64,000 bases of DNA, from NCBI RefSeq assembly GCF_036013935.1, contig NZ_CP107902.1, positions 6,543,001-6,607,000 on the forward strand, read 5' to 3'. This document shows positions 1 to 64,000 of this stretch, one piece after another (the first letter of the stretch is position 1; each line of letters opens with the position of its first letter). Origin of the DNA: Streptomyces sp. NBC_00461. Lineage in GTDB: Bacteria; Actinomycetota; Actinomycetes; Streptomycetales; Streptomycetaceae. The notes beneath the pieces were generated by a model. It worked only from the letters and a program-made list of their open reading frames with translations. It did not search any database and was not told the DNA's origin. Position numbers and translations under genes: made by a program.

Positions 1-141
1 AAGAAGCTGGTCAAGCGGTGCTGCGGGCATGACGACGTGCCGAGCGACCTGCGCGCCAAGGTCATGGGGCGGCTCGACCTGATCCGCTCCGGGCAGGCCG
101 TCCCCGAGCACGACGTGACCGCGACCCCGCAGGAGTCCTGA
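1..141 (+). CDS. rsrA: Anti-sigma factor RsrA, C-terminal fragment
   Basis: The first 46 codons read as the tail of a zinc-binding anti-sigma factor of the RsrA type, which holds SigR and releases it when disulfide stress oxidises its cysteines. Visible are the paired cysteines (residues 7-8 of the fragment, context VKRCCGHDD), which in RsrA belong to the zinc/redox cluster, and the helix DLRAKVMGRLDLIRSGQ that closes this family. The stop is at 139-141. The N-terminal two thirds, including the HxxxCxxC motif, and the expected upstream sigR lie outside the window. The family call rests on a short but distinctive tail and on the following HD-domain and deformylase genes, which I recall next to sigR-rsrA in S. 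coelicolor. Confidence 0.8.
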   Translation, partial: KKLVKRCCGHDDVPSDLRAKVMGRLDLIRSGQAVPEHDVTATPQES

Positions 142-272
142 CCCCACCGGACCCCGTCCGCAACGGGCTGTCGTCACTCGTACGTGCTAATCCGCGGTTC
201 ATAAGCCCGCGAACTCCCCCGATACCGCCCTAGGCTCCTCAGCCAGAGCTGGCCGGCCGGGGGAGGGGCGCG

Positions 273-1583
273 ATGGAGGCGGTTCCGGCAGGGGCACGTG
301 TGTATGTCGCCTGCGCGGCCCTCGGCGCCCTGTTCTGTGTGCTCCCCCTGCCCGGCACGCGTACGCCCTGGTGGGCGATCGCCCTGCTGGCCGTGCTGTA
401 CGCGGCCTGCGAGCAGGCCGCCGCGCGATGGCGCTTTGCCGGAACGTTCTACCCCGTCCTGCTCGCCGCCGCCTTCCTGCTGCCGCCGCCCGCCGCCGCG
501 CTCGTCGCGCTGCCGGGTGCGCTGCTCTCCCGGATCGACCGGCGGCCGCGCCGCCTGCGGCGGGCCTGGCGGGCGGCCCAGCTGGTCCTCGGCGTGTGGG
601 CCGCGAGCCGGGTGCACTGGGCGCTGGGCGGCCGGCACGCGGTCGTCGCCTGCGACTTCCCGTACGCGCTGGTGCCCGCCGGCGCCGCGGTGCTCGCGTT
701 CTGCCTGGCGCTGACCGCCCTGGACGGCGGGATCCGCGCACTGGCCGACCGGCTGCCGGTACGACGCGCCTGGCGGGGCCTGCTCGTACGATCCCTCGCG
801 CCCGTCGCCGTGCACGGGCTCGCCGGGCTGATGATGGCCGTCCTGTGGCGCAGCCCGTACGGGCCCGTCGCCGCCCTGCTCGTCCTGCTGCCGATGTGCG
901 TGTCCTGGTGGGTCTTCGCGCAGTACCACCGCGAGCGCGCCGCCCATCAGGCGACGATCCGCGCGCTGGTCCAGGCCGTCGACATCAAGGACGAGTACAC
1001 GCGCGGCCACAGCGAACGCGTCGGCCAGGCCTCGATGATGATCGCCCGTGAACTCGGCATGGACGACGAGCGCGTCGAGGTGCTGAGGTTCGCGGGAATC
1101 CTGCACGACGTGGGCAAACTCGGCGTCCCCACACGGCTGTTGCGCAAGGACGGCCCGCTCACTCCCGAGGAACGGCGGGTGATCGAACTGCATCCCGAGT
1201 ACGGACACGAGATGGTGCGCGGCATCGGCTTCCTCGGTGAGGCGCGGGCCGCCGTACTCCACCATCACGAGCGGCTGGACGGCAGCGGCTACCCGTACGG
1301 ACTGAGGGGCGCCCAGATCCCCGAATCGGCCCGGGTGGTGGCCGTGGCGGACGCCTTCGACGCGATGACGTCCACCCGCTCCTACCGGCGGTCGCGGCCC
1401 GTGCCGGCCGCTCTGCAGGAGCTGGAGCGGTGTGCGGGATCGCAGTTCGACCCGCGGATGGTCACGGCACTGATGCGGGCCCTGTGCCGCAACGGCTGGC
1501 ATCCCGCGGTCACCGCACAGGAGCAGCCGCGCCCGCCCGCACAGGCCACGCCCGTCCCCATCCGTCCGAGAACCCACCGATGA
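273..1583 (+). CDS. Membrane-anchored HD-GYP phosphohydrolase
   Basis: A 436-residue protein with about six hydrophobic segments in residues 8-215, then a cytoplasmic HD-GYP domain. The HD-GYP signatures are intact: H246, the HD pair at 278-279 (LHDVGK), H307, tandem histidines at 330-331, GSGYP at 337-341 and D360 (VADAFDAMTS). In this family such residues bind two or three metals and hydrolyse cyclic di-GMP; activity here is inferred. The ATG at 273 follows a GGGGGAGGGG ribosome site about 6 nt away. The stop overlaps the start of the next HD gene by four bases (ATGA), so the two are probably translated together. It lies just downstream of rsrA on the same strand. Confidence 0.88.
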   Translation: MEAVPAGARVYVACAALGALFCVLPLPGTRTPWWAIALLAVLYAACEQAAARWRFAGTFYPVLLAAAFLLPPPAAALVALPGALLSRIDRRPRRLRRAWRAAQLVLGVWAASRVHWALGGRHAVVACDFPYALVPAGAAVLAFCLALTALDGGIRALADRLPVRRAWRGLLVRSLAPVAVHGLAGLMMAVLWRSPYGPVAALLVLLPMCVSWWVFAQYHRERAAHQATIRALVQAVDIKDEYTRGHSERVGQASMMIARELGMDDERVEVLRFAGILHDVGKLGVPTRLLRKDGPLTPEERRVIELHPEYGHEMVRGIGFLGEARAAVLHHHERLDGSGYPYGLRGAQIPESARVVAVADAFDAMTSTRSYRRSRPVPAALQELERCAGSQFDPRMVTALMRALCRNGWHPAVTAQEQPRPPAQATPVPIRPRTHR

Positions 1584-2869
1584 GTGCCCCGCCACCCCTG
1601 ACGGCCCTCATTCACGGCTGCGCCGCCCTGCTCGCCGTCGGCTGTCTCGCCGTCACCCGCGTGAGCGGCCTCCAGGAGCGCCCCACCGCGCTCGCCTTCG
1701 GCCTGCTCGTCACCGTCGGCGAGCTCCACCGGTGGACCGGCTCGCGGGTCAGGGAGGCCGCGCCGCTCGGGGCCGCCGGAGCCCTCGCGTACGCCCTGCT
1801 CGGAGAGGACGCCGGGCGGCCCACGCACCACGGCGTCACCCAGGTCGTCGCCGTCGTCCTCGCCGCCGCACTGATCGGCAGCGTGCCGCACATCGCGCGG
1901 GGACGGGGACCCGTGCTCGACCATCTCGCGCGGCGCGTGCTCACCGTCGCGTTCGCCGCCGCCTGCTTCCAACCCCTGTACAACCGGGGGACGTTCAGCC
2001 GGTGGAGCGGTCCCGCGTACGCGCTGCTGCTGCTCGCGATCCTCTGCCTCACCGCGCTGTGCGACGCCGTGCTCGCCGCCGCACTCGCGCACTCCCGGAC
2101 CCGCTGGCCCTTCGGTCCGCTCCTGAGGGACGAACTGCACGCCCTCCTCGGCATCGGCTCGGCCGTGTGCGCCACGGGCGCCGTGATGGCGCTCGCGGTC
2201 GCCGTCGTCGGGCTGTGGGCGCTGCCCGTGTTCTCGCTTCCGCTGCTGCTGACCCAGCTGTCCCTGCGCCGGTACGCCGCCGTGCGGACCATCTACCGGC
2301 AGACCATCACCTCCCTCGCCCGGGCCACCGAGATCGCCGGCTACACCCCCGCCGGGCACGCCCTGCGCGTGGCGACCCTCAGCCGCGCCGTCGGGCGGGA
2401 CCTGGGGCTCACCCGGCCCGCGCTGACCGTTCTGGAGTACGCGGCCCTGATGCACGACATCGGCCAGCTGAGCCTTCTCGACCCGGTGCCGGCCGGCGCC
2501 ACCGCCGCGCTGCCCGCGCCCGAGCAGCGCCGGATCGCCCTGCTCGGCGGCGCCGTCGTACGCCAGACCGGGGTGGACGCGGCGGTCGCCGTGGTCGTCG
2601 AGCGGCAGGCCGACCCCTACCGGGAGCAGCCGGTCGCCGCGCGGATCGTGCGGGCCGTCAACGCCTACGAGGAGAAGGCACGCGACGCAGGGCCCGGCGG
2701 CCCCCTGACGGCCCTGGAGGAGCTGCGACTGGCCACCGCGGAGGAGTACGCGCCCGAGGTGGTGGAATCGCTGGCCCGGGTCCTTGCCCAGTCCGGGGGC
2801 CGGCGCGGCGGGGGCGCCGCCCAGGCGTTCGGCTCCGGGGGAGCTTCGGCCGGGGGTGGTGGCGGGTGA
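1580..2869 (+). CDS. Membrane protein with degenerate HD domain
   Basis: A 429-residue protein beginning at the ATG that overlaps the previous stop (ATGA at 1580-1583). Residues 1-225 are hydrophobic and suggest six or so membrane segments. Residues 245-400 resemble the HD domain of the preceding gene: H260 and the HD pair at 292-293 (LMHDIGQ) are kept, but the later histidine pair and the GYP loop are missing or changed, where DPYREQP stands in place of the GSGYP region. It may be a non-catalytic partner or sensor for the upstream HD-GYP protein. That role is inference from pairing, shared topology and motif loss. The last 30 residues are a Gly/Ala-rich tail. Confidence 0.8.
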   Translation: MSAPPPLTALIHGCAALLAVGCLAVTRVSGLQERPTALAFGLLVTVGELHRWTGSRVREAAPLGAAGALAYALLGEDAGRPTHHGVTQVVAVVLAAALIGSVPHIARGRGPVLDHLARRVLTVAFAAACFQPLYNRGTFSRWSGPAYALLLLAILCLTALCDAVLAAALAHSRTRWPFGPLLRDELHALLGIGSAVCATGAVMALAVAVVGLWALPVFSLPLLLTQLSLRRYAAVRTIYRQTITSLARATEIAGYTPAGHALRVATLSRAVGRDLGLTRPALTVLEYAALMHDIGQLSLLDPVPAGATAALPAPEQRRIALLGGAVVRQTGVDAAVAVVVERQADPYREQPVAARIVRAVNAYEEKARDAGPGGPLTALEELRLATAEEYAPEVVESLARVLAQSGGRRGGGAAQAFGSGGASAGGGGG

Positions 2870-2961
2870 CGGGCGGGCTGTCTGACCCTGCCCGCGGCTG
2901 GGTAACCCATGGGTAATGAGCGCCCTTCCAGCCGTACGTGGTTGGATGCGAATGAGAGGGT

Positions 2962-3993
2962 GTGTCCGGGGGCAGCACTAGCCAGCCCACTCCACGGAAC
3001 TGGCAGGGAATCGTGAGGATCTTCGGCAAGGGACGGCACCGGCCCTCCGCCTCCTGGCGGCAGGCCACCGATCGGGCCTTCACACTGATCGGGGACGGCC
3101 GGTACGAGGACGCGGGCGCGTTGCTGACACGTGCCGCCGATCTGGAGCCCTGGCTGTCCGAGTCCTGGTTCAACCTCGCTCTGCTGCACAAGTTCCGGCA
3201 TGACTGGGAGCAGGCCCGGGCGGCGGGCCTGCGGGCTGTCGCACTGCTCGACCGGGAGAGCGGGGCGCCCGACTGGTGGAACGTCGGCATCGCGGCCACC
3301 GCCCTGCAGGACTGGCCGCTCGCCCGGCGGGCCTGGCAGGCGTACGGGCTGCGGGTACCGGGCATGGCCACCGCGTCCGGGGAGCCCCTCGGCATGGACC
3401 TCGGCAGCGCCGTCGTGCGGCTGTCCCCGGAGGGGGAGGCCGAGGTGGTGTGGGGGCGGCGGCTGGACCCCGCCCGTATCGAGGTGCTGTCGATCCCCCT
3501 GCCGTCCTCCGGGCGGCGCTGGGGCGAGGTCGTGCTGCACGACGGGGTGCCGCACGGCGAGCGGACCACGGCGGCCGGGCACTCCTACCCCGTCTTCGAC
3601 GAGATCGAGCTGTGGGCGCCGTCGCCCGTGCCGACCTGGGTGGTGCTCCTTGAGGCGGCCACCGAGGCCGACCGGGACGCGCTGGAGCAGCTGGCCGCGG
3701 ACGCGGGCTTCGCCGCGGAGGACTGGTCGTCCTCCGTGCGGCTGCTGTGTCGTATGTGCTCCGAGTCGCAGATGCCGTCCGACGAGGGTGACGGAGAGCA
3801 CCTGGATCCGCACGACCACAGTGAGCCGGGACACCCCGGGCCGCTCGGGCATCGGACCGACGGGCAGCTGTGGGTGCCCGAGCGGGAGTGCGGCGTCGCC
3901 GCCCCGGCCTCGCTGGTGCGGGGGTTGCTCGACGGGTGGGTCGCCGACAGCCCGGACTCCAGGGACTGGCGGGACCTCGAAGAAGTCTGCTGA
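2962..3993 (+). CDS. Tetratricopeptide-repeat protein
   Basis: A 343-residue soluble protein. Residues 33-125 contain helical pairs of TPR type (ALLTRAADLEPWLSESWFNLALL; WWNVGIAATALQDWPLARRAWQAYG), suited to protein-protein binding. The C-terminal half has no domain I recognise; it carries a run with Cys-Arg-Met-Cys near residue 260 and a His/Asp/Gly-rich stretch. The GTG at 2962 is preceded almost immediately by GAGAGGG, so the start is somewhat uncertain. It sits between the HD pair and peptide deformylase on the same strand, and no function can be assigned from context. Confidence 0.75.
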   Translation: MSGGSTSQPTPRNWQGIVRIFGKGRHRPSASWRQATDRAFTLIGDGRYEDAGALLTRAADLEPWLSESWFNLALLHKFRHDWEQARAAGLRAVALLDRESGAPDWWNVGIAATALQDWPLARRAWQAYGLRVPGMATASGEPLGMDLGSAVVRLSPEGEAEVVWGRRLDPARIEVLSIPLPSSGRRWGEVVLHDGVPHGERTTAAGHSYPVFDEIELWAPSPVPTWVVLLEAATEADRDALEQLAADAGFAAEDWSSSVRLLCRMCSESQMPSDEGDGEHLDPHDHSEPGHPGPLGHRTDGQLWVPERECGVAAPASLVRGLLDGWVADSPDSRDWRDLEEVC

Positions 3994-4068
3994 ACAGACC
4001 TCCCTGCGGAACTCCCTCTAGGCTGTAGTCGCAGAATTCTCATGGTTGCAGGAAGGCATACGTCGGTC

Positions 4069-4719
4069 ATGGCGCAGCAGGACACCGATCAGCAGCACGC
4101 GGGCGTGCTCCCCGTGGACGACGAGGGCTTCGTCATCGACACCGAGGAGGCCGAGGAGCGGGAGCAGGCCTGGCGGGAGGCCGGGACCTCGCGGCCGATC
4201 ACGGTCGTCGGGAACCCGGTGCTGCACAAGGAGTGCAGGGACGTCACCGACTTCGGGGAGGAGCTGCAGCAGCTGGTCGCGGACATGTTCGCCAGCCAGC
4301 ACACCGCCGAGGGCGTGGGCCTGGCCGCCAACCAGATCGGCGTCGACCTGAAGGTCTTCGTCTACGACTGTGGTGACGACGAGGGCGCGCGGCACGTGGG
4401 CGTCGTCTGCAACCCCAAGCTGGTCGACCTGCCCGCCGAGCGGCGCCGCCTGGACGACAGCAACGAGGGCTGTCTGTCGGTGCCCACCGCGTACGCACCG
4501 CTCGCCCGTCCCGACTACGCCGAGGTGACCGGGCAGGACGAGAAGGGCAACCCGATCAGGGTTCGCGGCACCGGCTACTTCGCCCGGTGTTTGCAGCACG
4601 AGACCGACCACCTGTACGGATACCTCTACATCGACCGCCTGTCCAAGCGCGAGCGCAAGGACGCGCTGCGGCAGATGGCCGAGAACGATCCTCGCTACCC
4701 CGTGGTTGCCAACGACTGA
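4069..4719 (+). CDS. def: Peptide deformylase
   Basis: Iron/zinc hydrolase that removes the formyl group from the N-terminal methionine of new proteins. All three family motifs are present: GVGLAANQ (82-89), EGCLSV (133-138, cysteine ligand) and HETDH (177-181, two histidine ligands and catalytic Glu). The protein is 216 residues from the ATG at 4069; an upstream in-frame ATG at 4042 lacks a ribosome site, while GGAAGG at 4051-4056 precedes 4069 by 12 nt. An acidic N-terminal extension of about 40 residues precedes the catalytic domain, giving a longer protein than the 165-180 residues usual for bacterial deformylases. Streptomyces genomes usually carry several copies, so this may not be the only one. 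Confidence 0.93.
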
Positions 4720-5018
4720 GGTCTCACGACCCTCATCACCGATCACCACTCCCATACGCACGGCGCCTGTTCACGTTCACCTCGCTGACCAGGTGCCGTT
4801 CGTGTGTCCGTCGCACGTTCGATCGGATGTGTGCCGGTAGCGATCCATATTCAGTCACACAAGGGGAGATTCTCGGCACGTTGGGGTAGTGAGTGGAGCA
4901 AATCCGTTCCCAGAACGGTCAGTTGTAGTGCTGAATGGGATGTGCGGGGATACGCAACGGCGCACGCCCGGCATCGCGGGAGGGGCGTGCGCAACTGGCG
5001 GCTGAGAGGGGTTTGTTC
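4720..5018. other. Intergenic region before terpene synthase
   Basis: About 300 bases without a convincing gene. It holds closely spaced GTTCAC hexamers (4769-4781) and must carry the promoter of the epi-isozizaene operon, but no -35/-10 pair stands out. Base composition is slightly less GC-rich than the flanking genes, as usual for a promoter region. Confidence 0.5.
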
Positions 5019-6098
5019 GTGCCTGTTTTCTCACACAGCACCACAGCGACTGCGATCGCGGTCCCACCGTCACTCTCACTTCCAGTGATCGAGGCAGCGT
5101 TTCCCCGACAACTGCATCCGTATTGGCCTCGATTGCAGGACAAGACACGCACCTGGCTGCTGGAGAAACGGCTCATGCCGGCGGACAAGGTGGAGGAATA
5201 TGCCGACCGACTTTGCTACACCGACCTCATGGCGGGGTACTACCTCGGCGCCCCGGACGAGGTCCTCCAAGCGATAGCGGACTACAGCGCGTGGTTCTTC
5301 GTCTGGGACGACCGCCACGACCGCGACATCGTGTTCGGCCGGTCGGCGGCCTGGCGACGGCTCAGGTTCAGCCTGCACAGGGCCCTCGACTCCCCCGAGC
5401 ACCACCTGCACCACGAGGACCCCCTGGTCGGGGCGTTCGCGGACAGCATGGTGCGTCTGTACGCGTTCCTGCCGGAGTCCTGGAACGCCCGCTTCGCCCG
5501 GCACTTCCACGCGGTGATCGAGGCGTACGACCGCGAGTTCACGAACCGCACCGAAGGGATCATCCCCACCGTCGAGGAATACCTCGAACTGCGCCGCCTC
5601 ACCTTCGCGCACTGGATCTGGACCGATCTGCTGGAGCCGAGTGTGGGCTGTGAACTCCCGGACTCCGTGCGTAAGCACCCGGCATATCGGCGTGCGGCGC
5701 TGCTGAGCCAGGAATTCGCCGCGTGGTACAACGACCTCTGCTCGCTTCCGAAGGAAATCGCGGGCGACGAGGTGCACAACCTCGGAATCAGTCTCATCAA
5801 ACACCAGGGGCTGACTCTGGAAGAAGCCGTCGCCGAAATGAGGCGGCGCATCGAGAAATGCATCTCCGAATTCCTCGTCGCCGAACGCGGTGCCTTACGG
5901 TTCGCCGACTGCCTCGCCGACGGCACCGTGCGCGGAAAAGAACTCAGTGCCGCCGTGAGTGCCTGCGTCCGCAATATGCGGAACTGGTTCTCGACCGTCT
6001 ACTGGTTCCACCACGAGTCCGGCCGTTACATGGTCGACAGCTGGGACGACCGGTCCACGCCCCCGTACGTCAACAACGAAGCGGCAGGTGAAAAATGA
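5019..6098 (+). CDS. eizA: Epi-isozizaene synthase (sesquiterpene cyclase)
   Basis: Class I terpene cyclase that turns farnesyl diphosphate into epi-isozizaene, the hydrocarbon precursor of albaflavenone. The aspartate-rich metal motif is DDRHD (97-101) and the NSE motif is NDLCSLPKE (238-246); the late RY pair ([12 protein letters not shown]) is also present. Length is 359 residues from GTG 5019, which has GAGAGGG 8 nt upstream; a longer in-frame reading from 4935 has no ribosome site and a non-homologous N-terminus. The sequence is very close to what I remember of S. coelicolor SCO5222. Its stop overlaps the P450 start (ATGA at 6095-6098), so the two enzymes are translationally coupled. Confidence 0.95.
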
Positions 6099-7471
6099 CC
6101 GTCGAGTCTGTGAAGCCCGAACCGCAGATATATGCGGAATCCGAACTGCGTGAGCCGCCCCTCGCCGGCGGCGCGGTCCCGGTCCTCGGCCACGGCCTGA
6201 AGCTGGTACGAGACCCGCTCGCCTTCATGTCCGGGCTGCGCGAGCACGGCGACGTCGTACGGCTCAAGCTCGGTCCCAAGACGGTGTACGCGCCCACCAC
6301 CCCGGAGCTGACCGGGGCCCTGGCGCTCAACCCCGACTTCAAGATCGACGGCCCGCTGTGGGAGTCCCTGGAGGGGCTGCTCGGCAAGGAGGGCGTGGCG
6401 ACCGCCAACGGCCCCCGCCACCGGCGTCAACGGCGCACCATCCAGCCCGCCTTCCGGCTCGACGCGATCCCCGCGTACGGCCCGATCATGGAGGAGGAGG
6501 CGCACGCGCTGACCGAGCGCTGGCAGTCCGGCGAGACGATCGACTGCACCTCCGAGTCCTTCCGTGTCGCCGTGCGCGTCGCGGCCCGCTGCCTGCTGCG
6601 CGGCGACTACATGGACGAGCGGGCCGAGCGGCTGTGTGTCGCGCTCGCCACCGTCTTCCGCGGCATGTACCGGCGGATGGTGGTCCCGCTCGGGCCGCTG
6701 TACAAGCTGCCGCTGCCGCCCAACCGCAAATTCAACCGGGCGCTGGCCGATTTGCATCTCCTCGTCGACGAGATCGTCGCCGAGCGCCGCGCATCTAGTC
6801 AAAAGCCGGACGATTTGCTGACGGCATTGCTGGAGGCGAAGGACGAGAATGGCGACCCCATCGGGGAACAGGAGATCCACGACCAGGTCGTCGCGATAGT
6901 CACCCCCGGCAGCGAAACCGTCGCGTCCACGATCATGTGGCTGCTGCAGGTCCTCGCGGAACACCCGGAACACGCCGACAAGGTGCACGACGAAGTCGAA
7001 TCGGTCACCGGCGGCCGACCGGTCGCATTCGACGACGTCCGCAAGCTCAGGCACACCAACAATGTCGTCGTCGAGGCCATGCGTTTGCGGCCGGCCGTAT
7101 GGATATTGACCCGGCGGGCGGTGACCGAAACGGCACTCGGTGGCTATCGCATTCCGGCCGGGGCCGACATCGTCTACAGCCCGTACGCGATCCAGCGCGA
7201 TCCGAAGTCGTACACGGGCAACCTCGAGTTCGACCCCGACCGCTGGCTTCCCGACCGGGTCAAGGACGTGCCGAAACACGCCATGAGTCCGTTCAGCACG
7301 GGCAATCGCAAATGCCCCAGCGACCACTTCTCGATGGCCCAGCTGTCCCTGATCACGGCGGCGGTGGCGAGCAAGTACCGCTTCGAGCAGGTGGCCGGTT
7401 CCGACGACCGCACCCGCGTGGGCATCACGCTGCGCCCGCAGAAGCTGCTGCTGAAGCCGGTGCCGAGGTGA
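6095..7471 (+). CDS. cyp170A1: Cytochrome P450 CYP170A1 family, epi-isozizaene oxidase
   Basis: Haem monooxygenase of 458 residues that in S. coelicolor oxidises epi-isozizaene twice to albaflavenone. Visible P450 landmarks are the I-helix segment VTPGSET (269-275), where proline-glycine replaces the usual AG, the K-helix ExxR (E327-R330) and the haem cysteine C407 within [12 protein letters not shown]170A1 has also been described as having a separate farnesene synthase activity; I could not verify the residues for that here. It follows the cyclase with a four-base overlap and is convergent with the AraC-type gene, whose stop lies 3 bases away with no terminator between. Confidence 0.94.
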
Positions 7472-7474
7472 CCG

Positions 7475-8458
7475 TCAGGCCGCTTCCGGTCCCCTGAACG
7501 TGCGGCGGTAGGCATTCGGGGTGGTCCCGATCGCCTGGACGAACTGGTGACGCAGCGCGGCCGCGTTGCCGAACCCGGTTCGGCCGGCGATCGAGTCCAC
7601 CGTCTCGTCCGTCGCCTCCAGCAACCGCTGGGCCTGCAGCACGCGTTGGCGCAGGATCCAGCGGTAGGGAGTGGTTCCCGTCTCCTGCTGGAAGCGGCGG
7701 GCGAAGGTGCGCGGCGACATGTGCGCGCGCTCGGCCAACTGCTCGACGGTGACCTCCTCGTCGAGGTGGCGCTCCATCCACACCAGCACCTCGGCGACCG
7801 TGTCGCCGTGCGAGCGGGGCAGCGGGCGCTCGATGTACTGCGCCTGCCCGCCCTCCCGGTGCGGCGGCACCACCATGCGCCGGGCGATCTTGTTGGCCAC
7901 GTCCGGGCCCTGCTCCTTGCGCACGATGTGCAGACAGGCGTCGATGCCGGCGGCGGTGCCCGCGGAGGTGATCACCGGGTCCTCGTCGACGTACAGGACG
8001 TCGGGCTCGACGGTCAGCCGCGGGTACGCCAGCGCCAGCTGGTCCGCGTCGTGCCAGTGCACGGCGCAGCGCCGGCCGTCCAGCAACCCGGCCGCGGCGA
8101 GTACGAAGACGCCGGAGCAGACGCTGAGCACCCGGGCCCCGCGCTCGGCCCCGCGCCGCAGCGTCTCCAGCAGCTCGGGCGGAAACTCCCGGGTCCCGTA
8201 GCAGGCGCCGGCCGGTACCGCGATGAGGTCGGCCTCCTCCAGCCGCTCCAGGCCGTGCTCGACCTGCATGGAGAAGCCCGCGCGCGTGCTCAGCACCCGC
8301 CCCTCGGCCGAGGCGACCGCGAAGTCGTACACGGGCAGTCCGTCGTCACTGCGGTCGGTGCCGAACACCTCGCACACGACGGCCAGTTCGAAGGGATTCA
8401 CGCCGTCCAGCACGACGGCGGCAACGTTCTGCAGCATGTCTCCAGTGTGCCTCGACAT
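7475..8458 (-). CDS. GlxA-type AraC-family transcriptional regulator
   Basis: A 327-residue regulator with an N-terminal DJ-1/PfpI-like domain (residues 10-175, including ACYGTREFP and SVCSGVFVLAAAG) and a C-terminal AraC DNA-binding domain with two helix-turn-helix units (230-320, LAERAHMSPRTFARRFQQETG and IAGRTGFGNAAALRHQF). The longest start is ATG 8458; ATG 8437 is also possible and gives a typical family N-terminus (MLQNVAAVVLDGVNPFE), but neither has a well spaced ribosome site. In S. coelicolor I recall an AraC-like gene, nrdS, after nrdAB at this place; here about 3.8 kb separates it from nrdB. Whether it still acts on nrd genes is unknown. Confidence 0.88.
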   Translation of the reverse strand: MSRHTGDMLQNVAAVVLDGVNPFELAVVCEVFGTDRSDDGLPVYDFAVASAEGRVLSTRAGFSMQVEHGLERLEEADLIAVPAGACYGTREFPPELLETLRRGAERGARVLSVCSGVFVLAAAGLLDGRRCAVHWHDADQLALAYPRLTVEPDVLYVDEDPVITSAGTAAGIDACLHIVRKEQGPDVANKIARRMVVPPHREGGQAQYIERPLPRSHGDTVAEVLVWMERHLDEEVTVEQLAERAHMSPRTFARRFQQETGTTPYRWILRQRVLQAQRLLEATDETVDSIAGRTGFGNAAALRHQFVQAIGTTPNAYRRTFRGPEAA

Positions 8459-8530
8459 TGGCAGTATTTCGAGGGCCTACGGCAGTCCTGCCACTGTTTG
8501 TAAGGAGTGAACGGGACGACAGTGGTGTCC

Positions 8531-8755
8531 ATGGATACGGCACACATCGAAGGACTGATCGGAATGCTGACCGTTCTCGCCATCCTCGTCGTCATGGTCG
8601 TCCCGTCAGTGATCGGCATCGCGCACGATCGTCGTATCGACCGTCGGATCCGCGAGGCCGACCGCGCCCGCCGGGAGGCCGCGGGGACCGCGCCCACGGA
8701 GCGCCTCACACCGAGGCAGCGCTACCTCACCACCACGGTGACCCACCACTCCTGA
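8531..8755 (+). CDS. Small single-span membrane protein
   Basis: A 74-residue protein with one strong membrane helix (about residues 9-33, IGMLTVLAILVVMVVPSVIGIA) followed by a basic and polar cytoplasmic tail. I do not recognise a family. The start is unsettled: AAGGAG at 8502-8507 would fit GTG 8522 poorly (14 nt) and overlaps GTG 8507, while ATG 8531 has no ribosome site of its own. It is divergent from the AraC gene and its last 34 bases overlap the end of the opposite-strand lipoprotein gene. Confidence 0.6.
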   Translation: MDTAHIEGLIGMLTVLAILVVMVVPSVIGIAHDRRIDRRIREADRARREAAGTAPTERLTPRQRYLTTTVTHHS

Positions 8756-9204
8756 ATGCCCAGGCAGGAGACCCGGCCCGTCTGGGCGGCGCACAGCGGC
8801 CGTGTGGACGTGAGCCGGGTCTTTCCCGTCGACACCGCCTTGAAGGCGGCGCTCGCGTCGCCGCGCTGCAGGACGATCCCGCTGTTGGTGGGTTCGAGCC
8901 CGGAGCCGTCGGCGGACAGGGGCTTCCAGGGCCGCTCGGCGGTTCCGTCCAAGGTGACGCGCACGGTGTCGCCCACCGCCAGGCACACGCTCCGGCCGCT
9001 GTCCTTGGCGCCGAGCGTCGATGCCTGCGTGCAGCCCGTGGGGCTCGTCGGCGGGCTCGACGGCCGGGTCCCCGTGGGGGTGGGGGAGGACGACACGTGG
9101 GTGCCGTCGCCGCCCTTGCCGCTGTCGCTCTGGCTGCCGCAGCCGGCGAGGACAAGGGTGAGTGCCGCGAGGGCGAGGGTCGTGTGGCGGATTGTTCGAC
9201 GCAT
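8722..9204 (-). CDS. Secreted lipoprotein, possible Ig-fold inhibitor-like domain
   Basis: A 160-residue predicted lipoprotein. ATG 9204 follows GAGGAGG by 5 nt; residues 1-22 form a signal peptide ending in the lipobox LVLAGC. After a Ser/Thr/Pro-rich linker comes a compact domain (about 55-160) with pattern VCLAVGDTVRVTL, PW near the middle, AAFKAVSTGKTRL and four cysteines. This loosely recalls chagasin-like (I42) beta-sandwich inhibitors, but the key loops are not clear enough to assign that family. It lies 128 bases downstream of a secreted S53 protease on the same strand. It could also be an unrelated cell-wall lipoprotein. Confidence 0.75.
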   Translation of the reverse strand: MRRTIRHTTLALAALTLVLAGCGSQSDSGKGGDGTHVSSSPTPTGTRPSSPPTSPTGCTQASTLGAKDSGRSVCLAVGDTVRVTLDGTAERPWKPLSADGSGLEPTNSGIVLQRGDASAAFKAVSTGKTRLTSTRPLCAAQTGRVSCLGIQEWWVTVVVR

Positions 9205-9331
9205 GGGGGCCTCCTCTCCCTTCTGACGTGTCACCCGCTCTCCTGGATCCAAGCCGGGCCCCGGCCGCGAAGGCGGCGACCGGGGCCCGGGGTCGTGCGG
9301 GTCGTGCGGGGTCGTGCAAGGCAGAGCGGGA

Positions 9332-11404
9332 TCAGCCGGTCGTCACGGCCGTGTCGTCGACGACGAAGCTGGTCTGGAGCGAGGAGTCCTCGGCACCGCT
9401 GAACTTCAGGGTGACGGTCGAGCCGGCGTACGAGGACAGGTCGATGGACTTCTGGGCGTACCCGGAGGATTTGTTGAGGTTGGAGTAGGTGGCCAGGGTG
9501 GTCGAGCCCGCGGTGACCGTCAGCTTGTCGTAGGCCGTGCTGCTGGAGGTCTCGGCGGTGTCGACGTGCAGGTAGAAGGTGAAGATGGCCTTGCAGCCGG
9601 CCGGGATCGTCACCGACTGGGACAGCGTGTCGCTGTGGGTGGAGCCGTAGCCGTCCAGCCACGCGTAGGAGGAGCCGGTGTGCGCCGACTCACCGCTGTC
9701 GCTGGTGATGACACCGCTGGAGGCGGTCCAGGTGGTGTTGCCCGACTCGAAGCCCGGGTTGCCGAGCAGCTGCGCCGAGGTGCAGGTACCGCCGCCCGAG
9801 GTGCTGACCGTCCAGGTGAAGGACGTCGAGCCGGAAGCGCCCGTGCTGTCGGACGCGGTGACGGTGACCTGGTAGGTGCCCGCGGTGGACGCCGTGCCGG
9901 AGATCACGCCGGTCGAGCTGTTGATGGACAGCCCGGTCGGCAGACCGGAGGCACTGTAGGTGAGGGTCGCCCCCGCGCTGTCGCTCGCGCTGATCTGCAG
10001 GCCGGCCGAGCTGCCGGTCGCGGTGGACTGGCTGCCCGGGTTGGTGACGGTCACCGTGTTGCCCGAGGTGCTGCCGGCGGTGAAGGCGGTGGTGCCGTTG
10101 GGGGTGCCCCAGCCGGTCGGGCCGTCGTAGCCGGTGGCCGCGGTGCAGAAGTACGAGGGGGAGCAGGAGCCGTTGTTGCCGCTGGTGACGTCGTACAGGT
10201 TGCTGGTGTGGCTGTAGGGGTACTTCGCCGGGTAGTCGGCGGAACCCGGGGTGCCGGCGAGGGCGTACACACCGGCGATGATCGGTGCGGAGGCGCTGGT
10301 GCCGCCGTAGACGGCCCAGCCGGAGCCGCCGTAGGTGTCGTACACGGCCACACCGGTGGCCGGGTCGGCGACGGCCGAGACGTCCGACTCCATCCGCTTG
10401 CCGCAGCCGGTGTCGGTCTGCCAGCTCGGCTTGGCGTCGTACGCCGAGCAGCCGGAACCGGTCCCCTCGGTGCTGCTGGTCTTCCACACGGACTCGGTCC
10501 AGCCGCGCGAGCCCGAGGAGGTGGACAGGGCGGTGCCGCCGACGGCGGTGACGTACTGCGAGGTCGCCGGGTACTCGGCGCCGTAGCCCTCGTCGCCCGC
10601 GCTCACCGTGATCGCGACGCCCGGGTGCTTGAAGTACGAGGTGTCCTCACCCGTCTGCGACGAGGACTCGCTCCCGCCCCAGCTGTTGGACACGAACTTG
10701 GCGCCGAGCGCCACGGCCTCGTTCTCGGCGGCGCCGAGGTCGGAGTCGTTGGCGGAGTTGGCCTCGACGAGGATGATGTTGCAGTTGGGGCAGACGGCGC
10801 TGACCATGTCGATGTCGAGCGCCTCCTCACCGGCCCAGCCGCTGTCGTTCGAGGGCAGCGAGGTGGTCGAGCCGGTCTGACTGACCTGCTTGAAGCAGCC
10901 GTTGGCCTTGGTGCAGTCGGACAGACCGTACGTCGAGCGGTAAGTGGCCAGGTCGGAGGCGGCGTTGGGGTCGTTGTAGGCGTCGACCACGGCAACCGTC
11001 AGGCCCGAGCCGCCCGTTGAGGGGAGGTTGTAGGCGCTGTGCAGGTTGGCCGGGCTGAGGCCGGAGGGCGCGGCGGCGGCGAGTGCGGAGGCCAGCCGCT
11101 GCCTGATGTCGGTACGGCGCTGGGCGAAGCAGGACGCGTGTCCGGGGGCCGCGGTGGCGCACAGGTGCCGCGTCGGCACCTTCTGGCCCGCCTTACCGGT
11201 GGAGTGGAACGTCTGCCGGTCGGGGGAGGTGAGGGCCCTGGCGTTCTGGGTGGAGTGGGTGGAGTGGGAGGAGTGCGCGGCAGCGGGCACCGCGTGCGCG
11301 GGGGCCGCGACGAGTCCGGCGAGGCCGAGGGCGAGCGCGGGTATGGCGGCGGTCAGGAGTCTTCGCAGGCTCCGTCTGGGGCTACCGGTACGTGTCTGAC
11401 GCAT
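9332..11404 (-). CDS. Secreted S53-family (sedolisin-like) serine protease
   Basis: A 690-residue exported protease. A basic N-terminus and hydrophobic stretch (residues 15-38, ending APAHA) form the signal peptide. The catalytic domain (about 125-440) has the sedolisin set E193 and D197 (GEEALDIDM), the oxyanion Asp in SAGDEGYG (D271) and the nucleophile S370 in GGTSASAP. The pro-domain is short. Then follow a putative Ig-like domain (about 450-540, [19 protein letters not shown]) and a C-terminal beta-rich domain of about 140 residues that may bind wall or polysaccharide. The protein should act outside the cell. Two palindromes lie upstream, at 11491-11504 and 11514-11537. Confidence 0.9.
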
Positions 11405-11490
11405 AGGGGTACTGCCTCCGTCGTTGGAGTGGGGTTCTCGACGCTGATGGCAGGCCTGTGACGCGCGTAGCGGCGGCGGGGCGCGATGCC

Positions 11491-11504
11491 GTCATGGGCA
11501 TGAC
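11491..11504. promoter_or_regulatory. Palindrome upstream of the S53 protease gene
   Basis: GTCATG-GG-CATGAC, a perfect six-base inverted repeat 87 bases upstream of the protease start. Its size and place suit a repressor or activator site, but no regulator is identified. Confidence 0.35.
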
Positions 11505-11513
11505 ACTTTGAAC

Positions 11514-11537
11514 GTCCCGCACGGAGGTGTGCGGGAC
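11514..11537. terminator. Hairpin between nucleotidyltransferase and protease genes
   Basis: GTCCCGCAC and GTGCGGGAC pair perfectly over 9 bp around a six-base loop (GGAGGT). It lies about 100 bases after the minus-strand nucleotidyltransferase gene, so it may end that transcript. There is no clean T-run, and it could instead be a regulatory site of the protease promoter. Confidence 0.4.
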
Positions 11538-11641
11538 ATGACAGGACGGCCAGAAAGTAGCCGGGCGCGACGAGAGCAGAACAGATGCGTCAGCAGAACT
11601 TTGCCGCTCCATAGGAACACCATGGACGGCCGATGGAGGGC

Positions 11642-12262
11642 CTATGGACGCTCCATGGACGAGCCGCCGTGCGGCCACGGCAGCACGGTCAGTTCCGGCC
11701 ACTGCCCTTGCCAGCGCACCGACTTGGCCTCGTATACGGAGCGCGGGGCGAGGACGGGGTTCGGCCGCAGGACGAGGTTGAAGAGGTTGGAGAGTCCGTG
11801 CGGCGCGTACACCCGCCACCGCCCGCCGGCCTCCAGCCGCACACCCAGGCAACAGGTCGTCGCGGCGAAACTGTCGATCGCCGCCTCGGTGCTCGGGTAC
11901 GGCGGACAGGGCACCCCGAACTTGTCCTCGTACCAGAGATGCACCCGGGCCTCGTTCCGGATCTCGACCTCGGCCGGAAGGTCCGCGAAGACCTCCCGAC
12001 CGGCCCTGATCACCGCGTCCTCGGCCTCCCAGGACAGGTCGCCGTCGTCGAAGTAGAAGACGTCGTAGTCCTTGATCCCGCCGGCCGGCGGTCTGCCCGT
12101 GACGACGTTCCAGACGGTCTGGAACAGGCATCCCGCGGTCAGGTACCACCCGGGCAGACCGAGCGACGCGGTCCGCGCCAGGACGTCCGTCAGTACGTCG
12201 TTGCGGGAGAGCACCGTGCGCAGGGATTCGAGTTGCTCGTCGAGAGGGAGACGGCTGATCAC
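11642..12262 (-). CDS. Nucleotidyltransferase-fold family protein
   Basis: A 206-residue protein resembling the nucleotidyltransferase-like family once called DUF925: W-LTAGCLFQTVWN (about 39-52), followed by KDYDVFYFDD (64-73) with the acidic pair typical of the fold, and the C-terminal SNLFNLVLRPNP. Substrate and role are unknown. The GTG at 12262 abuts a GAGAGG sequence with no spacer, so the start is tentative. The last codons contain repeated ATGGACG motifs shared with the adjoining intergenic DNA (11620-11660). It is followed at a distance by the protease gene on the same strand and preceded by nrdB's end only 29 bases away. Confidence 0.8.
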   Translation of the reverse strand: MISRLPLDEQLESLRTVLSRNDVLTDVLARTASLGLPGWYLTAGCLFQTVWNVVTGRPPAGGIKDYDVFYFDDGDLSWEAEDAVIRAGREVFADLPAEVEIRNEARVHLWYEDKFGVPCPPYPSTEAAIDSFAATTCCLGVRLEAGGRWRVYAPHGLSNLFNLVLRPNPVLAPRSVYEAKSVRWQGQWPELTVLPWPHGGSSMERP

Positions 12263-12290
12263 CCTCTCGATCTATCACAGTCGGGCGTCG

Positions 12291-13310
12291 TCAGAAGTCC
12301 TCGTCCAGGTCGACCGTGCCCTCCACCGCCACCTGGTAGGCCGACGCGCGGCGCTCGAAGAAGTTGGTCAGTTCCTGGACACCCTGCAACTCCATGAAGG
12401 AGAAGGGGTTTTCGGAGCCGTAGACCGGGGCGAAGCCGAGGCGGGTGAGGCGCTGGTCGGCGACGCATTCCAGGTACTGGCGCATCGAGTCGGTGTTCAT
12501 GCCCGGCAGGCCCTCGCCGCACAGGTCGCGGGCGAACTGGAGTTCCGCCTCGACTGCCTCGCGCAGCATGTCCGTCACCTGCTGCTGGAGCTGGTCGTCG
12601 AAGAGGTCCGGCTCCTCCTTGCGGACCGTGTCGACCACGTCGAAGGCGAAGCTCATGTGCATCGTCTCGTCCCGGAACACCCAGTTGGTGCCGGTCGCCA
12701 GCCCGTGCAGCAGGCCACGGCTGCGGAACCAGTACACGTAGGCGAAGGCGCCGTAGAAGAACAGGCCCTCGATGCAGGCCGCGAAGCAGATCAGGTTGAG
12801 GAGGAAGCGGCGCCGGTCGGACCTGGACTCCAGTCGGTCCAGTTTGTCGACCGAGTCCATCCACTTGAAGCAGAAGCCGGCCTTCTCGCGGATGGAGGGG
12901 ATGTTCTCCACCGCCGCGAAGGCCGCCGTGCGGTCTTCCGGGTCGGGGAGGTACGTGTCCAGAAGCGTCAGGTAGAACTGGACGTGCACTGCCTCCTCGA
13001 AGAGCTGGCGCGACAGGTACAGGCGCGCCTCCGGGGAGTTGATGTGCTTGTAGAGGGTCAGCACGAGGTTGTTCGCGACGATCGAGTCGCCCGTCGCGAA
13101 GAACGCCACCAGGCGGCCGATCAGGTGCTGCTCGGCGGGCGTGAGCTTCGCGAGGTCGGCCACGTCCGAGTGGAGGTCGACCTCCTCCACCGTCCAGGTG
13201 TTCTTGATGGCGTCCCGGTAGCGCTCGTAGAAGTCCGGGTAGCGCATGGGGCGCAGGGTCAGCTCGAAGCCCGGGTCGAGGAGCTGGGGGTTACGGGTGG
13301 GGCTGGTCAC
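12291..13310 (-). CDS. nrdB: Class Ia ribonucleotide reductase, small (radical) subunit
   Basis: The 339-residue subunit that holds the diiron-tyrosyl radical for reducing ribonucleotides. All ligands are visible: D75 (FATGDS), E106 and H109 (FEEAVH), E181 (IEGLFF), E215 and H218 (RDETMH), plus the radical tyrosine Y113, placed four residues after H109 as in E. coli. The GTG start overlaps the nrdA stop (GTGA at 13307-13310), so NrdA and NrdB are co-translated. The tyrosine argues for class Ia rather than the Tyr-lacking Ic type. Confidence 0.96.
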   Translation of the reverse strand: MTSPTRNPQLLDPGFELTLRPMRYPDFYERYRDAIKNTWTVEEVDLHSDVADLAKLTPAEQHLIGRLVAFFATGDSIVANNLVLTLYKHINSPEARLYLSRQLFEEAVHVQFYLTLLDTYLPDPEDRTAAFAAVENIPSIREKAGFCFKWMDSVDKLDRLESRSDRRRFLLNLICFAACIEGLFFYGAFAYVYWFRSRGLLHGLATGTNWVFRDETMHMSFAFDVVDTVRKEEPDLFDDQLQQQVTDMLREAVEAELQFARDLCGEGLPGMNTDSMRQYLECVADQRLTRLGFAPVYGSENPFSFMELQGVQELTNFFERRASAYQVAVEGTVDLDEDF

Positions 13311-15688
13311 TGGCAGGCCTCGCAGGACTCGGGGTTCTCAAGGGAGCAGGCGACCGCATCGGGTTCGGCCGACTGCTGTACGGGGAGGGCGGCTCGGGCC
13401 GCGCGGGCGATCCTCGTCGCCGGGCGGGAGCGCAGGTAGTACGTCGTCTTCAGGCCCTGCTTCCAGGCGTACGCGTACATCGAGGAGAGCTTGCCGATGG
13501 TCGGCGTCTCCAGGAACAGGTTCAGGGACTGGGACTGGTCCAGGTACGGGGTGCGGGCCGCGGCCATGTCGATCAGGCCGCGCTGCGGGAGCTCCCACGC
13601 CGTGCGGTACAGCGCCCGCACCTCGTCCGGGATCCAGGCGAAGTCCTGCACCGAGCCGTTGGCCTCGCGCAGGGCCTCGCGGGTGCGGGCGTCCCAGACG
13701 CCGAGTTCCTTCAGGTCGTTCACCAGGTACGAGTTCACCTGCAGGAACTCGCCGGACAGCGTCTCGCGCTTGAAGAGGTTCGACACCTGCGGCTCGATGC
13801 ACTCGTACACGCCCGCGATCGAGGCGATGGTGGCGGTGGGGGCGATCGCGAGGAGGAGGGAGTTGCGCAGGCCGACCTTCGCGATGCGCTCGCGCAGCGC
13901 CGCCCAGCGCTCCGGCCAGGCGTGTTGCGTGTCGTAGTGGTCGGGGTGCAGGACTCCCCTGGCCGTACGGGTCTTCTCCCAGGCCGGCACCGGGCCGTTG
14001 CGCTCGGCGAGGTCGGCGGAGGCCTCGTACGCGGCGAGCATGATGCGCTCGGCGATGCGGGTGGAGAGCCGGCGGGCCGCGGGCGAGTCGAAGGGCAGGC
14101 GCAGCTTGAAGAAGACGTCCTGCAGGCCCATGGCGCCGAGGCCGACGGGGCGCCAGCGCGCGTTCGACCGGCCGGCCTGCTCGGTGGGGTAGAAGTTGAT
14201 GTCGACGACGCGGTCGAGGAAGGTGACGGCCGTGCGGACGGTCTCGTCGAGCCGTTCCCAGTCGATGTCCTGACCGGCCACGAACGCCGCCAGGTTCACC
14301 GAACCCAGGTTGCACACCGCCGTCTCGCCGTCGTCGGTGACCTCCAGGATCTCCGTGCAGAGGTTGGAGGAGTGGACGACGTGGCCCGGCTCGGCCGTCT
14401 GGTTGGCGGTGCGGTTGGAGGCGTCCTTGAAGGTCATCCAGCCGTTGCCGGTCTGGGCCAGGGTGCGCATCATGCGGCCGTAGAGTTCGCGGGCCGGGAT
14501 GGTCCTGCGGGCGAGGCCCGCCGCCTCCGCCCTGCGGTACGCGGCATCGAACTCCGCACCCCACAGGTCGACCAGCTCGGGCACGTCGGCGGGGGAGAAC
14601 AGGCTCCACGGCTCGTCGGCGTTCACCCGGCGCATGAACTCGTCGGGGATCCAGTGCGCCAGGTTCAGGTTGTGCGTACGGCGGGCGTCCTCACCGGTGT
14701 TGTCGCGCAGCTCCAGGAACTCCTCGATGTCGGAGTGCCAGGTCTCCAGGTAGACGGCGGCCGCGCCCTTGCGCCGGCCGCCCTGGTTCACGGCGGCCAC
14801 CGAGGCGTCGAGGGTCTTGAGGAACGGGACGATGCCGTTGGAGTGCCCGTTGGTGCCGCGGATCAGTGAACCGCGGCTGCGGACACGGGAGTAGGCGAGG
14901 CCGATTCCGCCGGCGTGCTTGGAGAGGCGGGCGACCTGGTGGTAGCGGTCGTAGATGGAGTCCAGCTCGTCGAGCGGGGAGTCGAGGAGGTAGCAGGACG
15001 ACATCTGGGGGTGCCGGGTGCCGGAGTTGAAGAGGGTGGGGGAGGAGGGGAGGTAGTCGAGGCGGCTCATCAGGCCGTAGAGCGCGGCGACTTCGTCCAC
15101 CGGGCGGGGGCCCGTTTCCGAAGCGGACGGGGTGTCGTCGGCGAGACCGGCGGCGACACGCAGCATGAAGTGCTGGGGCGTCTCGATCACCCGGCGGGTG
15201 ATCGGGTGCCGGAGCAGGTAACGGCTGTGGAGGGTGCGCAGGCCGAAGTAGCCGAAGCGGTCGTCCGCCTCGGGGTCCACGAGTGCGTCGAGGCGCGCGG
15301 CGTGCAGGCGGACGAACTCCGCCGTGCGGTCGGCGACGAGCCCTTCCCGGTGGCCCACTTCGACCGACTCGGTGAAGGTGGTGACGCCCTGCGAGGCGGC
15401 CTCGGCGGCGATGCTGATGGTGAGCAGACGCGCGGCCAGCCGCGAGTACACGGGGTCCTCCGAGATGAGCCCGGCGGCCGCCTCCGTGGCCAGCTCGCGC
15501 AGCTCCGCCTCGTCCGCCTGCGCCGAGCGGCCGCGCAGCGCGGCGGCGGCGACCCGGCCGGGGTCGGCTCCGGGGAGGCCGGCGGTCAGCTCGGTCAGGG
15601 TCCGCAGCAGTGCGGTTCCCGGGCCGTCCGTTGTCGCCGTTGTCGCGGACGGTGTCGCTGAAGCCGGTTCGGCTGGCGCGATGGTCAC
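13307..15688 (-). CDS. nrdA: Class Ia ribonucleotide reductase, large (catalytic) subunit
   Basis: The 793-residue catalytic subunit that reduces ribonucleoside diphosphates. Active-site residues are C232 (MSSCYLLD), the N442-C444-E446 radical triad (SNLCTEI) and C459 (VCNLGSVNL); the C-terminal CEAC pair (789-792) would regenerate the active site. I see no standard N-terminal ATP-cone motif in the first 100 residues, which are Ala-rich. GTG 15688 is chosen because AGGGAGAG lies 7-8 nt upstream; the reading frame runs open to 15904 but that part overlaps the riboswitch. Expression should fall when cobalamin is present, so that the B12-dependent class II enzyme takes over, as established for nrdABS in S. 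coelicolor. Confidence 0.95.
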   Translation of the reverse strand: MTIAPAEPASATPSATTATTDGPGTALLRTLTELTAGLPGADPGRVAAAALRGRSAQADEAELRELATEAAAGLISEDPVYSRLAARLLTISIAAEAASQGVTTFTESVEVGHREGLVADRTAEFVRLHAARLDALVDPEADDRFGYFGLRTLHSRYLLRHPITRRVIETPQHFMLRVAAGLADDTPSASETGPRPVDEVAALYGLMSRLDYLPSSPTLFNSGTRHPQMSSCYLLDSPLDELDSIYDRYHQVARLSKHAGGIGLAYSRVRSRGSLIRGTNGHSNGIVPFLKTLDASVAAVNQGGRRKGAAAVYLETWHSDIEEFLELRDNTGEDARRTHNLNLAHWIPDEFMRRVNADEPWSLFSPADVPELVDLWGAEFDAAYRRAEAAGLARRTIPARELYGRMMRTLAQTGNGWMTFKDASNRTANQTAEPGHVVHSSNLCTEILEVTDDGETAVCNLGSVNLAAFVAGQDIDWERLDETVRTAVTFLDRVVDINFYPTEQAGRSNARWRPVGLGAMGLQDVFFKLRLPFDSPAARRLSTRIAERIMLAAYEASADLAERNGPVPAWEKTRTARGVLHPDHYDTQHAWPERWAALRERIAKVGLRNSLLLAIAPTATIASIAGVYECIEPQVSNLFKRETLSGEFLQVNSYLVNDLKELGVWDARTREALREANGSVQDFAWIPDEVRALYRTAWELPQRGLIDMAAARTPYLDQSQSLNLFLETPTIGKLSSMYAYAWKQGLKTTYYLRSRPATRIARAARAALPVQQSAEPDAVACSLENPESCEACQ

Positions 15689-15799
15689 GTGGGGCTCTCC
15701 CTCGCTCGGCACGGGGCCTTGCGGAGGGCAGGGGGAAGCACGAGCGCGCACGGCGTCGCGTCCACCGGCCCATTCCACGAGGCCCGGACGTCTGAGCAC

Positions 15800-15945
15800 C
15801 CGGACGGTTCGGCCGGGCGCACTGTCGGCAGGTCCTCGGACTGACGCCCATACGTGTGCGAACACGCATGAGTACACCGTTGCGGGACAGTTCCGGATTC
15901 GCACCGGATTCCCCTGCGACGACAGCGAGCATGAGCATACATCTT
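15800..15945 (-). promoter_or_regulatory. Cobalamin (B12) riboswitch in the nrdAB leader
   Basis: On the minus strand the leader contains the conserved core: GGGGAATCCGGTGCGAATCC (15923-15894), then CTGTCCCGCAACGGTG (about 15890-15875), and later the B12-box-like AGTCCGAGGACCTGCCGAC (about 15842-15824). These match the adenosylcobalamin aptamer consensus in order and spacing. Downstream, two CCGGACG/CGTCCGG elements (15782-15806) and a GC-rich stretch could form the expression platform before the nrdA ribosome site. B12 control of nrdAB is known in S. coelicolor. Confidence 0.93.
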
Positions 15946-15982
15946 GTGCCGGGTGAGGACGGCACCCCCATATGTTGTGTCG
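15935..15982 (-). promoter_or_regulatory. Two NrdR-box-like repeats upstream of nrdA
   Basis: Minus-strand ACACAACATATG (from 15980) and GCACAAGATGTATG (from 15949) share the pattern CACAA-ATxT and start exactly 31 bases apart, three helical turns. NrdR binds tandem imperfect palindromes of the form ACACxATATxTxGT at such spacing. The matches are partial, so this is a candidate pair. Confidence 0.5.
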
Positions 15983-16000
15983 CGGTGATTTCGGAGCGTG

Positions 16001-16492
16001 TCAGAGCGTCAACTCATAGGTGAGGAGTGTGAAGTCGTGGCCCGGGATCGGGTTCCAGTCGCGCCCGGGGGTGCGGACGAATCCGGCGCGTTCGTAGATG
16101 CGGTGGGCGGCATGCATGAGCGGCTGGGTGCACAGGACGATGCCGGTGCACTCCGCGGCTCTTGCCCGGTCGACACAGGCGCGTACGAGGGCTTCTCCCG
16201 CGCCTCGGCCGCGGGCTGCCCTGTCGACGGCCAGCATGCGTATCTCGGCCTCTCCCGGGCCGGCCAGGTCTGCCATGGGGCCGCCGGACGGGACGTAGGT
16301 GACGCCTCCGACCGGCCGGCCACCCAGGTCGGCGACCAGCACCTCGGCGGCGGCCGCTCGCTTGGCGACGTCCCTCAACTCGCCGACGCTCTCGCCGAAG
16401 GTGAGCAGGCCGTCCTGAAGGTAGGCCTGGGCGGTGATCTCGCCGATGGTCTCGTACTCTTCGGGCTCCGCCTGCCTGATCACGATGTCCAT
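16001..16492 (-). CDS. GNAT-family N-acetyltransferase
   Basis: A 163-residue acetyltransferase of the GNAT fold. The acetyl-CoA binding motif A is MLAVDRAARGRGAGEALVRACV (about 86-107, Q/RxxGxG/A form), and motif B is HRIYERAGFV (about 132-141). The acceptor substrate cannot be predicted. ATG 16492 is preferred over an in-frame TTG at 16522. It runs in the same direction as nrdAB but is separated from it by the riboswitch leader, so it is not part of that operon. Confidence 0.85.
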   Translation of the reverse strand: MDIVIRQAEPEEYETIGEITAQAYLQDGLLTFGESVGELRDVAKRAAAAEVLVADLGGRPVGGVTYVPSGGPMADLAGPGEAEIRMLAVDRAARGRGAGEALVRACVDRARAAECTGIVLCTQPLMHAAHRIYERAGFVRTPGRDWNPIPGHDFTLLTYELTL

Positions 16493-16566
16493 GGTCCCGA
16501 GTCTGCCGGACGGGTACGACAACGGGCCGCCGGATTACTCCGACGGCCCGCTGATCGCCGTAACCG

Positions 16567-18195
16567 CTAGTGGGACGTCCCCGCGGTCGCCGGAGGCAGT
16601 GCCACCTGGACGCCCGCGTCGCCCGCGTCCGCCGTGTAGTCCTCCGGCCTGGTCTCGTCGATGCCCTCCGGGGCCTTCACGGCCTTGAGGACGAAGGTCA
16701 GGACCACCGTCACCACCACGTTCAGGACGAACGCCGTCAGGCCGATGTAGCCGATCTCCCCGATGCCGGGGATCTCCTTGGCCGAGCCGCCGAAGTGCTT
16801 CTGCGTCGGCGAGGCGACGCCGTACGCGGCGAGGGTGCCGTAGACCATGCCGACCGCCCAGCCCGCGAGCAGCGCCCAGCGGTGGAACCAGCGGGTGAAC
16901 AGACCGCCGACCAGGGCCGGGAAGGTCTGCAGGATCCAGATGCCGCCCAGGAGCTGGAAGTTGATCGCGACCGTCTTGTCCATGGTGAGGACGAAGACGA
17001 GCGCGCCCACCTTCACCAGCAGCGAGACCAGCTTGGAGACCTTGGTCTCCTGCGCGGGCGTCGCGTCCGGCTTGATGAAGTCCTTGTAGATGTTGCGGGT
17101 GAAGAGGTTCGCGGCCGCGATCGACATGATGGCCGCCGGGACGAGGGCGCCGATGCCGATCGCCGCGAAGGCCACGCCCGCGAACCAGTCGGGGAACATG
17201 TTCTCGAACAGCTGCGGGATCGCCAGCTGCCCGTTCGTGACCTTGACCCCCGCCGCGATCGCCATGAAGCCCAGCAGGGCGAGGAGGCCCAGCATCAGGG
17301 AGTACAGCGGCAGGATCGTGGTGTTGCGGCGGATCACGTTGCGGCTCTTCGAGGACAGCGTCGCCGTGATCGAGTGCGGGTACATGAAGAGCGCGAGCGC
17401 GGAGCCCAACGCCAGTGTGGCGTACGTCCATTGGCCCGGCTCGGCCGGCGCCAGCGCACCGCGCGGCTTGCCCGTCGCCGGGTTGGTCTGCGCGAACGCG
17501 TGACCCGCCTTCGCGAAGATGTCGTCGAAGCCGCCCAGCTTGATCGGGATGTAGATGATCGCCACCGCGATGACGAGGTAGATCAGCCCGTCCTTCACGA
17601 ACGCGATCAGCGCGGGGGCCCGCAGACCCGAGGAGTACGTGTAGGCCGCCAGCACGCCGAACGCGATCAGCAGCGGCAGGTCCTTCACGAACCAGTTGGT
17701 GTTCTCGCCGCCGCCCACTCCCATCACGTCGAGGACGGCCTGGATGCCGACCAGTTGGAGCGCGATGTACGGCATGGTGGCCAGGATGCCGGTGACGGCG
17801 ACCGCCAGCGACAGCCCCTTCGAGCCGAAGCGGCCGCGCACGAAGTCCGAGGTCGTCACGTACCCGTGCCGGTGCGAGACCGACCACAGGCGGGGCAGGA
17901 ACGTGAAGATCAGCGGGTACACGAGGATGGTGTACGGCACCGCGAAGAAGCCGGCCGCGCCCGCCGCGTAGATCGCCGCCGGGACCGCCACGAAGGTGTA
18001 GGCGGTGTACAGGTCGCCGCCGAGCAGGAACCAGGTGACCCAGGTGCCGAACGACCGTCCGCCCAGGCCCCATTCGTCCAGGCTCTGCTCGTTCTCGGCC
18101 TTGCGCCAGCGGGCGGCCAGGAAGCCCATGGCCGTGACGGCCAGGAAGAAGAAGATGAAGACGCCGAGTGCGACGCCGTTCACGCCGTCGTTCAT
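16567..18195 (-). CDS. Sodium:solute symporter (SSS family, MctP-like)
   Basis: A 542-residue membrane transporter with about 13 hydrophobic helices. The family pattern is clear in GRSFGTWVTWFLLGGDLYTAYTF near residues 46-69 and in the long helix IGIGALVPAAIMSIAAANLFTRNIYKDF (about 355-382). Such proteins import small acids such as monocarboxylates with sodium; the pairing with a DUF3311 gene is typical of the MctP branch. The start ATG 18195 overlaps the DUF3311 stop by four bases, so the pair is coupled. The C-terminal 30 residues are acidic and soluble. Confidence 0.92.
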   Translation of the reverse strand: MNDGVNGVALGVFIFFFLAVTAMGFLAARWRKAENEQSLDEWGLGGRSFGTWVTWFLLGGDLYTAYTFVAVPAAIYAAGAAGFFAVPYTILVYPLIFTFLPRLWSVSHRHGYVTTSDFVRGRFGSKGLSLAVAVTGILATMPYIALQLVGIQAVLDVMGVGGGENTNWFVKDLPLLIAFGVLAAYTYSSGLRAPALIAFVKDGLIYLVIAVAIIYIPIKLGGFDDIFAKAGHAFAQTNPATGKPRGALAPAEPGQWTYATLALGSALALFMYPHSITATLSSKSRNVIRRNTTILPLYSLMLGLLALLGFMAIAAGVKVTNGQLAIPQLFENMFPDWFAGVAFAAIGIGALVPAAIMSIAAANLFTRNIYKDFIKPDATPAQETKVSKLVSLLVKVGALVFVLTMDKTVAINFQLLGGIWILQTFPALVGGLFTRWFHRWALLAGWAVGMVYGTLAAYGVASPTQKHFGGSAKEIPGIGEIGYIGLTAFVLNVVVTVVLTFVLKAVKAPEGIDETRPEDYTADAGDAGVQVALPPATAGTSH

Positions 18196-18455
18196 TCCGG
18201 CGCACCGCCCTTCTGTGAGGCGCGGGCGCGCTGGTCACGCTGCCACAGCTTGTACGCGGTCATGGTCAGCGCCGTGGAGATGACCACCCACAGCATCTGG
18301 TACCAGTAGAAGAACGGGATCCCGATGAACGCCGGGTCCGTCTTGGCGTAGGAGCCGACCCACAGCATCGCCACGAACGGTGCGATCAGGCAGAGGGCGA
18401 TGACCACACGGACCGGTGTCACCATCGGTGGTCTCACTTCGGGCACTTCGGACAT
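18192..18455 (-). CDS. DUF3311 small membrane protein, symporter partner
   Basis: An 87-residue protein with two membrane helices (about 17-38 and 47-70) and the family motif PAFIGIPFFYWYQMLWV. DUF3311 proteins are encoded next to MctP-like symporters and are presumed accessory subunits. ATG 18455 is supported by ACGGAG 7 nt upstream; an earlier in-frame start at 18482 lacks one. Its stop overlaps the symporter start. Confidence 0.88.
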   Translation of the reverse strand: MSEVPEVRPPMVTPVRVVIALCLIAPFVAMLWVGSYAKTDPAFIGIPFFYWYQMLWVVISTALTMTAYKLWQRDQRARASQKGGAPE

Positions 18456-18644
18456 GTTGCGGCTCCGTCCCCTCACGATCACCTGTGATCACCTGTGTAA
18501 TGCGCAGGCAATCTAGGTCACCGTGTCACGGGAACGGAAGACCTCGTCCGCATATCGGTATGTCGATTCGGTGAAGGCCCGACATCGGTGTCAACAGCGG
18601 CGTGCGGGCGGCTGGTCGTCGCTCCCCACGCCCCGTCAGGGCTC

Positions 18645-19510
<866 letters not shown>

Positions 19511-19610
19511 AAGAGAGTACTCCGGCCTCACTGTTTTCGCTGGCTTCTTACTTAAAGGTTCCTGCATATGTAGGTCGCATAACAGCTGGTCAGGGCCTTT
19601 TCCCACACCC

Positions 19611-19668
19611 TTGACAGGCGTTTTGGTCTGGTCCAAGCTCCGGGTACTGGTCTACACCATTGGTCCAG
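19611..19668 (+). promoter_or_regulatory. dasA promoter with two dre-like operators
   Basis: A TTGACA -35 box (19611-19616) is followed by TTGGTCTGGTCCAA (19623-19636), which overlaps the spacer, and by ACTGGTCTACACCAT with a half-site TGGTCCAG (19646-19668). DasR bound here would cover the promoter. The -10 is weak (about 19634-19639). Confidence 0.8.
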
Positions 19669-19715
19669 GTCCCGGCCCATGGGCGGGGGGGTGTGGCATC
19701 CCTGAGGAGGGTGGC

Positions 19716-20999
19716 GTGAAGCGCAAGCTGACAGTCGCGATCGGTATCGCGGGCATGATGGTCTCCATCGCCGCGTGCGGCGGCAATGACGACAAGGGCT
19801 CTTCCAACAGCGGCGCGGACGCCAAGGAACTGACCGTCTGGCTCACCGTCGACGCCCAGAACAACTGGCCTGACCTGGTGAAGGCCGCCGACGCCTCGGT
19901 CAAGAAGGCGCATCCCGGCATCAAGATCAACCACGAGTACTACGGCTGGCCGGACAAGAACACCAAGCTCGACGCCGTCCTCGCCACCGACAAGGCGCCG
20001 GACGTGGTCGAGATGGGCAACACCGAGATGCTCGGCTACATGGTCAAGGGCGCCTTCGCCCCCGTCGACGCCTCGAAGTTCACCAACTCCTCCGCCTGGC
20101 TCGACGGCCTCAAGGCCTCGGTCACGTACGGCGGCAAGACCTACGGCGTCCCGTACTACGCGGGTGGCCGCGTCGCCAACTGGCGCAAGGACGTGTTCGC
20201 CTCGGCCGGCGTCAAGACCCCGCCGAAGACGTACGCCGAACTCACCGCCGCCCTCGACAAGGTGCAGAAGAAGGAGGGCGACAAGTTCTCCGCCTGGTAC
20301 CAGCCCACCCGCGACTGGTACGCGGCCATGTCCTTCGTCTACGACGCCGGCGGTTCCATCGCCGAGGAGTCGGGCGGCCAGTGGAAGGCGAACCTCTCCT
20401 CGCCGGAGTCCGTCAAGGGCCTCACCGAGTTCAAGAACGTCGTCGACAAGTACATGCACGGCGACAAGACCAAGGACGAGTCCGACCGTTACATCGTCTA
20501 CGGCCAGGGCAAGTCCAGCATGATCTTCGGCGCCGCGTGGGAGGGGGCGACCTCCGCCGACCCGAAGAACGACAAGACCGGCAAGCTCAAGAACAACCTC
20601 GAGAACTTCGTGATGCCCGGTCCGTCCGGCAAGAACATGCCCGTCTTCCTCGGCGGCTCCGACCTCGCCATCCCGGTGAAGTCCAAGGCGCAGGCCGTCG
20701 CCGCCGAGTGGATCAACGCCTTCACCGGCCCCTCCGGCCAGAAGGGCCTGATCGCCAAGGGCAACCTGCCCAACAACAAGACCGACCTCGCGACCCTGAA
20801 GAACGACCCCGCGACGGCGGTCCCGGCCACCGCGGCCGAGTCCAACTGGTTCGTCCCGATGGCGCCGGGCTGGGGCCAGGTCGAGAAGGCCCAGGTCCTG
20901 CAGACCATGCTGCAGAACATCGGCACCGGCAAGAAGTCGGTCGAGGCAGCCGCGAAGGACGCGGACGCCGCGATCGACAAGGTCATCAACACCAAGTGA
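19716..20999 (+). CDS. dasA: ABC sugar-binding lipoprotein DasA (chitobiose uptake)
   Basis: Extracytoplasmic solute-binding protein of 427 residues for N,N'-diacetylchitobiose import. GTG 19716 has GAGGAGGG 4-5 nt upstream. Signal peptide residues 1-21 end in the lipobox SIAAC, so the mature protein is lipid-anchored. The rest has the cluster-1 sugar-binding fold (ELTVWLTVDAQNNWPDLVKAADAS; VPYYAGGRVANWRKDVFASAG). It heads dasA-dasB-dasC and, as is common in Streptomyces, no ATPase gene follows; the shared MsiK ATPase would serve it. Expression is controlled by DasR through the dre sites upstream. Confidence 0.95.
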   Translation: MKRKLTVAIGIAGMMVSIAACGGNDDKGSSNSGADAKELTVWLTVDAQNNWPDLVKAADASVKKAHPGIKINHEYYGWPDKNTKLDAVLATDKAPDVVEMGNTEMLGYMVKGAFAPVDASKFTNSSAWLDGLKASVTYGGKTYGVPYYAGGRVANWRKDVFASAGVKTPPKTYAELTAALDKVQKKEGDKFSAWYQPTRDWYAAMSFVYDAGGSIAEESGGQWKANLSSPESVKGLTEFKNVVDKYMHGDKTKDESDRYIVYGQGKSSMIFGAAWEGATSADPKNDKTGKLKNNLENFVMPGPSGKNMPVFLGGSDLAIPVKSKAQAVAAEWINAFTGPSGQKGLIAKGNLPNNKTDLATLKNDPATAVPATAAESNWFVPMAPGWGQVEKAQVLQTMLQNIGTGKKSVEAAAKDADAAIDKVINTK

Positions 21000-21100
21000 C
21001 CTTCGGAGCAGGGCTCTGTTGCGCCGACAGGGCCCTGCTTCCCGTACGCCCGTACGGGTTTCGCTTTCGTACGACCTGAGGGACCGCTGAGGAGCGCGCC

Positions 21101-22090
21101 ATGAGTGCCGCAGACACGACCACCCCCGCCAAGGTGCCGCCGCCGCGGCAGGCGCCGCCACCGGCGCCGGTCACCAAGTACCCACGCAGAGCCCGGACTT
21201 CGGGCGGCTCGGCCACGCCGTGGCTGCTGCTCGCCCCCTGCCTGCTGATCCTGGCGCTGGTCCTCGGCTATCCGCTGGTCCGCCTGGTCACCCTCTCCTT
21301 GCAGAAGTTCGGGCAGTCCCAGCTGTGGGGCTTCCAGCCGGCCGACTGGGTCGGGTTCGACAACTTCAGCGGCGTACTGGGCGACGGCGAGTTCTGGCAG
21401 GTCGTGGTGCGCACGATCGTCTTCGCCGCCGGCTCGGTCATCTTCACCATGGTGCTGGGCATGCTGATCGCCCTGCTCCTGCAGCGGGTCTCCGGGTGGG
21501 TGAAGACGCTCGTCAACATCGTGCTGGTGGCCAGCTGGGGCATGCCCATCATCGTCGCCACCACGGTCTTCAAGTGGCTGTTCGACGCCGACTACGGCAT
21601 CCTCAACGCGCTGCTCAGCAAGCTGCCCGGGGTCGACCTGATCGGCCACAACTGGTTCGCGAGCGGCCCGCAGGGCCTGGCCGTGATCATGCTCCTTGTG
21701 GTCTGGGGAGCCGTCCCCTTCGTCGTCATCACCCTCAGCGCCGGCCTCACCCAGGTCCCCGCCGAACTGGAAGAAGCGGCCCGGCTGGACGGCGCCGGCT
21801 CCTGGGGCGTCTTCCGCCACGTCACCCTGCCCATCCTCAAGCCGATCATCGTGATGCTCACGACCCTTTCGGTCATCTGGGACATGGGCGTCTTCCCGCA
21901 GGTCTTCGTGATGCGCAACGGCCACCCCGAGCAGGAGTTCCAGCTCCTGACCACCTACTCGTACGACCGTGCCTTCGTCGTCAACGACTACGCGCAGGGC
22001 TCGGCGATCGCCCTGATCACCGTTGTGCTGATGCTCGGTGTGGTCGCCGTGTACATGCGCCAGATGCTGAAGATCGGAGAGGTCGAATGA
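21101..22090 (+). CDS. dasB: ABC sugar transporter permease DasB
   Basis: Inner-membrane permease of 329 residues with about six helices after a Pro-rich N-terminal 35 residues. The EAA loop (EEAARLDGAGSWGVFRHVTLP, around residues 225-245) is where the ATPase docks. ATG 21101 has GAGGAG 6-7 nt upstream. The stop overlaps the dasC start (ATGA at 22087-22090). It should form the heteromeric channel for chitobiose with DasC. Confidence 0.94.
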   Translation: MSAADTTTPAKVPPPRQAPPPAPVTKYPRRARTSGGSATPWLLLAPCLLILALVLGYPLVRLVTLSLQKFGQSQLWGFQPADWVGFDNFSGVLGDGEFWQVVVRTIVFAAGSVIFTMVLGMLIALLLQRVSGWVKTLVNIVLVASWGMPIIVATTVFKWLFDADYGILNALLSKLPGVDLIGHNWFASGPQGLAVIMLLVVWGAVPFVVITLSAGLTQVPAELEEAARLDGAGSWGVFRHVTLPILKPIIVMLTTLSVIWDMGVFPQVFVMRNGHPEQEFQLLTTYSYDRAFVVNDYAQGSAIALITVVLMLGVVAVYMRQMLKIGEVE

Positions 22091-22974
22091 CCATCATGGA
22101 CGCCGTCGCCACCACGGGGAGCGGGGCTGGGCGCGGGCGGGGGAGCACCCCGCGGCCCCGCAACTCCAAGCTCGGCTGGAACCTCCTCGGTCTCCTCGTC
22201 TTCCTCACCGCCGGCTTCCCCGTCTACTGGATGCTCAACACGGCCATCAAGCCGGCCAAGGACACCATCGACCCCGACCCGAGCCTGCTGCCGACCGGCT
22301 TCACGCTCGACAACTTCCGCCGGGCGCTGGCCATCGCGGACTTCTGGGGCCCGGTCGGCCGCAGCCTGATCGTCTCCCTCACCGTGGTGGCGATCGGCAT
22401 CGTCGTCGGCATGCTGGCCGCGCTCGCCATCTCCCGGTTCGCCTTCCGCGGCCGCAAGATCGTCATCGTCGGCATCCTCGCGGTCCAGATGGTCCCGCTG
22501 GTCGCCATGATCATCCCGATCTTCCTGCTCCTCAACGACCTGGAGCAGTACGACAAGCTCTCCGGCCTGATCATCACCTACCTGACCTTCATCCTCCCCT
22601 TCACGGTGTGGACGCTGCGCGGCTTCATCGTCAACATCCCGAAGGAGCTGGAGGAGGCGGCGATGGTGGACGGCTGTTCCCGCACGGGCGCCTTCATCCG
22701 GGTCGTCTTCCCGCTCCTGGCCCCGGGCATGGTCGCCACCTCGGTCTACGGCTTCATCCAGGCCTGGAACGAGTACCTCTACGCCCTGATGCTGCTCAGC
22801 CAGAAGAACCAGACCGCGACGGTCTGGCTCGGCAACTTCACCACCAAGCACGGCACCGAATACGCACCGATGATGGCCGGAGCCACGATGATGGCCGTGC
22901 CGATCGTCGTGCTGTTCCTCCTCGTCCAGCGCAAGATGGCCGCGGGGCTGACCGCGGGCGCAGTGAAGGGATAA
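22087..22974 (+). CDS. dasC: ABC sugar transporter permease DasC
   Basis: Second permease subunit, 295 residues, six helices, with EAA loop ELEEAAMVDGCSRTGAFIRV (about 196-215). The start overlaps dasB's stop; a second in-frame ATG four codons on could also be used. It is followed after 9 bases by the GH3 hexosaminidase gene, so import and intracellular cleavage of the disaccharide are genetically linked. Confidence 0.94.
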   Translation: MTIMDAVATTGSGAGRGRGSTPRPRNSKLGWNLLGLLVFLTAGFPVYWMLNTAIKPAKDTIDPDPSLLPTGFTLDNFRRALAIADFWGPVGRSLIVSLTVVAIGIVVGMLAALAISRFAFRGRKIVIVGILAVQMVPLVAMIIPIFLLLNDLEQYDKLSGLIITYLTFILPFTVWTLRGFIVNIPKELEEAAMVDGCSRTGAFIRVVFPLLAPGMVATSVYGFIQAWNEYLYALMLLSQKNQTATVWLGNFTTKHGTEYAPMMAGATMMAVPIVVLFLLVQRKMAAGLTAGAVKG

Positions 22975-22983
22975 CGCCCCCCG

Positions 22984-24471
22984 ATGACGACATTCGCCAG
23001 CGGCACAGACACCCTGACCCGCGACGCCCTGTCGGTCCTGCAACCGGGCTTCACCGGCACCACCGCCCCCGACTGGCTGCTGCGCCGCCTCGGGGAGGGC
23101 CTCGCCTCGGTCGGCCTGTTCGGCCGCAACATCGCCTCGCCCGAACAACTGGCCGCCCTGACCGCCCAGTTGCGCGCCGAACGCGACGACGTCCTCGTCG
23201 CCATCGACGAGGAGGGCGGGGACGTGACCCGCCTGGAGGTGCGGACCGGTTCCAGCTTCCCCGGCAACCTCGCGCTGGGCGCCGTGGACGACGTGGAACT
23301 GACCCGGGAGGTGGCCACCGAGCTGGGGCGCCGCCTGGCCGCCTGCGGGGTGAACCTCAACTGGGCCCCGTCGGCCGACGTGAACTCCAATCCGGACAAC
23401 CCCGTGATCGGCGTGCGCTCCTTCGGCGCCGACACCGGCCTGGTCGCCCGGCACACCGCCGCCTACGTCACCGGCCTGCAGTCCGCCGGCGTCGCCGCCT
23501 GCACCAAGCACTTCCCGGGCCACGGGGACACGGCCGTCGACTCCCACCACGCGCTGCCCCGCATCGACGTGGACACGGCGGTACTGAACTCCCGCGAACT
23601 GGCGCCCTTCCGCGCCGCCATCGCCGCCGGCACCCGCGCCACCATGAGCGCCCACATCCTGGTCCCCGCCCTGGACCCGGACCGCCCGGCCACGCTCTCG
23701 CGCACCGTCCTCACCGATCTCCTGCGCGGCGAACTCGGCTACGACGGACTGATCGTCACCGACGGCATGGAGATGCAGGCCATCGCCGGTACGTACGGCA
23801 TCGAGCGGGGCAGCGTCCTCGCCCTGGCCGCCGGCGCCGACGCGATCTGCGTGGGCGGCGGCCTCGCCGACGACGAGACCGTACGCCGCCTGCGCGACGC
23901 CCTCGTCTCGGCGGTGCACACCGGCGAACTCCCCGAGGAACGCCTGGCGGACGCGGCGGAACGGGTCCGGGCGCTGGCGCGCTGGACCGCCGCCGCGGCA
24001 CAGGCCGACGCGGAACGCACCGCCGACCCGGAGGTCGGCCTGCGCGCGGCCCGCCGCGCCCTGAGGGTGACCGGCGCCGAACGCTTCACCCCGCTCACCG
24101 AACCGCCCTACGTCGCCGCCCTCACCCCCGTCGCCAACTTCGCTGTCGGCGACGAGACACCCTGGGGCGTCGCAGCGGAACTCTTCCGCCTTCTCCCCGG
24201 CACCGAGACGGGCAGCTTCGCCGGCGAGCACGCGGGCCGCACGGCCCTGGACGCGGCCGGCCCCCGCCGCATCGTGGCCGTCGTCCGCGACGAACACCGT
24301 CATCCCTGGATGGCCACGGCCCTCGACACCCTGCTCGCGGCCCGCCCCGACACGATCGTGGTCGAGATGGGCCTCCCGCAGGCTCCTGCCCGCGGCGCCC
24401 TCCACATCGCCACCCACGGCGCTGCCCGGGTCTGCGGCCGCGCGGCGGCGGAGGTCATCGCGGGCGCGTAG
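22984..24471 (+). CDS. dasD: GH3 beta-N-acetylhexosaminidase (DasD/NagZ-like)
   Basis: Cytoplasmic glycosidase of 495 residues that would split imported chitobiose into GlcNAc. GH3 NagZ-type marks are DEEGG (75-79), KHFPGHGDT (175-183), the Asp/His acid-base dyad in DSHH (186-189) and the nucleophile D260 in IVTDGMEMQ. No signal peptide is seen. A C-terminal domain of about 150 residues follows the barrel. It lies 9 bases after dasC and ends before a strong terminator at 24487-24522. In S. coelicolor I recall dasD at this position with N-acetyl-glucosaminidase activity. Confidence 0.9.
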   Translation: MTTFASGTDTLTRDALSVLQPGFTGTTAPDWLLRRLGEGLASVGLFGRNIASPEQLAALTAQLRAERDDVLVAIDEEGGDVTRLEVRTGSSFPGNLALGAVDDVELTREVATELGRRLAACGVNLNWAPSADVNSNPDNPVIGVRSFGADTGLVARHTAAYVTGLQSAGVAACTKHFPGHGDTAVDSHHALPRIDVDTAVLNSRELAPFRAAIAAGTRATMSAHILVPALDPDRPATLSRTVLTDLLRGELGYDGLIVTDGMEMQAIAGTYGIERGSVLALAAGADAICVGGGLADDETVRRLRDALVSAVHTGELPEERLADAAERVRALARWTAAAAQADAERTADPEVGLRAARRALRVTGAERFTPLTEPPYVAALTPVANFAVGDETPWGVAAELFRLLPGTETGSFAGEHAGRTALDAAGPRRIVAVVRDEHRHPWMATALDTLLAARPDTIVVEMGLPQAPARGALHIATHGAARVCGRAAAEVIAGA

Positions 24472-24486
24472 AGCCGTGCGACGAGC

Positions 24487-24522
24487 CAGGCGCCGGTTCC
24501 CTCCGGAGGGAACCGGCGCCTG
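24487..24522. terminator. Bidirectional terminator after das operon
   Basis: A perfect 18-bp inverted repeat with no intervening bases (arms 24487-24504 and 24505-24522) between the convergent GH3 gene and nagB. GC-rich with no T-run, the form usual in Streptomyces. Confidence 0.85.
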
Positions 24523-24620
24523 TATGCCGTCGGGGGCGCGGGCCACTGCGCGACCGGGCCACGACCACCAGCAGTCCGCGAACAGCCGATCCCGGCAGAC
24601 GAGACCGCCTCCAGATCCCC

Positions 24621-25406
24621 TTAAATCCCCTGCCAATCAGGCTTGTTGACATACGTGTGCCGGAAATAATCGGCCAGCTTCAACTTGGACGCGGCACCCT
24701 CGTCGACCACGACCGTCGCATGCGGATGCAACTGCAGCGCCGACGCCGGGCACATCGCGGCCATCGGTCCCTCGACCGTCGCGGCGACCGCGTCCGCCTT
24801 GCCCTCTCCCGTCGCGAGGAGCACCAGGTGCCGCGCCTCCAGGATCGTCCCGATGCCCTGCGTGATCACGTGGTGCGGCACCTGCTCGATGTCGCCCTCG
24901 AAGAAACGCGCGTTGTCGATCCGGGTCTGCTCGGTCAGCGTCTTGATCCGGGTGCGCGAGGCGAGCGACGAGCACGGCTCGTTGAACCCGATATGCCCAT
25001 CGGTCCCGATCCCGAGCACCTGCAGATCCACCCCGCCGGCCTCGGCCAGCGCGGCGTCGTACGCCTCGCACGCCCCCAGCACGTCCTCGGCCGTCCCGTC
25101 GGGCCCCATGAACGCGTCCATCCCGATCCCGAGCTGCTCCAGCACCTCGCGCCTGAGCACGGAACGGTACGACTCCGGATGCTCAGCCGGCAGCCCCACA
25201 TACTCGTCGAGCTGCGCGATCCGCGCCCGCGAGACATCCACGACGCCCGACCGGACCTTGGCCGCGAGCGCCTCGTAGATGGGCAGCGGGGTCGAGCCGG
25301 TGGCCACGCCGAGCAGCGCCTCGGGCTTGCGCCGCAGGAGCTGGGCCATGGCCTCGGCGATCAGCTCGCCGCCCGACTTGGCGTCCGGAACGATGACAAC
25401 TTCCAC
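24621..25406 (-). CDS. nagB: Glucosamine-6-phosphate deaminase
   Basis: A 261-residue enzyme turning glucosamine-6-phosphate into fructose-6-phosphate and ammonia, the committed catabolic step and the step that removes DasR's inducer. Motifs are GVATGSTPLPIY (33-44), QLDEYVGL (64-71) with the catalytic Asp, and GIGTDGHIGFNEP (132-144) with the ring-opening His. The GTG at 25406 has no clear ribosome site. A dre site lies 28 bases upstream, so DasR directly links this gene to GlcNAc supply. Confidence 0.95.
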   Translation of the reverse strand: MEVVIVPDAKSGGELIAEAMAQLLRRKPEALLGVATGSTPLPIYEALAAKVRSGVVDVSRARIAQLDEYVGLPAEHPESYRSVLRREVLEQLGIGMDAFMGPDGTAEDVLGACEAYDAALAEAGGVDLQVLGIGTDGHIGFNEPCSSLASRTRIKTLTEQTRIDNARFFEGDIEQVPHHVITQGIGTILEARHLVLLATGEGKADAVAATVEGPMAAMCPASALQLHPHATVVVDEGAASKLKLADYFRHTYVNKPDWQGI

Positions 25407-25433
25407 GCTGGGCCTGCCGTTCTGAAGGGCTGT

Positions 25434-25449
25434 GTGGTTTAGACCAATC
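25434..25449. promoter_or_regulatory. dre operator between nagB and the SIS gene
   Basis: GTGGTTTAGACCAATC contains TGGTTTAGACCA, one mismatch from the dre core. It is centred about 35 bases before nagB and 165 bases before the divergent SIS gene and may control both. Confidence 0.85.
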
Positions 25450-25605
25450 TAACAGAATCGACCTCTGCGCCCCAGGGTGGAAGCGGGACATCGCCATTCC
25501 ACGTGGAGGACAGGCACCGTTGGGCACAGGGGAGTGGAATGGGTGCGGTGCTGCCGGTGTGCAGCGCCGCTCACGGCGACGAGCGACACCCGGGAGGAAC
25601 CCACC

Positions 25606-26724
25606 ATGACCGCCACGACGCCCGACCCGGCACCCGCCTCGACACCGGCCCCGGCATCCGCCACGACCCCCGGCCCTCGGCACGACGTCCCGGGCCGGAT
25701 CATGGCCCGTGAGATGGCCGAGCAGCCCGCCGTGCTGCGCCGCATCCTCGAGCAGGGCGCCCCCGTCATCCGGCGGGTGGCCCAGGACATCGCCGCCCGC
25801 AAACCCCGCTTCGTCCTGCTGACCGCCCGCGGCACCTCCGACAACGCCGCCCTCTACGCCAAGTACCTCCTTGAGATCCGTCTCGGCCTGCCCTGCGGCC
25901 TCACCTCGATGTCCACCACCACGGCCTACGGCGCCCGCCCCGACCTCACCGACGTCCTCGTCGTCACCGTCAGCCAGTCCGGCGGCTCCCCGGACCTCGT
26001 GGCCTCGACCCGTGCCGCCCGCGAGGCCGGCGCGATCACCCTCGCGGTCACCAACAACCCCGACTCACCGCTGGCCGGCGTCTCCGAATACCACGTCGAC
26101 ATCATGGCCGGGCCGGAGAAGGCCCTTCCCGCGACCAAGACCTATACGGCCTCCCTCCTCGCCCTCTACCTCTTCGTCGAAGGTCTTCGCGGCGGCGACG
26201 GCGCCCCCGCGAAGGTGCTGCCGGACCTCGCCGAGCAGCTACTCGCCCGGCAGGACGAGGTCCGCGCCCTCGCCGCCCGCTACCGGTTCGCCGAACGCAT
26301 GGTCATCACCTCCCGCGGCTACGGCTATCCCACGGCCAAGGAAGCCGCCCTCAAGCTCATGGAGACCAGCTACATCCCCGCCCTCTCCTACTCCGGTGCC
26401 GATCTGCTGCATGGCCCGCTCGCCATGGTCGACAACGTCTCCCCGGTCATCGCGGTCGTCACCGCCGGCAGGGGCGGCGAAGCCCTCCAGCCCGTCCTGG
26501 ACCGGCTGCGCGGTCGCGGCGCCGACCTGTTCGTCGTCGGTCCCAGGAGTCAGGTCGAGCAGGCCTCGGCCGGCTTCGTCCTGCCCACCGAGGGCGTGGC
26601 CGAGGAGGTCCAGCCGGTCCTGGAGATCATCCCGCTGCAGCTGCTGGCCCACGAGATCACCATCGCCCGCGGCCAGGACCCGGACGCCCCCCGCGCACTG
26701 GCGAAGGTGACGGAGACGCACTGA
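25606..26724 (+). CDS. SIS-domain sugar-phosphate isomerase/deaminase
   Basis: A 372-residue protein with two SIS domains (about 45-190 and 215-365), similar to the isomerase half of GlmS but with no glutaminase domain. Typical sugar-phosphate loops are TARGTSDNAALYAKYL and TVSQSGGSPDLVAS, and late in the protein KEAALKLMETSY. Lacking the amidotransferase half, it is likelier to deaminate or isomerise an amino-sugar phosphate, like AgaS/NagB-II, than to make one. ATG 25606 follows GGGAGGAA by 6-7 nt. It is divergent from nagB and shares the dre region, supporting a role in GlcNAc breakdown. Confidence 0.85.
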   Translation: MTATTPDPAPASTPAPASATTPGPRHDVPGRIMAREMAEQPAVLRRILEQGAPVIRRVAQDIAARKPRFVLLTARGTSDNAALYAKYLLEIRLGLPCGLTSMSTTTAYGARPDLTDVLVVTVSQSGGSPDLVASTRAAREAGAITLAVTNNPDSPLAGVSEYHVDIMAGPEKALPATKTYTASLLALYLFVEGLRGGDGAPAKVLPDLAEQLLARQDEVRALAARYRFAERMVITSRGYGYPTAKEAALKLMETSYIPALSYSGADLLHGPLAMVDNVSPVIAVVTAGRGGEALQPVLDRLRGRGADLFVVGPRSQVEQASAGFVLPTEGVAEEVQPVLEIIPLQLLAHEITIARGQDPDAPRALAKVTETH

Positions 26725-26834
26725 GCCGGTGGCTCCGGCGGTTCAGGGCTCGCGTCCCACGCCCCGATCCGCAGCCCGCCGGCCATGGATACGGCCGTGC
26801 GCGCCCGGCGGACAGGCCGCGCCCCGGAGAACAC

Positions 26835-27587
26835 CTACGTGAGCGAACCCCCTGTCGCGTCCACCCAGCTTCCCGTCACCCACCGTCCGGCATCCGACGC
26901 CAGGAACGCCACCACGTCCGCTATGTCGGCCGGCTCGCCCACCCGCCCCAGCGCCGAGACCGCGGCCGCCTGCGCCCAGCCGTCCTCGGTGGCATGCAGG
27001 AACTCGTGGGTGTTGTCCGTGTCCACGAACCCCGGCGCCACCGAGTTCACCGTGATGCCCCGCGCGCCCAGCACCTTCGACAGGTCCCGGGAGAACACGT
27101 CCAGCGCGCCCTTGGTCATCGCGTACGCCATGTTCCCCGGCATGACGGCGGACCGGGCGAGGCCCGACGAGATGTTGATGACCCGGCCGCCGTCCCGCAT
27201 CCGCTCGGCGCCCTGCTTCACGAGGAAGAACGGCGCCTTCACATTCACCGCGAAGACCCTGTCGTACTCCTCCTCGTCCATGTCCTCGATCGGCCGCGTG
27301 TTCCCGATCCCGGCGTTGTTCACCAGGATGTCCAGCCCCTCCGCATGCCGGTCGAACTCCGTCCAGAGGGCCTGCGTGTCCCCGGGGCGTCCCAGCTCGA
27401 CGCCGATCGCGAACGCGGAACCGCCCGCGGCCTCGATCGCCGTCACCGTCTCCTTCGCCGCCCGCTCGTTCCTCCCGTAGTGCACCGCGACCCGGGCCCC
27501 CTCGCGCCCCAGCCGCTCGGCGATCCCGCGCCCGATCCCCCTGCTCGCTCCCGTGACGAGTGCCGTCCTGCCCGCAAGCACGCCCAT
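26835..27587 (-). CDS. Short-chain dehydrogenase/reductase (SDR)
   Basis: A 250-residue oxidoreductase of the classical SDR type. Cofactor motif TGASRGIG (13-20), NNAG (about 89-92), catalytic Ser in NISSG and the YAMTK Tyr/Lys pair, and the C-terminal VDATGG are present. The substrate is unknown. ATG 27587 follows AGGGGG by 6 nt. It is divergent from a TetR regulator; two matching 15-bp operators in the 97-base gap suggest direct control by it. Confidence 0.92.
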   Translation of the reverse strand: MGVLAGRTALVTGASRGIGRGIAERLGREGARVAVHYGRNERAAKETVTAIEAAGGSAFAIGVELGRPGDTQALWTEFDRHAEGLDILVNNAGIGNTRPIEDMDEEEYDRVFAVNVKAPFFLVKQGAERMRDGGRVINISSGLARSAVMPGNMAYAMTKGALDVFSRDLSKVLGARGITVNSVAPGFVDTDNTHEFLHATEDGWAQAAAVSALGRVGEPADIADVVAFLASDAGRWVTGSWVDATGGSLT

Positions 27588-27610
27588 GTCGACGCCCCCT
27601 TCGCAATTCC

Positions 27611-27673
27611 CTAGCGGTCGCTACAGAAAGGACCGTACAGCAGCCCGCCGATATTTCTCTAGCACCCGCTATA
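27611..27673. promoter_or_regulatory. Paired operators between SDR and TetR genes
   Basis: CTAGCGGTCGCTACA (27611-27625) and CTAGCACCCGCTATA (27659-27673) share the frame CTAGC-N3-CGCTAYA. The first contains the palindrome TAGCG-GT-CGCTA. One copy lies near each start codon, the layout expected of a TetR repressor acting on itself and its divergent neighbour. Confidence 0.7.
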
Positions 27674-27684
27674 CAATTCACTCC

Positions 27685-28317
27685 ATGGTGGGCAGCGAGG
27701 AGACCAGCACGAAGGCCGGCGTCACGTCGAAGCCGCGTGGCCGGCCCCGTTCCTTCGACCGTGAGACCGCGCTGGAGAAGGCGGTCATGGCCTTCTGGGA
27801 GCACGGGTACGAGGCGACCTCGGTCTCCGACCTCACCCGCGTCATGGGTATCGGGGCGCCGAGTCTGTACGCGGCGTTCGGTGACAAGCGAGCCCTGTTC
27901 GAAGAGGTCGTGACCTCGTACGGCACGCGCTACGGCTCCTTCGGCGACCGGGCCCTCGCCGAGGAGTCCACCGCCCGGGCGGCCGTGGAGCGGATGCTGC
28001 GGGAGGCCGCCGCCGAGTACACGGCCCCCGACCGCCCGCACGGCTGCCTGGTCATCCACGCGGCGACGAACTGCACGACCCCCGAGGTCGAGGTCTCCCT
28101 GCGCGACCGGCGCAATGCCAACATCGCCGCGTTCGAGAGTCGTATCAAGGACGGCGTCGCGGCAGGGGAGCTGCCGGCCGGCACCGACGCCGCCGCGCTC
28201 GCCCGGCACACGGGGGCGGTCATCCAGGGCATGTCCCAGCAGGCGCGGGACGGGGCGAGCCGGGAGGAACTCGAGGCGCTCGCGGAAATTGCCATGACCA
28301 TCTGGCCCCGCACATGA
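27685..28317 (+). CDS. TetR-family transcriptional regulator
   Basis: A 210-residue repressor-type protein. The N-terminal helix-turn-helix is in residues 18-65 (FDRETALEKAVMAFWEHGYEATSVSDLTRVMGIGAPSLYAAFGDKRALFEE in parts); the C-terminal domain (70-205) resembles the TetR_C group with the PHGCLVIHAA segment often found in regulators of SDR genes. ATG 27685 is the first plausible start after the operator. It probably represses the divergent SDR and itself; the ligand is unknown. Confidence 0.9.
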   Translation: MVGSEETSTKAGVTSKPRGRPRSFDRETALEKAVMAFWEHGYEATSVSDLTRVMGIGAPSLYAAFGDKRALFEEVVTSYGTRYGSFGDRALAEESTARAAVERMLREAAAEYTAPDRPHGCLVIHAATNCTTPEVEVSLRDRRNANIAAFESRIKDGVAAGELPAGTDAAALARHTGAVIQGMSQQARDGASREELEALAEIAMTIWPRT

Positions 28318-28420
28318 ACCGACACGGGTTAGGCTGCGTGAGGGATGCTAGGGCGTCCGAGTAGTCGCTCCGGCCCCGGAACTGACAACAACAAACAGGC
28401 TCCAACGCATGGACACACAG

Positions 28421-28436
28421 AGTGGTCTAGTCCACA
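28421..28436. promoter_or_regulatory. Orphan dre-like DasR site
   Basis: AGTGGTCTAGTCCACA has the same core as the dre site near dasR (GGTCTAGTCCAC). It is about 300 bases upstream of the sensor kinase and 100 bases after the TetR gene. Confidence 0.65.
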
Positions 28437-28480
28437 ATGCGTAAAGAGCGTGCGTTGTAAGCATGCGAAGCAAGCAAGCT

Positions 28481-28507
28481 TCCGTCCTCCCCGCACAGGA
28501 GGACGGA
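28481..28507. terminator. Hairpin in the 28.4-kb intergenic region
   Basis: TCCGTCCTCC and GGAGGACGGA pair perfectly around a seven-base loop. No T-run follows. It may end the TetR transcript or a short transcript begun near the dre site. Confidence 0.45.
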
Positions 28508-28741
28508 CGGAGGAACCGGAGCTCTCTGCCCTGACTGCCCCGGCTCCTCATCCTTCGGCCATCCGGGACCGCACACCCCGCGGCCGATGTTGCTCCGGGC
28601 TGCGGTGCCGGGAGGGCTGAGGGTCCCTCCCAGGCGCCGCGGCCCGCGGGTGTTTTCAGGGCTTGTACGCAGCCCCGTCGACGGAGCCCGTCGGCCGCCA
28701 GTTTTTAGGACCTGCACATACCCCCAGGTACGCTCACACAC

Positions 28742-30217
28742 GTGCCCTCCATGAACGAACTGGTCCGCCAGCACACCGCCCTCGACGACTCCGACCTCGA
28801 GTGGCTCCACCTGCTGGTCTCGGAGTGGCAGCTGCTGTCCGACCTCTCCTTCGCCGACCTCGTCCTGTGGGTCCCCACCCGCGACGGCACCCGGTACGTC
28901 TCGGTCGCCCAGATGCGCCCCAACACCGGCCCCACCTCCTACCAGGACGACATGGTCGGCCACCTCGTCCCGCGCGGCCGCCGCCCCATGCTGGACGCGG
29001 CGCTCGACGAGGGCCGCATCGTGCGCGAGGGCGACCCCGAGTGGCGCGAGGAGGTCCCCGTCCGGGTCGAGTCGATCCCCGTACGACGGGAGGGGCGCGT
29101 CCTCGGAGTGATCGCGCGCAACACCAACCTGTTGACCGTGCGCACCCCTAGCCGTCTGGAACTGACGTACCTCCAAAGCGCCTCGGACCTCGCGCAGATG
29201 ATCGCGGCCGGCTCCTTCCCGTTCGCGAACCAGCAGATGGACATGGACGCCGCACCGCGCGTCGGCGACGGCCTGATCCGTCTCGACGCGGACGGTCTCG
29301 TCCAGTACGCCTCCCCGAACGCACTGTCCGCCTACCACCGCATGGGCCTCGCCTCCGACCTCGTCGGCCAGCACCTCGGCAGGACCACCGCCGAACTCGC
29401 CCCGACCCGTGGGCCGGTGGACGAGGCACTCGCCAAGGTCGCCAGCGGATGGGCGCCGCGCGAGTTCGAGATCGAGGCCCACGACGGGGTCATCCAGTTC
29501 CGTGCGATCCCGCTCAAACCCAAGGGCACCCGCATCGGTTCACTGGTCCTGCTCCGGGACGTCACCGAACTGCGCCGCCGCGAGCGCGAGTTGATCACCA
29601 AGGACGCGACCATCCGGGAGATCCACCACCGGGTGAAGAACAACCTCCAGACGGTCGCCGCCCTGTTGCGCCTGCAGGCCCGGCGCATCGAGTCCGACCG
29701 CGGACGGGAGGCCCTCGAAGAGGCGGTCCGCCGGGTCGGATCGATTGCGATCGTGCACGAGACGCTGTCCCAGAACCTGGACGAGCGGGTGGAGTTCGAC
29801 GAGATCGCCGACCGCGTCCTGTCGATGGTCGCCGAGATCTCGCCGGGCAAGGTCGCCGGCCGGCGCAGCGGCCGCTTCGGAATCCTGGACGCCGAGGTGG
29901 CCACCCCGCTGTCCATGGTCCTGACGGAGATCCTCCAGAACGCCCTCGAACACGGATTCCGTGAAGGCGACACCGGCACGGTCGAGGTGTCGGCCGTCCG
30001 CGGTGGCACGACGAAGGAGGCCCGCCTCCTGGTCACCGTCCAGGACGACGGCGTCGGCCTCCCCGAGGGCTTCGACCCGCACACCTCCGGCAACCTGGGT
30101 CTGCAGATCGTACGGACCCTGGTGGAAGGGGAGTTGGGCGGCACGTTCGACATGGTGCCGGCGCCGGAGCGAGGGACGCGGGTGATCCTGGACGTTCCGG
30201 TGCAGACCCACAAGTAA
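28742..30217 (+). CDS. Sensor histidine kinase, PdtaS-like (GAF-PAS-HisKA_2)
   Basis: A soluble 491-residue kinase with no membrane span: an N-terminal GAF-like domain (about 8-155), a PAS domain (about 175-275), a HisKA_2 dimerisation helix with the phospho-acceptor in EIHHRVKNNLQ (H296 likeliest) and an HATPase domain with N box (EILQNALEHGF), G1 (DDGVGLP) and G2 (GNLGLQI). This architecture matches PdtaS of Mycobacterium, whose partner is an ANTAR RNA-binding regulator; no partner gene is adjacent. The GTG at 28742 lies 7 nt after a TACGCT -10 box, indicating a leaderless mRNA. A terminator follows at 30243-30268. Confidence 0.9.
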   Translation: MPSMNELVRQHTALDDSDLEWLHLLVSEWQLLSDLSFADLVLWVPTRDGTRYVSVAQMRPNTGPTSYQDDMVGHLVPRGRRPMLDAALDEGRIVREGDPEWREEVPVRVESIPVRREGRVLGVIARNTNLLTVRTPSRLELTYLQSASDLAQMIAAGSFPFANQQMDMDAAPRVGDGLIRLDADGLVQYASPNALSAYHRMGLASDLVGQHLGRTTAELAPTRGPVDEALAKVASGWAPREFEIEAHDGVIQFRAIPLKPKGTRIGSLVLLRDVTELRRRERELITKDATIREIHHRVKNNLQTVAALLRLQARRIESDRGREALEEAVRRVGSIAIVHETLSQNLDERVEFDEIADRVLSMVAEISPGKVAGRRSGRFGILDAEVATPLSMVLTEILQNALEHGFREGDTGTVEVSAVRGGTTKEARLLVTVQDDGVGLPEGFDPHTSGNLGLQIVRTLVEGELGGTFDMVPAPERGTRVILDVPVQTHK

Positions 30218-30242
30218 GGCGCCGGGCCGGTACACAGCAAGA

Positions 30243-30268
30243 AGCCCCGGACCTCAAGGTCCGGGGCT
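30243..30268. terminator. Terminator between sensor kinase and wblE
   Basis: AGCCCCGGACC and GGTCCGGGGCT form an 11-bp stem with a TCAA loop, between the convergent kinase and wblE genes. Likely bidirectional. Confidence 0.85.
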
Positions 30269-30386
30269 GAAATGCTCGTTGCCAGCTTGTGCTGCGCATC
30301 GGGGGTACTGCGCGCTGCGGCTCGGGGGCGGGAGATGCATACTCGCTGTACGCGCCGCCAAGCTCAGGCTGTTGCGGGGCGGGTTG

Positions 30387-30644
30387 TCAGGCGGAGGCCT
30401 GACGGGCCCGGTTGCGGGCGGCACGGCGCTTCATGGCGCGACGCTCGTCCTCGCTGAGACCACCCCAGACGCCGGAGTCCTGGCCGGACTCGAGCGCCCA
30501 CTGCAGACACTGATCCATAACGGGGCAGCGACGGCAGACGGCCTTGGCTTCCTCGATCTGCAGCAGCGCAGGACCGGTGTTGCCGATGGGGAAGAAGAGC
30601 TCGGGGTCTTCCTCGCGGCAAACGGCGTTGTGACGCCAGTCCAT
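30387..30644 (-). CDS. wblE: WhiB-family iron-sulfur protein WblE
   Basis: An 85-residue WhiB-like regulator. The four cysteines that hold the 4Fe-4S cluster are C9, C37, C40 and C46; the GVWGG turn (58-62) and the basic C-terminus (RRAMKRRAARNRAR) contact the sigma factor and DNA in this family. WblE is the orthologue of mycobacterial WhiB1, which is essential and nitric-oxide sensitive. ATG 30644 follows AAGGAGAGG by 8 nt. The assignment to WblE rather than another Wbl rests on sequence and the remembered location. Confidence 0.93.
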   Translation of the reverse strand: MDWRHNAVCREEDPELFFPIGNTGPALLQIEEAKAVCRRCPVMDQCLQWALESGQDSGVWGGLSEDERRAMKRRAARNRARQASA

Positions 30645-30964
30645 GGCTGCTACCTCTCCTTGGTATTACATGCAAGTTGCTTGTGAATGTGAACGCTTTC
30701 ACGAATCCCTCAACAAGTGAAGGGCCGTCCAACAGGTTTCCCTGTTGTGGTCCTGTGGTTTGAAGAGGGGTTCCGGTGGTCTGTGGACGCCGGTGTTGCG
30801 GGCTGTCCCGACCGCCACGTAGAGACTCGCAAACCTCAGCGGCGGATACAACCCCTTCCGGAAAGTTTTTTTTGATTCCTCGGTGTCGACTAGGTCACAG
30901 CCGTACTTCCATGGGGTGGATCCTGGCCTAAACGTTCGAGTGAAAGGACTTCAGCCCTTTCTGC
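30645..30964. other. wblE upstream region
   Basis: 320 bases with no gene, unusually AT-rich for the window around 30861-30905 (a run of eight T then GATTCCT). It must hold the wblE promoter. Short dyads (GTGAACGCTTTCAC near 30690) are visible, but I could not fix a -35/-10 pair. Confidence 0.5.
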
Positions 30965-31933
30965 TCACACAATCACACGCAGTGCACGGCGTACGCCTGT
31001 GAACGTCACGCTCGTACGCAGCCCCAGGTGGTCGCCGTCCATCTGAAGGGGTAGAGGCACCTTCGAATGCAAGGTGAACTGGTCCAGGTCGTGCAGGGAC
31101 ACGGCGTGCTTGCCATGGGGTCCGCGCTCGGGGGACGAAGTGAGCAACTGGGTGGCATACCGGGCAGCCGAGACCGTGGACATGCGGCTGAGACCGACCA
31201 GGTCGAGCCCGGTGTCGAACGAGGCCTTAGGCGACGCGTACACCGGACGATTGCCCAAATAGGTCCACGGCGAGGTGTTGCAGATTATGGACAGCACCAG
31301 ATCGGTCATCGGTTCCTGGCCGGGCCGCTCCAGCGTGATGGAGCCGTGCCGCCGATTGGGCTCCTGCAGGAACTGGCGTACGACCTGGCGCAGGTACAGG
31401 GCATGCGTGGATCTACGACCCTGCTCGCGCTGCTGTTCGACCCGTCCGACCACGCCCGCGTCGAAGCCGAGTCCCGCGCAGAAGGTGAACCAGCGGGCCG
31501 GAACCGCCTCGTCGTCGGTACCCGGTGTGCCCTCGGCGATTCCCATGCCGACCGTGCGCTCGCTGCCCTCGCGCAGGGCGTCCAGCAGTGCGCCGGTCGC
31601 CTCCACGGCGTCGTTGGGCAGGCCCAGGGCACGGGCGAAGACGTTGGTGGAGCCGCCGGGGACCACGGCGAGGCGCGGGAGGCGCTCGGGGTCCGGGCCG
31701 GCGTGCAGCAGTCCGTTGACCACCTCGTTGACCGTGCCGTCGCCGCCGAGGGCCACGACCAGGTCGATGTCGTCGCTCTCCGCCGCCTGCCGGCCCAGGT
31801 CGCGCGCGTGGCCGCGGTACTCGGTGGTGACCGCCTCCAGCTTCATCTCGCTCGCGAGCGCGTGGATCAGCACATCGCGCGTACGTGCGCTTGTGGTGGT
31901 TGCCGCCGGGTTGACCACGAGAAGTGCACGCAT
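30965..31933 (-). CDS. Diacylglycerol-kinase-family lipid kinase
   Basis: A 322-residue DAGK/sphingosine-kinase-like protein that would phosphorylate a lipid using ATP. The nucleotide loop is GGDGTVNEVV (63-72) and the second conserved loop is PGGSTNVFARALG (about 92-104). No membrane span is seen. It could make phosphatidic acid or a related lipid; the substrate is not predictable. It precedes wblE on the same strand, but the 320-base gap argues for separate promoters. Confidence 0.88.
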   Translation of the reverse strand: MRALLVVNPAATTTSARTRDVLIHALASEMKLEAVTTEYRGHARDLGRQAAESDDIDLVVALGGDGTVNEVVNGLLHAGPDPERLPRLAVVPGGSTNVFARALGLPNDAVEATGALLDALREGSERTVGMGIAEGTPGTDDEAVPARWFTFCAGLGFDAGVVGRVEQQREQGRRSTHALYLRQVVRQFLQEPNRRHGSITLERPGQEPMTDLVLSIICNTSPWTYLGNRPVYASPKASFDTGLDLVGLSRMSTVSAARYATQLLTSSPERGPHGKHAVSLHDLDQFTLHSKVPLPLQMDGDHLGLRTSVTFTGVRRALRVIV

Positions 31934-32073
31934 GAGTTGCAGCGTACCTACTGGGAAGTACCGGGCACAGGCCGAGGTAGGGATCAGGTAAGAGGGGAGG
32001 GGGTGAGCCTCGCCACGGGTGCCCGTCTCAACCTGGACACGGAGGCCCGCGTCCCCGGAGCTACCCTTCTGGG

Positions 32074-32523
32074 GTGACCAGTGAGCAGACCCCAGCCGCC
32101 CAGGAAGACACCGGCCCGCGCCCGCGTCGGTTGACGTATGCCGCGGCGCTCGCCGCGCTGGAGGGGCTCGCGCTGGTCGTCGGGGGCGTCTGGTTGCTCG
32201 TGGAGGGTCTGACCGGCGCCCCGGACGACAGCCGGTCCGCCGTCACCGGCGGCATCACGCTCGCCGTCCTCGCCCTGCTGCCGCTGCTGGCCGCCCGCGG
32301 TCTGCTCGGCCGGCGCAGCTGGAGTCGCGGCCCCGCCGTCATCACCCAGATCATGGCGCTGCCGGTGGCCTACAACCTGCTGCAGGCCGACAGCGTGGCC
32401 ATCCCGGCGGGTATCGCCCTCGCGGTCGTCGCCCTCACCGCGCTGGTCCTGCTGATCAATCCGGCCACGACCCGGGCCCTGGGAATCCGGGGCCCGGGCC
32501 GCGCGCAGGACGGCGAGCGGTAG
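32074..32523 (+). CDS. Small four-helix membrane protein
   Basis: A 149-residue protein with four hydrophobic segments (about 23-47, 58-77, 88-104 and 110-130) and charged ends. I do not recognise a function. The GTG at 32074 lies 6 nt after a TACCCT -10 box, so the mRNA is probably leaderless. It is convergent with sigH. Confidence 0.75.
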   Translation: MTSEQTPAAQEDTGPRPRRLTYAAALAALEGLALVVGGVWLLVEGLTGAPDDSRSAVTGGITLAVLALLPLLAARGLLGRRSWSRGPAVITQIMALPVAYNLLQADSVAIPAGIALAVVALTALVLLINPATTRALGIRGPGRAQDGER

Positions 32524-32559
32524 TCGTACGGCGCGCGGCGGCAGTCGCGGAGCGGAGTA

Positions 32560-33687
32560 CTACTCCTCCACCAGCAGCTTCTCGCGCAGCTGTGCCAGCG
32601 TGCGCGCCAGCAGGCGCGAGACGTGCATCTGCGAGATGCCGACCTCCTGCGCGATCTGCGACTGGGTCATGTTGCCGAAGAAGCGCAGCAGCAGGATCCG
32701 CTTCTCCCTGGGTGCCAGGTCCTCCAGGAGCGGCTTGAGGGACTCGCGGTACTCGACACCCTCCAGAGCCTCGTCCTCGGCGCCCAGCGTGTCCGCCACG
32801 GCAGGCGACTCGTCGTCCGTGTCGGGGACGTCCAGGGACAGCGTGGAGTACGCGTTGGCGGACTCCAGGCCCTCCAGGACCTCCTCCTCCGAGATCGCCA
32901 GCTTCTCGGCGAGCTCGTGGACCGTGGGGGAGCGGCCGTGCTGTTGCGAGAGCTCCGCGGTCGCCGTCGTCAGCGCGAGACGCAGCTCCTGCAGGCGCCG
33001 CGGCACGCGCACCGCCCAGCCCTTGTCGCGGAAGTGCCGCTTGATCTCGCCGACGACCGTCGGGGTCGCGTACGTCGAGAACTCGACGCCGCGTTCCGGG
33101 TCGAACCGGTCGACCGACTTGATCAGGCCGATGGTGGCGACCTGGGTGAGGTCGTCCAGCGGCTCGCCGCGGTTGCGGAAGCGGCGCGCGAGATGCTCGA
33201 CAAGCGGCAGGTGCATACGGACCAGCCTGTTGCGCAGTTCCGCGTACTCCGCGCTGCCGTCCTTCAGCTCGCGCAGTTCGATGAACATGGCGCGCGCCCC
33301 GCTGCGGTCCTGCGGGTCGTGGTGCGTGGCGTGCTGCACGCTCTGTGGGCCCTGCCCGTCGCCCTCGGCGTTTCGCTCGTGCTCGCTCATCGTCCCGCCC
33401 GTCGCCCTTCTCCGAGCCCTCGCCTCCGCTCGGACCGGGGTGACCCCGTTCCGCCCGTCCAGAGGCGTGCTCTGCACGGCACCTTCCCGATCCGGCTGCC
33501 CGTCGTCCAGGAGGCCGAGCTCCGCGGAGCCGTCCTCCGGATGCGGCCGGGCCTGCTCGGGGATGCCGTCCATGCCGTCGGAGCCGCTGACGGCGTCCCC
33601 CGTGCGTCGGGACCCGCCTGTGCCCTCGGCCGGCAGCTCTCGTGTGCCGCGCTCTTCGTCACGCACCGGCCCGTCCCCTGTCCTCAC
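32560..33687 (-). CDS. sigH: SigB/F/G-type RNA polymerase sigma factor SigH
   Basis: A 375-residue stress sigma factor. Regions 2 to 4 occupy about residues 140-370: region 2 (LVEHLARRFRNRGEPLDDLTQVATIGLIKSVDRFD in parts), region 3 and region 4 with the helix-turn-helix (MTQSQIAQEVGISQMHVSRLLARTL). The first 100 residues are a poorly structured acidic/Gly extension. The GTG start overlaps the anti-sigma stop (GTGA at 33684-33687). An internal ATG at 33390 (MSEHERNAEGD) would give a 276-residue form of standard SigB length; S. coelicolor SigH is known to occur in several sizes. Its family acts in osmotic stress and differentiation. Confidence 0.92.
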   Translation of the reverse strand: MRTGDGPVRDEERGTRELPAEGTGGSRRTGDAVSGSDGMDGIPEQARPHPEDGSAELGLLDDGQPDREGAVQSTPLDGRNGVTPVRAEARARRRATGGTMSEHERNAEGDGQGPQSVQHATHHDPQDRSGARAMFIELRELKDGSAEYAELRNRLVRMHLPLVEHLARRFRNRGEPLDDLTQVATIGLIKSVDRFDPERGVEFSTYATPTVVGEIKRHFRDKGWAVRVPRRLQELRLALTTATAELSQQHGRSPTVHELAEKLAISEEEVLEGLESANAYSTLSLDVPDTDDESPAVADTLGAEDEALEGVEYRESLKPLLEDLAPREKRILLLRFFGNMTQSQIAQEVGISQMHVSRLLARTLAQLREKLLVEE

Positions 33688-34097
33688 GCCGGCCCGGGTC
33701 CCGCGCCGCGCTGTTTGTAGAGGCTGATCGAAACGGTTTTGTCCTCGTCCACGGCCGAGGAGACCTTGCCCGCGAGCGCGGACAGGACGGTCCAGGCAAA
33801 GGTGTCACGCGCGGGGGCGTGGCCGTCCGTGGTCGGGGCCGAGACGGTGACCTCGAGGGAGTCGTCGACGAGCCGGAAGACGCAGCTGAGCACCGAGCCG
33901 GGCACGGCCTGCTGCAGCAGGATCGCGCAGGCCTCGTCCACCGCGATGCGAAGGTCCTCGATCTCGTCCAGGGTGAAGTCCAAACGGGCCGCGAGGCCGG
34001 CCGTAGCCGTACGCAGCACCGACAGGTAGGCACCCGCAGCCGGCAGCCGGACTTCCACGAAGTCCTGGGTCGCGGGCTCGCCTGCGATCTGGGACAC
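33684..34097 (-). CDS. prsH: RsbW-like anti-sigma factor for SigH (UshX/PrsH)
   Basis: A 137-residue GHKL-fold protein that binds SigH and keeps it inactive. The ATPase N box is DLRIAVDEACAILL (about 48-61), and the C-terminal part carries DTFAWTVLSALAG. GTG 34097 is chosen because GGAGGTGA lies 4 nt upstream; the longer reading begins at a TTG inside that ribosome site. It is translationally coupled to sigH, so regulator and sigma factor are made together. Upstream is a SigB-type promoter candidate. Confidence 0.9.
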   Translation of the reverse strand: MSQIAGEPATQDFVEVRLPAAGAYLSVLRTATAGLAARLDFTLDEIEDLRIAVDEACAILLQQAVPGSVLSCVFRLVDDSLEVTVSAPTTDGHAPARDTFAWTVLSALAGKVSSAVDEDKTVSISLYKQRGAGPGPA

Positions 34098-34305
34098 CCT
34101 CACCTCCAAGGTGGTACAAGCTGATCGGGGCCGAGGGTCGCCCCCCGGGATAACGCGATGTGTGGTTCAGCGGTGACGCTATCGCGCTCTCAAGTTTCCT
34201 GTTCCCGGGACCCCGACCCTTGTCGTTACTCACAGTAAAACTGTGGACACGCTCCGTGTCTAGGGGTCTGCGGCTCCAAATGGGAAGAACGCGCGCCGGG
34301 TTGAC

Positions 34306-34331
34306 GTACCCAGACGTCAGACGGTCGAACC
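34306..34331 (-). promoter_or_regulatory. SigB-type promoter candidate for prsH-sigH
   Basis: On the minus strand GGTTC (34331-34327), a 15-base spacer and GGGTAC (34311-34306) match the GNNT-N14-16-GGGTAY form recognised by SigB-like sigma factors. It lies about 210 bases before prsH and would allow autoregulation. Confidence 0.5.
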
Positions 34332-34366
34332 GTCCGGATCGTGGGTCGTCCTCCGGTCTTCCAGGG

Positions 34367-34627
34367 TCACACGAGAACGTGGTCCACGAAGCACCAACGC
34401 CAATCCTCACCGGGCTCGAATGTGCGCATGATCGGATGGCCGGAGTCCTTGTGGTGCTCCGACGCGTGCCGGTTCGGCGAGGAATCGCAGCAGCCGACAT
34501 GGCCACAGGTGAGGCACAGCCGCAGCTGAACCGGGTGTGTGCCGTCCCGCAGACACTCCGGGCACGTCTCGCTGAGCGGACCGGGTTGCGGGTCTGGCAG
34601 CGCGTCGGCGTGCGTGCACTGTTTCAT
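34367..34627 (-). CDS. UBP-type zinc-finger protein
   Basis: An 86-residue protein made almost wholly of a UBP (ubiquitin-hydrolase-like) zinc finger: CTH near the start, CPEC (about 22-25), CLTCGHVGCCDSS (about 37-49), then spaced histidines (NRHASEHHKDSGHP). These ligands could bind two or three zinc ions. Bacteria lack ubiquitin, so the partner is unknown. It is divergent from a Na+/H+ antiporter gene with 62 bases between. ATG 34627 is preferred to 34705, which lies inside the antiporter. Confidence 0.82.
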   Translation of the reverse strand: MKQCTHADALPDPQPGPLSETCPECLRDGTHPVQLRLCLTCGHVGCCDSSPNRHASEHHKDSGHPIMRTFEPGEDWRWCFVDHVLV

Positions 34628-34689
34628 GATTGCCAGATTACGACGGGCGTGCGGATGACCGCGCGGAAAAACGAGGGCGGGCGAGGACG

Positions 34690-36285
34690 ATGGACGTGAT
34701 GCCACTGCTGTTGCTGGTGGCGGGCAGCGCCGCGGTCGCCGCGGCCGGCCGGCGCACCCCGGTGCCGGCGCCGCTGCTGCTCGTCGCGGTGGGGCTCGCG
34801 GTCTCCTACGTCCCCGGAGTGCCGGACTACACCCTCGATCCGGCCATCGTGCTGCCGCTGGTGCTGCCCCCGCTGCTGCACAAGGAGGCCGTCGAGAGCT
34901 CGTACCTCGACCTGCGGGCGTCGATGCGGCCGGTGGCCCTGCTGTCGGTGGGATACGTGCTCTTCGCGACCTTCGTCGTCGGCTGGGTCGCCTATCTGAT
35001 CGTGCCGGGGCTGCCGTTGCCCGCGGCGCTCGTGCTGGGCGCGGTGGTGGCGCCGACGGACGCGGTCGCGGCGGCGGCGGTCGCCCGTCGGGTGGGGCTG
35101 CCCTCCCGGATCACCACGATCCTGCAGGGCGAGTCCCTGCTGAACGACGCGACCGCGATCACCGCCTACCGAGTGGCCGTCGCGGCCGCCGTCGGCGCGG
35201 GTGCCTCCTGGATCGGCGGGATCGGCGAGTTCCTGCTGGCCGCGGTTGGCGGTGTCGTGGTCGGTCTGGTGCTGATGCTGCCGATCCACTGGCTGCGCAC
35301 GCACCTGAAGGAGGCGCTGCTGCAGAACACCATGTCCCTGCTGATCCCGTTCGTCGCCTACGCCGTCGCCGAGCAGGTGCACGCCTCCGGAGTCCTCGCC
35401 GTCGTCGTCGTCGCCCTCTACCTGGGACACCGCGCGTGGGAGGTCGACTTCGCCACCCGGCTCCAGGAGGAGGCGGTGTGGAAGGTGGTCGCGTTCGTCC
35501 TGGAGTCGGCGGTGTTCGCGCTCATCGGACTGCAACTGCCGATCGTGCTCAGGGGCCTGGGGGAGTACCGGGGTGTGGACGCCGCCTGGTACGCGGTCGC
35601 CCTGTTCCTGGTGGTCGTCGCGACCCGTTTCCTGTGGGTGTACCCGGGGACGTTCCTCCCCCGCATGCTGTCCGCGCGCATCAGGGAGCGCGAGGACAAC
35701 CCCACCTGGAGAGGGCCGATCGTCACGTCCTGGGCCGCCATGCGGGGCGTCGTCTCACTGGCCATCGCCTTCTCGATCCCGCTCACCGTGCACGGCGGGG
35801 GCGCCTTCCCGCAGCGCAACCTGATCCTCTTCCTGACCTTCACGACGGTCATCGGGACGCTGGTGGTGCAGGGCCTCACCCTGGCCCCGCTGATCCGCCT
35901 GGTGAACTTCCCCGCCCGGGACGCGCAGGCCGAGACCCTCGCGGAGGCCAACGCCCAGGCGCAGGCCTCCCGGATCGCCGAGGAGCGCCTGGACGTGCTC
36001 CTCACCGACGAGCGCAACGCCCTCCCGCCGCCCCTCGCCGAGCGTCTCCGCCAGGTCCTGGAGCGCCGGCGCAACGCCGTCTGGGAGCGCCTCGGGCAGG
36101 TCAATCCGGTCACCGGTGAATCCGTCGACGACACCTACCGCCGGCTGTCGCGGGAGATGATCGGCGCCGAGCGTGCGATGTTCGTCCGGCTGCGGGACGG
36201 CCGCTACATCGACGACGAGATGCTGCGGACACTGCTGCGCAGGCTGGACCTGGAGGAGGCGGCGGCCTACCGGGAGACCGCGTAG
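34690..36285 (+). CDS. Na+/H+ antiporter (CPA1, NhaP-type)
   Basis: A 531-residue membrane exchanger with about 12 helices and a long cytoplasmic tail (400-531). The transport-site motifs are GAVVAPTDAVAAAAV (about 97-111) and GESLLNDATAI (about 127-137, ND pair). It should expel sodium in exchange for protons and help in pH and salt balance. ATG 34690 has GAGG 3 nt upstream; ATG 34699 is an alternative. Next to the SigH locus, which belongs to an osmotic-stress sigma family, but no shared promoter is visible. Confidence 0.9.
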   Translation: MDVMPLLLLVAGSAAVAAAGRRTPVPAPLLLVAVGLAVSYVPGVPDYTLDPAIVLPLVLPPLLHKEAVESSYLDLRASMRPVALLSVGYVLFATFVVGWVAYLIVPGLPLPAALVLGAVVAPTDAVAAAAVARRVGLPSRITTILQGESLLNDATAITAYRVAVAAAVGAGASWIGGIGEFLLAAVGGVVVGLVLMLPIHWLRTHLKEALLQNTMSLLIPFVAYAVAEQVHASGVLAVVVVALYLGHRAWEVDFATRLQEEAVWKVVAFVLESAVFALIGLQLPIVLRGLGEYRGVDAAWYAVALFLVVVATRFLWVYPGTFLPRMLSARIREREDNPTWRGPIVTSWAAMRGVVSLAIAFSIPLTVHGGGAFPQRNLILFLTFTTVIGTLVVQGLTLAPLIRLVNFPARDAQAETLAEANAQAQASRIAEERLDVLLTDERNALPPPLAERLRQVLERRRNAVWERLGQVNPVTGESVDDTYRRLSREMIGAERAMFVRLRDGRYIDDEMLRTLLRRLDLEEAAAYRETA

Positions 36286-36310
36286 CCCTGCGCCGCGCGG
36301 GACTGCGGGC

Positions 36311-37204
36311 CTACGGGAAGGGCCGCCCGGTGACCACGGCGGCCACCGTCGTCCCGCGCGCGAAAGCGCCTTCCCGGGCCAGGGTGACAAGTCCGTACAG
36401 CAACTTGGCGACATAGAGACGCTCGACCGGCACGCCGTGGCGCTGCTCGAAGTCCTCGGCGAAGGTGTCGAGTTCGGCGGTGGTGCGGGCGTAACCGCCG
36501 AAGTGGAAGCGGTCGTCGAGCGTCCACGCGCCGCGCCGGCCGCCGAACGCGCGTTCCTGGAGCGCCTCTGTGTCGGCGGCCAGGAAGCCTCCCCTGAGCA
36601 CGGGTATGCCGAGCGCGCGCTGATCGGGGGCCAGTCCGGCGGCCAGTCCGGCCAGCGTGCCTCCGGTGCCGCAGGCGAGGGCGACGACATCCGCCCGCCC
36701 GCGCAGCTCCTCGCCCAGGGCCCGACAGCCTCGTACGGCCTCGGCGTTGCTCCCGCCCTCCGGGACGACGTACGCGTCCGCGGCGCCGGCCGCGCGCAGC
36801 ACGCGCGCGAGGGTGGCCGGTTCTGCCTTGCGGCGGTACGTCGATCTGTCGACGAAGTGCAGTCGCATGCCGTCGGCCGCACACCGGGCCAGGGAGGGGT
36901 TGAGGGGGCGGTCGGCCAGTTCCTGGCCGCGGACCACGCCTACCGTCGACAGCCCGAGGAGACGGCCCGCGGCGGCCGTGGCGCGCAGATGGTTGGAGTA
37001 GGCCCCGCCGAAGGTGACGACGGTACGGCCGGACGCGGCCACGAGGTTCGGCGCGAGTTTGCGCCACTTGTTGCCGATCAGCTCCGGGTGGATCAGGTCG
37101 TCGCGCTTGAGGAGGAGACGGAGGCCGTGGCGGGTGAAACGGTCGTCGGGCAGTTCCTGCAGGGGGGAGGGGATGCGCGGGTGCAGGGTGTCGAGGCCGG
37201 TCAC
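36311..37204 (-). CDS. PLP enzyme, ACC deaminase/D-cysteine desulfhydrase family
   Basis: A 297-residue fold-II PLP enzyme. The cofactor lysine is in GNKWRKL (K46 or K49), with the phosphate and carboxylate loops GGAYSNHL (about 66-73) and CGTGGTLAGL (about 178-187). The family includes 1-aminocyclopropane-1-carboxylate deaminase and D-cysteine desulfhydrase, and the sequence alone does not decide. The start is GTG 37204. It ends 26 bases from the antiporter's stop (convergent). Confidence 0.85.
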   Translation of the reverse strand: MTGLDTLHPRIPSPLQELPDDRFTRHGLRLLLKRDDLIHPELIGNKWRKLAPNLVAASGRTVVTFGGAYSNHLRATAAAGRLLGLSTVGVVRGQELADRPLNPSLARCAADGMRLHFVDRSTYRRKAEPATLARVLRAAGAADAYVVPEGGSNAEAVRGCRALGEELRGRADVVALACGTGGTLAGLAAGLAPDQRALGIPVLRGGFLAADTEALQERAFGGRRGAWTLDDRFHFGGYARTTAELDTFAEDFEQRHGVPVERLYVAKLLYGLVTLAREGAFARGTTVAAVVTGRPFP

Positions 37205-37226
37205 GCAACCATTGTGACCTGGTGAC

Positions 37227-37817
37227 TCACTTGAGGCGCTCCCGGATCCGCTCCCGCAGCCAGGCCATCGTGAACCCTCGTGGATCGACCTTCCCGGGCT
37301 GCCACTCCAGGTGGCCGATCACCGACCGTTCCGTCCACCCGTGGTGCCGGCACACGGCTGCCGCGGCCTTCTCGATGGCGTCCAGCTGGGCGGCGGGCCA
37401 GGGGTCCTTGCCGTCGCCGAGGTTCTCGCACTCGAAGCCGTAGAAGTGGCGGTTGCCGTCGGTGTTCGCCTCGTTGTCCGGCGGGAGCGTCTTCTCGGCG
37501 ATCACCGCGCGCAGCACGTCGTCGTCGCCGAGACCGGCGTGGTTGGCGCGGCCGTAGCCGACGAGGTGGACTCTGCCGTCCTTGGTGATCACGCCGTGGC
37601 ACAGCGGTCCGGGAAGTTCGGCGTAGCCGTCCCGGCAGAGCTCCACCGTGTGTTCGCTGCCGCTCGTGACCGTGTGGTGGATCATCACGCCGTGGACCGG
37701 GCCCCAGGGGCCCTTGTGGTTGCGGTTGTGATGCCTCCAGTCCCCGACCTCCGCGACCGTGAGGCCTTCCGCCCTGAGGCCGCTCAGGAAACCGCCCGCG
37801 GACATGGGTGAGGCCAT
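37227..37817 (-). CDS. N-acetylmuramoyl-L-alanine amidase (Amidase_2), no signal peptide
   Basis: A 196-residue zinc amidase of the type 2/PGRP fold that cleaves the bond between muramic acid and the peptide stem. Zinc ligands are likely H47 or H48 (MIHHTV), H169 (VIGHLEW) and D178 (GKVDPRG). There is no signal peptide or membrane segment, so export would need another route; the compact form resembles phage endolysins. ATG 37817 follows AAGGAG by 7 nt. It is divergent from the encapsulin-like shell gene. Confidence 0.87.
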   Translation of the reverse strand: MASPMSAGGFLSGLRAEGLTVAEVGDWRHHNRNHKGPWGPVHGVMIHHTVTSGSEHTVELCRDGYAELPGPLCHGVITKDGRVHLVGYGRANHAGLGDDDVLRAVIAEKTLPPDNEANTDGNRHFYGFECENLGDGKDPWPAAQLDAIEKAAAAVCRHHGWTERSVIGHLEWQPGKVDPRGFTMAWLRERIRERLK

Positions 37818-38111
37818 GACCGTCTCCTTCTTGCCGTGCCGACGGCCGCCCGATGCGACCCTCCGTGAGGGGTGTTGTACCGAAGGTGAGCATCCGGTTA
37901 CACATTGTGTTCGTGGCGAGGGTCCGAATCCGGCCAGCTCGCGACCGTCGGCGTAGGGGCGGAGCCCCCTGTGTGCCCAGCCCGACGAAGATCCAACCCC
38001 GCTCTTTCGGGTAATAGCACCGACACGTTCCGTGATGAAAGGCTGGTCCGCGGAGATCGACGCAGCGGCGCAGATCGGCGTCGGCTGTATGAGCGGGAGG
38101 GCAATTCTCAT
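37818..38111. other. Divergent region between amidase and encapsulin genes
   Basis: 294 bases with both promoters. It contains GTTACACATTGTGTTCG (about 37895-37912) and a GGGTAATA sequence (about 38010) that could be a -10 element. No clear operator or small gene was found. Confidence 0.5.
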
Positions 38112-39518
38112 ATGTCGGTAGGCGAAGAGGTCCGTTCGGAGCAGGGCAAGCCGCAGCAGAGCCTCGGCACGGCAGCCGCACGGAACCTGGCCACCACGAC
38201 CAAGTCGGCACCCCAGATGCAGGAGATCAGCTCGCGCTGGCTGCTGCGCACGCTGCCGTGGGTGAATGTCCAGGGTGGTACGTACCGGGTCAACCGGCGA
38301 CTGAGCTACGCCGTGGGGGACGGCCGCATCACGTTCGTGAAGACCGGCGACCGAGTCGAGGTCATCCCCGCGGAGCTGGGCGAACTGCCCGCGCTGCGTG
38401 ACTACGAGGACGACGAGGTGCTCTCGGAGCTCGCCCAGCGCTGCCGGCAGCAGGAGTTCGCGCCGGGTTCCGTGATCGCCTCGTTCGGCAGCCAGGCCGA
38501 CGAGGTCTATCTGCTGGCGCACGGCAGGGTGGAGAAGGTCGGCACGGGCCCGTACGGCGACGACGCGGTCCTCGGTGTGCTCGCCGACGGCGCCTACCTG
38601 GGTGACGCGGCGCTGCTCGACCCGGAAGCGATCTGGGAGTACACGGCCCGCGCGGCCACCGCGTGCACGGTGCTGATCCTCTCCCGCCAGGACGTCGACC
38701 AGGTCGCGGAGCGCGCCGACTCCCTGCGGGCGCACCTGCGGCAACTGCGGGCGATTCCCGAGCAGCGCACCAACAAGTACGGAGAGAAGGAGGTCGACCT
38801 CGCCGCAGGCCACAGCGGCGAGCCCGACATCCCGCACACCTTCGTGGACTACGAGGCCAAGCCCCGCGAGTACGAACTGAGCATCGCCCAGACCGTGCTG
38901 CGCATCCACTCGCGCGTGGCCGACCTCTACAACCAGCCGATGAACCAGACCGAGCAGCAACTGAGGCTGACGGTCGAGGCGTTGAAGGAGCGCCAGGAGC
39001 ACGAGCTGGTCAACAACCGCGAGTTCGGCCTGCTGAACAACTGCGAGTACGACCAGCGGCTCCAGCCGCACGACGGTGTGCCCAGCCCCGACGACCTGGA
39101 CGAGCTGCTCAGCCGGCGGCGCGGCACCAAGCTGCTGCTCGCCCACCCGCGCGCGATCTCCGCGATCGGCCGCGAGCTCAACAAGCGGGGGCTCGTCCCC
39201 GAGACGATCGAGGTGGGCGGCAACCGCATCCCGACCTGGCGCGGTGTGCCCATCTACCCGTGCAACAAGATCCCGGTCACCGAGGCCCGCACGACCTCGA
39301 TCATCGCGATGCGTACCGGCGAGGCCGAGCAGGGCGTCATCGGACTGCAGCAGGCCGGCATCCCGGACGAGATCGAGCCGAGCCTGTCCGTGCGGTTCAT
39401 GGGCATCAACGAACAGGCGATCATCAAGTACCTGGTGACGGCCTACTACTCGGCCGCGGTCCTCGTCCCGGATGCGCTCGGTGTCCTGGAGAACGTCGAG
39501 ATCGGCCGGTGGAGGTGA
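38112..39518 (+). CDS. eshA: Family 2B encapsulin shell protein with cNMP-binding domain (EshA-like)
   Basis: A 468-residue protein of the EshA family, now placed among Family 2B encapsulins: HK97-fold shell proteins that build protein nanocompartments. Residues 1-90 and 240-468 carry the shell fold; the stretch [20 protein letters not shown] (254-273) with [19 protein letters not shown] and the C-terminal [21 protein letters not shown] are typical. Residues about 92-205 are an inserted cyclic-nucleotide-binding domain with a phosphate cassette of LGDAALLD followed by R180-AAT; the usual GE is GD here. EshA is needed for sporogenic hypha growth in S. griseus. ATG 38112 follows GGGAGGG by about 10 nt. 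The prenyl synthase downstream is the probable cargo. Confidence 0.9.
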
Positions 39519-39631
39519 CGTTTCTGCGCCTGGGGGTCGTGTCCCCGCCCACCGCGGCGGGTACATCCCGGTCGTATGTGCCCAGCCGCAGCGGAAGCGC
39601 CGCCGTCCGCGGACTGACCGAGGGAGATCCC

Positions 39632-40720
39632 ATGGCCGAGTTCATGACGGAGGCGAAACAGCGCACCCCGGACGGGCAGCCGCTCGACGGGCACGAGGCG
39701 GCGGTGATCCTGGAGCGCACCCGGGCGTCCGTCGACCCCCAACTGCGCGCCGCCATCGACTCGTTGCCCGGCTCCATGCGCCGGATCGCGCTCTACCACT
39801 TCGGCTGGGAGCACGCGGACGGCACCCCGGCGGCGGGTAACGCGGGCAAGGCGATCCGTCCCGCGCTCGTTCTCACCGCGGCCGCCGCGCTCGGCGGTGC
39901 GAGGGCACGGGAGGCAGCCGTCCGGGCGGCCGCGGCGGTGGAGCTGGTGCACAACTTCACGCTGCTGCACGACGACGTGATGGACCGGGACACCACCCGC
40001 AGGCACCGGCCCACCGCATGGACCGTGTTCGGTGACGCGGACGCGATCCTTGCCGGGGACGCCATGCAGGCGCTGGCCCTCGGGCTGCTCGCCGAGGATC
40101 CGCACCCGGCGTCCGGGCCGGCCGCCGCCCGGCTCGCGGCCTGTGTCGTCGAGCTGTGCGCGGGCCAGCACGCGGACACGGCGATGGAGCGGCGCGGCCC
40201 CGGCGAGGTCACCCTCGACGAGGTGCTGACCATGGCCGAGGCCAAGACGGGCGCGCTGCTCGGCTGCGCCTGCGCTCTGGGCGCGCTGTATGCGGACGCG
40301 TCCGCCGAGGACGTCGAGGCGCTGGACGCGTTCGGCCGCGAGGCCGGGCTGGCCTTCCAGCTCATCGACGACGTCATCGGCATATGGGGCGATCCGCTGC
40401 GCACCGGGAAACCGGTCGGCGCGGATCTGGCGGCCCGCAAGAAGTCCCTGCCGGTGGTCGCCGCGCTCACCTCGGGCACCCCGGCGGCAGCGGAACTGGC
40501 CGCGCTGTACGAAGCGCCGTACGACAAGGAGGGAGGTGAGGGCGACATCGCGCGGACGGCTCTCGCCGTCGAGCAGGCCGGTGGGCGCGACTGGGCGCAG
40601 GTCCAGGCCGCTGACCGCATGGCCCGCGCGATGCACGAGCTGTCCCGGGCGGTCGCCGACCCGGCGGAGGCGGGCGGCCTGCTCGCCCTGCTGGAGTTCG
40701 TGACACGACGCAGCAGCTGA
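39632..40720 (+). CDS. Polyprenyl diphosphate synthase, probable encapsulin cargo
   Basis: A 362-residue trans-prenyltransferase that condenses allylic and isopentenyl diphosphates. Motifs are GKAIRP (72-77), first aspartate motif DDVMD (114-118), RR (123-124) and second motif DDVIG followed by D254 (246-254). Phe at position -5 from the first Asp (F109) and no two-residue insertion resemble type I GGPP synthases, so C20 is the likeliest product. ATG 39632 follows GAGGGAG by 5 nt. GTG 39515, which overlaps the shell gene's stop, would add 39 Ser/Pro/Gly-rich residues. Family 2B shells are known beside polyprenyl transferases, so encapsulation is a strong inference from context. Confidence 0.88.
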   Translation: MAEFMTEAKQRTPDGQPLDGHEAAVILERTRASVDPQLRAAIDSLPGSMRRIALYHFGWEHADGTPAAGNAGKAIRPALVLTAAAALGGARAREAAVRAAAAVELVHNFTLLHDDVMDRDTTRRHRPTAWTVFGDADAILAGDAMQALALGLLAEDPHPASGPAAARLAACVVELCAGQHADTAMERRGPGEVTLDEVLTMAEAKTGALLGCACALGALYADASAEDVEALDAFGREAGLAFQLIDDVIGIWGDPLRTGKPVGADLAARKKSLPVVAALTSGTPAAAELAALYEAPYDKEGGEGDIARTALAVEQAGGRDWAQVQAADRMARAMHELSRAVADPAEAGGLLALLEFVTRRSS

Positions 40721-40803
40721 CCTCTGCCCTTGCAGGCCCCGGGGCCCACCGGGGCGGTCGCGCGGCTCCTGACCCCGCACGGCCGCCGAGGCTCCGGCCC
40801 GGC

Positions 40804-40844
40804 GGGTCCCGCACATCCCCACGGTGTGCGGGGCCCGTCTTTAT
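40804..40844 (+). terminator. Terminator after encapsulin-prenyl synthase operon
   Basis: GGGTCCCGCACA pairs with TGTGCGGGGCCC (one G-T pair) around a nine-base loop and is followed by GTCTTTAT, ending the operon. Confidence 0.8.
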
Positions 40845-40861
40845 GCGGAGGCCCGGTTGCC

Positions 40862-40895
40862 ACTCCCTCAACTCCCTCAGCTCCCTCAACGCACT
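40862..40895. repeat. Short tandem repeat ACTCCCTCA
   Basis: About three imperfect copies of a 9-10 base unit, between the terminator and the GNAT gene. No function evident. Confidence 0.6.
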
Positions 40896-40962
40896 CGGCT
40901 CACAGCCCCGTATAGGCTCAACAGCCGTACGGCCGAGGTCGGTTGAGGCGAGGAGACGGCAT

Positions 40963-41556
40963 ATGGGCGTGGCGATCCGGACGGCGGGCGAGGGCGACCG
41001 GGAGCTGGTCGTGCGGCTGCTGGACCAGGCCTTCCAGGACGATCCGGTCAGTGGCTGGGTCTTTCCCGGGGCCGAGTACCGCCGTTCGACTCACCACCGG
41101 CTGATGGCCGCCTTCACCGGGATCGTGCTCGACGACGGCCGGATCGATGTCACCGAGGACGGCAGCGCGTGCGCGTTGTGGCTGTCCGTGCCCGCCGAAG
41201 CGCACGACGCCGACGACGACGGGCCCGCCCAGCTGCGGGCCGCGGTCGACCCCGGGAACGAACGCGTCGAACTGATAGGCTGGCTGACGGCCCGAATCCA
41301 CCCCGTCGGCCGCGCCCACGAGTACCTGTGGATGATCGGCGTGGCGCCGGAGCGCCAGGGCGAGGGGTTGGGGAGCGCGCTCGTCCAGCACGTCCTCGAC
41401 CGCTGCGACCGCGAGGACCTGCCCGCCTATCTGGAGGCCAGCAGCGCTCGCAGCCGCGTACTCTACGAGCGCTTCGGCTTCGAACTCGCCGGCCGCCCCC
41501 TGGAGCTTCCGGATGGCCCGCTGATGTGGCCGATGTGGCGCGAACCCCGCGGTTGA
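40963..41556 (+). CDS. GNAT-family N-acetyltransferase
   Basis: A 197-residue acetyltransferase. Motif A is IGVAPERQGEGLGSALVQHVL (about 127-147, with QGEGLG as the CoA loop), followed by AYLEASSARSRVLYERFGF. ATG 40963 follows GAGGAGA by 6 nt. The substrate is unknown. A terminator separates it from the encapsulin operon, so it is probably an independent gene. Confidence 0.87.
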   Translation: MGVAIRTAGEGDRELVVRLLDQAFQDDPVSGWVFPGAEYRRSTHHRLMAAFTGIVLDDGRIDVTEDGSACALWLSVPAEAHDADDDGPAQLRAAVDPGNERVELIGWLTARIHPVGRAHEYLWMIGVAPERQGEGLGSALVQHVLDRCDREDLPAYLEASSARSRVLYERFGFELAGRPLELPDGPLMWPMWREPRG

Positions 41557-41661
41557 CCCTGCGGCTGAACCAGCCCTCCGGTGGAGTCGGTGCGCACGTT
41601 CGGCAACGGAGTACCCGTCCGTACGTACGCGCGGCGGCGCCGACCGGCCTACGCTGAGGGC

Positions 41662-41856
41662 ATGGACAGCTCAGAACGCGTCTGTCCGGAGTGCGGACAG
41701 CCCGTGGAGACGGTGGTCAAGCGCCACAAGACACTGGGCGCATGGGTGCCGGTGTGGGTGTCGGGCCCCTGTCGCAACCCCAGGTGCGAGGCATACGTCC
41801 CCCGGGGCGCCGAGTCCGGCGAGGAGCCCGGAGAGACGGCCGCGAAAAAATCCTGA
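41662..41856 (+). CDS. Small zinc-ribbon protein
   Basis: A 64-residue protein with CPEC (8-11) and a second cysteine pair in GPCRNPRC (about 35-42), enough for one zinc site. The middle is LGAWVPVWVSG and the tail acidic. ATG 41662 lies 6 nt after a TACGCT -10 box, so the mRNA is probably leaderless. The function is unknown. Confidence 0.75.
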   Translation: MDSSERVCPECGQPVETVVKRHKTLGAWVPVWVSGPCRNPRCEAYVPRGAESGEEPGETAAKKS

Positions 41857-41862
41857 GACCCG

Positions 41863-41889
41863 TGTCGAGAAGCCCGGCCCGGCTCCGAC
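41863..41889 (+). promoter_or_regulatory. ECF42-type promoter upstream of DGPF gene
   Basis: TGTCGA (41863-41868), 17 bases, then CGAC (41886-41889). The ECF42 group is reported to recognise TGTCGA at -35 and CGWC at -10. The position, about 50 bases before the DGPF start, fits a target of the adjacent sigma factor. Confidence 0.65.
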
Positions 41890-41942
41890 GTCCCCTGTGA
41901 GAGCCGCCCGCCACGGGCGGCGCGAGCCGAAGGAGCAGAGTC

Positions 41943-42356
41943 ATGAAGTACCTGGTCATGGTGCAGTGCACGCAGGCGGACTACGAGGGCATGAGCGGCA
42001 AGGCCAACGCGCACTCCCCGGCCTGGAGCCAGGAGGACGTCCAGGCCATGTACGCCTTCATGGGCGCCGTCAACAACGACCTCGCCGAGAGCGGCGAGCT
42101 GGTCGACGCGCAGGGCCTGACCGAGCCGGCGAAGACCCGGCTGGTCGGCCTGGGTGACGACGGCAAGAGCGTGATCACCGACGGCCCGTACGGCGAGACC
42201 AAGGAGCTGCTGGCCGGCTACTGGGTCCTGGACTGCGCGAGCCTGGAGCGCGTCACGGAGATCGCCGAGCGCATCATCCAGTGCCCCCAGCCCGCCGGGG
42301 CGGCCGACTACCCCGTGGTGATCCGGCCCATCGACAGCGGCTCCGCGGACGTCTGA
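41943..42356 (+). CDS. DGPF/YCII-domain protein
   Basis: A 137-residue protein of the YCII-related family with the hallmark ITDGPYGETKELLAGYWVLDC (about 77-97 in parts), which gives the DGPF name. Enzymatic function is unproven. It precedes an ECF42 sigma factor by 10 bases, a pairing conserved in many genomes. AAGGAG lies 7 nt before ATG 41943. The promoter upstream matches the ECF42 motif. Confidence 0.9.
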   Translation: MKYLVMVQCTQADYEGMSGKANAHSPAWSQEDVQAMYAFMGAVNNDLAESGELVDAQGLTEPAKTRLVGLGDDGKSVITDGPYGETKELLAGYWVLDCASLERVTEIAERIIQCPQPAGAADYPVVIRPIDSGSADV

Positions 42357-42366
42357 GCACAGCCGC

Positions 42367-43587
42367 ATGGGCCGAGCCGCCGAGGTCGAGGACCTGCTGC
42401 GCCGGAATGCGCCGCAGGTCCTCGGCGCGCTGGTGCGCCGGTACGGGCACTTCGACGCCGCCGAGGACGCCGTACAGGAGGCGCTGCTGGCGGCGGCCGA
42501 CCAGTGGCCCACGGCGGGAGTGCCGGACAACCCGCGCGGCTGGTTGATCAAGGTGGCCTCGCGGCGGCTGACCGACGCGCTGCGGTCGGAGGAGGCGCGA
42601 CGGGCCAGGGAGGAGAGGGTGGTGGCGCTGACTCCGCGCGACGCGTTCACCGCTCCGCCACCGGGAGTGGACCGGGCGCCCCGCGAGGATGACACCCTCA
42701 CGCTGCTCTTCCTGTGCTGCCACCCGGACCTCACCCCGCCCGCCCAGATCGCGCTCACCCTGCGTGCGGTCGGCGGTCTGACGACGGCGGAGATCGCCCG
42801 CGCGTATCTGGTCCCGGAGACGACGATGGCGCAGCGCATCAGCCGGGCCAAGCAGAAGGTGCGGGGGGTGCGCTTCGGGCGGCCGGAGAGCTGGCAGAAC
42901 CGTCTGCCCGCCGTTCTGCACACGCTCTACCTGATCTTCAACGAGGGCTATACGGCGACGTCGGGCGCGGTGCTGCAGCGGCGCGAACTGGCCGGCGAGG
43001 CGATCCGGCTGACCCGTACCGTCCACCGGCTGCTGCCCGACGACGGAGAAGTGGCCGGTCTGCTGGCCCTGATGCTGCTCACCGACGCCCGCCGCGCGGC
43101 ACGCACCGGCCCGCACGGCGAACTCGTGCGCCTCGACGAACAGGACCGCGACCGCTGGGACAAGGCCGCGATCGAGGAGGGCGTCGCGCTGGTCACCCGG
43201 GCACTGTCCCGGGGCGGCGCGGGCCCCTACCAGGTGCGCGCCGCCATCGCCGCCGTACACGACGAGTCGCCGTCCGCGGAGGCGACCGACTGGCAGGAGA
43301 TCCTCGGTCTGTACGAGGTGCTGGTCCGCCTGGTCCCGGGTCCCGTCGAACGCCTCAACCGCACCGTGGCCGTCGCCATGGTGGACGGTCCGGAGGCAGG
43401 GCTCGCCGAACTCGACCTGCTGGAACCGCAGTTGGGACACCGCCTCGACGCGGTCCGCGGCCACCTCCTGGAGCGCGCGGGCGCCCACGAACAAGCCCGC
43501 CGCGCCTACGAGTCCGCGGCAGCGGCGACCCTGAGCCTGCCCGAACAGCGCTATCTCCAGGGGCGGGCGGCACGGCTGAGGCCGTAA
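42367..43587 (+). CDS. ECF42-group sigma factor with C-terminal TPR-like domain
   Basis: A 406-residue extracytoplasmic-function-type sigma factor. Region 2 spans about 8-75 (VRRYGHFDAAEDAVQEALLAA; NPRGWLIKVASRRLTDALR), and region 4 about 110-170 (LTLRAVGGLTTAEIARAYLVPETTMAQRISRAKQKV in parts). Unlike ordinary ECF factors of about 190 residues, it has a 230-residue helical C-terminal domain of TPR type (RAAIAAVHDESPSAEATDWQEILGLYEVL; RLDAVRGHLLERAGAHEQARRAYESA), which is characteristic of ECF42 and needed for activity. No anti-sigma gene is adjacent, as expected for the group. Confidence 0.9.
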   Translation: MGRAAEVEDLLRRNAPQVLGALVRRYGHFDAAEDAVQEALLAAADQWPTAGVPDNPRGWLIKVASRRLTDALRSEEARRAREERVVALTPRDAFTAPPPGVDRAPREDDTLTLLFLCCHPDLTPPAQIALTLRAVGGLTTAEIARAYLVPETTMAQRISRAKQKVRGVRFGRPESWQNRLPAVLHTLYLIFNEGYTATSGAVLQRRELAGEAIRLTRTVHRLLPDDGEVAGLLALMLLTDARRAARTGPHGELVRLDEQDRDRWDKAAIEEGVALVTRALSRGGAGPYQVRAAIAAVHDESPSAEATDWQEILGLYEVLVRLVPGPVERLNRTVAVAMVDGPEAGLAELDLLEPQLGHRLDAVRGHLLERAGAHEQARRAYESAAAATLSLPEQRYLQGRAARLRP

Positions 43588-43596
43588 CCTGGGCCC

Positions 43597-43905
43597 ATGA
43601 CCGGTGAGTTGGGGGGAACGCGCCGCCGAATGTGGCGCTGGGCCGTGCTGGTGTGGGCGACCGCCGTGGCCGTCGGGGGAGGGCTCACCCTGTGGCTGCA
43701 GGACTCCATGCAACCGCGGCCGCCGGCTGTCCGGGAGCAGGAATCCCCCGCCGAACCGGCCGCCCCGCTACTGAAGGCCACCGCCTGCCCGAGGGGGCCA
43801 CGGGCTTCGTGTGCGTGGACGCGTGGGCGACTCCTTGAGAGTCGGCGTATGAGCCTCGGCCGGTCCGGGGGGCGCGTCTCGGCCCGCGGGTTCACCGTTC
43901 CATGA
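43597..43905 (+). CDS. Small membrane-anchored protein, probable frameshift near the end
   Basis: The open frame gives 102 residues: one membrane helix (about 13-34), then a Pro/Glu-rich stretch to residue 62. From about 43790 the reading becomes Arg-rich and runs into the opposite-strand VOC gene. In the neighbouring frame the same DNA reads PEGATGFVCVDAWATP and stops at 43836-43838, which looks like a genuine end. A one-base loss in the CCC near 43790 would explain this. The gene is either frameshifted here or affected by a sequence error. The function is unknown. Confidence 0.5.
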   Translation: MTGELGGTRRRMWRWAVLVWATAVAVGGGLTLWLQDSMQPRPPAVREQESPAEPAAPLLKATACPRGPRASCAWTRGRLLESRRMSLGRSGGRVSARGFTVP

Positions 43906-44299
43906 ACCGCAGCATGTTCCCCGCCGGATCCCGGAACGCGCAGTCCCGGACCCCGTACGGCATGTCCGTCGGCTCCTGGATCACCTCGGCGCCCGATTCC
44001 TGGACGCGGGCGAAGAGGGCGTCGCAGTTCGCGGTGGTGAAGTTGACGCCGCGCAGCATGCCCTTGGCCAGCAGCTGCTCCATCGCATCCCGGTCGGCGG
44101 GGGAGAGGTCGGGGTTCGCCGCGGGCGGTTCGAGGACGATCGACACGTCCGGTTGCAGCGGCGACCCGACGGTCACCCACCGCATGCCCTCGTACTTGAC
44201 GTCGTTGCGGATCTCCAGGCCCAGGACGTCGCAGTAGAAGGCGATCGCCTTGTCGTGGTCGTCGACGGCGATGAAACAGTTGTTCAGTTTCAGGTCCAT
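43892..44299 (-). CDS. VOC-superfamily (glyoxalase-like) protein
   Basis: A 135-residue vicinal-oxygen-chelate protein: beta-alpha-beta units NNCFIAVDDHDKAIAFYCDVLGLEI in the first half and GVNFTTANCDALFARVQESGAEVIQEP with FRDPAGNMLRFM in the second. Such proteins are metal enzymes or antibiotic-binding proteins; the ligand set is incomplete, so activity is unsure. It follows the AraC-type gene by 27 bases on the same strand and may be its target. Confidence 0.87.
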   Translation of the reverse strand: MDLKLNNCFIAVDDHDKAIAFYCDVLGLEIRNDVKYEGMRWVTVGSPLQPDVSIVLEPPAANPDLSPADRDAMEQLLAKGMLRGVNFTTANCDALFARVQESGAEVIQEPTDMPYGVRDCAFRDPAGNMLRFMER

Positions 44300-44326
44300 G
44301 CATCCAACCTAAGGTCATGAGCGGCG

Positions 44327-44722
44327 CTACGCCCGGGTCGGGCGCGTGTACGCCCGCGCCACGCAGGGCGGGATCGCCGCGCTCTCCTCGTGCGAGCGAG
44401 CCCGGTAGGAGCTCGGCGTCTCGCCGACCAGCTCGGTGAAGCGGGCGCTGAAGGAGCCGAGGGAGGAGCAGCCCACCGCCATGCAGACCTCCGTCACGGT
44501 CATGTCGCCGCGGCGCAGGAGGGCCTTGGCCCGTTCGACCCGGCGGGTCATGAGGTAGCCGTACGGTGTCTCGCCGTAGGCCTCCCGGAAGCTGCGCTGG
44601 AAGTGGCCCGGCGACATCAGCGCGGTGCGGGCGAGGGCGGGGACGTCGAGGGGTTCGGCGTACTCGCGGTCCATGCGGTCGCGTGCCTTGCGCAGCCGTA
44701 CCAGATCCTCACGGTTCACCAC
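44327..44722 (-). CDS. AraC-type DNA-binding protein without sensor domain
   Basis: A 131-residue protein consisting of the AraC double helix-turn-helix (about 15-110: LARTALMSPGHFQRSFREAYG and EVCMAVGCSSLGSFSARFTELVG) plus a short tail. With no ligand domain it resembles MarA/SoxS-type activators. It starts at GTG 44722 (or 44719) and forms a short operon with the VOC gene. It is divergent from the PiT transporter. Confidence 0.86.
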   Translation of the reverse strand: MVNREDLVRLRKARDRMDREYAEPLDVPALARTALMSPGHFQRSFREAYGETPYGYLMTRRVERAKALLRRGDMTVTEVCMAVGCSSLGSFSARFTELVGETPSSYRARSHEESAAIPPCVARAYTRPTRA

Positions 44723-44771
44723 GTCAGCATCGCACGATCCACACCGTCCGGGTGCTTGGTTCTGGAGCGTG

Positions 44772-44789
44772 CTTCACCTCATGTTCGCC
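44772..44789 (+). promoter_or_regulatory. PHO-box-like direct repeat upstream of PiT gene
   Basis: CTTCACC (44772-44778) and GTTCGCC (44783-44789) are spaced exactly 11 bases apart, matching the direct-repeat units (GTTCACC core, 11-base period) bound by PhoP in Streptomyces. It ends 33 bases before the PiT start. Confidence 0.5.
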
Positions 44790-44821
44790 TGCTGTATGAA
44801 AGCGCTTGTTCCCCTAAGGCG

Positions 44822-45976
44822 ATGGACCACATCACGTTCCTCGTGGCGGTCGTCATCGTCACGGCACTGGCCTTCGACTTCACCAACGGATTTCACGACA
44901 CCGCAAACGCGATGGCCACCTCCATCGCCACCGGCGCCCTCAAACCCAAGACAGCGGTGCTCATCAGCGGAGTTCTCAACATCGGCGGTGCGTTCCTGTC
45001 CACCGAGGTCGCCAAGACGATCTCCGGCGGCATCGTGGACGACACCCTCGTCAGCCCGGGGATGATCTTCGCGGGGCTGGTCGGGGCGATTCTGTGGAAC
45101 CTGCTGACCTGGCTGGTCGGGCTGCCGTCCAGTTCCTCGCACGCCCTGTTCGGCGGGCTCATCGGCGCGGTGTGGGTCGGCGCGGGCTCCAACGGCGTGC
45201 ACTTCGACAAGGTGGTCGACAAGGTACTGATCCCCGCCGTGGCCTCGCCGATCGTGGCCGGCGTCGCCGCCCTGATCGCCACCTACCTCGCCTACAAGCT
45301 CACCGCCCGCGGCCGCAGGGACTCGGTCACCAAGGGCTTCCGGCTCGGCCAGATCGCCTCCGCCTCGCTGGTCTCGCTCGCCCACGGCACCAATGACGCG
45401 CAGAAGACCATGGGCATCATCACGCTGACCCTGATCTCGGCGGGCGCGCTCGGCCACGACGCCGGCCCGCCGGTGTGGGTGATCGGTTCGGCCGGTCTCG
45501 CCATCGGCCTCGGCACGTACATCGGCGGCTGGCGGATCATCCGCACGATGGGCAAGGGCCTGACGGAGATCCAGTCCCCGCAGGGCTTCGCCGCCGAGAC
45601 CGCCTCCACGACCGTCATCCTCACCTCCGCGCACCTCGGCTTCGCCCTGTCCACCACGCAGGTCGCCTCGGGCTCCATCCTCGGCGCGGGCCTCGGCCGG
45701 CGCCTGGCGGAAGTGCGCTGGGGCGTCGCCGGCCGCATGGTCGCCGCCTGGCTGATCACGCTGCCCGCCGCCGCGCTGGTCGGAGGCGTCTCCGCGAGCG
45801 TCGTCAAGCACGGCGGCAATCTCGGCACCGTCGTCGTCGCCCTGGTCGGTGCCGCCGTCGCCGCGGGCATCGTCGTCGTCTCGCGCCGCAACCCGGTGCA
45901 CGCCGACAACGTCAACGACCACCACGAGGTGGCCATCCGCACCGAGCCGCCGGCCAGCGTCGGCACGGCCGCCTGA
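44822..45976 (+). CDS. Low-affinity inorganic phosphate transporter (PiT)
   Basis: A 384-residue membrane carrier that moves phosphate with protons or metal ions. Two PiT signature repeats are present: FTNGFHDTANAMATSIATGAL (about 20-40) and SLAHGTNDAQKTMGII (about 187-202), each with the GFHDTAN/GTNDAQK core. About ten helices. ATG 44822 has AAGG a few bases upstream. It is followed closely by a small membrane protein and a PPK2 kinase, pointing to a phosphate/polyphosphate operon. Confidence 0.93.
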   Translation: MDHITFLVAVVIVTALAFDFTNGFHDTANAMATSIATGALKPKTAVLISGVLNIGGAFLSTEVAKTISGGIVDDTLVSPGMIFAGLVGAILWNLLTWLVGLPSSSSHALFGGLIGAVWVGAGSNGVHFDKVVDKVLIPAVASPIVAGVAALIATYLAYKLTARGRRDSVTKGFRLGQIASASLVSLAHGTNDAQKTMGIITLTLISAGALGHDAGPPVWVIGSAGLAIGLGTYIGGWRIIRTMGKGLTEIQSPQGFAAETASTTVILTSAHLGFALSTTQVASGSILGAGLGRRLAEVRWGVAGRMVAAWLITLPAAALVGGVSASVVKHGGNLGTVVVALVGAAVAAGIVVVSRRNPVHADNVNDHHEVAIRTEPPASVGTAA

Positions 45977-45995
45977 GACACGGAGAGTTCGCATC

Positions 45996-46265
45996 ATGAA
46001 CATCGACTGGAGCGCACTCGGCCAGGTCACCGGGGTGAGCATCGGCGCCACCGTCGCCGTGGTCGTCGTCTTCGCCCTCGGCGTACTCGGCGTCGCCCGA
46101 TTCGAAGGGGCACGGGAAGATGGCGGTGGGACCGGCGGTGGGACCGGCGGTGGGATCGGTGGCGGGGTCTCGTCCCTCGGTCTCGCCCAGGCCGGCCTGT
46201 GCTTCCTTGCCTGCGCCGCCGTGGTGGCGTACGGGATCTACCTCATCGTGCCGCAGTTCCACTGA
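45996..46265 (+). CDS. Small two-helix membrane protein with Gly repeat
   Basis: An 89-residue protein with two helices (about 13-33 and 64-84) joined by a loop containing GGGT, GGGT, GGGI and GGGV, coded by four 12-base tandem repeats. CGGAGAG lies 7-8 nt before ATG 45996. It sits 19 bases after PiT and 14 before PPK2, so it is likely co-transcribed and may be a transporter accessory protein. No family recognised. Confidence 0.78.
   Translation: MNIDWSALGQVTGVSIGATVAVVVVFALGVLGVARFEGAREDGGGTGGGTGGGIGGGVSSLGLAQAGLCFLACAAVVAYGIYLIVPQFH
46122..46169 (+). repeat. In-frame 12-base tandem repeat in small membrane protein gene
   Basis: Four units, GGCGGTGGGACC twice, then GGCGGTGGGATC and GGTGGCGGGGTC. 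Each encodes Gly-Gly-Gly-X in the loop between the two helices. Confidence 0.9.
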
Positions 46266-46279
46266 CATCCGGAGCAAGG

Positions 46280-47182
46280 ATGACCATGCCGCCCCTGCTG
46301 TCCGAGTCGGCCGACCTGACGGTCGACTACACCGACCCCGACGACCCCGTACTCATCCGCCCGGACGGAAGCCCGATCGACACCTGGCGGGAGAACTACC
46401 CGTACGCGCAGCGTATGGAGCGCAAGGAGTACGACTGGCACAAGCGGCTCCAGCAGATCGAACTGCTGAAGCTGCAGAGTTGGATAAAGGAGACCGGGCG
46501 CCGGCTCGTCATCGTCTTCGAGGGGCGTGACGCGGCCGGCAAGGGCGGCACCATCAAACGCTTCACGGAGCACCTCAACCCGCGCGGCGCACGGGTGGTC
46601 GCGCTGGAGAAGCCGACGGAGCGCGAGAGCGGCCAGTGGTACTTCCAGCGCTACGTCGAGCACCTTCCGACCGCGGGCGAGATCGTGCTGTTCGACCGGT
46701 CCTGGTACAACCGGGCGGGCGTCGAGCGGGTCATGGGCTTCTGCTCGGACGACGAGTACCGGCGCTTCATGCGCCAGACGCCGCTGTTCGAGCGGATGCT
46801 CGCGGACGACGGCGTAGACCTGCTGAAGTTCTGGTTCTCCGTCTCGCAGGGCGAGCAGCGCACCCGATTCACCATCCGCCAGGTCGACCCCGTACGGCAG
46901 TGGAAGCTCAGCCCGATGGACCTGGCCTCGCTGGACCGCTGGGACGACTACACCGCCGCCAAGGTCGCCATGTTCCGTGAGACGGACACCGAGCACGCGC
47001 CCTGGACAGTGGTGAAGAGCAACGACAAGAAGCGGGCCCGCGTCGAGGCCATGCGCAGCGTGCTGGCCCGCTTCGACTACTCCGACAAGGACGAGGAGGT
47101 CGTCGGCAGCCCCGATCCACGGATCGTGGGCGCGGCGCCGGGCCTGCTGGAGGCGGGAGAGGACGACGACGACGGCCGTTAG
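46280..47182 (+). CDS. ppk2: Polyphosphate kinase 2 family protein
   Basis: A 300-residue PPK2-type kinase that moves phosphate between polyphosphate and nucleotides. Walker A is GRDAAGKGGT (82-91), Walker B is FDRSWYNRAG (138-147), and the lid region includes QGEQRTRF. It has a single PPK2 domain. The preferred direction (nucleotide phosphorylation or polyphosphate synthesis) cannot be read from sequence. GGAG lies 5 nt upstream of ATG 46280. Co-location with PiT links phosphate uptake and storage. Confidence 0.92.
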   Translation: MTMPPLLSESADLTVDYTDPDDPVLIRPDGSPIDTWRENYPYAQRMERKEYDWHKRLQQIELLKLQSWIKETGRRLVIVFEGRDAAGKGGTIKRFTEHLNPRGARVVALEKPTERESGQWYFQRYVEHLPTAGEIVLFDRSWYNRAGVERVMGFCSDDEYRRFMRQTPLFERMLADDGVDLLKFWFSVSQGEQRTRFTIRQVDPVRQWKLSPMDLASLDRWDDYTAAKVAMFRETDTEHAPWTVVKSNDKKRARVEAMRSVLARFDYSDKDEEVVGSPDPRIVGAAPGLLEAGEDDDDGR

Positions 47183-47193
47183 GAACGTCCGCC

Positions 47194-47265
47194 GTCAGGA
47201 AAGCCGAAGCCGTCAGCAACGTCGAAGGGGTCAGGAACGCCGAAGGGGTCAGGAACGCTGAAGGG
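47194..47265. repeat. Four 18-base tandem repeats after ppk2
   Basis: Units at 47194, 47212, 47230 and 47248, consensus GTCAGGAACGCCGAAGGG, with 1-4 mismatches each. A degenerate 16-base copy precedes them. The last unit runs into the terminator stem. Confidence 0.9.
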
Positions 47266-47295
47266 GTCCGGCCGGTTGCCCGGTCGGACCCCTTC
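47260..47295. terminator. Terminator between ppk2 and sodN
   Basis: A 16-bp stem with one mismatch (arms 47260-47275 and 47280-47295) and a TTGC loop, between convergent ppk2 and sodN. Its left arm appears to have arisen from, or seeded, the adjoining repeats. Confidence 0.85.
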
Positions 47296-47355
47296 GGTGT
47301 GCCCGTGGACCTGCGATGGTGCACCGATCGCCGGTCCTCGCGAACGGGGCGTTCG

Positions 47356-47751
47356 TCAGGCCTTCTTGGTCTCCCAGAAGATCTTGTCGATCTGGGCGAT
47401 GTAGTCCAGGGCCTTCTGACCCGTGGCCGGGTCGGTGGACGCCTTGGCGGCCGAGAGGGCCTTCAGGGCGTCGTTGACCAGCTGGTGCAGCTCCGGGTAC
47501 TTCTCGAAGTGCGGGGGCTTGAAGTAGTCGCTCCAGAGCACCGAGACGTGGTGCTTCGCGAGCTCGGCGCGCTGCTCCTTGATGACGGTGGCGCGCGCCT
47601 GGAAGTGCGGGTCGTCGTTGGCGGCCATCTTGTCCTGCACGGCCTTCACCGACTCCGCCTCGATGCGGGCCTGGGCCGGGTCGTACACACCGCAGGGCAG
47701 GTCGCAGTGTGCGCTGACCTTGACCTTGGGGGCAAACAGGCGGGAAAGCAT
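47356..47751 (-). CDS. sodN: Nickel superoxide dismutase
   Basis: A 131-residue precursor of Ni-SOD, which dismutates superoxide. The nickel hook HCDLPCGVYDPAQ begins at residue 15, after a 14-residue propeptide that must be removed so that His becomes the N-terminus. The mature part (117 residues) is the usual four-helix protein. GGAAGGA lies 6 nt upstream of ATG 47751. It is divergent from its maturation protease gene. In S. coelicolor, nickel controls sodN through Nur and a sodF-derived small RNA; I did not find a clear Nur box here. Confidence 0.97.
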   Translation of the reverse strand: MLSRLFAPKVKVSAHCDLPCGVYDPAQARIEAESVKAVQDKMAANDDPHFQARATVIKEQRAELAKHHVSVLWSDYFKPPHFEKYPELHQLVNDALKALSAAKASTDPATGQKALDYIAQIDKIFWETKKA

Positions 47752-47896
47752 GGAGCGTTCCTTCCTCGTGATCGTCTTCTCAGGTGCGACATTACTCCCT
47801 GGGGGAGGCGTTTTCGCGAGTGCCCCCATGGGCTTAGGACAAAAGTCCGGGGTCAGACTGAGACTGGTGGAGGAACGTACCGGGGAGGTGCCGGGT

Positions 47897-48331
47897 ATGC
47901 CGGAGCTGTCGCAGGAGATCGAGCGTGGGCGGGCGCTGCTGCCCTTCGGGACGGCCGAGGTGACCGGCCCGTCCATGGTGCCCACGCTCCACCACGGGGA
48001 CCTTCTCGTGGTGCAGTACGGGGCTCGGGTCAGGCCCGGTGACGTGGTCGTCCTGAGGCATCCGTTCCAGCAGGACCTGCTGGTCGTCAAGCGTGCGACG
48101 GAGCGCCGCGAGGGCGGCTGGTGGGTGCTCGGCGACAACGCCTACGCGGGCGGCGACAGCACGGACTACGGGACCGTACCGGAGGAGCTGGTGCTGGGCC
48201 GGGTGCGCTTTCGGTACCGGCCGCTCAGGGCGGATCAGCGCTCGCCGTTCGCGCTCGCGCGCTGGGCGCTGTCGGCCGCCAGGCCCGTCTTCCCGGACCG
48301 GTCGGCCTCCAGGCGCTTGCGGGCGCGGTAG
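47897..48331 (+). CDS. sodX: Ni-SOD maturation protease (SodX, S26-like)
   Basis: A 144-residue signal-peptidase-like protein that removes the SodN propeptide. The Ser/Lys dyad is in GPSMVPTL (S26) and VVKRA (K63), followed by GDNAYAGGDSTDYG, the S26 box. There is no membrane anchor, which fits a cytosolic role. ATG 47897 has GGGGAGG 8 nt upstream; longer readings from 47828 are less likely. Its last 97 bases overlap the end of the opposite-strand CGNR gene, and the tail (ARPVFPDRSASRRLRAR) is low complexity. Confidence 0.92.
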   Translation: MPELSQEIERGRALLPFGTAEVTGPSMVPTLHHGDLLVVQYGARVRPGDVVVLRHPFQQDLLVVKRATERREGGWWVLGDNAYAGGDSTDYGTVPEELVLGRVRFRYRPLRADQRSPFALARWALSAARPVFPDRSASRRLRAR

Positions 48332-48864
48332 GCGGCCACGTTGGCGCGGGTCGCGCATCGGTCGGAGCAGTAGCGCCGGGAGCGGTTCGTCGACGTGTCC
48401 AGGTAGGCGTTGCGGCACGGCGCCGCCTCGCACAGGCCCAGACGGTCGACGCCGTACTCCGTCAGATGGAACGCCAGGCCCATCGCCGCGATGGCCGCGA
48501 AGCCCGCGGTGGCGTTCGACGGGTGGTCCGCCAGGTGCATGTGCCACAGCGGGCGGCCGTCGTCGTCCCGGTGGTCATGGCCCGAGATCTGCGGGCTCAC
48601 CGGGAACTCCAGCAGCAGCGAGTTGAGCAGGTCGACCGCGAGCGTCTCGTCCCCCTTGTCCGCCGCCTCGAAGACCGCGCGCAGCCGGGCCCGGACCGAG
48701 CGGAAGCGGGTGACGTCGGCGTCGGTGGCGCGCCGGGCCGCCGACGCGTTGGCGCCGAACAGCTCGCGGACGGCCCCGACCGAGGTCAGGGAGTCGTTGC
48801 CCCGCGTCGGCTCCTCCGTGTTGACGAGTCGCACGGCGTAGTCGGAGTAATAGGCCAGTTCCAC
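48235..48864 (-). CDS. CGNR zinc-finger (ABATE-domain) regulator
   Basis: A 209-residue probable transcriptional regulator. The N-terminal ABATE domain (about 10-140) is followed by a CGNR zinc finger (about 145-190): GLCEAAPCRNAYLDTSTNRSRRYCSDRCATRANVAAYRARKR in pieces, with four cysteines. The start is GTG 48864 with TAAGGA 7-8 nt upstream. The target is unknown; it is divergent from the methyltransferase gene, a possible target. It overlaps sodX at the 3' end. Confidence 0.86.
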   Translation of the reverse strand: MELAYYSDYAVRLVNTEEPTRGNDSLTSVGAVRELFGANASAARRATDADVTRFRSVRARLRAVFEAADKGDETLAVDLLNSLLLEFPVSPQISGHDHRDDDGRPLWHMHLADHPSNATAGFAAIAAMGLAFHLTEYGVDRLGLCEAAPCRNAYLDTSTNRSRRYCSDRCATRANVAAYRARKRLEADRSGKTGLAADSAQRASANGER

Positions 48865-48964
48865 TTGTAGTCCTTACAGAGGAGCTCTATGGTCGTGTGC
48901 GGGAGGAGGTAACGGCTGCCTAACCTCCCAGGGTATTACGCGACGGACGGGAGAAGGGGACTCC

Positions 48965-49738
48965 ATGAACGCCACGACCCAAACCGGTGCGGCGCGCACC
49001 GACTGGCAGGCCTGGCAGAAGAGCTGGGACCGACAGCAGGAGTGGTACATGCCGGACCGCGAGGAGCGGTTCCGGATCATGCTCGACATGGTCGAGGCCT
49101 GTGTCGGGCCCGAGCCGCGCATCCTGGATCTCGCCTGCGGCACCGGCAGCATCACGGCGCGGCTGCTGAGCCGCTTTCCGGAGGCCGTCAGCACCGGCGT
49201 CGACCTCGACCCGGCCCTGCTCGCCATCGCCCGCGGCACCTTCGAGGGGGACGACCGGGTCACCTTCGTCGAGGCCGACCTCAAGGACCCCGACTGGCCC
49301 GCACGGCTGCCGTACGACACGTACGACGCGGTACTCACCGCCACGGCCCTCCACTGGCTGCACAGCGACCCACTCGCCGCCCTCTACGGCCGGATCGCGG
49401 AACTCGTCCGCCACGGCGGCGTCTTCATGAACGCCGACCACATGATCGACGAGACCACGCCCAGGATCAACGCGGCGGAACGCACCCAGCGGCACGCCCG
49501 CATGGATCAGGCCATGCGCGACGGCGCCCTGGACTGGGCGGAGTGGTGGCAGGCGGCGGCGAAGGATCCCGCCCTCGGCGAGCCCACCGCCCGCCGCTTC
49601 GAGATCTATGGCGAGCATGCCGACGGGGACATGCCGTCCGTGCAGTGGCACGCGCGCGTGCTGCGCGAGAAGGGGTTCGGGGAGGCACGGGCGGTGTGGT
49701 GCTCGCCGTCGGACACGCTGGTCCTGGCCCTGAAGTGA
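48965..49738 (+). CDS. SAM-dependent methyltransferase
   Basis: A 257-residue class I methyltransferase. Motif I is ILDLACGTGSIT (about 53-64), the acidic residue ending strand 2 is in TGVDLDP, and motif IV is YDAVLTATALHWL. Substrate unknown; the N-terminal WQKSWDRQQEWYMP is typical of small-molecule methyltransferases in this group. GGGAGAAGGGG lies 5-6 nt before ATG 48965. It ends before the strong terminator at 49840-49888. Confidence 0.88.
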   Translation: MNATTQTGAARTDWQAWQKSWDRQQEWYMPDREERFRIMLDMVEACVGPEPRILDLACGTGSITARLLSRFPEAVSTGVDLDPALLAIARGTFEGDDRVTFVEADLKDPDWPARLPYDTYDAVLTATALHWLHSDPLAALYGRIAELVRHGGVFMNADHMIDETTPRINAAERTQRHARMDQAMRDGALDWAEWWQAAAKDPALGEPTARRFEIYGEHADGDMPSVQWHARVLREKGFGEARAVWCSPSDTLVLALK

Positions 49739-49839
49739 GATAGCCGTGCCGATGCGGTATGGCGCCTTCCGGGGGACGTGCCGTGCACGCGAAGCCGCTC
49801 CGCGAGCGTCAGGGGTGGGAGGCAAAGGAGCAGTGCGAT

Positions 49840-49888
49840 GCAAAGGGCCGGTGCGGAAGGGAGATTCCCTTCCGCACCGGCCCTTTGC
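49840..49888. terminator. Strong bidirectional terminator
   Basis: A perfect 23-bp inverted repeat (49840-49862 with 49866-49888) and a three-base GAT loop, between the convergent methyltransferase and ABC ATPase genes. The longest perfect hairpin in the window. Confidence 0.92.
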
Positions 49889-49908
49889 CGATCCCTACCA
49901 GGTCCAGG

Positions 49909-50715
49909 TCAGAGAACCTTCGACAGGAACGACTGCGTCCGCTCGTGCTGAGGGTTCGTCAGGACGTCGCGCGGGTGGCCGGATTCGACCACCACGCCGC
50001 CGTCCATGAAGACCAGGCTGTCGCCGACCTCGCGGGCGAAGCCCATCTCGTGAGTGACGACGATCATCGTCATGCCGGACTCGGCCAGGTCGCGCATGAC
50101 GTCGAGGACGTCGCCGACCAGCTCCGGGTCGAGGGCCGAGGTCGGCTCGTCGAAGAGCATCAGCTTCGGGTCCATGGCGAGCGCCCGGGCGATCGCGACG
50201 CGCTGCTGCTGGCCGCCGGAGAGCTGCGAGGGGTAGCCGGCGGCCTTGTCGGCGAGGCCGACCCGCTCCAGCAACTGATGGGCGCGCTCCCGGGCCTGGG
50301 ACCGGCTGACACCCTTGACCTGGACCGGGGCCTCCATGACGTTCTCCACGGCCGTCATGTGCGGGAACAGGTTGAAGCGCTGGAAGACCATGCCGATGTC
50401 CCGGCGCTTGACCGCGACCTCGCTGTCCTTCAGCTCGTACAGCTTGTCGCCCTTCTGGCGATAGCCGACCAGTTCCCCGTCGACCGACAGCCGCCCGGCG
50501 TTGATCTTCTCCAGGTGGTTGATGCACCGGAGGAAAGTCGACTTGCCGGAGCCGGAGGGGCCGATGAGGCAGAAGACCTCGCCGGACCTCACCTCCAGGT
50601 CGATGCCACTGAGGACCTCAAGGGGGCCGAAGGACTTGTGGACGCCCTCCGCCTTGACCATCGGGATGCTGGAGTCGCGCACGGGCGCGTCCGTCTTGCT
50701 GAGCTTGTCGGTCAT
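49909..50715 (-). CDS. Polar amino acid ABC transporter ATP-binding protein
   Basis: A 268-residue ATPase of the GlnQ type. Walker A is GPSGSGKST (52-60), Q-loop around Q112, signature LSGGQQQR (165-172), Walker [13 protein letters not shown] (185-196) and switch H222. An extra loop ([17 protein letters not shown], 84-100) is common in glutamate/glutamine importers. ATG 50715 overlaps the permease stop by four bases. It powers uptake with the next two genes. Confidence 0.93.
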
Positions 50716-51650
50716 GCCGTGCCTCCCTTCGGACGGCCGATGGACAGCAGGTTCTTCCTGATCCTCTGCCACGGTGTGGGCGGCAGGCTGCGGCTGGAGC
50801 CGCGGGCGTAGTACCGCTCGATGTAGTACTGCCCGACGCTCAGGACCGAGGTGAGGATCAGGTACCAGGCGGCGGCCAGGAACAGCATCTCCACCGGGGC
50901 GCCGGAGGTCTGCCCGATGTCCTGGGCATAGCGCAGGAGTTCGGGATACTGCACTGCCGAGACCAGCGAGGTGGTCTTCAGCATGTTGATGACCTCGTTG
51001 CCCGTGGGCGGCACGATCACGCGCATGGCCTGCGGGATGACGATGCGTCGCAGGGTCTTGCCGTGGCTCATGCCGAGGGCGTGCGACGCCTCCGTCTGTC
51101 CTTCGTCGACCGAGAGCAGGCCGGCACGGCAGATCTCGGCCATGTACGCGGCCTCGTTGAGACCGAGGCCGAGCAGCGCCGTCAGGAACGGCGTCATGAA
51201 GTCCGACCAGTAGTTCTTGTAGATCGGACCGAGGTTGATGTACTCGAAGACCAGACCCAGGTTGAACCAGACGAACAGCTGGACCAGGACCGGGGTACCG
51301 CGGAAGAACCAGATGTAGAACCACGCGATGGACGAGGTCACCGGGTTCTTCGACAGGCGCATGACGGCGAGCAGGACGCCGCCGGCGATGCCGATCACCA
51401 TCGAGGTCACCGTCAGGAGCATCGTCTGGCCGACGCCCTTGAGGATGCGGCTGTCGAAGAAGTAGTCCGGAACGGCACCCCAGTTGATCTTGCCCTGGGC
51501 GAACGCGTAGATGATCGCGACCAGGACCCCGATCGCGATCACGGCGGAGACGTACCGCCCGTAGTGCCGGACCGGGATGGCCTTGATGGCCTCCGGTCCG
51601 GCCGGGGGAGTGTCCTCGGGGCCCGCCGTCTTGTCGATGTCAGCAGTCAC
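50712..51650 (-). CDS. Polar amino acid ABC transporter permease
   Basis: A 312-residue permease with an N-terminal Pro-rich 25 residues, one early helix (about 34-52) and the HisM/GlnP-type five-helix core (about 70-290). The EAA loop is [24 protein letters not shown] (about 187-210). A single permease suggests a homodimer. GTG 51650 follows AAAGG by 8 nt. It is coupled to the ATPase gene and 32 bases after the binding protein gene. Confidence 0.93.
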
Positions 51651-51682
51651 GGGTATTGCCTTTCAGTGGCCGCGGGCCGCGG

Positions 51683-52642
51683 TCACTTGCCGCCGTTGAC
51701 GGTGGCTGCCTTGACGGAGCCATCGGCGACGCCCCACTTCTGGATGATCTTGTCGTACTCGCCGCTCTTGATGATCGCGTCGAGCGCGGCCTTCAGGGCG
51801 TCCCGCAGCTGGGTGCTGCTCTTGGCGACCGCGATGCCGTACGGGGCGGCCTCGACCTGGTCGCCGACGATCTGGAAGTCCTTGCCGCCGCCGGAGGTCT
51901 TCACGGCGTACGCGGCGACCGGGAAGTCCGAGGAGCCGGCGTTGACGCCGCCCGCGCGGACGCGGGTCTGGGCCTGCTGGTCGTTGTCGAAGGACTCGAT
52001 GGCGAGCTTCTTGCCGGCCGGGCACTTCTTGGCCTCGGCCTTGGCGAGGTCCTCGGAGACCGTGCCGCGCTGCACCGCGATCTTCTTGCCGCACAGGTCG
52101 GACCACGACTTGATGCCCTGGTCGTCGCCCTTCTTGGTGTAGATCGAGACACCGGCGTTGAAGTAGTCGACGAAGTCGACGCCCTCGCCGACCTTCTTGC
52201 CGGTCTCGGAGTCGATGCCCTCCTGGCGGTCCTTGGTGTCGGTCATCGCGGACATGGCGATGTCGTACCGCTTGGAGCGCAGACCCGTGATCAGGGTGTC
52301 GAAGGTGCCGTTCTGGAAGTCGAACTTGACGCCGAGCTGCTTGCCCATGGCGGCCGCGAGGTCGGGGTCGATGCCGGCCGTGTTGCCGGAGCTGTCCTTG
52401 AACTCGACCGGCGCGTACGCGATGTCCGAACCGACCTTGATGACACCCGCGTCGCGGATCGAGGCCGGCAGCTTGTCGGCCAGCGGCGCCGTGCTCGTCG
52501 ACGCGCTGCTGCTGGCCGAGTCCTTGTTCTTGGTCTGGTCACCGCAACCGGTGAGGATCAGGGCGCCTGCGACCGCGATCGCACCGACCGCGGCCAGACG
52601 GGTGCGTGCGGCGGTCGTACGACGGGTGGAGCTTGCGGTCAT
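51683..52642 (-). CDS. Polar amino acid ABC transporter substrate-binding lipoprotein
   Basis: A 319-residue exported binding protein with lipobox LTGC (about residue 33). The fold is the type-3 solute-binding domain: IKVGSDIAYAPVEFKDSSGN, GIDPDLAAAMGKQLGVKFDF, YDIAMSAMTDT and GKKIAVQRGT. This family binds glutamate, glutamine, arginine or histidine; the ligand is not fixed by what I see. GGAGG lies 7 nt before ATG 52642. First gene of the three-gene operon. Confidence 0.93.
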   Translation of the reverse strand: MTASSTRRTTAARTRLAAVGAIAVAGALILTGCGDQTKNKDSASSSASTSTAPLADKLPASIRDAGVIKVGSDIAYAPVEFKDSSGNTAGIDPDLAAAMGKQLGVKFDFQNGTFDTLITGLRSKRYDIAMSAMTDTKDRQEGIDSETGKKVGEGVDFVDYFNAGVSIYTKKGDDQGIKSWSDLCGKKIAVQRGTVSEDLAKAEAKKCPAGKKLAIESFDNDQQAQTRVRAGGVNAGSSDFPVAAYAVKTSGGGKDFQIVGDQVEAAPYGIAVAKSSTQLRDALKAALDAIIKSGEYDKIIQKWGVADGSVKAATVNGGK

Positions 52643-53216
52643 TTTGGGTTCCTCCGGCGGATGGGTGGAGTTGCCGATGAGTCGACGAGAGCACACACCT
52701 TCGGGTGTCGCGACCTCGTGTGTTTACGGCATCTTGCCATTCGGACTAAGCCGTTCAGACGACCCGCCATGTCAAAATCGGATAACGGGTGCCCCCCGAA
52801 ACGCACCAGGTTGGTACAACCTGGCCGGATCATCTGCGGGAATCCTCCATTCCGGCCGGAGGATCTTCGGCCCGTCGCGTGATACGGGACGTGTACTCCG
52901 AGGCATTGATCACTGTTCGACCGCTGGTCAAGGGTTCGTCGAGGACGTGTCCCCATATTTCGTGACGATCCTTGTCACCGGGACGTGACCTTCCGGTTCC
53001 ACGGTGTGACCTTGGACTTATTGGACTCGTCTCGGCCCAGTGCGTCCGGTAAGAAGGTTCTTTACACCCCTCATCCGGGGCTCAGGGCGCGTGTGCGGCG
53101 CGCCCGTCGCGTACGGCCCGTACGCATCACCGAAACCGGGCCGGACGCGGTGCCCGCCCACCCCTCACCAGGAGTGGCCACCCTCAACCAAATGAAGACT
53201 TAAGGGGTAAAACAAA
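52643..53216. other. 574-base divergent region between ABC operon and malic enzyme
   Basis: No convincing gene. It contains the palindrome at 52806-52824, an inverted repeat ATCCTCC/GGAGGAT around 52842-52865, and AT-richer DNA (52975-53060) with probable malic enzyme promoter elements such as TTTACACC (about 53060). Exact promoters are not resolved. Confidence 0.55.
52806..52824. promoter_or_regulatory. Palindrome upstream of amino acid ABC operon
   Basis: CCAGGTTG-GTA-CAACCTGG, perfect eight-base arms, 164 bases before the binding-protein gene. The form suits a dimeric regulator such as a GntR or LacI protein. Confidence 0.5.
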
Positions 53217-54440
53217 GTGGCAGCGGAGATCGTCAATCCTCGCAGCGACAGCAAAACGGATCAGGACGGCGGGGCCGAGCCCCTCGATTCCTTCGATCCC
53301 GCGTTCGCGCTGCACCGCGGCGGCAAGATGGCTGTGCAGGCCACCGTGCCGGTCCGTGACAAGGACGACCTGTCCCTCGCATACACACCGGGCGTCGCGC
53401 GGGTGTGCACCGCGATCGCCGAGCAGCCGGCACTCGTCCACGACTACACGTGGAAGTCGTCCGTGGTGGCCGTGGTCACCGATGGCACGGCCGTGCTCGG
53501 GCTCGGGGACATCGGCCCCGAGGCCTCCCTTCCGGTGATGGAAGGCAAGGCGATTCTGTTCAAGCAGTTCGGCGGCGTGGACGCCGTGCCGATCGCGCTC
53601 GCCTGCACGGACGTCGACGAGATCGTCGAGACCGTGGTGCGGCTCGCCCCGTCCTTCGGCGGCGTCAACCTGGAGGACATCTCGGCACCGCGGTGCTTCG
53701 AGATCGAGCGCAAGCTCCAGGAGCGGGTCGACATCCCGGTCTTCCACGACGACCAGCACGGCACGGCGGTCGTGACGCTGGCGGCCCTGCGCAACGCCGC
53801 GCGGCTCACCGGGAAGGGGCTCGCCGATCTGCGGGCCGTCATCTCCGGCGCCGGTGCGGCCGGTGTCGCCATCGCCAAGATGCTGGTCGAGGCCGGCATC
53901 GGCGATGTCGCCGTCGCGGACCGCAAGGGCGTCGTCTCGGCCGACCGGGAAGACCTCACGCCGGTCAAGCGTGAGCTCGCCGGGTTCACGAACAAGGCGG
54001 GGATCACCGGGTCGCTGGAGGCGGCGCTCGAGGGCGCCGACGTCTTCATCGGCGTTTCCGGCGGTACGGTCGCGGAGGAGGCCGTCGCCTCGATGGCCGA
54101 GGGCGCGTTCGTGTTCGCCATGGCCAACCCGAACCCCGAGGTGCACCCCGACGTCGCGCACAAGTACGCGGCGGTCGTGGCGACCGGGCGGTCGGACTTC
54201 CCGAACCAGATCAACAACGTGCTGGCGTTCCCGGGCATCTTCGCCGGTGCGCTGCAGGTGCGGGCCTCCCGGATCACCGAGGGCATGAAGATCGCGGCGG
54301 CCGAGGCGCTGGCGGGGGTCGTCGGCGACGACCTCGCCGCGGACTACGTCATTCCGTCGCCCTTCGACGAGCGGGTCGCTCCGGCGGTCACGGCGGCCGT
54401 TGCGGCGGCCGCCCGGGCCGAAGGTGTTGCACGGCGCTGA
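53217..54440 (+). CDS. NAD-dependent malic enzyme
   Basis: A 407-residue oxidoreductase converting malate to pyruvate and CO2. The malic domain includes [13 protein letters not shown] (about 53-65) with the catalytic Tyr, [13 protein letters not shown] with Lys, and the metal site FHDDQHGTA (about 176-184); the Rossmann loop is [11 protein letters not shown] (about 212-222). The short bacterial form with no phosphotransacetylase domain. GTG 53217 follows AAGGGG by about 9 nt. I recall SCO5261 as an NAD-linked malic enzyme at this location; cofactor choice is from that memory. Confidence 0.92.
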
Positions 54441-54459
54441 CTCTCCGCGTCGGCTGAAT

Positions 54460-54492
54460 GGCCCCGTCCGTTCGGGCGGGGCCATTTCTTTG
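54460..54492 (+). terminator. Terminator after malic enzyme gene
   Basis: GGCCCCGTCC pairs with GGGCGGGGCC (one G-T pair) around GTTC, followed by ATTTCTTTG. A classic factor-independent form. Confidence 0.85.
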
Positions 54493-54572
54493 CCCACTCG
54501 CCCGCCCGTTCGGGTGGACGAGGCGTGGACGGCGCCTGTGCGGGTTCGCCGCCGGACGGGCTGCCATGCGCC

Positions 54573-54629
54573 GGGGACGGGGACGGGGACGGGCACGGGC
54601 ACGGGCACGGGGCACGGGGACGGGTCGGG
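54573..54629 (+). repeat. G-rich hexanucleotide repeat
   Basis: Three GGGGAC units, three GGGCAC units, then GGGGCAC, GGGGAC and GGG in a row on the plus strand, between malic enzyme and the dehydrogenase gene. Nine or more G3-4 runs could fold into quadruplexes. Confidence 0.85.
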
Positions 54630-54718
54630 ATGCCGCAGCGCCAACCCTGTGACAAGAGGGTGTGTGTCACAGCGCCTCCCGGTTCCGTCGAGGCAGGGCG
54701 CCGCCTATGGTCAACTTC

Positions 54719-55684
54719 ATGTTCGCCGTCTACGCCGCCCGAATCGACCGCGACCAGCCGCTCAACGGCCTTGAACTGGGGGACCGTCCGGCTCCCCAGG
54801 CCCGGTCCGGCTGGAGTGTCGTCAACGTCAGGGCCGCCTCCCTCAACCACCACGACCTCTGGTCCCTCAAGGGCGTGGGTCTGCCCGAGGACAAACTGCC
54901 GATGATCCTCGGCTGCGACGCCGCCGGCGTCGACGAGGACGGCAACGAGGTCGTCCTGCACTCCGTGATCGGACAGAGCGGTCACGGAGTCGGCCCCAAG
55001 GAACCCCGTTCCATCCTCACCGAGCACTACCAGGGCACCTTCGCCGAGCAGGTCGCCGTGCCGACCTGGAACATCCTGCCCAAGCCCAAGGAGCTCTCCT
55101 TCGAGGAGGCCGCCTGTCTGCCGACGGCCTGGCTGACGGCGTACCGCATGCTCTTCACCAACGCGGGTGTACGGCCCGGCGATTCGGTCCTCGTCCAGGG
55201 CGCCGGCGGTGGTGTCGCCACCGCCGCGATCGTGCTCGGGAAGGCCGCGGGGCTGCGGGTCTTCGCCACCAGCCGCGACGAGGCCAAGCGAAAGCGCGCC
55301 GTGGAACTGGGTGCCGTCGAGGCGGTCGAGTCGGGGGCCCGGCTGCCGCAGCGGGTGGACGCCGTCATCGAGACCGTCGGCGCGGCGACCTGGTCGCACT
55401 CCGTGAAGTCGCTGAAGCCCGGCGGCACGCTCGTCATCTCCGGTGCGACGAGCGGTGACCGGCCCTCGCACGCCGAACTGACCCGCATCTTCTTCCTGGA
55501 GCTCAAGGTCGTCGGCTCCACGATGGGCACCAAGGACGAACTGGAGGACCTGCTCTCCTTCTGCGCCGCCACCGGAGTGCGCCCCGTCATCGACGAGGTG
55601 ATGTCGATGGACCGGGCCCGCGAGGGCTTCGAACGGATGGCGTCCGGCGAGCAGTTCGGGAAGATCGTGCTCACCAACGGCTGA
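54719..55684 (+). CDS. Zinc-type alcohol dehydrogenase/quinone oxidoreductase family
   Basis: A 321-residue medium-chain dehydrogenase/reductase. The GroES-like half (about 1-120) includes SLNHHDLWSLKG and LGCDAAGVD; the NAD(P) loop is VQGAGGGVATAA (about 158-169). Structural and catalytic zinc cysteines of classical alcohol dehydrogenases are not evident, so a zinc-free quinone reductase-like enzyme is as likely. ATG 54719 lies 7 nt after a TATGGT -10 box (leaderless); ATG 54707 overlaps that box. Confidence 0.88.
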   Translation: MFAVYAARIDRDQPLNGLELGDRPAPQARSGWSVVNVRAASLNHHDLWSLKGVGLPEDKLPMILGCDAAGVDEDGNEVVLHSVIGQSGHGVGPKEPRSILTEHYQGTFAEQVAVPTWNILPKPKELSFEEAACLPTAWLTAYRMLFTNAGVRPGDSVLVQGAGGGVATAAIVLGKAAGLRVFATSRDEAKRKRAVELGAVEAVESGARLPQRVDAVIETVGAATWSHSVKSLKPGGTLVISGATSGDRPSHAELTRIFFLELKVVGSTMGTKDELEDLLSFCAATGVRPVIDEVMSMDRAREGFERMASGEQFGKIVLTNG

Positions 55685-55751
55685 GGGCCGCGTCCGCACC
55701 TCCTGTCATCAACGGCCGACCTGGCTGCTCTCCAGGTCGGCCGTCTGCGTT

Positions 55752-55796
55752 TGTCAACCATGATTGACAGGGGCGGAGTGTCAATGTAAGTTGACA
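55752..55796. promoter_or_regulatory. Duplicate operators before HTH/Clp-N operon
   Basis: TGTCAA-N6-TTGACA occurs twice, at 55752-55769 and 55779-55796, centres 27 bases apart, ending two bases before the ATG of the HTH gene. The arms are identical in both. Very likely the site of an autoregulator. Confidence 0.8.
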
Positions 55797-55798
55797 TC

Positions 55799-56008
55799 AT
55801 GACCGAAGCAACGGATCTCGCCGAGCGCGCGGGCGACCGCGATCCACGGGTCGGACTGCGCGCCGTCGCCGCACTGCGCAGGCTGCTGGAGCAGTTGGAG
55901 GCGGTGCAGGTGCGCAGTGCGCGCAACCAGGGCTGGTCGTGGCAGGAGATCGCCGCGGAACTCGGTGTGAGCAGGCAGGCCGTGCACAAGAAGTACGGGA
56001 GGCATTGA
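55799..56008 (+). CDS. Small helix-turn-helix protein
   Basis: A 69-residue DNA-binding protein: a helical N-terminal half and a C-terminal helix-turn-helix (WQEIAAELGVSRQAVHKKYGRH, about 48-69). There is no sensor domain. The start codon is two bases after the second operator, so a protein bound there would block initiation. Its stop overlaps the next start by one base (TGATG). It probably represses its own operon and may act with the Clp-N partner. Confidence 0.82.
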   Translation: MTEATDLAERAGDRDPRVGLRAVAALRRLLEQLEAVQVRSARNQGWSWQEIAAELGVSRQAVHKKYGRH

Positions 56009-56574
56009 TGTTCGAGCGGTTCACGAAGAACGCCCGCGTGGTGGTGCAGGAGGCCGTTGCGCACGCGGACGGGGCGGGAGCACCGGCCGTCGACGCCGAG
56101 CACATGCTGCTCGCGCTCCTCGACCACGAAGGCACTCGCGCCTCGTTCGCGCTCGCCTCGCTCGGGGTGGCCGGTGAACGCAAGGAGTCGGTACGGGATG
56201 CGGTGACCGAGGCCCGACGGCGGGCCGGACTGTCCCAGGCCGAGACCGACGCCCTGGCCGGGCTGGGGATCGACGTGTCGGAGATCGTCGCCCGGGTCGA
56301 GGAGGTGCACGGCGTCGGGGCCATGTCCGGCGACCGCAGGGACAAGGGCTCGTGGTCCGGGCGCCGTCCGTTCAGCCGTGCTGCCAAGCAGACCCTTGAG
56401 AAGTCGCTGCGCATCGCCGTCGCCCACGGCGACCGGCACATCGGAGACGAGCACATCCTCCTGGCCCTGACCGTCCGTCCCGGCCTGTCCACCGAACTCC
56501 TCGCCGACCATGGCGTCACGCACGAGTCGCTGACCCGGGTGCTGTACGGCAGCGGAGAAGCGAAGGCCGGCTGA
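56008..56574 (+). CDS. Stand-alone Clp N-terminal domain protein
   Basis: A 188-residue protein with two Clp-N repeats (about 1-75, FERFTKNARVVVQEAVAHAD and AEHMLLALLDHEG; about 110-180, FSRAAKQTLEKSLRIAV and DEHILLALTVRPG) but no AAA+ ATPase. The Clp-N domain binds substrates or adaptors for ClpC, so this could be an adaptor or a sensor of protein damage. GGGAGG precedes ATG 56008. It forms an operon with the small HTH protein. Confidence 0.87.
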   Translation: MFERFTKNARVVVQEAVAHADGAGAPAVDAEHMLLALLDHEGTRASFALASLGVAGERKESVRDAVTEARRRAGLSQAETDALAGLGIDVSEIVARVEEVHGVGAMSGDRRDKGSWSGRRPFSRAAKQTLEKSLRIAVAHGDRHIGDEHILLALTVRPGLSTELLADHGVTHESLTRVLYGSGEAKAG

Positions 56575-56600
56575 GCGGGGGCGGGCGCGCACACCCGGTT

Positions 56601-56790
56601 CGCCCTGGAGGGCGTCGTCTCGCGTATCTGCTCCAGGGTGGGGAGAGGCCCGGCGAGGAGTGGCGGCCGGTGGCCCGACTGGACTCCTGCGCGCTGCCCC
56701 TCGGCGTCAACCTCGGTGCCGCGGGCGTCGGTTACGCCTTCCGCTCGCTGGACGGCAGGGAGGGCCTCTTCATGTGGCGGTGCCTGAGGC
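56601..56790 (+). pseudogene. Possible remnant of a gene C-terminus
   Basis: In one frame the DNA reads through LQGGERPGEEWRPVARLD and NLGAAGVGYAFRSLDGREGLFMWRCL with normal Streptomyces codon use, resembling the closing segment of a cytoplasmic protein that ends in a G-x-GYAF-x-DG-x-EG-x-F-x-W pattern. There is no start codon with a ribosome site upstream, and the hairpin at 56768-56816 interrupts it. It may be a decayed tail. Confidence 0.35.
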
Positions 56791-56816
56791 TTCGCCGGGC
56801 GCACCGCCACATGAAG
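56768..56816. terminator. Hairpin terminator between Clp-N and PadR genes
   Basis: Perfect 16-bp arms (56768-56783 and 56801-56816) and a 17-base loop that has its own GGC-TTCG-CC-like mini-stem. It lies between convergent genes. Confidence 0.82.
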
Positions 56817-56835
56817 CGGCCTCCGACGCCGTGGC

Positions 56836-57897
56836 TCAGACCCTCGGCCCGCGCAGTATGGCGCCGATGTGTGCCGCCGCCGTCGACAGGTGGCGACGGG
56901 CGTCGCTGAGCTGATCGTCCGTGACGCCGTGGTCGCGGGCCGCGTCGCGGATGTCGTCCCGGAAGCGGTCGAGCAGGCGGTCCAGGTCGCGGGTCGGGTC
57001 GCCGGTGGCATCCTCGTGCGCCCAGGACGGTTCGTACTCGGCGGGGAAGTCCTCCTTGGTGTGCGAGTACTCGGGCCGCGGTGCCGAGGCGCCGGCGGCG
57101 GTGCCCCGGCCGAACCCGAAGTCCTTCCCGAACTCCTTGCCGAAGTCCTTTCCGAAGTCCCCGAACTCCTTGGCCAGTTCGGTCAGGCCCTCGCGTACCC
57201 CCGTGGGCCAGTCACCCCGTGCGAAGTGGTCCTGTACCTGTTCCTGCACCCGTCGGCCGATGCGCTGAAGCTCCTCCTGCGCCTGGGCCCGGACCCGCTC
57301 CTGCGCCTCCTTGGCTTGGCGCCTGGCCCGCTGTGCCTCGTCGCGGGCCCTTCGGCTTTCGTCCTTGGCGCGCCGGGCCTGCTCCTTCCACTCCTGCTTG
57401 ACGCGGCGCATCTCCTCCTTGGCGGTACGCCACGCCTCCTTGTCGGCGTAGTCGGCGAAGTCCCCCAAGGGGGCGTCCTGCTCATCGCGGCCCTTGGTGC
57501 CACCGCCGCGGCGCGCCTCGCTGGCCGCCGCCCGCATCTCGCGCCGCAGGTCACCCGCCGCGCCGCGCACATCGGCCCTGATCTCGGCGGCGAGCTCCGC
57601 GACCGACTCGCGGATCTCCAGCTCCAGGTCAGCCAACTCGCCGCTGCGGTCGGCCAGTTCGGCGCGGCCCGCCTCCGTGATGGCGTAGACCTTGCGGCCG
57701 CCCTCGGTGGTGTGGGTGACCAGGCCCTCGGCCTCCAGCTTGGCCAGACGGGGGTAGACGGTGCCCGCCGACGGTGCGTACAGCCCCTGGAAGCGCTCCT
57801 CCAGGAGGCGGATCACCTCGTAGCCGTGGCGCGGGGCCTCGTCCAGCAGCTTCAGCAGGTAGAGGCGGAGGCGGCCATGGGCGAAGACGGGGGGCAT
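56836..57897 (-). CDS. PadR-family regulator with long coiled-coil tail
   Basis: A 353-residue protein. Residues 5-85 are the PadR winged helix (LRLYLLKLLDEAPRHGYEVIRLLEERF; GTVYPRLAKLEAEGLVTHTTEGGRKVYAITEAG in parts). Residues 90-240 are charged and helical, with heptads rich in Glu/Arg/Lys, probably a coiled coil; the remainder has GKDFGKEFGKDFG repeats and a short helical end (DLDRLLDRFRDDIRDAA). Ordinary PadR proteins are 110-180 residues. ATG 57897 is one base after the DUF4097 stop, so it is co-translated with that gene. Confidence 0.88.
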   Translation of the reverse strand: MPPVFAHGRLRLYLLKLLDEAPRHGYEVIRLLEERFQGLYAPSAGTVYPRLAKLEAEGLVTHTTEGGRKVYAITEAGRAELADRSGELADLELEIRESVAELAAEIRADVRGAAGDLRREMRAAASEARRGGGTKGRDEQDAPLGDFADYADKEAWRTAKEEMRRVKQEWKEQARRAKDESRRARDEAQRARRQAKEAQERVRAQAQEELQRIGRRVQEQVQDHFARGDWPTGVREGLTELAKEFGDFGKDFGKEFGKDFGFGRGTAAGASAPRPEYSHTKEDFPAEYEPSWAHEDATGDPTRDLDRLLDRFRDDIRDAARDHGVTDDQLSDARRHLSTAAAHIGAILRGPRV

Positions 57898-57898
57898 G

Positions 57899-58924
57899 TC
57901 AGAGCACCTTCTTGTCGGTCGTGCCGTCGGCCGGGGCGTCACTCGCACCGTCGCCCCCGCCGGAAACAGAATTGTCCCCCGAGTCGCCGTGCGGTTCGGC
58001 CGCCGGGGTGTCTGCCGGGCCGGCCTCCGCGGCCGTCTCTTCGGCCGGCGGTCGGATGTCCTCGGTGCGGATGTCCTCAAGGTCGATGTCCTCGGGTTCC
58101 ACGTCCCAGGGCTCGTCCTCGGCCGGAGGCCTGCGCAGCAGGGCGATCGAGCCCGAGACGGTCGTCGCCTTCAGGCTGCCGCTGCCCGCGCCGAGCCGGC
58201 CGGTGATCCTCTTGGCGCCCCATTGGCCGCTGACCCGGAGGTCCTCGAAGGCGTTGGAGACGGAGCCGCTCGCGGTGTTCGCCTCCACCTGCGCGTCCGC
58301 CGGGTGGGGGAGCCGGATGGCGATCTCGCCCGAGACGCTGGTCAGGTTGATGTCGGTCGGACGGCCGGCCGGGTCGAGGTCGACGATCATCGAGCCGCTC
58401 ACCGAGTCCGCCTTGACGGACGACCCCGCCTCGACCACGGTCAGGTCCCCGGAGACGGAGTTGAACCGGAGGTCTCCGCTGAGCGCCTGCGCCTCCACGT
58501 TCCCCGAGACGGTGTCCGCGCGGACCGGGCCGGTCAGCCTCACCAGGGTGGTGTCACCGGTGACGCCCTTGACCTCCGCGCGTCCGTCGAGCCCGGACAC
58601 CACGGCCGCGGCGCCGACGACACCCACCTCGACGCGCGTGCCGGCCGGGACGGCGAGGGAGACGGCGGCGCTGCGCCGCCAGCCCTTGCGGTCGAGCCAC
58701 TTGAGGAAGCCCTTCCAGGGGAGGTCCTCGTAGGCCACGGTCAGGGTGCCGCCCCGCTGGGTCACCGCCAGTGGTGGTCCCTCGATCTGGGTGACCTCGA
58801 GTCGGGAGGAACCCTCGTCGGTCCCCACCACGTTCACCGTTCCGTTGACGATGCGTACGTGGAGCTCTTGTACGGGCTCGTCGAACGTCAGTTTCCTGGG
58901 TTCCGTGACGGACCACTCGGACAT
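57899..58924 (-). CDS. DUF4097 beta-strand-repeat protein
   Basis: A 341-residue protein whose residues 25-280 form successive short beta-strand repeats (DTVSGNVEA, NSVSGDLTVV, DSVSGSMIVD, TSVSGEIAIRL, NTASGSVSN), a beta-solenoid as in DUF4097 and LiaX-like proteins. The C-terminal 70 residues are acidic and disordered. No signal peptide or helix is seen. ATG 58924 has GGGGAGG 8 nt upstream; ATG 58954, also with AGGAG, would add 10 residues. It precedes the PadR gene, and the pair may sense membrane or antibiotic stress, by analogy only. Confidence 0.87.
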   Translation of the reverse strand: MSEWSVTEPRKLTFDEPVQELHVRIVNGTVNVVGTDEGSSRLEVTQIEGPPLAVTQRGGTLTVAYEDLPWKGFLKWLDRKGWRRSAAVSLAVPAGTRVEVGVVGAAAVVSGLDGRAEVKGVTGDTTLVRLTGPVRADTVSGNVEAQALSGDLRFNSVSGDLTVVEAGSSVKADSVSGSMIVDLDPAGRPTDINLTSVSGEIAIRLPHPADAQVEANTASGSVSNAFEDLRVSGQWGAKRITGRLGAGSGSLKATTVSGSIALLRRPPAEDEPWDVEPEDIDLEDIRTEDIRPPAEETAAEAGPADTPAAEPHGDSGDNSVSGGGDGASDAPADGTTDKKVL

Positions 58925-58952
58925 GGTGCAGACCTCCCCGTCGCAACGCGCC

Positions 58953-58984
58953 ATATCGCGTCTCCTGTAATTCACGATATATCG
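58953..58984. promoter_or_regulatory. Candidate PadR operator CGATATATCG
   Basis: A perfect ten-base palindrome at 58975-58984, with the sequence ATATCGCG occurring both inside it and at 58953-58960. AT-rich palindromes like this are typical PadR sites, and it lies 51 bases before the DUF4097-padR operon. Confidence 0.6.
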
Positions 58985-59050
58985 CGGCCGTCGAAAGTCA
59001 AGACACGTCGAGACACACGTTCTGGTGATCCGCACTTCCCGCGCCTCCCC

Positions 59051-59088
59051 GAAAATGACCGATGGGCGTCCCTGAAAATGACCGATGG
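59051..59088. repeat. 15-base direct repeat upstream of 59113 gene
   Basis: GAAAATGACCGATGG occurs at 59051-59065 and 59074-59088, a 23-base period, immediately before the promoter of the next gene. Confidence 0.9.
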
Positions 59089-59112
59089 AAGGAATCGCCC
59101 TAGTTTGTGACC

Positions 59113-59964
59113 ATGTCGACGGAAGTCCCTCGCAGCGGTCCCGCCGGTCCTGCCGACACCGCCCCCGGCGCCCTGCTGCTCTGCCGGGCGGAACCAGGGT
59201 CCGTCGCACCGGCCGCCCACCTGCTGCGCGAGCACATGCTGCTCACCGGCGCGGGCTCGGGTTGGAGCGTGCTCGTCCCCGAGGGTTCGCCGTGGCTGTA
59301 CGGCGATGAACCCGTCGACCGCGTCCTGACCGGCTGGGCCACCGCCCTCGCCGTCGGCGCCTCCTGGCCCGTGCTCGCCCTGTGGTGGGACGCAGACCGC
59401 GCCGGATACACGCTCGCGTCCGGCTTCCGCCGACCGGTCGGCTACATCTGGCTCGCGAAGGGCACGCCGGCCGGCGAGGACGAGGCGATGCACACCTTCG
59501 CCACCCGCCTGGGCCTGGACCCCGTACGGGATCTGCAGTCCCTCGAAGAACTGACGAAACCGGACCCCGGAGCGGACGCCCGCGCGCGGCTGCGCGGTCT
59601 GCTCGCGGTCCTCACGCGCGCGGGGGTGTCCCTACCGGCCGGCCTCGCCCCCGGCGAACCCGCCGACCGCCTCCACGAGATCGCGTCCGGCCGGACGGAC
59701 GCCCAGCAGATCGAGTGGCCGGGCCGGCACGAGGCGGTGCGCACGCAACTCGACGCGGTCGACCGCAGTCGGCTGGGCCCCTGGATGCCCTGGGCAGGCA
59801 CCCCGAAGGCGCGTGCCCTGTCCCTGGCCCAGGCGGCAACGGGCCTCCCGCTCACCGTGTGGGGCCTGCGGCGGCGCAGCGGGGGATGGACCCTGGCGGG
59901 CGCGCTGCTGCTGGCGAACGGGGCGGTGGGGGTGGCGTACGAGCTGATGCGGCCGCGCGACTGA
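59113..59964 (+). CDS. Uncharacterised protein with C-terminal hydrophobic segment
   Basis: A 283-residue protein with no family I recognise. Residues 20-125 contain several Trp-rich segments (GSGWSVLVPEGSPWLY; WPVLALWWDADRAGY), residues 140-225 are charged and helical, and the last 45 residues contain a hydrophobic hairpin (LSLAQAATGLPLTVWGL; GWTLAGALLLANGAVGVAYEL). ATG 59113 lies 6 nt after TAGTTT, indicating a leaderless mRNA; GTG 59107 is possible. Two 15-base direct repeats precede the promoter. Confidence 0.75.
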   Translation: MSTEVPRSGPAGPADTAPGALLLCRAEPGSVAPAAHLLREHMLLTGAGSGWSVLVPEGSPWLYGDEPVDRVLTGWATALAVGASWPVLALWWDADRAGYTLASGFRRPVGYIWLAKGTPAGEDEAMHTFATRLGLDPVRDLQSLEELTKPDPGADARARLRGLLAVLTRAGVSLPAGLAPGEPADRLHEIASGRTDAQQIEWPGRHEAVRTQLDAVDRSRLGPWMPWAGTPKARALSLAQAATGLPLTVWGLRRRSGGWTLAGALLLANGAVGVAYELMRPRD

Positions 59965-59979
59965 CGGCCGGTCGCGCTG

Positions 59980-60162
59980 TCAGTCGTCCTCGTCCTCGTC
60001 GTCCAGCCGCGCCAGCCACGTCGCCAGGCGCTCCACCGGCACTTCGAAGTCCGGATTCAGATCGACGAACGTCCGCAGCTGTTCGGCGAGCCACTCGAAG
60101 GTGACTTCTTCTTCGCCACGCCGCTTCTCCAGTTCTTCGATGCCACGGTCCGTGAAGTACAT
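59980..60162 (-). CDS. Small acidic protein, DUF6104-type
   Basis: A 60-residue protein (MYFTDRGIEELEKRRGEEEV at the start, DDEDEDD at the end) that I recall as a conserved small Streptomyces family, DUF6104. It is soluble and helical with an acidic tail. ATG 60162 lies 7 nt after a TATCCT -10 box on the minus strand, so it is probably leaderless. Role unknown. Confidence 0.8.
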   Translation of the reverse strand: MYFTDRGIEELEKRRGEEEVTFEWLAEQLRTFVDLNPDFEVPVERLATWLARLDDEDEDD

Positions 60163-60187
60163 GAGGTCAAGGATAAGTGTGCTGAAA

Positions 60188-60226
60188 CGGCCGGGCCGCA
60201 CCCCGCTCGGGGGTGCGGCCCGGCCG
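60188..60226. terminator. Terminator after kgd/sucA
   Basis: A perfect 17-bp stem (60188-60204 with 60210-60226) and five-base loop, 20 bases after the minus-strand kgd stop. It lies just before the promoter of the small acidic protein gene. Confidence 0.88.
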
Positions 60227-60245
60227 CGCGTGACAGAGGTCGCGA

Positions 60246-63200
60246 CTACGCCTCGAACACCTCACGCACCAGCTGCTCCTGCTCGGCCTGGTGCCGCTTC
60301 GCGGAACCGACCGCCGGGGACGAGCCGTGCGGACGCGAGATCCGCCGCAGACGCTCGCCGTGCGGAATGTCCGCGCCGACCGCCAGGTCCAGGTGGTCGA
60401 TCAGGTTGAGGGCGATGAACGGCCAGGGACCCTGGTTCGCCGGCTCCTCCTGGGCCCACAGGTACTTCTCGACGTTCGGGTACTTGGCGATCTCCGCCTG
60501 GAGCTCGGCGCCCGGCAGCGGGTACAGCCGCTCGACGCGGACGAACGCCACGTCCGTGGCGCCGCGCTTGGTGCGCTCGGCCTCCAGGTCGTAGTACAGC
60601 TTGCCCGACACGAAGACGACCTTGCGGACCGCGGCCGGGTCGACCGTCGAGTCGCCGATGACGGGGCGGAACTGACCCGACGTGAACTCCTCCGTCTTCG
60701 ACGCGGCGGCCTTGAGGCGCAGCATCGACTTCGGGGTGAAGACCACCAGCGGCTTGTGGTGCGGGTTGTGCACCTGCCACCGCAGGAGGTGGAAGTAGTT
60801 CGACGGGAGGGTCGGCATCGCGACCGTCATGTTGTTCTGCGCGCACAGCTGCAGGAAGCGCTCGACGCGAGCCGAGGAGTGGTCCGGGCCCTGGCCCTCG
60901 TAGCCGTGCGGGAGCAGCAGCGTGACGCCGGAGGTCTGGCCCCACTTCTGCTCGGCCGCCGAGATGTACTCGTCGACGATCGTCTGTGCGCCGTTGACGA
61001 AGTCGCCGAACTGCGCCTCCCACATCACGAGGGACTCGGGACGGGCCAGCGAGTAGCCGTACTCGAAGCCCATGACCGCGTACTCGGAGAGCAGGGAGTC
61101 GTAGACGTTGTAGCGCGCCTGGTCCTCGGCGAGGTACTGGAGCGGGGTGAAGTCCTCGCCCGTCTCGCGGTCGATGAGGACCGCGTGGCGCTGGCCGAAG
61201 GTGCCGCGACGGGAGTCCTGGCCCGAGAGGCGCACCGGGGTGCCCTCCAGGAGCAGGGAGCCGATGGCCAGGGTCTCGCCCATGCCCCAGTCGATCGTGC
61301 CGTCCTCGACCATCGTCGCCCGGCGTTGCAGCTGCGGCAGCAGACGCGGGTGGACGTGGAAGGTGTCGGGGATGTTGACCTGGGACTCGGCGATCCGCTT
61401 CACGACCTCCGAGGAGATCGCGGTGGTCACCGGGACCGGGAACTCGGCCTGAGGGTCCGACACCGGGGCGACACCCGGCTGGGCGATGGCCTCGCGGACC
61501 TCCGTGAAGACCTTCTCCAGCTGGCCCTGGTAGTCCTGCAGGGCCTGCTCGGCCTCTTCCAGGGTGATGTCGCCGCGACCGATCAGCGACTCGGTGTACA
61601 GCTTGCGCACCGAGCGCTTCTTGTCGATCAGGTCGTACATCAGGGGCTGGGTGAAGGCCGGGTTGTCCGACTCGTTGTGACCGCGGCGGCGGTAGCAGAT
61701 GAGGTCGATCACCACGTCCTTGTTGAACGCCTGACGGAACTCGAAGGCCAGCCGCGCGACGCGGACCACGGCCTCCGGGTCGTCGCCGTTCACGTGGAAG
61801 ATCGGGGCCTCGATCATGCGGGCCACGTCGGTGGCGTACATCGACGAACGCGAGGACTCCGGCGCCGCCGTGAAGCCGACCTGGTTGTTGATGACGATGT
61901 GGACCGTGCCGCCGGTGCGGTAGCCGCGCAGCTGCGACATGTTCAGGGTCTCGGCCACCACGCCCTGGCCCGCGAAGGCCGCGTCACCGTGCAGGGCGAC
62001 CGGCAGGACCGTGAAGTCCGTGCCGCCCTTGTTGATGATGTCCTGCCGGGCGCGGACGATGCCCTCGATGACCGGGTCGACCGTCTCCAGGTGGGACGGG
62101 TTGGCGGCCAGCGTGACCTTGATCTGCTCGCCGTCCAGGCCGGTGAAGGTGCCCTGAGCGCCCAGGTGGTACTTCACGTCGCCGGAGCCGTGCATCGACT
62201 TCGGGTCGAGGTTGCCCTCGAACTCGCGGAAGATCTGCGCGTACGACTTGCCGACGATGTTCGCGAGCACGTTCAGGCGGCCGCGGTGGGCCATGCCGAT
62301 GACGACCTCGTCCAGCCGGGACTCCGCCGCGCTGTCGAGGACCGCGTCCAGCAGCGGGATGACGGACTCGCCGCCCTCCAGGGAGAAGCGCTTCTGGCCG
62401 ACGTACTTCGTCTGCAGGAAGGTCTCGAAGGCCTCCGCCGCGTTCAGGCGGCGCAGGATGCGCAGCTGTTCCTCGCGCTCCGGCTTGGAGTGCGGGCGCT
62501 CGATGCGGTCCTGGATCCACTTGCGCTGCTTGGGGTCCTGGATGTGCATGAACTCGATGCCGGTGGTGCGGCAGTACGAGTCGCGCAGCACGCCGAGGAT
62601 GTCGCGCAGCTTCATGAGGGACTTGCCGGAGAAGCCGCCGACGGCGAACTCGCGCTCCAGGTCCCACAGGGTGAGGCCGTGCTCGGTGATGTCCAGGTCG
62701 GGGTGCTTGCGCTGGCGGTACTCCAGCGGGTCGGTGTCGGCCATGACGTGGCCGCGGACCCGGTAGGAGTGGATCAGCTCGAAGACGCGCGCGGCCTTGG
62801 TGACGTCGTCGTCGTGCGAGGCGTCGATGTCCTTGAGCCAGCGGACCGGCTCGTAGGGGATGCGCAGGGCCTCGAAGATCTCGTCGTAGAAGCCGTTCTC
62901 GCCGAGGAGGTAGTTCGCGACGACGCGCAGGAACTCGCCGGAGGCGGCGCCCTGGATGACCCGGTGGTCGTAGGTCGACGTGAGCGTCATGACCTTCGCG
63001 ATGCCGAGCTTGTTCAGGGTGTCCTGGGAGGTGCCCTGGAACTCCGCCGGGTAGTCCATGGAGCCGACGCCCATGATGACCGACTGACCGGGCATCAGAC
63101 GCGGGACCGAGTGGACGGTGCCGAGGCCGCCGGGGTTGGTCAGGGAGACCGTGACACCGGTGAAGTCGTCCATCGTCAGCTTGCCGTCGCGGGCGCGGCG

Positions 63201-64000
63201 GACGATGTCCTCGTAGGCCTGCCAGAACTCGAAGAAGTTCAGCGTCTCGGCCTTCTTGATGCCGGCGACGACTAGCTGGCGGTCGCCGTTGGGCTTCACC
63301 AGGTCGATGGCCAGGCCGAAGTTGACGTGCTGCGGCTTGACGAGGGTGGGCTTCCCGTCCTTCTCCGCGTAGTGCCAGTTCATCGACGGCATGGCCTTGA
63401 TGGCCTGCACCATCGCGTAGCCGATCAGGTGCGTGAAGGAGATCTTCCCGCCCCGGGCACGCTTCAGGTGGTTGTTGATGACGATGCGGTTGTCGAACAG
63501 CAGCTTCACCGGGACCGCGCGCACGGACGTGGCCGTGGGCAGTTCCAGCGAGGCGTTCATGTTCTTCGCGACGGCGGCGGCGGGGCCGCGCAGCGTGACC
63601 AGCTCCGGGCCGTCGGGGGCCGCGGCCGCGGGCGCGGCCTTGGCCGCAGCAGGCTTGGCCGCGGCGGGCTTCGCCGGAGCCGGAGCAGGGGCCGCGGCGG
63701 CCGGCTTCGCGGGAGCGGGCGCCGGAGCGGCGGCCGCGGGCTTCGCGGCGGCCGGGGCGGGCGCGGGAACCGCGGGGGCGGCCGGAGCCTGCGCAGCCGG
63801 GGCGGGTGCCGGGGTGGTGGTCTCTGCGGCCCCCGCGGCCGCAGTACCCGCCGGAGCCGGGGCGGCGGCCGCCCCGGGCTTGTAGTCGGCGAAGAAGTCC
63901 CACCAGGCTCGGTCTACCGAATTCGGGTCCTGGAGGTACTGCTGATAGATCTCGTCGACGAGCCACTCGTTGGGGCCGAACGCCGCAGCGGGGTTCTTGC
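60246..64000 (-). CDS. kgd: 2-oxoglutarate dehydrogenase E1/E2 fusion, N-terminus cut by window
   Basis: About 1251 residues of a multifunctional TCA-cycle enzyme. From the cut end: E1 N-terminal segment ([23 protein letters not shown] in part), an Ala/Pro/Lys linker of about 80 residues, a dihydrolipoyl succinyltransferase (E2) catalytic domain with the DHRVIQGA box, then the thiamine-diphosphate E1 domain ([43 protein letters not shown]) and transketolase-like C-terminus. There is no lipoyl domain in the fusion, as usual for actinobacterial KGD/SucA, so a separate E2 supplies lipoyl groups. Only about 20 codons appear to be missing upstream. A terminator follows. Confidence 0.96.

Follow-up and report, generated by a model that had tools for sequence, protein, structure and literature searches.

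A Family 2B encapsulin, most likely of the EshB type, and an adjacent prenyl diphosphate synthase as its probable cargo in Streptomyces sp. NBC_00461

Within the window, the 64,000-nucleotide stretch of the Streptomyces sp. NBC_00461 genome that was analysed, we find a two-gene operon in which a gene for a Family 2B encapsulin shell protein, most likely of the EshB type, is followed by a gene for an apparently active C15–C20 prenyl diphosphate synthase. On balance, we favour the reading that the shell takes up this synthase, by a loading route that does not use the tag of terpene cyclase cargos. The shell most likely encloses the enzyme, whose prenyl diphosphate product would form at the shell or in its interior and exit via pores partly covered by domains inserted in the shell protein.

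The pairing is of an already known and widespread kind, and the window is in no respect a new one, because the accessible part of a 2021 survey (PMC8346489) lists 900 operons of a Family 2B shell with a polyprenyl transferase, and because the NCBIfam models NF041163 and NF041169 already name the pair; the novelty that the first-pass annotation had seen in the pairing is thus not supported. Like the window, the survey's operons, as described in that part, combine a shell carrying an inserted domain with an adjacent synthase and lack a universal synthase tag; unlike the window's synthase, in which residues 1–18 are predicted to be disordered, survey synthases have 50–100 disordered N-terminal residues. 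A literature search at title and abstract level, in one literature collection, turned up no experiments on a synthase as cargo of a 2B shell. What is added here is the EshB assignment, the linkage of synthase and shell in 75 of 76 cases, the separability of the pair, the contrast in tags between cyclases and synthases, and a Trp at shell position 175.

Shell and synthase genes and their genomic setting

The operon comprises the following features, given in window positions:

38112..39518, + strand: Family 2B encapsulin shell protein, most likely EshB type, 468 aa (NF041163, 767 bits, cut-off 400; PDB 9bhu, E 1.6e-196)
38163..38231, + strand: conserved N-arm of the shell, residues 18–40, its most conserved block (mean identity to the window: 0.97 over 78 related loci, 0.95 over 20 sampled linked shells)
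38385..38750, + strand: inserted cNMP-binding-like domain, residues 92–213, the least conserved block (PF00027, residues 114–201)
38634..38636, + strand: codon of Trp175, which we align with the phosphate-binding Arg82 of CRP (W in 79/79, 20/20 and 10/10 aligned shells)
38862..39515, + strand: HK97 P- and A-domain part, residues 251–468 (PF19307, residues 216–466)
39620..39626, + strand: ribosome-binding-site-like gagggag ahead of the synthase start (from the sequence)
39632..40720, + strand: trans-prenyl diphosphate synthase, 362 aa, probable cargo (NF041169, 482.9 bits, cut-off 450)
39632..39685, + strand: N-terminal segment of the synthase, residues 1–18, predicted to be disordered (pLDDT <50), with no GPxGLGT tag
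39971..39985, + strand: first Asp-rich motif DDVMD (114–118), with Phe109 five residues earlier (D114, D115, D118 and F109 in 101/101 linked-set synthases)
40367..40393, + strand: second Asp-rich motif DDVIGIWGD (246–254) (D246, D247, G250, W252 and D254 in 101/101)

The open reading frame, the profile matches and the alignments to solved shells agree with the earlier reading of a 468-residue Family 2B shell protein at this place. The NCBIfam model encap_f2b (NF041163) spans residues 17–466 from its first to its last position (E 6.2e-231) and scores above its cut-off, the SrpI-like Pfam profile PF19307 covers residues 216–466 (E 1.2e-135), both marking an HK97-type encapsulin, and the solved 2B shells 9bhu (S. 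griseus), 9bix and 9bje (S. lydicus) align with residues 14 to 465–467 (E at most 2e-182). A Pfam match to the cNMP_binding profile PF00027 (residues 114–201, E 3.7e-16) lies inside this full-length 2B match, as a cNMP-binding-like domain in the E-loop, where a domain at about residues 92–205 had been noted before. The AlphaFold model of the shell is poor (mean pLDDT 52.6) and confident chiefly in the nucleotide-binding-like domain, and a Foldseek search with it, which ranked 9bhu first (TM 0.32, rmsd 24.4), started from a model too poor for fold comparison; the HK97 fold of the shell is for this reason based on homology to the solved shells. By the same homology, the protein would most likely self-assemble into a T=1 icosahedron.

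The next gene had been taken to encode a trans-prenyl diphosphate synthase, an identification borne out by matches to PF00348 (E 7.3e-57) and to NF041169, the model named “family 2 encapsulin cargo, polyprenyl transferase”, whose cut-off is passed (E 5.3e-145); both searches used 39641–40717, which begins three codons past the likely start. That start, the ATG at 39632, lies 113 nt past the shell stop on the same strand, and the segment TGACCGAGGGAGAT at the ribosome-binding-site-like stretch recurs in close relatives (for example loci L023, L024 and L025). The frame remains open further upstream in the window, for example from a GTG at 39515 that overlaps the shell stop; an extension in this direction was rejected because relatives such as L052, L054 and L101 have a stop shortly upstream of the same start. 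Between the two genes we found neither a promoter-like site of the sigma-70 type nor a terminator, and a single opposite-strand terminator-like site lies inside the shell gene, near the expected number.

The structure model of the synthase (pLDDT 85.7) has 3nf2 as its nearest solved fold (TM 0.87 by query length) and a Pyrococcus GGPP synthase as the second-nearest. Both Asp-rich motifs of prenyl diphosphate synthases are present, as are the Lys and Arg positions whose role we take to be substrate binding: in the linked set of 101 synthases, made up of the window's, those of 80 related loci (one at a contig edge included) and those of 20 sampled loci, K73, R76, R123, R124 and K270 occur in every member and K205 and K260 in 100. 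Phe109, placed five residues ahead of this first Asp-rich motif, is consistent with C15–C20 products. The IdsB geranylgeranyl diphosphate synthase model (NF045549) scores 357 bits, under its cut-off of 475, and for this reason we give no product name. Judged from its sequence, the enzyme is apparently an active short-chain (C15–C20) prenyl diphosphate synthase. In one related locus (L086, upstream of 6001) the N-terminus of the synthase extends about 205 residues ahead of the core and contains a very long repetitive linker with HGPAPRPETPPL repeats.

The genome, a single contig of 10.37 Mb, encodes two proteins above the 2B cut-off, the window shell and a shell at C1:9726968-9728320 that is 58% identical to it over the matched part and adjoins a terpene cyclase and a GPP methyltransferase in a 2-MIB-type operon. 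EshA is placed in a 2-MIB operon (vnz_35035-35045, venezuelae) by PMC6428758, and S. coelicolor carries eshA (SCO7699) together with its paralogue eshB (SCO5249), two genes whose expression rises in development (PMC3878966), in the available text of each source. Since the genome's other shell fits EshA's 2-MIB operon and S. coelicolor has both genes, the window shell is most likely of the EshB type (SCO5249) and not EshA, which corresponds to the shell at C1:9726968-9728320; this orthology to SCO5249 and SCO5250 would follow from the pattern of shell paralogues and from gene order. The gene order that we take to support it is sigH near SCO5243; the neighbours in the window include a SigB/SigF/SigG-type sigma factor (TIGR02980), a Na/H exchanger, a PALP-type enzyme, an Amidase_2 protein and a GNAT protein. 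The EshA literature, which the first-pass annotation had applied directly to the window shell, consequently applies most likely to the other one: EshA is likewise a Family 2B-type protein linked to terpenoid genes, as the accessible part of PMC6428758 indicates, and differs in being the counterpart of that second shell. EshB, the likely counterpart of the window shell, is described as a putative cyclic nucleotide-binding protein and EshA paralogue, with a promoter that is up-regulated in development, in the part available of PMC3878966, and SCO5250 of S. coelicolor is named among MEP pathway genes in that of PMC7494193.

Linkage across Streptomyces and its exceptions

We took the 80 best out of 391 confirmed related loci, all found through the synthase; a shell gene lies directly upstream on the same strand in 79 of them, and the eightieth (L031) starts at a contig edge. 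So as not to choose by similarity, we used a second sample of 101 genomes drawn from the genus Streptomyces. A synthase above the NF041169 cut-off was found in 76 of these genomes, and 75 of the 76 synthases directly follow a 2B shell on the same strand, with 51–472 nt between the model ends, whereas among the matches listed none of 74 lower-scoring synthase relatives (44 + 30) has a shell within 5 kb upstream. The operon linkage is thus very tight, and together with the match to the cargo model NF041169 it upholds the earlier proposal that the synthase is the likely partner or cargo of the shell.

The shell matches listed split, by percent identity to the window shell, which is what defines our groups, into one group at no less than 73% and one at 67% or below. 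The upper group consists of 81 entries in 79 genomes and, among the matches listed, holds all genomes with an above-cut-off synthase except one, G076; beyond the 75 linked shells it has six more, in G082, G051, G006 and G010 and as second copies in G052 and G053.

In G076 (L103 507-1556), a synthase scoring 490 bits occupies the corresponding locus, and the 5.5 kb fetched contain no shell. The window's amidase, PALP-type enzyme and antiporter have matches there at 77, 70 and 75% identity, there is no shell match, and the divergent amidase gene lies 441 nt away from the synthase. One 2B shell lies elsewhere in this genome, is 65% identical to the window shell and stands beside a terpene cyclase with a GPSGLGT tag. 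The synthase can hence be retained in the absence of its shell, an argument against strict dependence. Conversely, the EshB-type shells of G006 (L144 899-2320) and G010 (L148 7004-8566) have neither synthase nor cyclase in the 9 kb fetched, and with G076 they show that the pair is separable and that neither partner strictly needs the other.

A terpene cyclase takes the place of the synthase beside the EshB-type shell of G051 and beside the second shell copies of G052 and G053. The G052 cyclase passes NF041167, that of G051 reaches 1176 bits with NF041168, just under the cut-off of 1200, and the G053 call is based on tblastn; the two second copies point to an apparent exchange of cargo within one shell group. 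At both of these loci (L146 in G052 and L147 in G053), the EshB-like shell and cyclase are accompanied by a GPP methyltransferase-like gene. At a further locus, L145 (2516-3489, in G082), the synthase match beside an EshB-type shell is made up of two overlapping pieces in different frames, through sequencing error or decay.

Cargo tags and the loading of the synthase

The tag GPxG[LMIVP]GT occurs in 19 of 20 terpene cyclases beside 2B shells, which are related loci and not independent draws (20 of the 27 loci searched are, together with G076, the first 21 listed of the lower identity group). The 20 are the loci with a match to the cyclase query among 27 searched; no match was obtained at that setting in L143, where the cyclase (of G051) is of another type, in L149, which overlaps L104 on the other side of the shell, or in L150, L151, L157, L159 and L165. 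The one exception is the window genome's own 2-MIB-type cyclase (L015 7893-8954, at C1 ~9.726 Mb), which has about 51 residues of open frame ahead of the cyclase core and no GPxGLGT tag. The synthases differ from the cyclases in this respect, since the tag was found in 0 of the 101 linked-set synthases and 0 of 19 others (18 unlinked relatives and G076). PMC8346489, in its accessible text, likewise describes most 2-MIBS-like cyclases as carrying a GPTGLGT motif and found none that is conserved among the synthases.

The synthase, having no such tag, would be loaded by its disordered N-terminus or by a folded surface. The N-terminus is longer in linked synthases, and variable: its median length is 47 and 44 residues in the two linked sets vs 25.5 in the 18 unlinked relatives, figures that are approximate because some loci, L040 and L091 among them, have unreliable automatic start calls. 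In counts over related sequences, none of the motifs tried was universal among the synthases. The commonest, a start of the form M[AGSTP]E[FLCIS], was found by a start-independent search in 52/80 close relatives, 8/20 sampled linked loci and 0/19 others (a narrower pattern with called starts gave 45/81, 4/20 and 0/18); a TE..K/Q-type motif occurred in 38/80, 7/20 and 1/19 of the same sets, and a PIG-type motif in 13/80, 3/20 and 0/19. At twelve alignment columns the linked synthases have a nearly fixed residue that other synthases almost never share; these columns may point to a docking surface, or simply to shared ancestry. We also considered whether the cyclase tag mimics the shell N-arm: within the window shell, the published consensus has its best score on the N-arm, with 43 of 2000 shuffles as good, and the idea was rejected on finding that only 5 of 20 cyclase N-termini match best there and that 59 to 279 of 300 shuffles equal them.

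Conserved adjacency could also reflect a joint regulatory unit instead of packaging, the two genes being co-regulated in development, with the synthase cytosolic and the shell empty or holding something else. The absence of the cyclase-type tag from the whole linked set, together with the lack of a universal tag that the available text of PMC8346489 also records, would fit such an arrangement, as would the G076 synthase without a local shell and the EshB-type shells that have a cyclase (G051, G052, G053) or, in the stretch fetched, neither enzyme (G006, G010). It accounts less well for linkage in 75 of 76 cases against 0 of 74 lower-scoring relatives among the matches listed, for the extra N-terminal residues on linked synthases, and for the fact that the cyclase cargos of related shells are likewise encoded by adjacent genes; we regard it as somewhat unlikely, and prefer uptake of the synthase by the shell.

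The inserted domain

Over the 78 related loci, mean identity to the window shell is 0.79 in the inserted domain vs 0.94 in the HK97 part. Residues 8–107 of the CRP chain 1g6n match shell residues 100–199, and through this range we take Trp175 to occupy the position of the phosphate-binding Arg82 of CRP, and Asp165 that of Glu72. The Arg of the phosphate-binding cassette is thus absent from the window shell, and Trp stands at position 175 in all 109 aligned shells (79/79 for the window and 78 related loci, 20/20 sampled and 10/10 others). The GD at residues 164–165, flagged earlier as a departure from the usual GE, is indeed present; it is not the telling change, because GD and GE both occur among orthologs, position 165 being D in 48 and E in 31 of 79 aligned shells (the window and 78 of the 80 related loci). 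The nearest solved structure, the S. griseus shell 9bhu, aligned over residues 14–467, also has Trp at the Arg position and differs from the window shell in having GE in the phosphate cassette. Similarly, the two-component S. lydicus shell (9bix/9bje), described in the accessible part of PMC12407261, shares the 2B fold, the displayed nucleotide-binding-like domains and, in our alignments, the Trp, and differs in having two shell genes per operon where the window has one.

In the same part of PMC12407261, the 2B domain is stated, with reference to a preprint, not to bind cyclic nucleotides, and the inserted domains are placed above the two-fold pores. Gating of the compartment, as suggested in the first-pass annotation, would have cAMP or cGMP bind the inserted domain and so alter access to the synthase or its activity. 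The domain does match PF00027 and resembles cNMP-binding domains in both sequence and model, but with Trp in place of Arg in every aligned shell, with the reported lack of binding in that excerpt of PMC12407261, and with conservation lower here than anywhere else in the shell, such gating is very unlikely. The inserted domain is more plausibly not a cyclic-nucleotide switch; its role may instead lie in binding some other ligand or in covering the two-fold pore. It is also highly improbable that the synthase is packed in either 2B shell, EshB or EshA, and feeds a terpene cyclase: both shells are encoded in the window genome, and G076, without an EshB-type shell, combines the synthase with a different, cyclase-linked 2B shell, but Phe109 and the IdsB-like profile suggest C15–C20 products whereas 2-MIB needs C10, and the synthases lack the cyclase tag.

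Going beyond uptake of the synthase by the shell, one may speculate that the EshB-type compartment is a stand-alone maker or store of prenyl diphosphate with a loading route of its own, in contrast to the tag-bearing compartments of the cyclases, and that its Trp-bearing inserted domain detects a ligand other than a nucleotide, a prenyl diphosphate for instance, which opens or closes the two-fold pores in development, an idea to which we attach little weight. The separations seen in G076, in G006 and G010, and in G051, G052 and G053, together with the missing cyclase tag, make the cargo question simply testable, and the presence of an above-cut-off synthase in 76 of the 101 genus genomes is why the role of a shell for a prenyl diphosphate synthase matters.
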